Below are positions 1-33,618 of a stretch of 33,618 bases of DNA, piece by piece; position 1 is the first letter of the stretch, and every line of letters begins with the position of its first letter. The stretch comes from an uncultured Pelagibacteraceae bacterium. GTDB taxonomy: Bacteria; Pseudomonadota; Alphaproteobacteria; Pelagibacterales; Pelagibacteraceae. The notes under the pieces are model-generated. The model made no database searches, was not told where the DNA came from, and saw only the letters and a list, made by a program, of their open reading frames with translations. Both the position numbers and the translations under genes were made by a program. Where the stretch lies: contig CABZRN010000007.1 of NCBI GenBank assembly GCA_902528175.1, positions 1-33,618 on the forward strand, read 5' to 3'.

Positions 1-1
1 A

Positions 2-1411
2 AAAACAGGTCATACAAATGATTTAAGTTCTACAATTCAGGACTTAGGGACTACTTTTATAAAGCTTGGACAATTCTTAGCAACAAGACCGGATATAATT
101 GGAGAAGAACTTACAAAAAATTTAGAAAAATTGCAGGATAAATTGCCACCATTCTCAAAATCATTAGCAGAAAATATTATACGAGATGAGCTTGGAGAAT
201 TAACAGCAAAAAATATAATTGAATTCTCTGATCCTATTGCAGCAGCATCAATTGCACAAGTTCATAAAGCTAAAATAAACGATTGTAATACCATAAAGGA
301 TGTAGCTATAAAAGTTTTAAGACCAAATATTAAAGAAATATTTAATTCTGAAATTGATGCAATAATGATGTTGGCTTATTTGGTAGAAACGCTTATTCCA
401 AAAACTAAAAGATTAAAATTAATTGAAGTTGTCTTTTTATTCAAAGAAATAACAAATCACGAAATGGACTTGAGATTCGAGGCAGCAGCGGCTAACGAAT
501 ATTTAGAAAATACAAAAAATGATTTGGGTTTTAACGTGCCTAAAATATATTGGAATTTTACCAGTGAGAGTGTGCTAACTTTAGATTGGGTTGATGGTAT
601 ATCTATAAGGGAGAAAGATAAATTAATTGAGAGTGAAAAAAATACCTCAAAAATTGCGTCTGACTTAATACAACATTTTTTAAGACAGGCTGTTAGAGAT
701 GGCTTTTTTCACGCTGATATGCATCAGGGAAATATTTTTATAAATTCGTCAGGCCAAATTGTACCAATAGATTTTGGGATTATGGGTAGAATTGATAAAC
801 TTAATAGAAGATATCTAGCTGAAATATTATTTGGTTTTGTTAGTCGAGATTATAAGAAAGTAGCTGAGGTTCATCTAGTTGCAGGATTAGTCCCAAAAAA
901 TGTCTCCGTTGATGAGCTTGCTCAAGCGCTTAGATCAATTGGAGAGCCAATATTTGGTCAAAGTGTAAAAGATATATCTGGTGGAAAATTATTAAAACAA
1001 TTGTTTGATATAACCGAAAAATTTAATATGCAAACTCAGCCACAACTATTGTTGCTGCAAAAGACAATGGTAGTTGTGGAAGGGGTCTCAAGAAAATTAG
1101 ACCCAAATACTAATATATGGGAAACCTCAAGACCTGTACTTGAAAACTGGTTAAAAGAAACAAAAGATCCTATTAAAAATGTTGTAGACTCTTTAAAAGA
1201 TTCTGCGGATATTTTAAAAAAAATTCCGGAATTTCCAAAAGTTATGGAAAATGCAAATCAAGCACTAGCATTCTTGGCTAGTGGTCAGATTCCACAAAAT
1301 ACCAACTCATATTCTTCATTGACTGAGAAGAAAAATGAGATGAAATCTCTTAGAAACCAAAGTATTATTGGAGTATTAATACTTGTTTTTTTAGGTGTCA
1401 TAGTATTTTAA
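2..1411 (+). CDS. ubiB: UbiB-family ABC1 atypical kinase, 5' end cut by window
   Basis: This is a membrane-associated atypical kinase/ATPase needed for ubiquinone biosynthesis. The frame is open from base 2, well before the first in-frame TTG at 131, and encodes the family's N-terminal KxGQ motif (FIKLGQFLATRPD, KLGQ at 62-73) followed by LQDKLPPF. The gene therefore starts outside the window. Further on are the Ala-rich nucleotide loop (AAASIAQVHKA), the catalytic HADMHQGN and the metal-binding DFG (PIDFGIMGR). A C-terminal hydrophobic stretch (IIGVLILVFLGVIVF) fits the membrane anchor of the family. The stop is 6 bases before coaBC, so the two probably share a transcript. The family call is firm. 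The ubiquinone role is from established knowledge of UbiB, not from anything specific here. Confidence 0.95.
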   Translation, partial: KTGHTNDLSSTIQDLGTTFIKLGQFLATRPDIIGEELTKNLEKLQDKLPPFSKSLAENIIRDELGELTAKNIIEFSDPIAAASIAQVHKAKINDCNTIKDVAIKVLRPNIKEIFNSEIDAIMMLAYLVETLIPKTKRLKLIEVVFLFKEITNHEMDLRFEAAAANEYLENTKNDLGFNVPKIYWNFTSESVLTLDWVDGISIREKDKLIESEKNTSKIASDLIQHFLRQAVRDGFFHADMHQGNIFINSSGQIVPIDFGIMGRIDKLNRRYLAEILFGFVSRDYKKVAEVHLVAGLVPKNVSVDELAQALRSIGEPIFGQSVKDISGGKLLKQLFDITEKFNMQTQPQLLLLQKTMVVVEGVSRKLDPNTNIWETSRPVLENWLKETKDPIKNVVDSLKDSADILKKIPEFPKVMENANQALAFLASGQIPQNTNSYSSLTEKKNEMKSLRNQSIIGVLILVFLGVIVF

Positions 1412-1417
1412 TTCAGT

Positions 1418-2626
1418 ATGAAATTTTTAGAAAAAAAAAAAATACTACTTATAATTTCTGGTGGTATAGCTGCTTATAAATCATTAGATTTGATTAGATC
1501 TCTAACAAAAATTCAGTGTGAAATTAAAACTGTACTAACAAAAGGTGGTTCTGAATTTGTTACACCTTTGTCTATTGCTTCACTTTCAAAAAATAAAGTT
1601 TATTCAGATATATACTCTGTAGAGAATGAGTCAGAGATGGATCATATTTCTTTATCAAGATGGGCAGACTTAATACTAATAGCTCCAGCTACTGCAAATA
1701 TTATTGCTAAAATGAGCCAGGGTATAAGTGATGATTTAGCAACAACTGTTGTTCAAGCATCTAACAAATGCATATTTGTTTGTCCTGCTATGAATGTAAG
1801 AATGTGGGAACATGCTTCAAACAAACAAAATATAGAAAAAATTAAAAGCTACAATTATAAGATCATAGGACCATTCAACGGAGAAATGGCATGTGGAGAA
1901 TATGGTGATGGACGAATGGCTGATATAAATTACATACTTAATGAACTTGATAATTTTTTTAAATCTAAAAGTAATAACAAAAAATTTAAAGCTGTTGTTA
2001 CGGCAGGACCTACACGAGAATATATGGACCCAGTTAGATATATTTCAAACAGATCAAGTGGAAAGCAAGGCTACGAGATAGCCAAATCATTATTTAATAG
2101 TGGTTTTGAGACAACTTTAATTTCTGGTCCATCAGAGCTAACACCTGATCCAAACATTAATTTCTCTAAAGTTAACACTGCTGAAGAAATGTATCAGAAG
2201 ACGATAGAAAATTTACCTTGCGATGTTGCTATTTTCTGTGCAGCTGTAGGTGATTTTAAAGTAAAAAAACTAAGAGTAGATAAAATTAAAAAAAGTAAAA
2301 ATCTAAAATTAGATTTTGAAAAAAACATAGATATTTTAAAATTAATATCTAAAAATAATAATAAGCCAAAATTAGTTATAGGTTTCTCAGCTGAGACTAG
2401 TAATTTACAACTTAATAGTAAACAAAAACTGCAAAACAAAGGTTGTGATTGGATAATAGCTAATGATGTTAGCAAAAATGATATAGGGTTTGACTCTAAT
2501 TTTAATGAGGTCTCAATATTTTATAAAGACAAAAATGTTGAAGATGAAATTATATCTAAAACTTATAAATCAGTAGTAGCTGATGAGATTGTAAAAAGGG
2601 TTATCAATCAGCTAAATTTGATTTAA
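1418..2626 (+). CDS. coaBC: Bifunctional phosphopantothenoylcysteine decarboxylase / phosphopantothenate-cysteine ligase
   Basis: CoaBC carries out two steps of coenzyme A synthesis: it joins cysteine to 4'-phosphopantothenate (CoaB half) and decarboxylates the product (FMN-dependent CoaC half). The CoaC half covers roughly residues 1-185, with a flavin-binding start (IISGGIAAYKS), catalytic His 76 in DHISLS, the PAMN motif at 123-126 and the substrate-clamp Cys 159 in MACGEYGDGRMAD. The CoaB half begins near 191 with VTAGPTREYMDPVRYISNRS and carries FSAET and IIANDVS. The 402 residues are the normal length for the fused enzyme. The stop codon overlaps the dut start (TAATG), implying translational coupling. 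Confidence 0.97.
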   Translation: MKFLEKKKILLIISGGIAAYKSLDLIRSLTKIQCEIKTVLTKGGSEFVTPLSIASLSKNKVYSDIYSVENESEMDHISLSRWADLILIAPATANIIAKMSQGISDDLATTVVQASNKCIFVCPAMNVRMWEHASNKQNIEKIKSYNYKIIGPFNGEMACGEYGDGRMADINYILNELDNFFKSKSNNKKFKAVVTAGPTREYMDPVRYISNRSSGKQGYEIAKSLFNSGFETTLISGPSELTPDPNINFSKVNTAEEMYQKTIENLPCDVAIFCAAVGDFKVKKLRVDKIKKSKNLKLDFEKNIDILKLISKNNNKPKLVIGFSAETSNLQLNSKQKLQNKGCDWIIANDVSKNDIGFDSNFNEVSIFYKDKNVEDEIISKTYKSVVADEIVKRVINQLNLI

Positions 2627-3066
2627 TGGTCAAAATATTAATTAAAAAGAATAATAAAAAAGTAATTACTCCAAAATATAAAACAAATGGTTCATCAGGT
2701 GTTGATTTGTCCGCGTTTTTAGAAAAAAAAGTAGTAATTAAACCAAACAGCTCACAGTTAATTCCTACAGGATTACAAGTTGCAATACCTGAGGAATTGG
2801 AAATTCAAATAAGACCTAGATCGGGTTTAGCTGCAAAAGAAAGCATAGGTGTATTAAATTCTCCTGGCACTATAGATAGTGACTATAGAGGTGAACTAAA
2901 AATTATTTTATTTAATCACGGTAACAATGATTTTACAATTAATAATGGTGATAGAATTGCTCAAATGATTTTAGTTCCAATTCTCAAAATGGAATTTGAG
3001 GAGGTTGATAGTTTACCTGATACTGTTAGAGGTCAAGGTGGTTTTGGGTCTACAGGAAAAAAATGA
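2626..3066 (+). CDS. dut: dUTP diphosphatase
   Basis: This trimeric dUTPase hydrolyses dUTP to dUMP and diphosphate, keeping uracil out of DNA and supplying dUMP for thymidylate synthesis. All five family motifs are visible: SSGVDLSA, RPRSGLAAK, the uracil-binding hairpin with catalytic Asp (GTIDSDYRGELK), DRIAQMILVP, and the Gly-rich C-terminal arm RGQGGFGSTGKK. The length of 146 residues is typical of bacterial Dut. It overlaps coaBC by one base and the next gene by four (ATGA). A coaBC-dut pair is also common in other proteobacteria. Confidence 0.97.
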   Translation: MVKILIKKNNKKVITPKYKTNGSSGVDLSAFLEKKVVIKPNSSQLIPTGLQVAIPEELEIQIRPRSGLAAKESIGVLNSPGTIDSDYRGELKIILFNHGNNDFTINNGDRIAQMILVPILKMEFEEVDSLPDTVRGQGGFGSTGKK

Positions 3067-3785
3067 GCCTAACAAATAATGAAATAGAGAGATATTCGAG
3101 GCAAATTATTCTTAAAGATATAGGTATCATTGGGCAAAAAAAACTCAAGAAATCAAAAGTTTTAATCGTAGGTCTTGGAGGATTAGGTTGTCCTGCCGCA
3201 GAATACTTGAGTAGAGCTGGGGTTGGAACAATAGGCCTAATTGATAATGATAAAGTTAATTTATCAAATATTCATAGACAATCTATATTTACTGCTAGTG
3301 ATATTAAAAAATATAAAGTTGATGTAGTAAAACAAAGAATAAAAAAAGTTAATTCTCACGTTAAAATAAAAAGTTTTAAGAAAAAAATTGATGATTTTAA
3401 TATAAAAAAAATAATACAATCTTTTGATATTATAATAGATGGAACCGATAACTTTAGTAGTAAATTTTTAGTAAATAAATTTTCTAAAATTTTGAAAAAA
3501 GTTTTTATTTCAGGAGCAATAGGAAGATTTGATGGACATATTTTTGGTTTTGATTTTTCGAAAAAAATTAAACCTTGTTTGGAGTCTTTTTACCAAGGTA
3601 TACCTGATGATATAGCTACTTGTGAAGAAGATGGCGTAATTGGTACAGTTGCAGGCATAGTTGGCAATATTCAAGCTAATGAGGCTATTAAATATATTTT
3701 AGATGTTGGAAAGTGTTTAAATGGTAAAGTCTTAATTATTAATTTATTAAATTTAGAATTCAGACTTTGTAATTTAGTAAAATAA
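3063..3785 (+). CDS. MoeB/ThiF/HesA-family E1-like adenylyltransferase
   Basis: Enzymes of this family adenylate the C-terminal Gly-Gly of a small sulfur carrier (MoaD, ThiS or similar) so that sulfur can be loaded. Visible are the Rossmann nucleotide motif GLGGLGCP (38-44 region), the DxDxVxxSNxxRQ block (DNDKVNLSNIHRQ), a DGTDNF motif near 127-131, and the Cys in ATCEEDGVIG (Cys 187). MoeB and many ThiF proteins carry two CxxC pairs for a structural zinc. Here only Cys 172 (PCLES) remains of the first pair, and the chain ends shortly after Cys 236, so the zinc site looks lost. Whether the partner is MoaD, ThiS or another carrier cannot be told from this window, so no symbol is given. The start overlaps the dut stop (ATGA). 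Confidence 0.88.
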   Translation: MSLTNNEIERYSRQIILKDIGIIGQKKLKKSKVLIVGLGGLGCPAAEYLSRAGVGTIGLIDNDKVNLSNIHRQSIFTASDIKKYKVDVVKQRIKKVNSHVKIKSFKKKIDDFNIKKIIQSFDIIIDGTDNFSSKFLVNKFSKILKKVFISGAIGRFDGHIFGFDFSKKIKPCLESFYQGIPDDIATCEEDGVIGTVAGIVGNIQANEAIKYILDVGKCLNGKVLIINLLNLEFRLCNLVK

Positions 3786-3787
3786 AA

Positions 3788-4225
3788 ATGTTTAGATTAT
3801 TATTTATATTTTTTTTTTTATGTTTTTTTAATAATACAAAAGCAAACGAAAATTACTTTCTTTCTTTAAAATATAATAAGGTAAATGTAAGATATGGGCC
3901 TGGATTAGACTATCCAATTAAATTTGTATATTTAAAAAAAAATTTTCCAGTTGAGGTTATAGATGAAAAAGAAAATTTTAGAAAAATTCTGGATTATAAA
4001 AATAACGGTGGATGGGTTCATAGGTCTCAACTTAAAAAAAATAAATCGTTGATCGTACTTGAAGAAAAAATACTTTTTAATAATTCTACAAAACATTCAA
4101 CACCAATAGTTGTTGTCAAAAATGGTAGATTATTGATAATCAAAAAAAGGGAGAAAAATTGGCTAAAGGTGGCAACGGAAGATTATACAGGATGGGTAGA
4201 TAATGAAAACTTATGGGGAAACTAG
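3788..4225 (+). CDS. Secreted protein with two bacterial SH3-like domains
   Basis: The protein has a short Lys/Arg-poor signal peptide (hydrophobic residues 3-15, probable cleavage after NTKA) followed by two SH3b-type modules. The first contains VNVRYGPGLDYPIKF and GGWVHRSQL. The second has the matching VVVKNGRLLIIKKREKNWLKVATEDYTGWVDNENLWG. SH3b modules usually bind cell wall peptides or act as periplasmic adaptors. No catalytic domain is present in the 145 residues, so the specific role is unknown. It lies 2 bases after the E1-like gene and ends 2 bases before the convergent DUF2061-like gene. Confidence 0.85.
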   Translation: MFRLLFIFFFLCFFNNTKANENYFLSLKYNKVNVRYGPGLDYPIKFVYLKKNFPVEVIDEKENFRKILDYKNNGGWVHRSQLKKNKSLIVLEEKILFNNSTKHSTPIVVVKNGRLLIIKKREKNWLKVATEDYTGWVDNENLWGN

Positions 4226-4227
4226 AT

Positions 4228-4467
4228 CTACTTACTCTTACTTGCCCACCACTTATCAAGCACAAAATACCAAACTGAATTAGCTATTGGCTCAACAATT
4301 GCATCTGTTAGAGCAATAGCAAAAGATACGTCTGCTACAAGCATCAATACTGAAATAGCAATTGCAAAGTGACCAATTGTGTAAACTATTGTTCTTAATA
4401 TTGAACCTTTATTATTTTTGTAGACGTTTTTGCTTACTTCAAATATACCTTTTGTTAATTCAGTCAT
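4228..4467 (-). CDS. Small membrane protein, DUF2061-like
   Basis: The 79 residues hold two hydrophobic segments (about 25-45 and 47-70). The arrangement resembles the DUF2061 family: a basic N-terminal RTIVYTIGHF stretch, a middle ALTDAIVEP helix and a C-terminal YFVLDKWW close to the family's YxxHERxW ending. The function of that family is unknown. Its start overlaps the stop of the upstream hydroxylase-like gene (TAATG), so it is probably translated from the katG transcript. The family assignment is from memory of the motif layout and is moderate. Confidence 0.72.
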   Translation of the reverse strand: MTELTKGIFEVSKNVYKNNKGSILRTIVYTIGHFAIAISVLMLVADVSFAIALTDAIVEPIANSVWYFVLDKWWASKSK

Positions 4468-5078
4468 TACTTAAATGGACTATCTAATACACAAGCTACT
4501 AAGTGTATTCTCGCTTGTTCCCCTCCATTAAAAAAATTATGATATTTAGTATTATTTGTTATCCAAACTCTACCATCAGCTGGCAAATGTTTTGCAACGT
4601 TTTCTATGACCATCGAACAACCTGGGTTTGTTATTATTGGTACATGTAATCTGCATTCTGGATCTTTGTGCCAACTCAAAGTTGATCTGGGTTCTTTCAA
4701 TAATAATCTCACTCTTCCTAATTTGAACTTTTTATTCAAAGTTTCATAGATTTCTTTAAAATATGTTTTTTCAAATTCAGGTATTAATTTAGTGTATTTA
4801 GTCTCATCTATGTCTATATCTCGTGAAACTTCTTTTCCTGTCTCATCTGCTATAGTCCAATATTTACCTCTAATATTATTACCCGTTATAGAGTTCTCAT
4901 CATTTGGTATTTGATTAAGAGGTATTGCGCCAAAGTGTGTGACACCTGGTGAGTTAAACTTTTTTTCTTCAAGTATTTTGTCAAGGTCAGCTCTCAGCCT
5001 ACTAATATCAAATTTTAAATTTGGTACTTCGTAAAAGTCCTCAAAGCTTACCTTAGGTGAATTAATTGCAGTTTCCAT
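4467..5078 (-). CDS. Aspartyl/asparaginyl beta-hydroxylase-like 2OG-Fe(II) oxygenase
   Basis: This is a cytoplasmic-looking 203-residue protein of the Asp/Asn beta-hydroxylase (cupin-like) superfamily, which uses 2-oxoglutarate and Fe(II) to hydroxylate a substrate. The metal-binding HxD is in LSWHKDPECRLHVPI. The distal His and the 2OG-binding Arg are in YHNFFNGGEQARIHLVA. These are the expected spacings for the family core, and the ~100 residues before them are unassigned. The substrate is unknown. It starts 3 bases after the katG stop and is coupled to the following DUF2061-like gene, so it probably shares the katG promoter and its control. Confidence 0.85.
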   Translation of the reverse strand: METAINSPKVSFEDFYEVPNLKFDISRLRADLDKILEEKKFNSPGVTHFGAIPLNQIPNDENSITGNNIRGKYWTIADETGKEVSRDIDIDETKYTKLIPEFEKTYFKEIYETLNKKFKLGRVRLLLKEPRSTLSWHKDPECRLHVPIITNPGCSMVIENVAKHLPADGRVWITNNTKYHNFFNGGEQARIHLVACVLDSPFK

Positions 5079-5081
5079 AAT

Positions 5082-7316
5082 TTAATTTAATCTTAGGTCA
5101 AATCTGTCAGAATTCATAACCTTTGTCCATGCGTTAACAAAGTCGTCAACAAATTTTTTGGAAGAGTCATTACATGCATAAACTTCAGCAAGTGCTCTTA
5201 ATTGAGAATTTGATCCAAATATAAGATCTACTCTAGTACCATGCCATTTAATTTTATTTGTTTTTCTATCTTTTCCCACAAATAATTGCTCGGATTTGTC
5301 TGTCTCTTTCCAAGTAGTATTTATGTCTAATAGATTTATAAAATAATCGTTAGTTAGAGCACCTGGTTTTTTCGTAAAAACTCCATTTTTAGAATGATCA
5401 AAATTAGTATCTAATACTCTCATACCGCCAACAAGCACTGTCATTTCTGGTGCTGTTAAACCCATCAATTGTGCTTTGTCTATCAACTTTTCTTCAGCTG
5501 AAACTATTGATTTCTCATCTTTGTTGTAATTTCTAAATCCATCAGCTTGTGGCTCTAATAGGCTGAACGAATGAATATCAGTTTGTTCCTGGGTAGCATC
5601 TCCTCTTCCTGGATAGAAAGGTACATCAACATTCATTCCTGCTTTTTTAGCAGCCATTTCAATACCTACATTTCCACCGAGCACTATTAAATCAGCCATA
5701 GAAACGGATTTTTTATTATTATTGAAATTATTTCTAATTTTTTCTAAAGTCTTAATAACCTTATTAATTTGTTTTGAATCGTTAACATCCCAGCTAATTT
5801 GAGGCTCTAAAGCAACTCTTGCCCCATTAGCACCACCTCTTTTATCTGATCCTCTATATGTTGAAGCTGATGCCCAGGCTGTGCTCACTAACTCTGAAAC
5901 ACTTAATTTTGATTTAGATATTATAGATTTAAGAGTTTTAACATCTTTTTTCTTTAATTTATATTTTAGTTTATTAACTGGATCTTGCCATATCAGTTCC
6001 TCTTTTGGTACCTCATTGCCTAAATAACATGTTCTTGGACCCATGTCTCTATGGGTTAATTTAAACCATGCTCTTGCGAAAGCATCCGCAAACTCATCTG
6101 GGTTATTATAAAAATGTTCTGATATTGGACCGTAGGAAGGATCCATTCTTAATGAGAGATCTGTTGTTTGCATCATTGGTGGATGCATTTTATTTTTATC
6201 ATGAGCATCAGGAACCATTTTAATTTTTTGGCCATTTTGTTTTGGTGTCCATTGATGAGCTCCTGCAGGACTTTTTGTTAATTCCCATTCATGATTAAAC
6301 AGACAATCAAAATACCCCATGTCCCATTTAATAGGAAACTGTGTCCACGCACCTTCAATACCACTACTTATAGTATCAACACCCTTCCCTGACTTATAAT
6401 TACTATTCCAACCAGTTGATTGATCTTGAATTTTTGAACCCTCTGGGTCTGGACCTTTGTGAGTTTCTGGTGCTGCTCCGTGTGATTTACCAAATGTATG
6501 GCCTCCCGCAACTAAAGCAACTGTTTCGTAATCATTCATTGCCATTCTTCCAAATGTTTCTCTAATATCATTAGCTGCTAATAGAGGATCAGGATTAGCA
6601 TCAGGTCCCTGTGGATTTACATAAATTAATCCCATATGTGATGCCCCTAAAGGTTGTTCTAAATCTCTTTTTCCACTATATCTCTCTACAGCTAATAATT
6701 CTTTTTCTGAACCCCAATAAATGTCATCCTCTGGTTCCCAAATATCAACTCTGCCACCACCAAAACCAAAAGTTTTAAAACCCATTGACTCTAATGCAAC
6801 GTTTCCAACTAAGATAAATAAATCAGCCCATGAAATTTGTTTTCCATATTTTTGTTTAATTGGCCAAAGTAATAATCTAGCTTTATCTAAATTAACATTA
6901 TCCGGCCAAGCATTTAAAGGTGCAAATCTTTGGTTTCCTGTTCCAGCTCCACCTCTTCCATCACCAGTTCTATATGTTCCTGCGGCATGCCAAGCTAATC
7001 TGATGAAAAAAGGTCCGTAATGTCCGTAATCTGCGGGCCACCATTCTTGTGAGTCTGTCATTAATTCTTTAAGGTCTTTTTTTAATTTTTTAAAATTGAG
7101 CTTTTTAAATTCTTTCTCATAACTAAATTTTTTGTCCATTGGATTTGAAAGATTTGAATGCTGGCTTAATATTTTTAAGTTTAAGCTATTTGGCCAAAAA
7201 TCTTTAACTGACGTACCTTTCCCAGCTGAAAACTTTGCTGTTGTTCCTGCACCAGTTACTGGGCATTTCCTTAATTCAGTGCTCTTGAAATCTTTATTTC
7301 TAAACTCTGTACTCAT
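5082..7316 (-). CDS. katG: Bifunctional catalase-peroxidase
   Basis: KatG is a heme enzyme that removes hydrogen peroxide by catalase and peroxidase reactions. The length of 744 residues matches the two-domain family. The active N-terminal domain has distal Arg 106, Trp 109 and His 110 in [13 protein letters not shown]. Tyr 232 ([14 protein letters not shown]) and Met 258 (RMAMND) complete the Met-Tyr-Trp adduct needed for catalase activity, and the heme-ligand His 273 is in [11 protein letters not shown]. The C-terminal half is the usual inactive duplicate. The ATG at 7316 follows a strong AAGGAG Shine-Dalgarno (7321-7326) with 4 bases between. The promoter is described separately. Two small genes follow in the same direction with spacing of 3 bases or less. 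Confidence 0.98.
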
Positions 7317-7333
7317 GTATCTCCTTTTTCTAT

Positions 7334-7350
7334 TTTATAATAATTCTAAA
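7334..7350. promoter_or_regulatory. Irr operator (ICE-box) candidate over the katG -10
   Basis: The plus strand reads TTTATAA-TAA-TTCTAAA. The Irr iron-control element, as I recall it, is TTTAGAA-N3-TTCTAAA, so this differs at one of 14 positions. It covers the second half of the spacer and all of the -10 of the katG promoter, a position expected to block RNA polymerase. The binding protein is inferred from the irr gene 45 bases away. Confidence 0.72.
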
Positions 7351-7362
7351 TAAATTTGTCAA
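7334..7362 (-). promoter_or_regulatory. katG promoter
   Basis: On the minus strand a TTGACA -35 (7362-7357) is followed by 17 bases and a TATAAA -10 (7339-7334). That is a near-perfect sigma-70 promoter. Transcription should start around 7327, just before the AAGGAG at 7326-7321, giving a very short leader. Such a strong promoter fits a gene that is normally held repressed. Confidence 0.8.
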
Positions 7363-7365
7363 CAG

Positions 7366-7382
7366 TTTAGAACAGTTATAAT
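7366..7382. promoter_or_regulatory. Second ICE-like site upstream of the katG -35
   Basis: The plus strand reads TTTAGAA-CAG-TTATAAT, with one perfect half-site and two mismatches in the other half relative to TTTAGAA-N3-TTCTAAA. It begins 4 bases upstream of the katG -35. Its core is an exact inverted copy (17 bases, 7364-7380) of the site upstream of irr at 7821-7837. Confidence 0.6.
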
Positions 7383-7394
7383 GTAGAAAATGAG

Positions 7395-7814
7395 TTAAGA
7401 TTTGTCGTCTTCGACTTTAACAAGAACTTCTACAGATTTTATTTTTTTTCCCGGTATCCTTGTGTAAATCTTAACAGGCTCAACATCTGCTTCATCTATG
7501 TCTATAAGATCTCTTTGACTCTCATCGTAGAAATGATGATGGTGCGACGTATTGGTATCAAAATAACTTTGATCGGAATTGATTGGTATCTCTTTCAAGT
7601 AACCTTTATTTTTGAATGCATGAATTGTGTTATAAACAGTTGCAAGGGATATTTTGTCGTTTGTTGACTTACTTATTTTTTTAACAAGTTCGTTAATTGT
7701 AAAATGAAAAGTCTTTTCTGTATTGAACAGAACTTCACAAATTTTTATTCTTTGTTTTGTTGGTCTTAAGCCTGAACTTCTTAATTTTTCAATATATTGG
7801 CTATTATTTAACAT
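7395..7814 (-). CDS. irr: Iron response regulator Irr, Fur superfamily
   Basis: Irr is the alphaproteobacterial Fur-family regulator that reads iron through heme availability and represses or activates genes at ICE boxes. Diagnostic stretches are LRSSGLRPTKQR (11-22), the recognition helix ISLATVYNTI (55-64), and YFDTNTSHHHHFY. The last has four consecutive His (91-94), where other Irr proteins have the HHH heme/metal site. The N-terminal heme-regulatory Cys-Pro seen in Bradyrhizobium is absent. Length is 139 residues. Placement next to fabA-fabB-fabI matches other alphaproteobacteria. An ICE-like site lies 6 bases upstream of its start, so autoregulation is likely. Confidence 0.93.
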   Translation of the reverse strand: MLNNSQYIEKLRSSGLRPTKQRIKICEVLFNTEKTFHFTINELVKKISKSTNDKISLATVYNTIHAFKNKGYLKEIPINSDQSYFDTNTSHHHHFYDESQRDLIDIDEADVEPVKIYTRIPGKKIKSVEVLVKVEDDKS

Positions 7815-7819
7815 AGTAA

Positions 7820-7852
7820 TTTATAACTGTTCTAAACTAAATCTATATTATA
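7820..7852. promoter_or_regulatory. irr-fabA intergenic control region with ICE-like site
   Basis: Bases 7820-7836 read TTTATAA-CTG-TTCTAAA, one mismatch from the recalled Irr consensus. On the minus strand a TATAAT lies at 7852-7847, which puts an irr transcription start near 7840 and the site immediately downstream of it. On the plus strand a TATATT at 7844-7849 could serve fabA, in which case the same site would overlap its -35 region. No good -35 hexamer is visible for either direction, so the exact promoters are uncertain. The operator is the firmer part. Confidence 0.62.
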
Positions 7853-7886
7853 TTTTTGTTAAATCAAGTATTAAGGATATCGAAAA

Positions 7887-8387
7887 ATGAAAAAAAGCTC
7901 ATACACTTACGACGATTTAATCAGTTGTGCTAATGGAGATCTTTTTGGTCCAGGTAACGCAAAATTGCCTGCACCTCCTATGTTGATGTTTGATAGAATC
8001 ACAGAAATTAGTGAAAACAAAGGTGAATTTGGCAAAGGATTTATTGTTGCTGAATTAGATATAAAAGATAGTCTATGGTTTTTTGACTGTCATTTTAAAA
8101 AAGATCCTGTAATGCCAGGATGCCTTGGATTAGATGCTATGTGGCAGCTTGTAGGATTTTATTTAGGATGGCTAGGAAATCCTGGAAGAGGAAGAGCTCT
8201 GGGAGTTAACACGGTAAAGTTTACTGGCGAAGTTCTTAAAAATGTCAAAAAAGCAGTTTATGAGATTAATATGAAAAGAGTTCTTATAAAAGAAGGCACT
8301 ACTGTCGGTTTAGCTAATGGAATATTGCTCGCAGATGGCAAAAAAATTTACTCAACAGAAAATTTAAAAGTAGGTTTATTTATATAA
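7887..8387 (+). CDS. fabA: 3-hydroxydecanoyl-ACP dehydratase/isomerase
   Basis: FabA dehydrates beta-hydroxyacyl-ACP and isomerises trans-2-decenoyl-ACP to the cis-3 form, the branch point to unsaturated fatty acids. The catalytic His 69 lies in [14 protein letters not shown] and the catalytic Asp 83 in [11 protein letters not shown], both as in E. coli FabA. The bulk of the protein is the family core ([10 protein letters not shown]). The length of 166 residues suits FabA and is longer than FabZ. A start at the ATG 7887 is supported by AAGGA about 9 bases upstream. Its stop overlaps the fabB start by one base. Confidence 0.97.
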
Positions 8388-9598
8388 TGAAAAGGGTTGT
8401 TGTAACAGGTATGGGGGTTGTTTCTTGTTTAGGTAACAATCAAGAGGAAGTTTATCAATCTCTATTAAATACAAAATCTGGAATTTCTTTTTCGGAAGAA
8501 TACAAAGAATACAATTTAAAGAGCCATGTACATGGTAAACCAAATATTAATCTTGAAGATCATGTAGATAGAAAATTTATAAGATTTATGGGACCGGGAT
8601 CAGCTTATAATTATATTTCTATGGCAGAAGCGGTTAAAGACTCTGGCCTAGAGGAAAAAGATGTGAGCAATACTTCAACTGGTATGATTATGGGTTCAGG
8701 TGGTCCGTCTATTGAAAATGTTATTTTAGCAGCAGATAAAACAAGAGCAAAAAGTCCTAAACGTATGGGGCCTTTTATTGTTCCAAGAACAATGTCCAGT
8801 ACAGCATCAGCAACATTGGCTGTACCATTTAAGATAAAAGGAATTAATTACACTATAAGTTCAGCATGTGCAACAAGCGGCCATTGTATTGGTAATGCAA
8901 TGGAAATAATTCAATTAGGGAAACAAAAGATAATTTTTGCTGGTGGAAGTGATGAAGTGCATTTTGCAATGACAGCAATGTTTGATGCAATGACTGCTTT
9001 ATCCTCTAAATATAATGATACTCCAGAAAAAGCATCAAGACCTTATGATAAAACAAGAGATGGTTTTGTTATATCTGGTGGAGGTGGAGTTTTGGTTTTA
9101 GAAGAGTATGAGCACGCAAAAGCAAGAGGTGCAAAAATTTACGCTGAATTAACTGGTTATGGTGCTACCTCAGATGGTTACGATATGGTTGCTCCATCAG
9201 GAGAAGGAGCAGTTAGATGTATGCAGATGGCATTAAGTACAACAAAAAATAAAATTGATTACATAAATACTCATGGAACATCTACTCCAGTTGGAGATAT
9301 AACGGAACTAAAAGCAGTTGGAGAGGCTTTTAAAGATTACAAACCAAAAATAAGTTCAACAAAATCATTAGCTGGTCACTCCTTAGGCGCAACCTCTGTT
9401 CATGAAGCAGTTTATAGTTTAATAATGATGAAAAATAAGTTTATTGCTGCATCTGCAAATATTCAGGATATGGACGATGAAGCAAAAAATTACCCAATAG
9501 TAACTAAAGTTGAAAAAGATGTTAATTTAAATTCTGTAATGTCTAACAGTTTTGGTTTTGGTGGAACTAATGCCACTTTAGTATTTGAAAAGGTTTAA
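8387..9598 (+). CDS. fabB: Beta-ketoacyl-ACP synthase I
   Basis: FabB is the condensing enzyme that elongates cis-3-decenoyl-ACP and so commits chains to the unsaturated pathway opened by FabA. The thiolase-fold catalytic triad is visible: Cys 161 in [10 protein letters not shown], His 296 in [11 protein letters not shown] and His 331 in LAGHSLGA. The C-terminal [10 protein letters not shown] is standard. The length is 403 residues. Its place directly behind fabA supports FabB rather than FabF. It is coupled to fabA (TAATG) and is followed by fabI after 2 bases. Confidence 0.96.
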
Positions 9599-9600
9599 TA

Positions 9601-10386
9601 ATGAGTTTGATGAAAGGTAAAAAAGGATTGATCATGGGTGTTGCTAATGAACGATCAATTGCTTGGGGTATTTCTCAAAAACTTGCAGAGGCTGGAGCAG
9701 AACTTGCATTTACCTATTTAGGTGATGCATTAAAAAAAAGAGTTGTTCCTTTAGCAGAAAAATTAAATTCGAATGTTACTTTTAGTTGTGATGTCGAGAA
9801 AAAGGAGGAAGTAACAAAATTATTTGAAGACATAAAATCTAAATGGGGTGAAATAGATTTTGTAGTACATGCAATTGCATTTTCGGATAAATCTGAATTA
9901 TCAGGAGAGTATTTAAATACAACTAGAGAAAACTTTTTAAGAAGTATGTTGATTTCTTGTTTTTCGTTTACAGAAGTTGCAAAAGAGGCATCTAAAATCA
10001 TGAAACAAGGTGGAAGTATGATTACCTTAAGTTATGAAGCTAATAAAGCCATTCCTAATTATAATGTTATGGGAGTATGCAAGGCTGCTCTTGAAGCAAG
10101 CGTGAAATATCTTGCAAGAGATTTGGGTTCAAAAGGTATTAGAGTTAATGCAATTAGTGCAGGTCCAATTAAAACTTTAGCAGCATCAGCAATTGGTGAT
10201 GCAAAATTTTTATATAAATGGAATTCTGATCATTCTTTTTTAAAAAGAAACGTTGATAATCTTGATGTAGGAAATTCTGCTTTATATTTATTAAGCGATA
10301 TGGCTGGAGGTGTTACTGGTGAAATACACTATGTAGATGCTGGATATAACAAAGTTGGAATGCCAGATCCAAAAAATATTACCTAA
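9601..10386 (+). CDS. fabI: Enoyl-ACP reductase (NADH)
   Basis: FabI reduces enoyl-ACP in the last step of each fatty acid elongation cycle. The short-chain dehydrogenase fold begins with GVANERSIAWGI. The FabI-type catalytic pair is Tyr 154 and Lys 161 (YNVMGVCK, Tyr-x6-Lys). SYEANKAIPNYN and AISAGPIKTLAASAIGD are also typical. The length is 261 residues. This is the target class of triclosan-like inhibitors. It ends the fabA-fabB-fabI unit, with 63 bases to the next gene. Confidence 0.97.
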   Translation: MSLMKGKKGLIMGVANERSIAWGISQKLAEAGAELAFTYLGDALKKRVVPLAEKLNSNVTFSCDVEKKEEVTKLFEDIKSKWGEIDFVVHAIAFSDKSELSGEYLNTTRENFLRSMLISCFSFTEVAKEASKIMKQGGSMITLSYEANKAIPNYNVMGVCKAALEASVKYLARDLGSKGIRVNAISAGPIKTLAASAIGDAKFLYKWNSDHSFLKRNVDNLDVGNSALYLLSDMAGGVTGEIHYVDAGYNKVGMPDPKNIT

Positions 10387-10449
10387 TTTTAAGTATCAGC
10401 GTCATAATAGTTATTTAAATATTTATTAAAAATTATATACATAGTTATA

Positions 10450-11040
10450 ATGTTTGAATTACCTAAATTAAATTACTCAAAATCAGGGCTTGCACCAATA
10501 ATGTCTGAGGAAACTCTTGATCTTCATCATGGCAAACATCACCAAACTTACATAACTAATTTAAATAATTTTATCAAAGATACTGATATGTCTAAAATGT
10601 CATTGGAGGAAATTATTATTAGCTCTTCTAAAGATAAATCTAAAACTGGTATTTTTAACAATGCTAGCCAACATTGGAACCACATAATGTTCTGGAAATG
10701 TATGAAACCAAATGGTGGAGGTACAATGCCTGAAAAGTTAAAGAAAAGAATTGAAGCAGATTTTGGAAGCACAGATGAATTTAAAAAACAGTTTATTCAG
10801 GCAGGAATTACTCAATTTGGTTCTGGATGGTGCTGGTTGTCAATAAATAATGACAAATTAGTAGTTAGTAAGACTCCTAATGCTGAAAATACTTTAATTC
10901 AAAATATGAAGCCTATTTTAGGTTGTGATGTATGGGAACATTCTTATTACGTAGATTATAAAAATAAAAGGCCCGAGTATTTAGAAAATTTCTACGAAAA
11001 ACTAATTAATTGGGAATTTGTTGAATCTCAACTAGATTGA
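10450..11040 (+). CDS. sodB: Superoxide dismutase, iron type
   Basis: This enzyme disproportionates superoxide to oxygen and hydrogen peroxide in the cytoplasm. Metal ligands are His 26 (LHHGKHHQTY), His 78 (QHWNHIMFW), Asp 160 and His 164 (DVWEHSYY). The second-sphere Gln 74 just before WNH, with Ala rather than Gln at the MnSOD position (TPNAENTL), points to the iron form. The length is 196 residues. No clear Shine-Dalgarno precedes the ATG. The peroxide it makes is the substrate of KatG, encoded about 3 kb away beyond fabABI. No ICE-like site was found in its 63-base upstream spacer. Confidence 0.95.
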   Translation: MFELPKLNYSKSGLAPIMSEETLDLHHGKHHQTYITNLNNFIKDTDMSKMSLEEIIISSSKDKSKTGIFNNASQHWNHIMFWKCMKPNGGGTMPEKLKKRIEADFGSTDEFKKQFIQAGITQFGSGWCWLSINNDKLVVSKTPNAENTLIQNMKPILGCDVWEHSYYVDYKNKRPEYLENFYEKLINWEFVESQLD

Positions 11041-11085
11041 TAAATAAATTACAAACTTAATGAAACTAATTTAGGCTTAATAACT

Positions 11086-11493
11086 TTACCAAGCGCTTCC
11101 AGTTGTATTTCCAAAAGAGTTGGTTGACATGAATATTGACGAGCCACCAATACTTCCTGACGTATTTCCAAAAGAGTCTGTTGACATAAACACAGAGTCA
11201 CCGCCAATACTACCTGATGTATTTCCAAAAGAGTCTGTTGACATAAAAACCGAGTCACTACCAATACTACCTGATGTATTTCCGAAAGAATCAGTTGATA
11301 AAAATACAGATTCGCCACCAATACTACCTGATGTATTTCCGAAAGAATCGGTTGATAAAAATACGGTTTCTCCTCCTATGTTACCAGTAATGTTACCAAA
11401 TGAGTCTGTAGATAAAGATAATGTATCAGCTTTAACTACTGTTGTTAATGTGAGACTAATTACAAAAATACTTAAATACTTTAATAAGTTCAT
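11086..11493 (-). CDS. Exported protein of 19-residue SFGN tandem repeats
   Basis: I do not recognise a named family. The 135 residues start with a clear signal peptide (MNLLKYLSIFVISLTL, probable cleavage after VVKA). The rest is almost entirely six copies of a 19-residue unit of the form V-F-L/M-STDSFGNTSGSIGG-x-S. The first copy is divergent (STDSFGNITGNIGGET) and the last is shortened (STNSFGNTTGSAW). The unit is rich in Ser, Thr, Gly, Asp and Asn with one hydrophobic pair per repeat, which would suit a beta-solenoid or beta-roll; that is inference. It converges on sodB with 45 bases between and no strong terminator visible. The opposite strand is also open, but only this frame has a signal peptide. 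Confidence 0.75.
   Translation of the reverse strand: MNLLKYLSIFVISLTLTTVVKADTLSLSTDSFGNITGNIGGETVFLSTDSFGNTSGSIGGESVFLSTDSFGNTSGSIGSDSVFMSTDSFGNTSGSIGGDSVFMSTDSFGNTSGSIGGSSIFMSTNSFGNTTGSAW
11107..11430. repeat. 57-base tandem repeat array
   Basis: Units begin with ATTTCC(A/G)AAAGA at 11107, 11164, 11221, 11278 and 11335, exactly 57 bases apart, with a diverged sixth from 11392. The period is 19 codons, so copy-number change would keep the reading frame. The array is the coding sequence of the exported repeat protein. Confidence 0.9.
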
Positions 11494-11539
11494 ATCTTAA
11501 TTTAACACAACATCTTTAATATGTCAGTAGATTTTTAAA

Positions 11540-11564
11540 GGGGCGTTCTGTTGCCAGGTGCCCC
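11540..11564 (-). other. GC-rich hairpin with GNRA loop, possible structured RNA element
   Basis: On the minus strand GGGGC (11564-11560) pairs with GCCCC (11544-11540). Inside is CTG-GCAA-CAG, a second stem capped by a GNRA tetraloop, separated by a small 2x3 internal loop. A further GGGG run lies just 5' (around 11569-11572) and could pair alternatively. It stands out sharply from the AT-rich surroundings. It lies between the 63-residue protein gene and the SFGN gene. A poor U-tract (TTT then AAAAA) argues against a simple terminator. Confidence 0.5.
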
Positions 11565-11580
11565 CATACCCCAATCTTAG

Positions 11581-11772
11581 TTAAATGTTTTTAGGCTCTT
11601 TTTTTAAATGCCCAACAACTTTTCCAGAGTTTTTTCCAGATTTAATAACGTATCCACTTGTGCCATTGCCATTAGCTTCAACAGATTTTAAATTTCGGAA
11701 CATTAATTGATTTAGCTTAGCGATCTTTGAGCCTCGGCTAAACAAATTAAGAACTCTGTGCATTCTTTTCAT
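11581..11772 (-). CDS. Small basic protein of unknown function, 63 residues
   Basis: I do not recognise this protein. The ATG at 11772 is preferred over the GTG two codons upstream because AGGAG sits 5 bases before it. The product begins MKRMHRVLNLFSRGSKIAK and is rich in Lys and Arg. It has a Gly/Asn/Ser-rich middle (EANGNGTSGYVIKSGKNSG) and ends KKEPKNI. There is no signal peptide or membrane segment. The excess of basic residues would suit nucleic acid or ribosome binding, which is inference. The good Shine-Dalgarno and the structured leader support a real gene. Its stop is followed directly by the GC-rich hairpin. Confidence 0.65.
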   Translation of the reverse strand: MKRMHRVLNLFSRGSKIAKLNQLMFRNLKSVEANGNGTSGYVIKSGKNSGKVVGHLKKEPKNI

Positions 11773-11786
11773 ACACACTCCTTGTT

Positions 11787-11850
11787 AGTTTTTCCAAAAC
11801 TCGCTTTTAACCGATGCGATATCGGTCTCTTTATCACCATGAGATATGGT
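11787..11850 (-). promoter_or_regulatory. Leader with three hairpins before the 63-residue gene
   Basis: In transcript order (minus strand) there are three perfect stems. The first is ACCAT-ATCTC-ATGGT (11850-11836). The second is ACCGAT-ATCGC-ATCGGT (11826-11810), 9 bases later. The third is AGTTTT-GGA-AAAACT (11801-11787), ending 6 bases upstream of the Shine-Dalgarno. The first two share outer ACC/GGT pairs and the loop AUC(U/G)C, so they look like a duplicated element. A riboswitch, a protein-binding leader or a DNA operator pair are all possible. Confidence 0.55.
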
Positions 11851-11856
11851 AAGTTA

Positions 11857-11884
11857 AAAATATATATTTTTAAGTTTAATTCAA
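11857..11884 (-). promoter_or_regulatory. Weak promoter candidate for the 63-residue gene
   Basis: On the minus strand TTGAAT (11884-11879), 16 bases, then TATTTT (11862-11857). A start near 11850 would place all three leader hairpins in the transcript. In such AT-rich DNA this match alone is weak. Confidence 0.35.
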
Positions 11885-11937
11885 CTTTATTACAATTTAG
11901 AAACACAATTTGAACACGAAAGTTAAGGCAATATTAG

Positions 11938-12300
11938 TTATTTAATTTTCTCCCACTCAGCCATTCCACCTTTAATATTTTTTACGTTTTTAATTCCCAT
12001 ATCTTTCATAGTTTTTGTTGCTAGTGTTCCTTGTCCACCTAGTCCACAAAACACTACGTACTCTTTTTCTGGATTTTTTTTAAAATAATCATTTTCTAAG
12101 GGACTTCCATCAGCAAGATAGAACTCTAAAAGTCCTCTCTCTAGGTTCATAGCGTTCCCAATGGTTTCTTTTGTAAAACTATCTTTATCTCTTACATCTA
12201 TAAATTGTACATTAGGATCATTTAATTTTTGCTTAGCCTCTTCTGCTGTTATATTTTCTATGTCATTGTTGATACTCATTAAATCTTCAAACTTTTTCAT
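11938..12300 (-). CDS. Rhodanese-like sulfurtransferase domain protein
   Basis: This is a single-domain rhodanese of 120 residues. The N-terminal CH2A-like motif is FIDVRDKDSFTKETIGNAMN. The active-site loop is CGLGGQ with the presumed persulfide-carrying Cys 85 (VVFCGLGGQG), followed by NIKGGMAEW. No signal peptide is present, so it is cytoplasmic. It may move sulfur to thiolation or carrier proteins, but the substrate is unknown. A good AAAGGA Shine-Dalgarno precedes the start. It lies 23 bases after a small membrane protein gene, at the end of the long pnp-containing run. Confidence 0.9.
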   Translation of the reverse strand: MKKFEDLMSINNDIENITAEEAKQKLNDPNVQFIDVRDKDSFTKETIGNAMNLERGLLEFYLADGSPLENDYFKKNPEKEYVVFCGLGGQGTLATKTMKDMGIKNVKNIKGGMAEWEKIK

Positions 12301-12323
12301 ATTTTTCCTTTCGATTTATTAAA

Positions 12324-12476
12324 TTAAAAATTATTTATTAAACTATAGCTTGCAACAAAAAATATTGCTAACCAAACTAAACCTTTGATAAAAAAAAATG
12401 CAAAGCTACCAAATAATATGTATTTACCAAATTTATTTTTTGATAATTTTTTTTTTATACTCTCAAATGTCATCAT
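12324..12476 (-). CDS. Small membrane protein, 50 residues, unknown
   Basis: An intact 50-codon frame starts with ATG ATG 5 bases after the pnp stop and ends in TAA. The product has a basic N-terminus (MMTFESIKKKLSKNKFGKY) and one long hydrophobic stretch (about residues 19-46, including GSFAFFFIKGL and LAIFFVASYSL). That gives a single membrane helix, or a hairpin split by the Lys at 31, with the N-terminus predicted inside. I do not recognise the family. No clear Shine-Dalgarno is present, and translation may be coupled to pnp. It fills what would otherwise be an odd 181-base gap in a tightly packed run. Confidence 0.65.
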   Translation of the reverse strand: MMTFESIKKKLSKNKFGKYILFGSFAFFFIKGLVWLAIFFVASYSLINNF

Positions 12477-12481
12477 AGTTT

Positions 12482-14554
12482 TTAAATTGCAGCTTGTTTT
12501 ATAGATAGTTTAACTTTACCTCTATCAAAACCTATTACTTTTACTTTTACTTCGTCACCTTCCTTGACTACATCAGTAACTTTTGCAACTCTTTTGTCAG
12601 CTAATTCTGATATGTGTACAAGTCCATCTTGTTTGCCTAAGAAATTAACAAATGCACCAAATTCCATAATCTTCATAACTTTACCGTTATAAATTTTGTT
12701 AAGTTCAGCTTTAGCTGTTAAATCTTTAATCATTTGCATTGCTCTATTTCTTGAGTCTTCATCCGGTGCTGCTACCGTTACCTCACCTTCATCATTTACA
12801 TCAACTTTAGCACCTGATTTTTCAACAATCTCTCTAATCGTTGCACCACCTTTTCCAATAACTGTAGCTATATCTTTCTTTTCTACAGTTATTTTTTCCA
12901 TTTTAGGAGTATGTTTTCCTACATCGTCTCTTGATTTAGATAATGCTTTGTTCATCTCATCAAGGATATAAACCCTACCATCTTTAGCTTGTTTTAAAGC
13001 TTGCTCCATAATTTCAAATGTGATTCCTGTTATTTTTATATCCATTTGCAAAGAGGTAATTCCATCTTTTGTACCAGCAACTTTAAAATCCATATCACCC
13101 AAATGATCTTCGTCGCCTAAGATATCTGATAGAACACTAAAGTCGTCTCCCTCTTTAATTAGTCCCATTGCTATACCAGCAACTGGTTCTTTAATTGGCA
13201 CACCAGCATCCATAAGTGCTAGAGAAGAACCACAAACAGTCGCCATTGATGAAGAACCGTTAGACTCAGTGATTTCTGAGACTATTCTGAACGTATATGG
13301 AAAACTTTCTTTTGTAGGCAAAGATGAATTTATTGCTCTCCAAGCTAATTTCCCATGACCTATTTCTCTTCTTCCAGTTCCTATTCTACCAGTTTCTCCA
13401 ACTGAGAAAGGTGGAAAGTTATAGTGTAACATGAACCTTTCACGTTGTAGACCCTCTAAACTTTCAATTCTTTGTTCATCATCAGATGTTCCAAGGGTAG
13501 TTGTAACAATTGCTTGTGTTTCTCCTCTGGTGAATAATGCCGATCCATGAACTCTTGGTAGTATTCCAACTTCACATTTAATTGGTCTTACATCAGATAA
13601 GCCTCTCCCATCAATACGATTTTTATTTTTTAATATGTCAGTTCTTACAATACCTTTCTCTAGATTTTTCAACTCATGCATAACGTCTAACTCTGAGAAA
13701 TTTTCATCTACCTCATATAACTTTTTAGCTTTTTCAGTTACTTCAGATATTAAGTTTGATCTTTGTTGTTTATCTTTAATAGAAAACGCTTTTTTTAAGT
13801 CTAAAGTAAATTCACCCTCTAATTTTTTCTTTACTTCTGATAAGTCCTTCTTTTCGACAACCCAATCAGGTTTTTTACATTCTTTTGCAAGCTCCTCGAT
13901 CATTTCTATAACTGGAACAAAACCTTCATGACCGAATTTTACTGCATCTAACATTTGTTGTTCTGTCAGGCCCTTTGCTTCAGACTCAACCATCAAAACA
14001 GCATCTTTAGTTCCTGCTACAACTAAATCTAGTTTTGAATTTTCTAATTCTTTTTTAGTAGGATTTAAAATATATTTTCCACCTATGAAGCCTACTCTTG
14101 ATGCACCTACTGGTCCCATAAATGGCATTCCAGATATTGCTAATGCAGCTGAAGATGCAATAATAGATAAAATATCGGCTTCATTTTCTTTGTCATAAGA
14201 AATTACTGTAGGCAATAATTGAACTTCGTTTCTAAATTCATCTGGAAACAAAGGTCTAATAGGTCTATCAATTAGTCTTGAAATAAGAGTTTCGCTCTCT
14301 GTAGGTCTAGCCTCTCTTTTGAAATATCCACCAGGAATTTTTCCTGCAGCGTAGTACTTTTCTTGATAATTTACCGATAATGGAAAATAATCTAAATCAG
14401 GATTAACTTTTTTTGCTCCAACAACAGTTGCTAGAACAACCGTCTCACCACAAGTAGCAATTATTGCTCCATCTGCCTGCCTTGCAATTTTTCCAGTTTC
14501 TAAACTTATTTTCTTTCCACTTACTTCAACCTCTTTTTTAAAAATTTTAAACAT
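12482..14554 (-). CDS. pnp: Polyribonucleotide nucleotidyltransferase (PNPase)
   Basis: PNPase is a trimeric 3'-5' phosphorolytic exoribonuclease that degrades mRNA and can add tails. Domains run in the expected order: RNase PH-like 1 (from [19 protein letters not shown]), the helical linker, RNase PH-like 2 ([27 protein letters not shown]), a KH domain ([16 protein letters not shown]) and an S1 domain ([22 protein letters not shown]). The 690 residues are near full length and the tail after S1 is short. It sits immediately after rpsO, the classic rpsO-pnp pair. Confidence 0.98.
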
Positions 14555-14800
14555 TTATTTCCTTAAATTTAATTTAGTTAATATATTCTTATAAGATTCA
14601 ATTTTATTTTTCTTAAGATAGTCCAGTAGTTTTTTTCTTTTGTTAACTGCTTTTAATAATCCAACAGATGAGTGTTTGTCTTTTTTGTACTGTTTAACAT
14701 GTTTTGATAAAGTTTGTATTTTATCTGTTAATAGAGCTATTTGAACCTCTGATGAACCTGTATCTTTTTCGTGTAAATTTAAATCTGTAATGTTTTTCAT
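14555..14800 (-). CDS. rpsO: 30S ribosomal protein S15
   Basis: S15 binds the central domain of 16S rRNA early in small-subunit assembly. Motifs are DTGSSEVQIALLTDKIQTLSKH and the C-terminal VGLLKAVNKRKKLLDYLKKN. The 81 residues are slightly short of the usual ~89; the reduction is at the N-terminus. It lies 7 bases after rbfA and abuts pnp. In most alphaproteobacteria truB stands between rbfA and rpsO; it is not here. Confidence 0.97.
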   Translation of the reverse strand: MKNITDLNLHEKDTGSSEVQIALLTDKIQTLSKHVKQYKKDKHSSVGLLKAVNKRKKLLDYLKKNKIESYKNILTKLNLRK

Positions 14801-14807
14801 AATTTTC

Positions 14808-15173
14808 CTATTTATTAGCTTGTTTTATTAAATTTTCAATTTTTTCCGCATAATCAAAAGACTCGTCTTTAACAAAAAATAGTTTAGGTAGAAATTTCAT
14901 TATGATTTTTTTGGACAACACTTTTCTCACAATAAAAGAAAATTCTTTTAATTTACCTATAATCTCCTCTGAATTTTTACCCCCAAGTGGTAATACAAAA
15001 ACTTTGGCAGTTTTTAAATCAGGGCTCATTCTTACCTCAGTGACTGTAATTTCCTTAGTATTAATACTTGGTATTTTTGCTTCATCTTTTAAAAATATCA
15101 TACTTAATGACTGCTTTATCATTTCTCCAACCCTTAATTGCCTTTGAGTAACTGGTCTTCCTGCATTTGCCAT
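14808..15173 (-). CDS. rbfA: Ribosome-binding factor A
   Basis: RbfA is a small KH-fold protein that binds the 30S subunit during maturation of the 16S rRNA 5' end. The family pattern is present: RQLRVGEMIKQSLSMIF at the N-terminus, ITVTEVRMSPDLKTAKVFVLPLGG, and a KFLPKLFFVKDESFDYAEKIENLI ending. The length of 121 residues is normal. It begins 4 bases after infB. Confidence 0.95.
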   Translation of the reverse strand: MANAGRPVTQRQLRVGEMIKQSLSMIFLKDEAKIPSINTKEITVTEVRMSPDLKTAKVFVLPLGGKNSEEIIGKLKEFSFIVRKVLSKKIIMKFLPKLFFVKDESFDYAEKIENLIKQANK

Positions 15174-15177
15174 AAGA

Positions 15178-17349
15178 TTAAATTACCCTTTCAGTTATAG
15201 TAGAGCTGTAAGCCTCTATAATGTCTTTTTTTTGAAAGTCATTAAAATCTTTGAAAGATATACCACATTCCAGTCCAGCTGACACTTGCTTGGCTTGGTT
15301 TTTTTCCCTAAAAATAGTGCTTATTTTACCATTATAAATTATTGTACCATCTCTAATAATTCTTGCTAAAGCGTCTTGAGAAATTTCGCCATCAATTACC
15401 TTTGAACCAGCAACTTTTCCTACTTTTGATACTTTAAAAATTTCTAAAATTTCAGCGGAACCTATTACCTTTTCCTCTACGTCTGGGGATAGTAGTCCAG
15501 ACATTTGATTTTTTACAAAATCAATCAATTCATAGATTATATTAAATGAGCAAATTTTAACTTTATTTTGCTCTGCTATTTTTTTTGCTTCCTTACTAGG
15601 CTTAACATTGAAAGCAATCAGAATTGCATCAGATGCCTTAGCTAAGTTGACGTCTGTCTCAGTTACCATCCCAACATCAGATAAAATTATCTTTACCTTT
15701 ACTTCATCATGTTTAATTTGATTGATTGCACTTTTTATTGCCTCTGAGGATCCATGTACATCTGATTTTACTATAATATTTAAATCCTCAGATTTGTTAT
15801 CTTTAAAAGCAGAGTCTTGCGTAAACATAGTTAAGGGATTTTTTGAGGTTTTAGTTTCTTCAATTCTTGCCTCTGATAAAGACTTAGCCTCTTTTTCTGA
15901 GTCAAGAACTAAAAAATCATCTCCAGATTTAGCTGCACCATTTATACCCAATACTTCAACAGGTGTAGATGGCAATGCTTCATTAATTTGTTTTCCGGTG
16001 TCATCTATAATTGCTCTGACTTTTCCCCATTTTGTGCCACAAACAAAATAATCACCTTTTTTAAGATTGCCAGATGTTACAATAATATTTGCTATCGGCC
16101 CTCTGCCTATATCTATTTTTGATTCAAGAACAACACCGTTAGAGTTACTGCTAAAATCACATTTTAAATCTAAAAGTTCGGCTTGGAGTAAGATCAATTC
16201 AAGTAATTTGTCTATATTTTTTTTTGTTTTTGTTGAGATCTCAACCATTATTGTGTCCCCGGATAAATCTTCGGAAATTAATTCATGTTCTAAAAGTTGG
16301 TTTTTTATTTTTTGTGGATCTGCATCTGAAAGATCACATTTATTAATTGCAACAACGATAGGCACTTTTGCAGCTTTTGCGTGTTTAATAGATTCTATTG
16401 TTTGAGGCATTACACCATCATTTGCTGCAACAACTAACACAACAATATCTGTTAATTTAGACCCTCTTGCTCTCATCTCTGTAAATGCTGCATGACCTGG
16501 AGTATCTATAAAAGTAATTTTTTTATTATTTTTGGAGATCTGGTAAGCACCAATGTGTTGAGTAATGCCTCCAAATTCTCCTAATACGATGTTTGTACTT
16601 CTGATAACGTCTAGAACAGAAGTTTTTCCATGATCGACGTGTCCCATTATAGTAATAATTGGTGGACGGTTTTTTAGATTTTCAGATTTTGTATCTTTGA
16701 TGTTTTTTATAATTTCGTTAGCTTTTTTCTCTCTTATGGGATTATGACCAAATTCTTTTACTAAATACTCAGCAGTATCTTCGTCAATTGTATGATTAAT
16801 TGTAACCGCTACACCCATACCCATTAAATGCTTAATTATATTTGATGATTGCTCGGCCATTCTATTAGCTAGATCTCTAATTGTTATAAACTCCGGTATA
16901 TTGATGTCTCTTTTAATATTTGCACTAGCTACATCATCAATTTTATTTTTTGATACCCTTAATTCTTTTTCTCTAGCTCTTTTAATTGATGCAAGACTTC
17001 TTGATTTAAATTCTAAGTCCTCACTCAAAGCTCTTGAAACTGTTAATTTAGTTTCTCTTTTTTTGGTTGTAAATTTTGACTTGTTCTCTTTATCTTTTTG
17101 ATTGTTGTCTCCTCTAATTCCTTTCATAGCTTTTTGTTCAGCTAATTTTCTCCTTTCATAATCACTTAATTTTGCGGTTAATGGCTTAGGTTTAAAACTT
17201 TTTTTAAAATTATTTGTAGTTTTATTTAAAGTTTTTGAAAATTTTTTATCATGAAATGACGTTTTTTTATTGGTTTCAAAATTTTGTTTGTATACAAATG
17301 TCTTTTTTGGTTTTCCTGATATTGTAAGTTTTTTTTTTTGTTTTTCCAT
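15178..17349 (-). CDS. infB: Translation initiation factor IF-2
   Basis: IF-2 is the GTPase that brings initiator fMet-tRNA to the 30S subunit and promotes subunit joining. After a Lys-rich, low-complexity N-terminal region (1-150) and the IF2 N-domain (IPEFITIRDLANRMAEQS), the G domain has G1 GHVDHGKT at 236-243, G3 DTPGHAAF and G4 NKCD. Domains II and III and the C-terminal tRNA-binding domain follow. At 723 residues it is shorter than many proteobacterial IF-2 proteins, mainly in the N-terminal part. It lies 10 bases after nusA. Confidence 0.98.
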   Translation of the reverse strand: MEKQKKKLTISGKPKKTFVYKQNFETNKKTSFHDKKFSKTLNKTTNNFKKSFKPKPLTAKLSDYERRKLAEQKAMKGIRGDNNQKDKENKSKFTTKKRETKLTVSRALSEDLEFKSRSLASIKRAREKELRVSKNKIDDVASANIKRDINIPEFITIRDLANRMAEQSSNIIKHLMGMGVAVTINHTIDEDTAEYLVKEFGHNPIREKKANEIIKNIKDTKSENLKNRPPIITIMGHVDHGKTSVLDVIRSTNIVLGEFGGITQHIGAYQISKNNKKITFIDTPGHAAFTEMRARGSKLTDIVVLVVAANDGVMPQTIESIKHAKAAKVPIVVAINKCDLSDADPQKIKNQLLEHELISEDLSGDTIMVEISTKTKKNIDKLLELILLQAELLDLKCDFSSNSNGVVLESKIDIGRGPIANIIVTSGNLKKGDYFVCGTKWGKVRAIIDDTGKQINEALPSTPVEVLGINGAAKSGDDFLVLDSEKEAKSLSEARIEETKTSKNPLTMFTQDSAFKDNKSEDLNIIVKSDVHGSSEAIKSAINQIKHDEVKVKIILSDVGMVTETDVNLAKASDAILIAFNVKPSKEAKKIAEQNKVKICSFNIIYELIDFVKNQMSGLLSPDVEEKVIGSAEILEIFKVSKVGKVAGSKVIDGEISQDALARIIRDGTIIYNGKISTIFREKNQAKQVSAGLECGISFKDFNDFQKKDIIEAYSSTITERVI

Positions 17350-17359
17350 TTTCCATTAG

Positions 17360-18904
17360 TTAGTTATTATAAATTTTATCTCTAGCTTTCATTATAAGCT
17401 CATCAGCCTCTACTCTAGATAAAGCAAAATCTTCAAGGTAACCATTAATCTTAATTTTTTCACCTTTAATAATGTCAAATCCACCTATTAATTCATCAGA
17501 TGCAAGATCTGCAAAATCGTTTAAAGTTAATATTTTTTTCTCACCTAATGTTAATAGCATCCCTGGTGTTAATCCCTCATGACTAATTAAATCTGTCTTT
17601 AAACCTAAGTCTTTTATTTTCTTTTGTATTTCTTCCTGATTTTTTTTGTCAAACTCTATTGCTCTTTCAATTAGCTCTTTTGCTGTTTCTTCTTCTATAC
17701 CTTCTATTTTCACTAAATCACTTAATTTACAATCTTTTATAATATCAATTGAAGAAAAACCCTCAGCTACTAAAAGTTGACCTAATGTTTCGTCAACTTC
17801 TAAATTTTTCATAAGATTTTCAGATCTATCTTTAAATTCTTCTTGCCTTTTTTCAGACTCCTCTTTGTCTGTCATTATATTTATCTCATAATCAATGAGT
17901 TTTGTGGCAAGTCTAACATTTTGTCCTCTTCTGCCAATTGCTTTACTTAAATTCTCTTCAGTTAAAATTACATCTAATTTTTTTGCTTCTTCATAAATAT
18001 TGACTTTTAAAACTTCTGCAGGTGACAAAGCATTTGAAACTACCACTGATATATCTTCAGACCAATTTACTATATCAATTTTTTCTCCCTGCAATTCATT
18101 TACTACAGCTTGAACTCTGCTACCTCTCATTCCTACACAAGCTCCTACTGGATCTAGTGATGTATCAATGGCTTTGACACAAATTTTCGCTCTACTCCCT
18201 GGGTCTCTAGCTGACGATTTTATTTCTATTAAACCATCGTAAATCTCTGGAACTTCTTGAATAAAAAGTTTTTCCATAAATTTAGGGTGAGCCCTTGATA
18301 AAAAGATTTGTTGACCTCTCTGTTCTCTCCTTACATCATAACAATAAGCTTTCACTCTATCTCCTGCTTTAATATTTTCTCTTGGAATCATCTCATTTTT
18401 TTGAATGATTGCTTCGGCTTTACCTAAATCTACAATTACGTTACCAAATTCTAATCTTTTAACAATACCACTTAATATTGAGTCTTTTTTATCTATGAAA
18501 TCTTTAAATTGTCTCTCCTTTTCAGCTTCTCTTACACTAAAACTAATAACTTGTTTTGCCGTTTGAGCAGCTATTCTTCCAAAATCAAAGGTTGGAAGAG
18601 GCTGGAGTATTTCATCGCCTAATTTTTTATCATTATTTAAAGCTTTCGCACTTTCTAAGCTTATTTCAGTATTATTATTTTCAGGTTTTTCAACTATTAT
18701 TAACTTCCTAAAAATTTCAATATCACCATTATCCCTATTTATATTAACCTGTATTACATTTTCATTACCAAATTTTGACTTTGCGGCCTTAGCTATTCCT
18801 GTTTCCATAGAATTAATAATCAGCTCTTTATCTATTGATTTTTCTAATGCAACTGCTTCTGCAATTCTTAATAATTCAAGTTTATCTGCTCGTCTGTTTA
18901 ACAT
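17360..18904 (-). CDS. nusA: Transcription termination/antitermination factor NusA
   Basis: NusA binds RNA polymerase and modulates pausing, hairpin-dependent termination and antitermination. Visible parts are the N-terminal polymerase-binding domain (RRADKLELLRIAEAVALEKSIDKELII), S1 (SGIVKRLEFGNVIVDLGKAEAII), KH1 (VGACVGMRGSRVQAVVNELQGE), KH2 (LSKAIGRRGQNVRLATKL) and C-terminal helix-hairpin-helix repeats. I start it at ATG 18904 (MLNRRADKLEL, 514 residues). An upstream in-frame ATG at 18940 would translate through the terminator hairpin and its poly-Phe-coding U-tract. rimP, usually just upstream, is absent. Confidence 0.97.
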   Translation of the reverse strand: MLNRRADKLELLRIAEAVALEKSIDKELIINSMETGIAKAAKSKFGNENVIQVNINRDNGDIEIFRKLIIVEKPENNNTEISLESAKALNNDKKLGDEILQPLPTFDFGRIAAQTAKQVISFSVREAEKERQFKDFIDKKDSILSGIVKRLEFGNVIVDLGKAEAIIQKNEMIPRENIKAGDRVKAYCYDVRREQRGQQIFLSRAHPKFMEKLFIQEVPEIYDGLIEIKSSARDPGSRAKICVKAIDTSLDPVGACVGMRGSRVQAVVNELQGEKIDIVNWSEDISVVVSNALSPAEVLKVNIYEEAKKLDVILTEENLSKAIGRRGQNVRLATKLIDYEINIMTDKEESEKRQEEFKDRSENLMKNLEVDETLGQLLVAEGFSSIDIIKDCKLSDLVKIEGIEEETAKELIERAIEFDKKNQEEIQKKIKDLGLKTDLISHEGLTPGMLLTLGEKKILTLNDFADLASDELIGGFDIIKGEKIKINGYLEDFALSRVEADELIMKARDKIYNN

Positions 18905-18916
18905 ATTTTGTTTTCC

Positions 18917-18941
18917 AAAAAAAAATGGGCCGAAGCCCACT
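18917..18941 (-). terminator. Intrinsic terminator in the metK-nusA spacer
   Basis: On the minus strand TGGGC-TTCG-GCCCA (18939-18926) forms a 5-base-pair GC-rich stem with a UUCG tetraloop, extended by G·U and A-U pairs. It is followed by nine consecutive T (18925-18917). It is a textbook rho-independent terminator. It ends only 12 bases before the nusA ATG, so it may act as an attenuator in the nusA leader as well as, or instead of, ending metK transcription. Confidence 0.85.
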
Positions 18942-18967
18942 TTGATATATATGACAATTTTATAGGT

Positions 18968-18995
18968 GTTATAATTAATATTTATAAATTTTCAA
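18968..18995 (-). promoter_or_regulatory. Promoter candidate for nusA-infB-rbfA-rpsO-pnp
   Basis: On the minus strand TTGAAA (18995-18990), 16 bases, TATAAC (18973-18968). Transcription would begin near 18961, giving a leader of roughly 57 bases that contains the terminator hairpin. It lies just after the metK stop. Confidence 0.5.
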
Positions 18996-19002
18996 CTTAT
19001 TA

Positions 19003-20166
19003 TTACTTGCTGAAAATGTCTTTTTTATCGACTTTTTCCCAGGAAAAAGAGCCGTCAGATCCTGGATCTCTACCAAAGTGTCCATATGCTGCAGATTTTT
19101 CATATATAGGTTTATTTAATCCTAACATCTCCCTAATACCTCTAGGACTTAAATCAAAATTTTTTTGTATTAAGCTTTCTACGTGCTTATTCTTTTCTTC
19201 ATCGTTATCAAACAAATCTACATATATTGAAAGTGGCTTTGACACACCAATGGCATATGCTAATTGAATGAGACACTTATCTGTAATTTTTGAAGCTACA
19301 ATATTTTTTGCAAGATATCGTGATGCATATGCAGCCGATCTATCAACTTTCGTGGGGTCTTTTCCTGAAAAAGCTCCTCCACCATGTGGTGCAGCTCCAC
19401 CATAAGTGTCGACTATGATTTTTCTACCTGTTAGACCGCTGTCTCCATCGGGTCCACCAATAACAAAATTTCCAGTTGGATTAACATAAATTTCTTTCTC
19501 AGACAAATTTTTTAGTAATTCTTTAGGAATTGATTTTTCAATATAAGGCTTAACTAAATCTCTAACTTGAGATTGATTTACATCTGCTGAATGTTGTGTG
19601 GATATTACTACAGATTTTACGTTAGCTGGTTTTCCATCTTTATATTCAATAGTTATTTGACTCTTTGAATCGGGTTCGATATTTTTCAGTTTACCTGACT
19701 TTCTATCTTCAGCCATTAACCTTAAAATCTTATGTGAATAATGTATCGGAGCTGGCATTAAAACATCAGTTTCGTTACAAGCATATCCAAACATTATTCC
19801 TTGGTCTCCCGCTCCTTCATCTTTGTTTCCCGAAGAGTCAACTCCCATTGCAATATCTGATGATTGCGCGTGCAAATGACTTTCTATTTTTGTAGCTTCT
19901 TTGTAAGTGAAACCATCTTGATCATATCCTATGTCTTTAATACAGGATCTAACTTTCTGGATTAAATCGTCTTTTTTAATTTCGGGTCCCCTAACCTCAC
20001 CAGCCAAAACAACTTTATTTGTTGTGGTTAAAGTTTCGCATGCAACTCTGGACTGAGGCTCAGCGCCAAGGTAAGTATCTACTACCATATCAGATATTCT
20101 ATCACAGACTTTATCTGGGTGCCCTTCAGATACCGACTCGCTTGTAAATAAATAATTTTTTTTCAT
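19003..20166 (-). CDS. metK: S-adenosylmethionine synthetase
   Basis: MetK makes S-adenosylmethionine from methionine and ATP. The signature motifs are [16 protein letters not shown] and [19 protein letters not shown], with [12 protein letters not shown] at the N-terminus. The length of 387 residues is normal. The start overlaps the lnt stop (ATGA), so there is no room for a SAM-sensing leader directly upstream; regulation must come from elsewhere in the operon. Confidence 0.98.
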
Positions 20167-21683
20167 TTAATTCTTTTTAAAAAGAAAATCAAACTAATAT
20201 AAATAAATACTAAAAAAAAGAAAATCTTATTACCATAAACACTAAAGATTGTAGGAAAAGCATTAGAAACTGATTCAATTTCTATGCTTCCCTTTTCAGT
20301 TGTGTTGAGCATTTTATTAATTTTGCCATTTGAACTTACATGAGCAGAAATTCCATTATTGGCAACTCTTAAAATGTCTTTACCTTCCTCAATTGATCTA
20401 AATATGGAGTGAGAAAAATGTTGAACAGGTCCTATACTGCTTCCGAACCAGCCGTCTTCAGAAATATTTAAAATGAAATCATAATTATCTGTATTTTTAG
20501 TTAATTTGCCAGAGAATATAATTTCATAACAAATTAAAGGCAAAAATGAAATTTCACCTACACTAAGAATATTTCTCTCAGTTGAAGAGCTAAACGATTT
20601 ATATCCATGAGTAATTTTTTTTAGACCAAACTTGCTTAAAAATTTTTCTAAAGGTAGAAATTCTCCAAAGGGAACAAGCTTATTTTTATTATAGTTATCC
20701 TCTATTTCAAATTCCTTGTTAAATACTGCTAATGAATTAAAGATTTTATCTCCATCATCTAAAGTAATGCCTAAGATTATTTTTGATTTATCAGTTAATT
20801 GATTAGAAATATTACCAAAATCATTTTCTAGTTGATTTATTTCACCAATATTAGTTATGCCTTCTGGAAAAACTAAAATTAAATCTTTATCAATTGGATA
20901 ACTAATTTGAAAAAGTTCATTTATTTTATCTTCTATGGGTTCATCAATAAAAAACCTCTCAATATTAAACTTAGGTGAAACTAATTTTATTGATGGAGAG
21001 ATTATTTTTTTTGGTTTGTTTTCAACTTGGTCAATTTTATTTAATCCGTAATAAATATTAATTGATAAAATTAAAAATGCTAATAGTAAAATAGTAAATT
21101 TTCTTAAATTTTTAATATTGAAAAAAATTATTATTGGTAAAGTGTAAAAAGTAATAACCAGTAAGTTTAAAGAGTAGGTTCCTATAAGGCTAAGTATTTG
21201 TAGTGAACTAACAATATTTACTAAACTAAATGTAATTAAATTCCAAGGAAATCCACCAAAAATTGTTCCTCTCAGGTATTCCACGATAGACAGTGAAAGT
21301 GAGAAAATTAAAACTGAACTAAAATTCATTTTTATATAAAAAAATTTCAGTAGATAGGAAAATAATCCGTAAAATAATGATAACAAAAACGGAATTAATA
21401 AAATTGATAAAATAATTAAATTTTCAAAATTTTTATCGAATTTAAGAGAATTTGAAATCCAATATAGATTAGTTAAGAAATATCCGAATCCATAAAACCA
21501 TCCTATTAAGAAATTATTAAGTAAATTTCGACTATTATTAATAACCAAAATATAAAATAAAATTGGGAAAGTGAAAAAATTTATTAAAAAAAAATTATAA
21601 GGAGGCAGGCTAAAAGATGATAAAAAACCTAAACAAAGTAAAATAATAATTATTAAAAATTTGTTTTTTAAAATTTGAGCCAA
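20163..21683 (-). CDS. lnt: Apolipoprotein N-acyltransferase
   Basis: Lnt is an inner membrane enzyme that adds the third acyl chain to lipoproteins. The first ~210 residues carry several membrane helices. The periplasmic nitrilase-like domain follows with the catalytic triad Glu 274 (VFPEGITN), Lys 335 ([12 protein letters not shown]) and Cys 385 (PLICYEIIF). A final membrane helix closes the protein at 506 residues. It is one base after ybeY and overlaps metK. The BON lipoprotein at 32878-33474 would be one of its substrates. Confidence 0.96.
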
Positions 21684-21684
21684 T

Positions 21685-22125
21685 TTAAAAATTAAGTTGT
21701 TTAAATATTAAATTTTCTTTTCTTGACATCTTTTTAAAATCTTTGAATTTGATGTGATCATGTCCACTTAAGTGTAGGTACCCGTGAATCCACATTTTAT
21801 CTAATTCATAATCGAAAAAAGATTTCTTGGATCTTTTATTAACTATTTCATAACTAATAGCTATATCTCCAAGATAAATGTTGTTTTTGCTCTTTATTTT
21901 TAGCGGAAATGACAGAACATCTGTTGATTTATTAATTTTTCTAAACTTATTATTTAATTTTTTCATTCTCAAATTATTTGTTAAAAATATAGTAAATTCT
22001 TTTTTTTTTTTGGATGGATTTATTTTAGTATTAAATTTTCTTTGTTTTATTTTAAAGTAATTTTTTAAATTTTTAATTTTTTTTTTCCATTTTGGAAAAT
22101 CAACAACAACAAAAATTTTGATCAT
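21685..22125 (-). CDS. ybeY: Endoribonuclease YbeY, rRNA maturation factor
   Basis: YbeY is a zinc metalloenzyme involved in 16S rRNA 3' end maturation and ribosome quality control. The zinc motif is HGYLHLSGHDH with ligands His 114, His 118 and His 124. The upstream TDVLSFPL is also diagnostic. The 146 residues are a normal length, although the first 50 residues are unusually Lys-rich. It overlaps phoH (ATGA), its usual partner. Confidence 0.95.
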   Translation of the reverse strand: MIKIFVVVDFPKWKKKIKNLKNYFKIKQRKFNTKINPSKKKKEFTIFLTNNLRMKKLNNKFRKINKSTDVLSFPLKIKSKNNIYLGDIAISYEIVNKRSKKSFFDYELDKMWIHGYLHLSGHDHIKFKDFKKMSRKENLIFKQLNF

Positions 22126-23120
22126 TTCTTGGAATTTTGATCGGAATATGCTTTTACTATTTTAGAAACTAATGGGTGTCTCACGACATCTGTGTGATCG
22201 AAATCTACTATTGATATCTCATTTAAATGCCCAAGTATTTCTTTAGATCTTCTCAAGCCGGATAAAGATTTATTAGGCAAATCTATTTGGGATGGATCAC
22301 CATTTATAACAATTTTTGAGTTTTCTCCTATTCTAGTTAAAAACATTTTAATTTGAGTATCAGTTGCATTTTGAGCCTCGTCTAAAATAGCAAAAGAATT
22401 TTTTAATGTTCTACCTCGCATAAATGCCAAAGGTGCTATTTCTATATCACCAATTTCAATACGTTTTTGGATTTTTTCAAAATCTAAAAGATCATAAAGA
22501 GCATCATATAAAGGTCGTAAATATGGATCTACTTTTTCCCTCATATCACCTGGCAAAAAACCAAGTCTTTCTCCTGCTTCAACCGCTGGTCTCGACAATA
22601 TTATTCTCTCTATTTTTTTATCTAAAAGCATTGTTAGAGCAATAGCTACTGCTAAATAAGTTTTTCCAGTCCCTGCAGGTCCAGAAGATATTATAATTTC
22701 GCTATCTCTTAGAGCTCTTACATATTTTTTTTGTTTTTCAGATCTTGGTATTACTGATTTTTTTGGAGTTTTGATTATATATTCAATTTTATCTGTTTTT
22801 TCTTCAATCATAAATTTATTTACTGAGGATAAAATGTCTTTTTTTTCAATAGTTCCATTATTTATAAATTGGTCAAACAAAAAAACAATTGCATTTTTTA
22901 CCATTTCATTCTTTTTTGATGTACTTTTAACCAAAATTGAATTTCCACGAGAATAAATACTAGTACCTGTAATCTTCTCTAATTCCTTAAGATTATTATT
23001 AAACTCACCAACAACACCCATCAATATATCATTATTTTTAAATATAATACTTAAGGTATTATTCTCGGAGTAAACAAATTTAATATCGTTGACATTTTTT
23101 TTATGAGATAGATTATTCAA
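22122..23120 (-). CDS. phoH: PhoH-family ATPase (PhoH-like, YbeZ)
   Basis: This is a cytosolic P-loop ATPase that acts with YbeY and is thought to handle RNA. An N-terminal KH-like region (about 30-70) precedes the helicase-like core, with Walker A GPAGTGKT at 147-154 and Walker B FAILDEAQN. The segment RPAVEAGERLGFLPGD is characteristic of the family. The 332 residues are full length. Neighbours miaB and ybeY match the conserved proteobacterial order. Confidence 0.96.
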   Translation of the reverse strand: MNNLSHKKNVNDIKFVYSENNTLSIIFKNNDILMGVVGEFNNNLKELEKITGTSIYSRGNSILVKSTSKKNEMVKNAIVFLFDQFINNGTIEKKDILSSVNKFMIEEKTDKIEYIIKTPKKSVIPRSEKQKKYVRALRDSEIIISSGPAGTGKTYLAVAIALTMLLDKKIERIILSRPAVEAGERLGFLPGDMREKVDPYLRPLYDALYDLLDFEKIQKRIEIGDIEIAPLAFMRGRTLKNSFAILDEAQNATDTQIKMFLTRIGENSKIVINGDPSQIDLPNKSLSGLRRSKEILGHLNEISIVDFDHTDVVRHPLVSKIVKAYSDQNSKK

Positions 23121-23121
23121 A

Positions 23122-24456
23122 TCAAGCCGCTCTCATGTTTTTTCTTTCGTCTATTTCTCCAAATAAAGTATTTCGGTTAAATTTTGTTATTTTTACATCA
23201 ACTATTTTACCAATGTATTTTTTTTCACCATTAAAGATGACAGAATTTAAAAAAATATTTCTTCCAAAGTATTTATTTTGATTTTTTAATTTATTTTCTA
23301 CTAGAACCTCAATAGATTTGTCTAATAGAGTTTGGTTTTTTTTTATTTGATGACCCTCTAATACCTTTTGAATATTAACTAAACGTTCTTTTGCAATTTC
23401 TTTATCAATAAGCTTAAGCCTCGATGCAGGCGTTCCAGGTCTAGGGCTAAATATAAAAGAATAAGAATTTATAAATTTAATATTTTTTACAAGCTCCATC
23501 GTGTCATTAAAGTCGGTGTCCATCTCACCAGGATAGCCTATGATAAAATCGCTAGAAAATTCTACGTCATTATTAGTTTTTTTTAACATTTTATATATTT
23601 CTAAATATTTTTCTACCTTATGATTTCTATTCATTAATTTTAAAATTTTATCTGAACCACTTTGAATGGGTAAATGAATTAAGGGCATCAATTTTTTTGA
23701 ATAAGAATAACATTCAATTAAATCTTCACTCATATCTCTTGGATGTGATGTTGTGTATCTAATTCTTTTTAATTCTTTTATTTTGTCTAGCTCCAATATT
23801 AAATCAGACAATTTATAAATTTTATCTCCATCTTTATACAAATAGGCATTTACATTTTGTCCTAACAAGGTTAGTTCTTTGGAGCCATTTTTTATTAAAC
23901 TCTCGGCCTCTTCAATAATTTTTTTGAAGGGTCTAGAATACTCAGGACCTCTTGTATAGGGCACTACACAAAAACTGCAAAACTTATCACATCCTTCTTG
24001 TATTGTTAAAAACGAGGATACGTTGCTGTCATTATTCTTAATTTTATCTAAGTAATTAAATTTTTCCTCAGTATCAAATTCTGTGAGCTCCTCTTTGTTT
24101 TTAAATTTAAAGTTTTCAATAATTCTATTTATTTTGTGATATGATTGAGGTCCAATAATAATGTCAATATATGGTTCTCTTTTTATCATTTCACCACTTT
24201 CTGCTTGTGCAACACAACCTGCTATAATAACAATTGGCTTCTTTTTATTTATGTAGTTTTTTCTTACTCTTCCTATTTCATCATAAACTTTCTCTTTTGA
24301 CTTATCTCTGATATGACAAGTATTTAATAGATAACAATCAGCATCTAAATGATCATTTGTTTTGAAATAACCAATATCCTTTACTGTATCATAAATACGA
24401 TTTGTATCGTATTCGTTCATTTGACATCCAAATGTTTTAATGAAAATTTTTTTCAC
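23122..24456 (-). CDS. miaB: tRNA-2-methylthio-N6-dimethylallyladenosine synthase
   Basis: MiaB is a radical-SAM methylthiotransferase that modifies A37 of tRNAs reading U-starting codons. The N-terminal cluster is held by Cys 11, Cys 47 and Cys 81 (FGCQMNEYDT, NTCHIR, AGCVAQ). The radical-SAM CxxxCxxC is Cys 156, 160 and 163 (EGCDKFCSFCVVPYTRG). A TRAM domain closes the 444 residues. It is 2 bases after fur and 1 base before phoH. Confidence 0.97.
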   Translation of the reverse strand: MKKIFIKTFGCQMNEYDTNRIYDTVKDIGYFKTNDHLDADCYLLNTCHIRDKSKEKVYDEIGRVRKNYINKKKPIVIIAGCVAQAESGEMIKREPYIDIIIGPQSYHKINRIIENFKFKNKEELTEFDTEEKFNYLDKIKNNDSNVSSFLTIQEGCDKFCSFCVVPYTRGPEYSRPFKKIIEEAESLIKNGSKELTLLGQNVNAYLYKDGDKIYKLSDLILELDKIKELKRIRYTTSHPRDMSEDLIECYSYSKKLMPLIHLPIQSGSDKILKLMNRNHKVEKYLEIYKMLKKTNNDVEFSSDFIIGYPGEMDTDFNDTMELVKNIKFINSYSFIFSPRPGTPASRLKLIDKEIAKERLVNIQKVLEGHQIKKNQTLLDKSIEVLVENKLKNQNKYFGRNIFLNSVIFNGEKKYIGKIVDVKITKFNRNTLFGEIDERKNMRAA

Positions 24457-24458
24457 AG

Positions 24459-24884
24459 TTAATCAGATTTATCTTTTATACAGTAAAGTTCTAATTTTGA
24501 GTCCACTAGTTTGTATCCATGTTTTTCAGCAATTTTTTTTTGAATGATTTCAATTTCATCACTAGTAAATTCAATTATATTCCCTGTTTTTATATCGATT
24601 AGGTGATTATGGTCATCATTTAATTCATACCTGGCTTTACCATCTTTAAAATCGTGTTTCATTAAAATACCTGACTCTTCAAATAGTTTCACTGTTCTAT
24701 AAACTGTTGCGATACTAATTTTGCTATCAATATCTGAAACTCTTTTGTAGAGCTCATCCACATCTGGATGATCTGACTCACCATAGTTTTTTTTTGACTC
24801 GGATATAACCCTGGCTATAGTTCTCCTCTGATCAGTTAACTTAACACCTTTTGCAATACACTTTTGTTCGATTGTATCTGTCAT
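24459..24884 (-). CDS. fur: Fur/Mur-family metal regulator
   Basis: This is a ferric-uptake-regulator family protein of 141 residues. The winged-helix reads SIATVYRTVKLFEESGIL and the dimerisation/metal region ARYELNDDHNHLIDIKTGNIIEF. The two CxxC zinc pairs of classical Fur are missing, as is usual in alphaproteobacterial Fur/Mur, where the protein often senses manganese. It is clearly different from the Irr at 7395-7814. Its place before miaB is conserved. Whether it responds to iron or manganese cannot be read from the sequence. Confidence 0.93.
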   Translation of the reverse strand: MTDTIEQKCIAKGVKLTDQRRTIARVISESKKNYGESDHPDVDELYKRVSDIDSKISIATVYRTVKLFEESGILMKHDFKDGKARYELNDDHNHLIDIKTGNIIEFTSDEIEIIQKKIAEKHGYKLVDSKLELYCIKDKSD

Positions 24885-24893
24885 AAGATTATC

Positions 24894-25286
24894 TTAACTC
24901 ATATAAAGTGGTTTAATCAAATTTTTTATTAATTTGTCTTTTTTTAATAAGTCTAAAACTCTTGTATAATCTAAGTTTTTTACATCTTTTGAGTAAAAAC
25001 CATATATTTCAAATTTATATATTAAATTTAAAGCTTTAAATGTTGATATAGAAGTTCTTATACTTGAATATTTGCCTGGCCCTAAATTTATCAAGACTTT
25101 ATCTACAATACCAAAATTTATCTTCTTTTTATCTAAAAATTTAAACAAAAGAATAGCAAACTTATCAAAATTTTTTCTACTGTTTTCATAATCATTAGTA
25201 TAGATTTTATGCTGATCTATGATTTTGAAAATAATTTTTTCATTTGCTGCATCTATTATCAAATTTTTTTTGATCTTTTTTTTCAT
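24894..25286 (-). CDS. tsaB: Short TsaB-like protein (t6A tRNA modification)
   Basis: TsaB is the ASKHA-fold partner that stabilises TsaD in making the t6A base of ANN-decoding tRNAs. The N-terminal strand (NLIIDAANEKIIF) and the hallmark LGPGKYSSIRTSISTFKAL (68-86) support the call, as does the location before fur-miaB. The chain is only 130 residues, against about 220 in most bacteria, so essentially all of the second ASKHA lobe is missing. The reading frame ends cleanly with no sign of a frameshift. Its first 68 bases overlap the 5' end of the divergent deacetylase gene. rimI, often next to tsaB, is absent. Confidence 0.78.
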   Translation of the reverse strand: MKKKIKKNLIIDAANEKIIFKIIDQHKIYTNDYENSRKNFDKFAILLFKFLDKKKINFGIVDKVLINLGPGKYSSIRTSISTFKALNLIYKFEIYGFYSKDVKNLDYTRVLDLLKKDKLIKNLIKPLYMS

Positions 25287-26277
25287 AAATAACTTAACTG
25301 TAGCCCAAGAAGAAATAAAGTATTTTTCTAATGATCATGGCGTTGTATCAATAATGTACCATAGATTTAATGAAAATAAATATCCATCAACAAATATTAA
25401 AATAGATATATTTAAAAAGCAACTTGAACTAATTGAAAAAAATAATATCGAATATTACGATCCTGCTAAATTTGACGATGAATATTATATTCCTAAAAAA
25501 GATCACAAAATTTTAATTACTATTGATGATGCTTTTTTATCTTTTTACGAAAACGCATGGCCAATTCTAAAAAAAAAGAAAATACCATTTATATTATTTG
25601 TTTCTACTGAGCCGATTGGAAAATTAGGATACATGAACTGGGAACAAATTAAAGAGGTATCTAGTTACGATTTTGCATATATAGGTAATCACTCTCATAC
25701 TCATGAATATCTATTAAATTTTTCTCATAAGGAATTTGAAAAAGATATAAGAAATTCTATAGAATTGTTTAAAGATAAATTAGGATATAATCCAATTTTT
25801 TTCTCATATCCTTTTGGTGAATATAATTTGAGACAAACTCAATATATTAAAAATAATTTTAAATATGGTTTTGGTCAACATTCAGGGGTTATTGACTCAA
25901 CTAAAAATCGTTTTGAACTTCCTAGATTTCCAATAAATGAGAAGTATGGTGATTTAGAAAGGTTTAAATTTATTATAAAATTGTTTCCTATCCCATACAA
26001 AAATATATACCCGGAAGATAAATTTATAAGTAAAAAACAGAACCCACCAACTATAAAAATAAATTTTTTTGATGAACAAAAATATATTAAAAATATAAAT
26101 TGCTTTTCAAATGAGGGTAACGAATGGCGGAATCCAATTATGGAATTCGAAAAAAATTCTTTAGAAATAAATTTTAGAGAAAAATTTACATTTAGAAGAG
26201 GTAGAGTAAATTGTTCTGTTCAGGATGCAAATATTTGGAGGTGGTTAGGGATTCAAATGTCAGTTGAGGTAAATTAA
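25219..26277 (+). CDS. Exported polysaccharide deacetylase (NodB domain)
   Basis: This is a carbohydrate esterase 4-type protein, expected to remove acetyl groups from an N-acetylated polysaccharide in the periplasm. A signal peptide covers about residues 1-29 (LAQ-like end TVAQ). NodB motifs are ITIDDAF with Asp 103/104, NHSHTH with His 158 and His 162 as metal ligands, and FFSYPFGEY. About 70 residues at the C-terminus, after the catalytic fold, are unassigned. The ATG at 25219 is the only good start before residue 46 and is needed for the signal peptide, which forces the overlap with tsaB. It converges on the Bax-like gene with a 4-base overlap. Confidence 0.88.
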   Translation: MILKIIFSFAASIIKFFLIFFFINNLTVAQEEIKYFSNDHGVVSIMYHRFNENKYPSTNIKIDIFKKQLELIEKNNIEYYDPAKFDDEYYIPKKDHKILITIDDAFLSFYENAWPILKKKKIPFILFVSTEPIGKLGYMNWEQIKEVSSYDFAYIGNHSHTHEYLLNFSHKEFEKDIRNSIELFKDKLGYNPIFFSYPFGEYNLRQTQYIKNNFKYGFGQHSGVIDSTKNRFELPRFPINEKYGDLERFKFIIKLFPIPYKNIYPEDKFISKKQNPPTIKINFFDEQKYIKNINCFSNEGNEWRNPIMEFEKNSLEINFREKFTFRRGRVNCSVQDANIWRWLGIQMSVEVN

Positions 26278-27431
26278 ATTAAATTTTTATATTTAACACT
26301 TAGCGGCATAAGTTTAACATCATCAAAATCTTGCAAAGAATTTTGATTTATGATTTGTTTTAATATTTTTGTATATTCTTTTCCTGTTTCAGCATAACTA
26401 TCTAATTGATCAGCCAATAATAAACTATCAAGCTTTTGACTATCGTCTCTTAATTGAGCTCTTGTTTGTCTAAAATTTTTGTAGCTAGAGTGAGTATTAA
26501 GGTTTCTTTGGTAAGCTCTTACTGAAGCTTTCAAGACTTTAAACTTCATTACTTTATGTTTGGTATCACTTTCAGCCCCTGCAGGTTTGATACCGTCACC
26601 AGACCAAGTCCATTGACCAAACAATGCGTTGCCCTCTAAGGCAAATCTTGAAGTACCCCATCCTGTTTCTTTAGCCGCTTGAGCTATAGCTAATGAAACT
26701 GGTATAATGTCCATACGAACCTTTAATGTTGGAATGTCTTTGTTTAATACACCGTACTGTTTGAATTTTCGATTTAACCAAGCAATTTCTTTTTTAGAAT
26801 TTTTATTTTTATTTAAAATACTAAATAATCTTTTTCTATCTAATAAAATTAAACTATTTTCCTCTAAAATTAATGGCAAAATAATCTGGATAAATAAGTT
26901 TTTTCTTTTTTTAGAACTTTCAATTTGTTTAATTTCATTTGGTAAAAGAGAGAGTCTTATAGGCTTAACTTTTTTACTTTTTCTTACTTCGTTTAACGAA
27001 TAATTAGTATCTTTAAACAGTTGTTCAATTGTTGTAGCACTTAGTCTTACTGTATCTTGTGGTATTTCCTCAAATTTAAAAACGTCTTCTAAAATATTAG
27101 ATAAATCAAGTCCTTCATCAACTTTTGACTTATTTTCAATTTCTTTACCTTCAAAAGCTTTTTTAAATTTTTTATTAGACTCATTTATCTTTAGATTTTT
27201 TGCTACCTTGGGCTCTAATTCAGAGAATATCGGCATAATAAAAGCAACTATAATTATTAAAAAACTTGAGAACCCGGTTAAATATATAGTTTTAAATTTT
27301 TCAAATCCAAAATTTATTGAACTTTTTTTTTTAATAATTATTCCCTGAGAAGATAGAAACTTTTTAAGTTTAAGAAATTGATTTGGGTTAAAGTTTTTTT
27401 TAACTAATTTATTAATAAAAATTTTTTTCAA
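26274..27431 (-). CDS. Bax-like glucosaminidase-family protein, membrane-anchored
   Basis: The C-terminal third matches the Bax/FlgJ-type N-acetylglucosaminidase family: IAQAAKETGWGTSRFALEGNALFGQWTW, with a probable catalytic Glu 255 (numbering from the start chosen here). There is one membrane helix near 49-68 (IYLTGFSSFLIIIVAFIMPIF). The likely role is cutting or remodelling peptidoglycan glycan strands. I choose the TTG at 27431 rather than the ATG at 27470. A GGAGG lies 4 bases before the TTG, and TTGA couples start to the nfuA stop, whereas the ATG start would read 39 bases through nfuA. Confidence 0.82.
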   Translation of the reverse strand: MKKIFINKLVKKNFNPNQFLKLKKFLSSQGIIIKKKSSINFGFEKFKTIYLTGFSSFLIIIVAFIMPIFSELEPKVAKNLKINESNKKFKKAFEGKEIENKSKVDEGLDLSNILEDVFKFEEIPQDTVRLSATTIEQLFKDTNYSLNEVRKSKKVKPIRLSLLPNEIKQIESSKKRKNLFIQIILPLILEENSLILLDRKRLFSILNKNKNSKKEIAWLNRKFKQYGVLNKDIPTLKVRMDIIPVSLAIAQAAKETGWGTSRFALEGNALFGQWTWSGDGIKPAGAESDTKHKVMKFKVLKASVRAYQRNLNTHSSYKNFRQTRAQLRDDSQKLDSLLLADQLDSYAETGKEYTKILKQIINQNSLQDFDDVKLMPLSVKYKNLI

Positions 27432-27967
27432 ATGGCCTCCACTCCCCTTACCTCGGGTATATAATGACATAATAAATTTTGAACTCCTTGTTTAAGAGTT
27501 AAAGCAGCACTTGGACATCCTGAACATGCTCCTTGAAGTTCTACTCGGACTATTCCATCTTTAAACTCTTTAAATTTTATATCACCGCCATCTCTAGCCA
27601 CTGCAGGTCTAATTTTTGTTTCTAATATTTTTATAATTTGACCCTCTACAGTTGATGTATCTAATTCTTTTGTTGTTTCCCTTTCTGAAATAACGTTTTC
27701 ATTTCCATTAGCAAAATAATCATTAATCAAAGATATAATAATGTGTTTTAGATCTTCCCACTCAAATCTGTCTTGTTTATTTACTGAAATGAAATTATCC
27801 GAAAGAAAAACACTTTTTACTCCATCTATTGATAAAATATTTTTAATCAATTCGTTGCTGGTTTTTTGAATTTCTGTAATTTCTATAGGTCCAATTAAGG
27901 ATACACTTTTCCCAGGAAGAAATTTCAATGAATTCGGATTAGGAGTTATCTCTGTTTGTACGAACAT
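27428..27967 (-). CDS. nfuA: NfuA-type iron-sulfur carrier
   Basis: Nfu proteins carry a [4Fe-4S] cluster to client apoproteins. An Nfu N-terminal domain (TEITPNPNSLKFLPG) is followed by a NifU C-terminal domain with Cys 148 and Cys 151 in GACSGCPSAALTLKQGVQNLL. PAVARDGGDIKF is also diagnostic. The length is 179 residues from the ATG at 27967; a GTG one codon earlier is possible. No Shine-Dalgarno is seen. Clients nearby include MiaB, encoded about 3 kb away in another operon. Confidence 0.93.
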   Translation of the reverse strand: MFVQTEITPNPNSLKFLPGKSVSLIGPIEITEIQKTSNELIKNILSIDGVKSVFLSDNFISVNKQDRFEWEDLKHIIISLINDYFANGNENVISERETTKELDTSTVEGQIIKILETKIRPAVARDGGDIKFKEFKDGIVRVELQGACSGCPSAALTLKQGVQNLLCHYIPEVRGVEAI

Positions 27968-28012
27968 CACTTAAATATAGGTATAAGATAATTTTTTTAA
28001 AGTAAATAATAC

Positions 28013-29014
28013 TCAAAAACCAAATTTTTTTTTAATATCTTTTATTTTTTTTGATGATAATTCATTAGCTTTTTCGCTCCCATCTTGTAAAACTTGGTCA
28101 ATATAGGAAGGGTCTTGATTTAATCTTTTAATTTCTTTCGATATAGGTGAAATTTTTCTGACAATTACCTCTGATAACCGTTCCTTGAAAAAAGAAAAGT
28201 TTTTATCTTTAAATTCATTAAACAAAGTATCGATTTTTTTTTCTGATAAGCTTGAGTAGATTCCAATTAAATTCTCAATTTCAGGCCTAGATTTTAAATC
28301 GTTTACATTAGTTGGAAAAAGGCCATTGTCTGTTTTTGCTTTTTTAATTTTATTAATTATTTCTGACTCTGTATCAGTTAAATTTATTCTGCTTAATTCA
28401 GAAGGATCTGATTTGCTCATTTTTTTATTGCCATCCTTTAGACTCATAATTCTCGCAAAATTTTTTTGAATTAATGGTTCTGGAATTTTAAAAAAATTAG
28501 GTGCATTAAAATCGGTATTAAATTTTTTTGAAATATCTCTAGCTAATTCTAAGTGCTGTTTTTGGTCTTCTCCTACAGGTACGTGAGTTGCATCATATAA
28601 AAGAATGTCTGCTGCCATTAATACTGGGTAAATAAAAAGACCAACACTAGCCTTTTCTTTATCTTTTCCAGCCTTTTCTTTAAATTGAGTCATTCTATTT
28701 AACCAACCAATCCTAGCTACACAACTTAACAACCAGGAAACTTCTGAATGAGCTGATACAGACGACTGATTAAAAATTATACTTTTTTTGGGATTTATAC
28801 CGCATGCTAAAAATGTTGCAGTAGTTTCTCTAATGTTTTGTTTTAAAATTTTTGGATCTTGTTTTACTGTGACAGCATGAAGATCCACTACACAAAATAT
28901 ACACTCGTTATTTTCATTTTGAAGATCAACAAAGTTTTTAATTGCCCCAATATAATTACCCAAGTGTAGATTGCCGGTGGGCTGTACGCCAGAAAAAATT
29001 TTTTTAACACCCAT
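28013..29014 (-). CDS. trpS: Tryptophanyl-tRNA synthetase
   Basis: This class I synthetase charges tRNA-Trp. The HIGH-type motif is HLGN (17-20) within SGVQPTGNLHLGNYIG, and KMSKS is at 198-202. GEDQKQHLELARDI is also typical. The 333 residues match bacterial TrpS. It starts one base after murJ ends and is followed by a 45-base gap to nfuA. Confidence 0.98.
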   Translation of the reverse strand: MGVKKIFSGVQPTGNLHLGNYIGAIKNFVDLQNENNECIFCVVDLHAVTVKQDPKILKQNIRETTATFLACGINPKKSIIFNQSSVSAHSEVSWLLSCVARIGWLNRMTQFKEKAGKDKEKASVGLFIYPVLMAADILLYDATHVPVGEDQKQHLELARDISKKFNTDFNAPNFFKIPEPLIQKNFARIMSLKDGNKKMSKSDPSELSRINLTDTESEIINKIKKAKTDNGLFPTNVNDLKSRPEIENLIGIYSSLSEKKIDTLFNEFKDKNFSFFKERLSEVIVRKISPISKEIKRLNQDPSYIDQVLQDGSEKANELSSKKIKDIKKKFGF

Positions 29015-29015
29015 T

Positions 29016-30545
29016 TTAGTACTTTATTTTAATATCACTTAATTTGAAAGCTTTAGTAATCACTGAAACTACAAAATAAATTAATATGCTAAATACCACT
29101 AAAAAAAGCATATAGATAAATTTATAATTATTTTCAAAAGACAATTGGTTATCAAAAAAATATAGTAGGTTTTGAAGGCATATTCCCATTACAATAGTTG
29201 AAACTATAATTCTAATAATCTGTATAATTAATTTTTTGTTAAATTTGAAATAATTTTCTTTGTGCAAGTAAGTGTATAGCAAAATTGAATTGATCCATGA
29301 TGATATTGATGTTGCAATTGGGATTATAATAAAGCCCACGTCTTTAAAATAATAAACACTAATTAAAACATTTAATAAAACTGATATGGTAGAGAAATAA
29401 AAAGCAGTTTTTGTATTATCTCTCGCAAAAATAAAACTCGAAAATATTTTTATTAGAGAAAATGCAGGAAGCCCTAAGCAAAAGTACAATAAAGCTTCTG
29501 CAGAATTTTTTACACTTATTTTATCAAAAGATCCGTAGCCAAATAGTGATGATACAATTTCTTCATTTGCAATTATTATTGCTAACATTGCTGGAAGGCT
29601 TAAAAGTAAAGATAATTCAAGAGATTTATTTTGAATTTTATCTATTTCCAATTTTTTATTTTGTTGGATGTAAGAAGATAATTTTGGAAGTATTATAGTT
29701 CCTATTGCAATACCTGCAATTGCAAGATTTATTTGATAAATTCTGTCTGCATAATATAAAATAGAAACTGCACTTGCCTGAAAAGAAGCAATTATTGTAC
29801 CAACTAAAATATTTATTTGAGTAACACCAGAGGAAAATATACTGGGTAATAATTTTTTAAAAAATAGTTTAATCTCTTTTGAAATTTCAAATTTAATCTT
29901 AAATTTTGGTTTAAAAAATTTTCTAACAAATAAAATTAAAAAAATAGCCTGAACAAAACCTGCAATTGATACACCGTATGATAAAAAAATAACTAATTTT
30001 TCACCTAAAACATTTCCAAAAATCAATATTCCTATCATTATAATATTTAGAATAATTGGAGCAGCTGAAGCTGCAGCAAATCTGTTATGTGAATTTAAAA
30101 TAGCTGAAAAAAAAGATGCCAAACTAACAAAGAATATGAAAGGGAAGGTAATTTTTGTTAATTGAGTTGCTAAGGCAAATTTCTCTGGGTTAGGTTTAAA
30201 GCCGGGCGCAATTAAAGAAACAAAGAAAGGCATAAATAACTCGATTATAAGCACTAATCCTAATAGAAAAATCGTTAACAAATTAAAAATATTGTTAGCA
30301 AAATTTTCTGAATTTTTTTTTCCTTTAATTAATTCTTTAGAATAGCTTGGTACAAATGCAGCATTGAATGATCCTTCGCCAAACAATCTTCTAAAGGTGT
30401 TTGGAATTCTAAAAGCGACAAAAAAAGCATCAGCAATAGGTCCAGAACCAAGAAATATTGCAATAAGAATATCTCTCAAATAACCTGAAATACGACTTAT
30501 TAAAGTATAAAAACTAAAAGTCCCAGTTGACTTAATTATATTCAT
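29016..30545 (-). CDS. murJ: Lipid II flippase MurJ
   Basis: MurJ moves lipid II across the inner membrane for peptidoglycan synthesis. The protein is hydrophobic throughout (about 14 membrane helices expected). It opens with the family's STGTFSFYTLISRISGYLRDILIA and has DAFFVAFRIPNTFRRLFGEGSFNAAFVP, which holds the conserved Arg residues. The 509 residues are full length. It is divergent from maeB, with 50 bases between starts, and leads the trpS-nfuA-Bax block. Confidence 0.97.
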   Translation of the reverse strand: MNIIKSTGTFSFYTLISRISGYLRDILIAIFLGSGPIADAFFVAFRIPNTFRRLFGEGSFNAAFVPSYSKELIKGKKNSENFANNIFNLLTIFLLGLVLIIELFMPFFVSLIAPGFKPNPEKFALATQLTKITFPFIFFVSLASFFSAILNSHNRFAAASAAPIILNIIMIGILIFGNVLGEKLVIFLSYGVSIAGFVQAIFLILFVRKFFKPKFKIKFEISKEIKLFFKKLLPSIFSSGVTQINILVGTIIASFQASAVSILYYADRIYQINLAIAGIAIGTIILPKLSSYIQQNKKLEIDKIQNKSLELSLLLSLPAMLAIIIANEEIVSSLFGYGSFDKISVKNSAEALLYFCLGLPAFSLIKIFSSFIFARDNTKTAFYFSTISVLLNVLISVYYFKDVGFIIIPIATSISSWINSILLYTYLHKENYFKFNKKLIIQIIRIIVSTIVMGICLQNLLYFFDNQLSFENNYKFIYMLFLVVFSILIYFVVSVITKAFKLSDIKIKY

Positions 30546-30595
30546 AAATCATATTAGTCTTAATATTGGCTCAATTGTATACATAAATAATAACA

Positions 30596-32881
30596 ATGAA
30601 AAAACACAAAGTAGAACATTACTCAGATAAAGAAGCATTAGAATTTCATAATAGCAATAAATCAGGCAAGATTGAGATAATTTCATCAAAGCCAATGACT
30701 TCAAAGAGGGATCTTGCTCTGGCTTATTCACCAGGTGTTGCTGCGCCAGTAAAAGCTATTGCTGAAAATCCTGATCGTGCGTACGATTATACTACTAAAG
30801 GTAATTTAGTTGCAGTAATTAGTAATGGTTCAGCAATTTTAGGTTTGGGTAATTTAGGAGCCATAGCATCAAAACCTGTTATGGAAGGAAAGGCAGTACT
30901 ATTTAAAAGGTTTGCTGATATAGATTCAATTGATATAGAGATCGATACTAATGATACAGAAGAAATAATTAAATCAATAAAAAATATTTCTAAGAGTTTT
31001 GGAGGAATAAACCTTGAGGATATAAAAGCGCCTGAGTGTTTTATTATAGAAAAAAAATTAAAAGAAATATTAGATATACCCGTTTTTCATGATGACCAGC
31101 ATGGCACAGCAATAATAACTAGTGCAGCGTTGATAAATGCCTGTGATATTGCTAAGAAAAAGCTAAATGAAATAAATATAGTTATAAATGGGGCTGGTGC
31201 ATCTGCAATGGCGTGTGCAAAGCTTTTTATAAATTCAGGTGTAGATAAAAATAAAATTAAAATGCTTGACTCAAAAGGAGTTATTTACAAAGGCAGAGAT
31301 AATTTAAATGAGTGGAAAAATGAATTCTCAATAAAAACAGATGATAGAGATTTAAAGGATGCTATAAAAGATGCTGATGTTTTTTTGGGGTTATCGCAAG
31401 CAGGTGTTCTCAAAAAAGAAATGGTAAAAAGTATGGCAAAAAATCCTATAATTTTTGCCTGTGCTAATCCTGATCCAGAGATTACTCCAGAGGAAATCGA
31501 AGAAGTAAGAGATGATGCAATTATTGCAACTGGCAGATCAGATTATCCTAATCAAGTAAATAATTTAATTGGATTCCCTTATATTTTTAGAGGTGCACTT
31601 GATGTTAGATCAAAAACAATAAATGAAGAAATGAAAGTTGCAGCAGTGCATGCTATAGCTTCTTTAGCAAGAGATAGAGTGCCTGATGAAGTAGTTGCTG
31701 CGATGGGTGGGGAAAGACCAGTTTATGGAAAAAACTATATCATTCCATCAACTTTTGATCCAAGATTAATAAGTGTTATACCGCCAGCAGTTGCAAAAGC
31801 TGCGATTAAAACTGGTGTCGGCAGAATAGGAATTGAAAATTTTGAGAACTACTCAGAACAATTAAAAAATAGACTTGATCCAACTGTAGCTGTGATGCAA
31901 GGTATAAATTCACAAATTAAAAAAAATCAAAAAAAAGTTGTATTCGCTGATGGAGAAGATGAGAATAATCTTAAGGCTGCGATCGCATTTAAAAATAGTA
32001 GATTAGGAATTCCTATTTTAATTGCTAAAGAGGAGATAGTAAGAAAAAAATTGAACGAAATTGGATACGGAGAAGACTTTGATATCAAGATTATAAATTC
32101 TACTAATGAGGAATTAAGAAAAAAATATACAGAGTTTTTATTTAGAAAACTTCAAAGATCAGAAGGTTTATTGGAACGTGACTGTGATAAGCTTATAAGA
32201 AATGATAGAGTTACTTTTGGTGCGTGTATGGTATCTTGTGGTGATGCAGATGCAATGGTTACTGGGAATACAAGAAGATATTCTGCATCATTGGAGAAAA
32301 TTTCCAAAGTTGTCGATCCAAGACCAGGCGAAATAATGTTCGGCTTGAATATGATAGTTAATAGAGGAAAAACAATTTTTATTTGTGATACTACAGTAAT
32401 CGAGTACCCGAATGAAAAACAACTTGCTGAAATGGCAATCTCGGCTGCTAGAGTTGTAAGGCTATTTGGATTTGATCCAAAAATTGCTTTTTTATCTCAT
32501 TCTACTTTTGGTCAGCCAACCACAGATAGAACAAAAAGAATTAGTGATGCTGTTGAGCTTCTTAAAAAGAAAAATGTTGATTTTAAATTTGATGGTGAAA
32601 TGCAGCCAGATGTTGCTTTAGAGGATATGTTTCAAGAACTTTATCCATTTTCTGAAATTGTTGGAAATGCGAATGTTTTAATAATGCCAAGTCAGCACAG
32701 CGCTGCGATTTCATACAAGATGATACAATCAATGAGTAGAGCAAAATTAATTGGGCCACTTCTAATAGGTTTGGGTCAAGCTATTGAGATTGCTCCGTTG
32801 AGAAGTTCAACATCAGATATATTAAATTTAGCATCAGTTGCTGCTTACTCAGCTGAGATAATTGATTACAAAAAAAATTAA
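30596..32881 (+). CDS. maeB: NADP-dependent malic enzyme fused to a phosphotransacetylase-like domain
   Basis: The enzyme oxidatively decarboxylates malate to pyruvate, making NADPH. The N-terminal malic enzyme part (about 1-420) contains LALAYSPGVAAPV, the metal/substrate motif HDDQHGTA (165-172), the nucleotide motif INGAGASA (197-204) and ACANPDPEI. The C-terminal ~330 residues are the phosphate acetyltransferase-like domain found in MaeB enzymes; it normally lacks transacetylase activity and serves in regulation by acetyl-CoA. Total length is 761 residues, normal for the fusion. Confidence 0.96.
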   Translation: MKKHKVEHYSDKEALEFHNSNKSGKIEIISSKPMTSKRDLALAYSPGVAAPVKAIAENPDRAYDYTTKGNLVAVISNGSAILGLGNLGAIASKPVMEGKAVLFKRFADIDSIDIEIDTNDTEEIIKSIKNISKSFGGINLEDIKAPECFIIEKKLKEILDIPVFHDDQHGTAIITSAALINACDIAKKKLNEINIVINGAGASAMACAKLFINSGVDKNKIKMLDSKGVIYKGRDNLNEWKNEFSIKTDDRDLKDAIKDADVFLGLSQAGVLKKEMVKSMAKNPIIFACANPDPEITPEEIEEVRDDAIIATGRSDYPNQVNNLIGFPYIFRGALDVRSKTINEEMKVAAVHAIASLARDRVPDEVVAAMGGERPVYGKNYIIPSTFDPRLISVIPPAVAKAAIKTGVGRIGIENFENYSEQLKNRLDPTVAVMQGINSQIKKNQKKVVFADGEDENNLKAAIAFKNSRLGIPILIAKEEIVRKKLNEIGYGEDFDIKIINSTNEELRKKYTEFLFRKLQRSEGLLERDCDKLIRNDRVTFGACMVSCGDADAMVTGNTRRYSASLEKISKVVDPRPGEIMFGLNMIVNRGKTIFICDTTVIEYPNEKQLAEMAISAARVVRLFGFDPKIAFLSHSTFGQPTTDRTKRISDAVELLKKKNVDFKFDGEMQPDVALEDMFQELYPFSEIVGNANVLIMPSQHSAAISYKMIQSMSRAKLIGPLLIGLGQAIEIAPLRSSTSDILNLASVAAYSAEIIDYKKN

Positions 32882-33474
32882 TCTTTTTGAATTCTTAAGT
32901 CTTCTACTAAAAGAATACTGGCAACAACTTTATTTACGTCCAAGATAGAATTTGCTTCATCAACAACTATTTCTAATTCATCTCTATTTCTCGCTATTCC
33001 ATAAATGTAGATATTTTTTTTGTAAGTATCTATTTGATAATTACCAGATTTTATATTTTTGTTTACAATCAAAGCAGCCCTTAATTGGGAAGTTATTAGC
33101 GTATCCTTAGCTGTCTGTTTAAAATTAAATTTTTCTTTAATTTTAATGTCGTTTCTTACAGACCTAGCTCCACTAGTTTCCCATGCAATTTTTGTAATTT
33201 TTAACTTCTCCTCTGGATTATCGACCTTACCTGTAATAAATATTCTGCCATCTAAAACCTTAGTTTTAACAGATAAGAAATATTTTTTTTCTACCATTGT
33301 AAGTCTAGTTGTTAAGTTTTTTTCCATTATTGAGTCATCAATTTGTGTACCTAATGATCTTGGGTCAATCGCTACTGAAACTCCTGTTCCAAACAAACCT
33401 TTTGAACTAGTTCCTGAACAACTACTTAAAAAAATAAGTAATATAAAAAAAAAATAAAAATTTTTATTTTTCAT
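32878..33474 (-). CDS. BON-domain outer membrane lipoprotein, DolP/YraP-like
   Basis: A lipoprotein signal peptide with lipobox LSSC (FFILLIFLSSCSG) is followed by two BON domains, roughly 40-110 and 115-190 (VLDGRIFITGKV and KKNIYIYGIARNRDE mark their beta strands). BON proteins such as E. coli DolP bind phospholipid and help maintain the outer membrane. The 198 residues match DolP size. In E. coli yraP lies near rsmI and yraN, and the partial gene just upstream here looks like rsmI, which supports the assignment. Its stop overlaps the convergent maeB stop by 4 bases. Confidence 0.88.
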   Translation of the reverse strand: MKNKNFYFFFILLIFLSSCSGTSSKGLFGTGVSVAIDPRSLGTQIDDSIMEKNLTTRLTMVEKKYFLSVKTKVLDGRIFITGKVDNPEEKLKITKIAWETSGARSVRNDIKIKEKFNFKQTAKDTLITSQLRAALIVNKNIKSGNYQIDTYKKNIYIYGIARNRDELEIVVDEANSILDVNKVVASILLVEDLRIQKD

Positions 33475-33618
33475 TTTTAAGTTTTAGACAGAAATCATAG
33501 ATTATTTTTTTTGGTATTTTTTTATTTGAAAACTTTTTGATTATATCTTTTATACTTTTATTTTTTAGCATCATTTTTACAATTTTCTTATCAGATTCGG
33601 TCAAAAAACCGAAAGAAT
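33464..33618 (-). CDS. rsmI: C-terminal end of a probable RsmI 16S rRNA methyltransferase, cut by window
   Basis: A minus-strand frame is open from the window edge (first whole codon at 33616) to a TAA at 33466-33464, giving the last 50 residues of a protein. The stop lies inside the start of the BON lipoprotein gene, an 11-base overlap. The residues (GFLTESDKKIVKMM, then SIKDIIKKFSNKKIPKKIIY) match the layout of the small C-terminal helical domain of RsmI, which ends KKAAALAAEIHGVKKNALY in E. coli. RsmI methylates C1402 of 16S rRNA. The call rests on a short, weakly conserved stretch plus the neighbouring DolP-like gene. Confidence 0.55.
   Translation of the reverse strand, partial: SFGFLTESDKKIVKMMLKNKSIKDIIKKFSNKKIPKKIIYDFCLKLKNEK

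Follow-up and report, generated by a model that had tools for sequence, protein, structure and literature searches.

A putative Irr operator overlapping the -10 element of the katG promoter in Pelagibacteraceae

The window, by which we mean the whole 33,618-nucleotide stretch of DNA that we analysed, belongs to an uncultured Pelagibacteraceae bacterium and carries a catalase-peroxidase gene, katG, next to a gene for a Fur-family regulator of the Irr type (Table 1). That it is SAR11 also fits its gene content, the genome size and the existence of numerous small related genomes. Read along the minus strand, irr is followed after 78 bases by katG, and katG is followed by a gene for a hydroxylase-domain protein. 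The start of fabA lies 72 bases from irr on the opposite strand, with more fatty-acid genes behind it. A search of 90 family loci found a relative of fabA, the usual neighbour of the irr-katG pair, in 84. A relative of the hydroxylase-domain gene follows katG in 29 of 30 loci (L003-L032).

Table 1. Genes and promoter features around katG in the window
Feature	Position	Strand	Basis or remark
katG, catalase-peroxidase, 744 aa	5082..7316	-	NCBIfam TIGR00198 1138 bits (cut-off 770), NF011635 1223 bits (cut-off 981)
irr, Irr-type Fur-family regulator, 139 aa	7395..7814	-	Pfam FUR, NCBIfam IrrA best, HHHH motif, tree grouping
fabA, divergent from irr	7887..8387	+	Pfam FabA 151 bits
Aspartyl/asparaginyl beta-hydroxylase-domain protein, 203 aa	4467..5078	-	3 bases after katG
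Fur/Mur-like protein	24459-24884		weighed as an alternative regulator
-35 hexamer TTGACA	7357..7362	-	read directly
-10 hexamer TATAAA, within ICE 1	7334..7339	-	read directly
ICE 1, proposed Irr operator over -10 and spacer	7334..7350	-	one mismatch
ICE 2, second, weaker Irr box	7366..7382	-	two mismatches; lies 32 bases further upstream than ICE 1
ICE 3, Irr box in the irr/fabA gap	7820..7836		one mismatch

The katG promoter, which the original prediction described as near consensus, can be read directly on the minus strand: the TTGACA and TATAAA hexamers are separated by a spacer of 17 bases (7356-7340). For scoring Irr boxes (ICE) we used the consensus TTTAGAANNNTTCTAAA, TTTAGAA and TTCTAAA around three free positions, which we take to be the rhizobial Irr box. 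ICE 1, TTTAGAATTATTATAAA, deviates from this consensus at one position and spans the whole -10 hexamer plus 11 of the 17 spacer bases. Its sole deviation, A for C (TTATAAA versus TTCTAAA), lies within the -10 hexamer. Dinucleotide shuffling of the 140 bases that precede katG produced a match this good, with at most one mismatch, in 5 of 5,000 trials. The weaker second box that had been placed above the -35, ICE 2 (ATTATAACTGTTCTAAA), is present with two mismatches, but it ends 3 bases above the hexamer and not 4.

The predicted product of irr (P0001) matches the Pfam FUR model at 76 bits (cut-off 23.1). Against NCBIfam it reaches 132.4 of the 150 bits needed for IrrA and 120.2 of 170 for Irr, the best non-Irr family reaches 59 bits, and PerR and Fur models give 59 bits or less. 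Since the naming cut-offs are missed, we call the protein Irr-type, by its nearest relatives, its motif and its neighbours. Under the same check, the Irr proteins of two relatives score 124 (L051) and 149 bits (L103), and all eight class relatives scanned pass the IrrA cut-off. A tree from which one of 30 class rows was left out for length, and which included no PerR sequence, split 43 Irr-type rows from two Fur rows with support of 100/100 and placed the protein with the former. The HHH of the HxH haem-binding motif shows no variation among the 14 family Irr proteins compared. Together with a later Asp, it is also found in most of 30 wider-class Irr-type proteins, so it does not mark a special branch. 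Excerpts from PMC7762939 describe the role of HxH in haem binding by Irr. According to the same excerpts, haem binding makes the Irr of Rhizobium leguminosarum release DNA, and in Bradyrhizobium haem at a regulatory motif triggers degradation of the protein. The Cys-Pro haem regulatory motif is absent from all 14 family Irr sequences, and by these motifs the family Irr resembles the R. leguminosarum type more closely than the Bradyrhizobium type. Two wider-class Irr-type proteins (L327 and L333) have a GCPVHDL stretch that resembles the haem regulatory motif and is absent from the SAR11-like Irr. A single-sequence structure prediction for Irr had a mean pLDDT of 54, too poor for use.

We then considered how the palindrome fares in relatives. 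In a family survey, 208 of 297 genomes carry katG. We read the upstream DNA of 106 of these 208, a sample made up of the best-scoring genomes and a hand-picked part of the rest, and thus not random; one locus, L053, was dropped (contig end). When the katG upstream regions were scored for ICE, the palindrome proved to be kept, with at most two mismatches, in 84 of the 85 loci, the window included, where irr lies just upstream of katG and the DNA available was long enough. It has one mismatch in 81 of them and two in 3; in the remaining locus (L095, genome G225), the best box is no better than three mismatches. Only 1.7% of 8,500 shuffles of these 85 regions reach two mismatches or fewer. Aligning 62 loci on the box gave 90-100% identity at its 14 fixed positions. 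Selection accounts for part of this, because the boxes used for the alignment had been required to have two mismatches or fewer. Of the three central positions, which are free in the search, two show conservation as well (T in 85% and A in 98% of the 62 loci), and the A by which ICE 1 breaks the consensus is shared by 90%. Conservation drops at the box edges, except for a few bases just downstream.

Such a pattern could in principle reflect a well-kept promoter that no regulator uses, given that the right half of the palindrome is the -10 hexamer, which would be kept regardless, and that alignment on chosen boxes inflates apparent conservation. The left half, TTTAGAA, however, falls within the spacer, a region in which a promoter by itself requires no particular sequence, and its distance from the -35 is variable, with a gap of 4, 5 or 6 bases before the best box in 62 of the 85 loci. 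Moreover, the box has decayed in most irr-less lineages, as described below. A promoter without a regulator is the least credible explanation that we weighed.

The position of the boxes also bears on the direction of control. Because ICE 1 covers the -10, Irr is likely to act on katG as a repressor. Activation from ICE 2, with ICE 1 only tuning expression, would be the reverse arrangement: ICE 2 ends just above the -35, in a position for contact with the polymerase, and excerpts from PMC7762939 report that Irr can act either way, depending on where the ICE lies. Yet paired boxes (two mismatches or fewer each), 30-32 bases or about three helical turns apart, occur in only 19 of the 85 loci, whereas in 64 of the 85 the best ICE has a TTGACA-like hexamer (at most one mismatch) no more than 14 bases ahead of it, which places that box behind the -35. 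Furthermore, Irr would be active at low iron, a poor moment for making more of a haem enzyme. We regard activation as improbable. Three loci (L077, L087 and L088; genomes G014, G190 and G154) carry an extra palindrome, TTGAGAATGATTCTCAA or a close variant, farther upstream than the katG boxes; it may be a terminator for irr or a further operator.

The layout defines a precise candidate operator, for which the natural losses of irr serve as controls. Irr went undetected in 20 katG genomes; an ICE with two mismatches or fewer is present in 4 of these, versus the 84 of 85 irr-adjacent loci. In ten of the 20, katG lies beside fabA, irr is missing from between them, and no Irr was found anywhere in the genome; the best ICE at these ten loci has 1, 2, 2, 3, 3, 4, 4, 5, 5 and 5 mismatches. 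The empty slot was read directly, but nine of these genomes are only 55-86% complete (G001 is 95% complete), so an Irr encoded elsewhere could have escaped detection. In the ten further genomes, katG has no irr beside it and the search for Irr gave Fur-level matches at best; the best ICE has two mismatches once, four in six cases and five in three. The four irr-less loci that keep the box, with one mismatch (L073) or two (L080, L086 and L231), come from genomes that are 74-83% complete. Since the 20 genomes are not independent, we used contrasts on the KatG tree. Of four supported independent contrasts, about three on average ran in the expected direction and none in the opposite one; four pairs are too few for significance (median p 0.25). 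One of the ten loci with an empty slot (L082, G130) retains, between fabA and katG, what appears to be a truncated beginning of irr, interrupted by an early stop.

Losses of irr also bear on whether the palindrome serves a different regulator, for example the Fur/Mur-like protein of the window. Fur-family proteins bind related AT-rich palindromes. In Magnetospirillum, Fur binds the katG promoter, according to excerpts from PMC3251581. Seven of the ten genomes with an empty fabA slot keep a Fur-like protein. However, in five genomes that retain a Fur-like protein and in which no Irr was found (G049, G077, G001, G130 and G073), the palindrome is lost (four or five mismatches), and the palindrome both fits the Irr box and recurs at irr. 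These observations make another Fur-family regulator a very improbable user of the site.

OxyR, the usual peroxide sensor, whose redox cysteines are nine residues apart, is the other regulator to be considered. We inspected 26 LysR-type proteins from 20 family genomes, among them the 62% complete genome of the window, and none has such a cysteine pair. The original prediction of Irr control is supported by the near-universal ICE beside irr, its rarity in the genomes with no detected Irr and the lack of an OxyR candidate in this sample. These data suggest that Irr very probably controls katG through ICE.

Of 20 genus members sampled without katG, 19 retain Irr, which must therefore have targets besides katG. 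In the 763-kb assembly of the window's genome, ICE with at most one mismatch occurs at only two places, 7334-7350 and 7820-7836. The latter box, ICE 3, is a proposed site for autoregulation of irr and possibly also controls fabA. Of 74 family loci, 59 have a box with two mismatches or fewer between irr and fabA. Three katG-less genomes (G017, G026 and G074) carry exact boxes immediately ahead of irr. In eight other loci (L105, L108, L110, L067-L070 and L084), the ICE at katG is kept and no box with two mismatches or fewer is found at irr/fabA. We looked for a large Irr regulon in the window's assembly and saw none: loose ICE matches (three mismatches) number 490 per strand versus 645 in a reversed control and are thus not enriched, so only strong sites carry meaning. 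In 23 genomes that have both irr and katG, exact TTTAGAANNNTTMTAAA occurs at 52 places, of which 23 are at katG, once in every genome, 12 at irr and 17 elsewhere; the overall count, 54 strand matches versus 74 for the reversed motif, is not above the control. Sixteen other strong or exact ICE places were inspected in relatives, and 11 of them lie inside long reading frames. Three perfect ones are intergenic (L138 in G083, L139 in G113 and L140 in G063); the genes following the first two have no Pfam match.

The explanation that we favour is that Irr represses katG from ICE, with a probability of about 0.78, and that haem would relieve the repression. Irr made from the upstream gene would bind ICE 1, hide the -10 from RNA polymerase and so shut katG. 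Where ICE 2 is present, some three helical turns off, another Irr dimer bound there may reinforce repression. When haem is plentiful, Irr would be released and KatG would be made alongside the haem that it needs, probably together with the hydroxylase-domain protein, whose gene is likely to be cotranscribed with katG. Irr probably also binds the irr/fabA gap and limits its own synthesis. Peroxide stress possibly frees ICE of Irr as well. Peroxide defence would then be coupled to haem or iron status via Irr instead of OxyR. The haem part of the proposal comes from the response of known Irr proteins and from the retention of the HxH motif; by this analogy, haem has a little better than an even chance of being the main signal for derepression.

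The putative metal site of the protein may point to a different signal. It also makes less secure the original prediction's view that no dedicated peroxide sensor takes part, as does a third, weakly matching Fur-family protein carried by relatives with Irr. His37, Asp86, His92, His94 and Asp105 are invariant in all 14 family Irr proteins. The structure 2fe3, B. subtilis PerR, is the second-best PDB match for Irr after 5nl9, and all five residues align with residues of 2fe3 that we take to be the regulatory metal ligands of that protein. Irr could therefore be a PerR- or FurA-like metal-based peroxide sensor for katG, with haem mattering little. In line with this, excerpts from PMC2464607 suggest Irr as the functional counterpart of the katG-associated oxidative-stress Fur of actinobacteria. 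On the other hand, the CxxC of the PerR zinc site is missing from all 14 family proteins, the protein matches IrrA far better than any PerR model (132 bits versus at most 59), and HHH with the later Asp is common across Irr-type proteins of the wider class. A purely metal-based sensor seems unlikely to us, and we keep haem-relieved repression as the preferred reading. If it is true, peroxide defence in SAR11, whose cells rank with the most numerous in the ocean, would be gated by the supply of haem and iron, and iron limitation would be tied to peroxide removal.

The family has two main kinds of katG, which are widely separated when 92 KatG proteins are placed on a tree; the second kind is 55-59% identical to that of the window. 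Both occupy the same fabA-irr-katG slot, each with an ICE upstream. Either the structural gene was exchanged under a kept regulator and operator, or a newcomer was brought under the same operator. Promoter and regulator appear to have outlived the gene under them. A broader proposal, which we hold to be doubtful, is that irr-katG with its operator fused to the -10 is an old, self-contained module of alphaproteobacterial peroxide defence: Irr would sense both haem and, through the PerR/FurA-like His/Asp site, peroxide; the module would stand in for OxyR in streamlined lineages, and its operator would have been kept through katG exchange.

Outside the family, we examined 48 of 135 katG-bearing genomes of the class (28 best-scoring and 20 hand-picked, mostly small, and so not a random sample). 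Ten of these 48 katG regions have an ICE with two mismatches or fewer, against 0.3% of shuffles. One has two perfect boxes (L159) and another has one (L165). Seven of the ten ICE-bearing loci measured 56-67% G+C; the upstream DNA of L209 and L213 has only 35-38%. ICE at katG is associated only weakly with Irr across the 48 genomes: it is present in 9 of 34 with an Irr-level match and in 1 of 14 without (G663), and 25 of the 38 box-less genomes have an Irr-level match. The fabA-irr-katG layout is found in three of the 48 (L213 in G507, L204 in G564 and L216 in G642). L213 has two boxes with two mismatches each, and G507 encodes an Irr that scores above the IrrA cut-off (169 bits versus 150); L204 and L216 have no ICE at katG. 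At L209 (G404), a one-mismatch box lies between irr and katG, and no fabA was found in the stretch. Control loci from many phyla were obtained by a profile search of contigs with a KatG alignment: 80 were taken among the matches listed and 3 were dropped for short upstream DNA. None of the remaining 77, of which five are alphaproteobacterial by title and two are titled only Proteobacteria, has an ICE with two mismatches or fewer. The Irr-katG link is not special to SAR11.

Nor is the idea itself new, since PMC2464607 (2008), in the excerpts available, reports that Irr sites upstream of catalase-peroxidase genes had been predicted earlier, citing Rodionov et al. 2006. Those predictions, as cited there, are like ours in placing comparative Irr boxes at alphaproteobacterial catalase-peroxidase genes. 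What is new here is the SAR11 case, in which irr immediately precedes katG, the fusion of the operator with the -10, its fate without irr, and the replacement of katG under the same operator. The literature searched yielded no experiment in which Irr was shown to bind a katG promoter, and a binding study of Brucella Irr does not mention catalase in its main text. Excerpts from the SAR11 literature on iron and katG yielded no statement on what controls SAR11 catalase. They do state that "Ca. Pelagibacter ubique" encodes Fur and Irr, neither of which changes significantly in abundance under iron limitation (Smith et al. 2010, PMC2864753), and that katG is common to most offshore SAR11 genera (PMC12636525).

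Several known systems resemble this locus. The rhizobial Irr/ICE regulon of Bradyrhizobium japonicum and Rhizobium leguminosarum shares the regulator type, the box and the HxH motif; here, in contrast, the target is a katG adjoining irr, and the Cys-Pro motif is absent. An abstract and a reference title report oxidative loss of Bradyrhizobium Irr. In actinobacterial furA-katG pairs, too, a Fur-family gene immediately precedes katG. Their regulator is a member of the actinobacterial oxidative-stress Fur group (excerpts from PMC2464607), whereas here it is Irr-type and is accompanied by ICE. In Rhodobacter sphaeroides, deletion of irr raises katE about 6-fold and increases peroxide resistance (excerpts from PMC3413700). 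According to the same excerpts, katE lacks an Irr box, is not bound by Irr and is under OxyR, unlike the catalase promoter described here, which contains the box. Excerpts on Magnetospirillum name OxyR as a katG regulator (PMC12912731) and link the loss of IrrB in general terms to catalases and peroxidases (PMC5459824). The OxyR-katG systems of alphaproteobacteria are similar in that a regulator gene adjoins katG; in the window, no LysR gene lies beside katG, whereas a LysR gene adjoins katG in three of the five annotated alphaproteobacterial plasmid katG loci that we examined.
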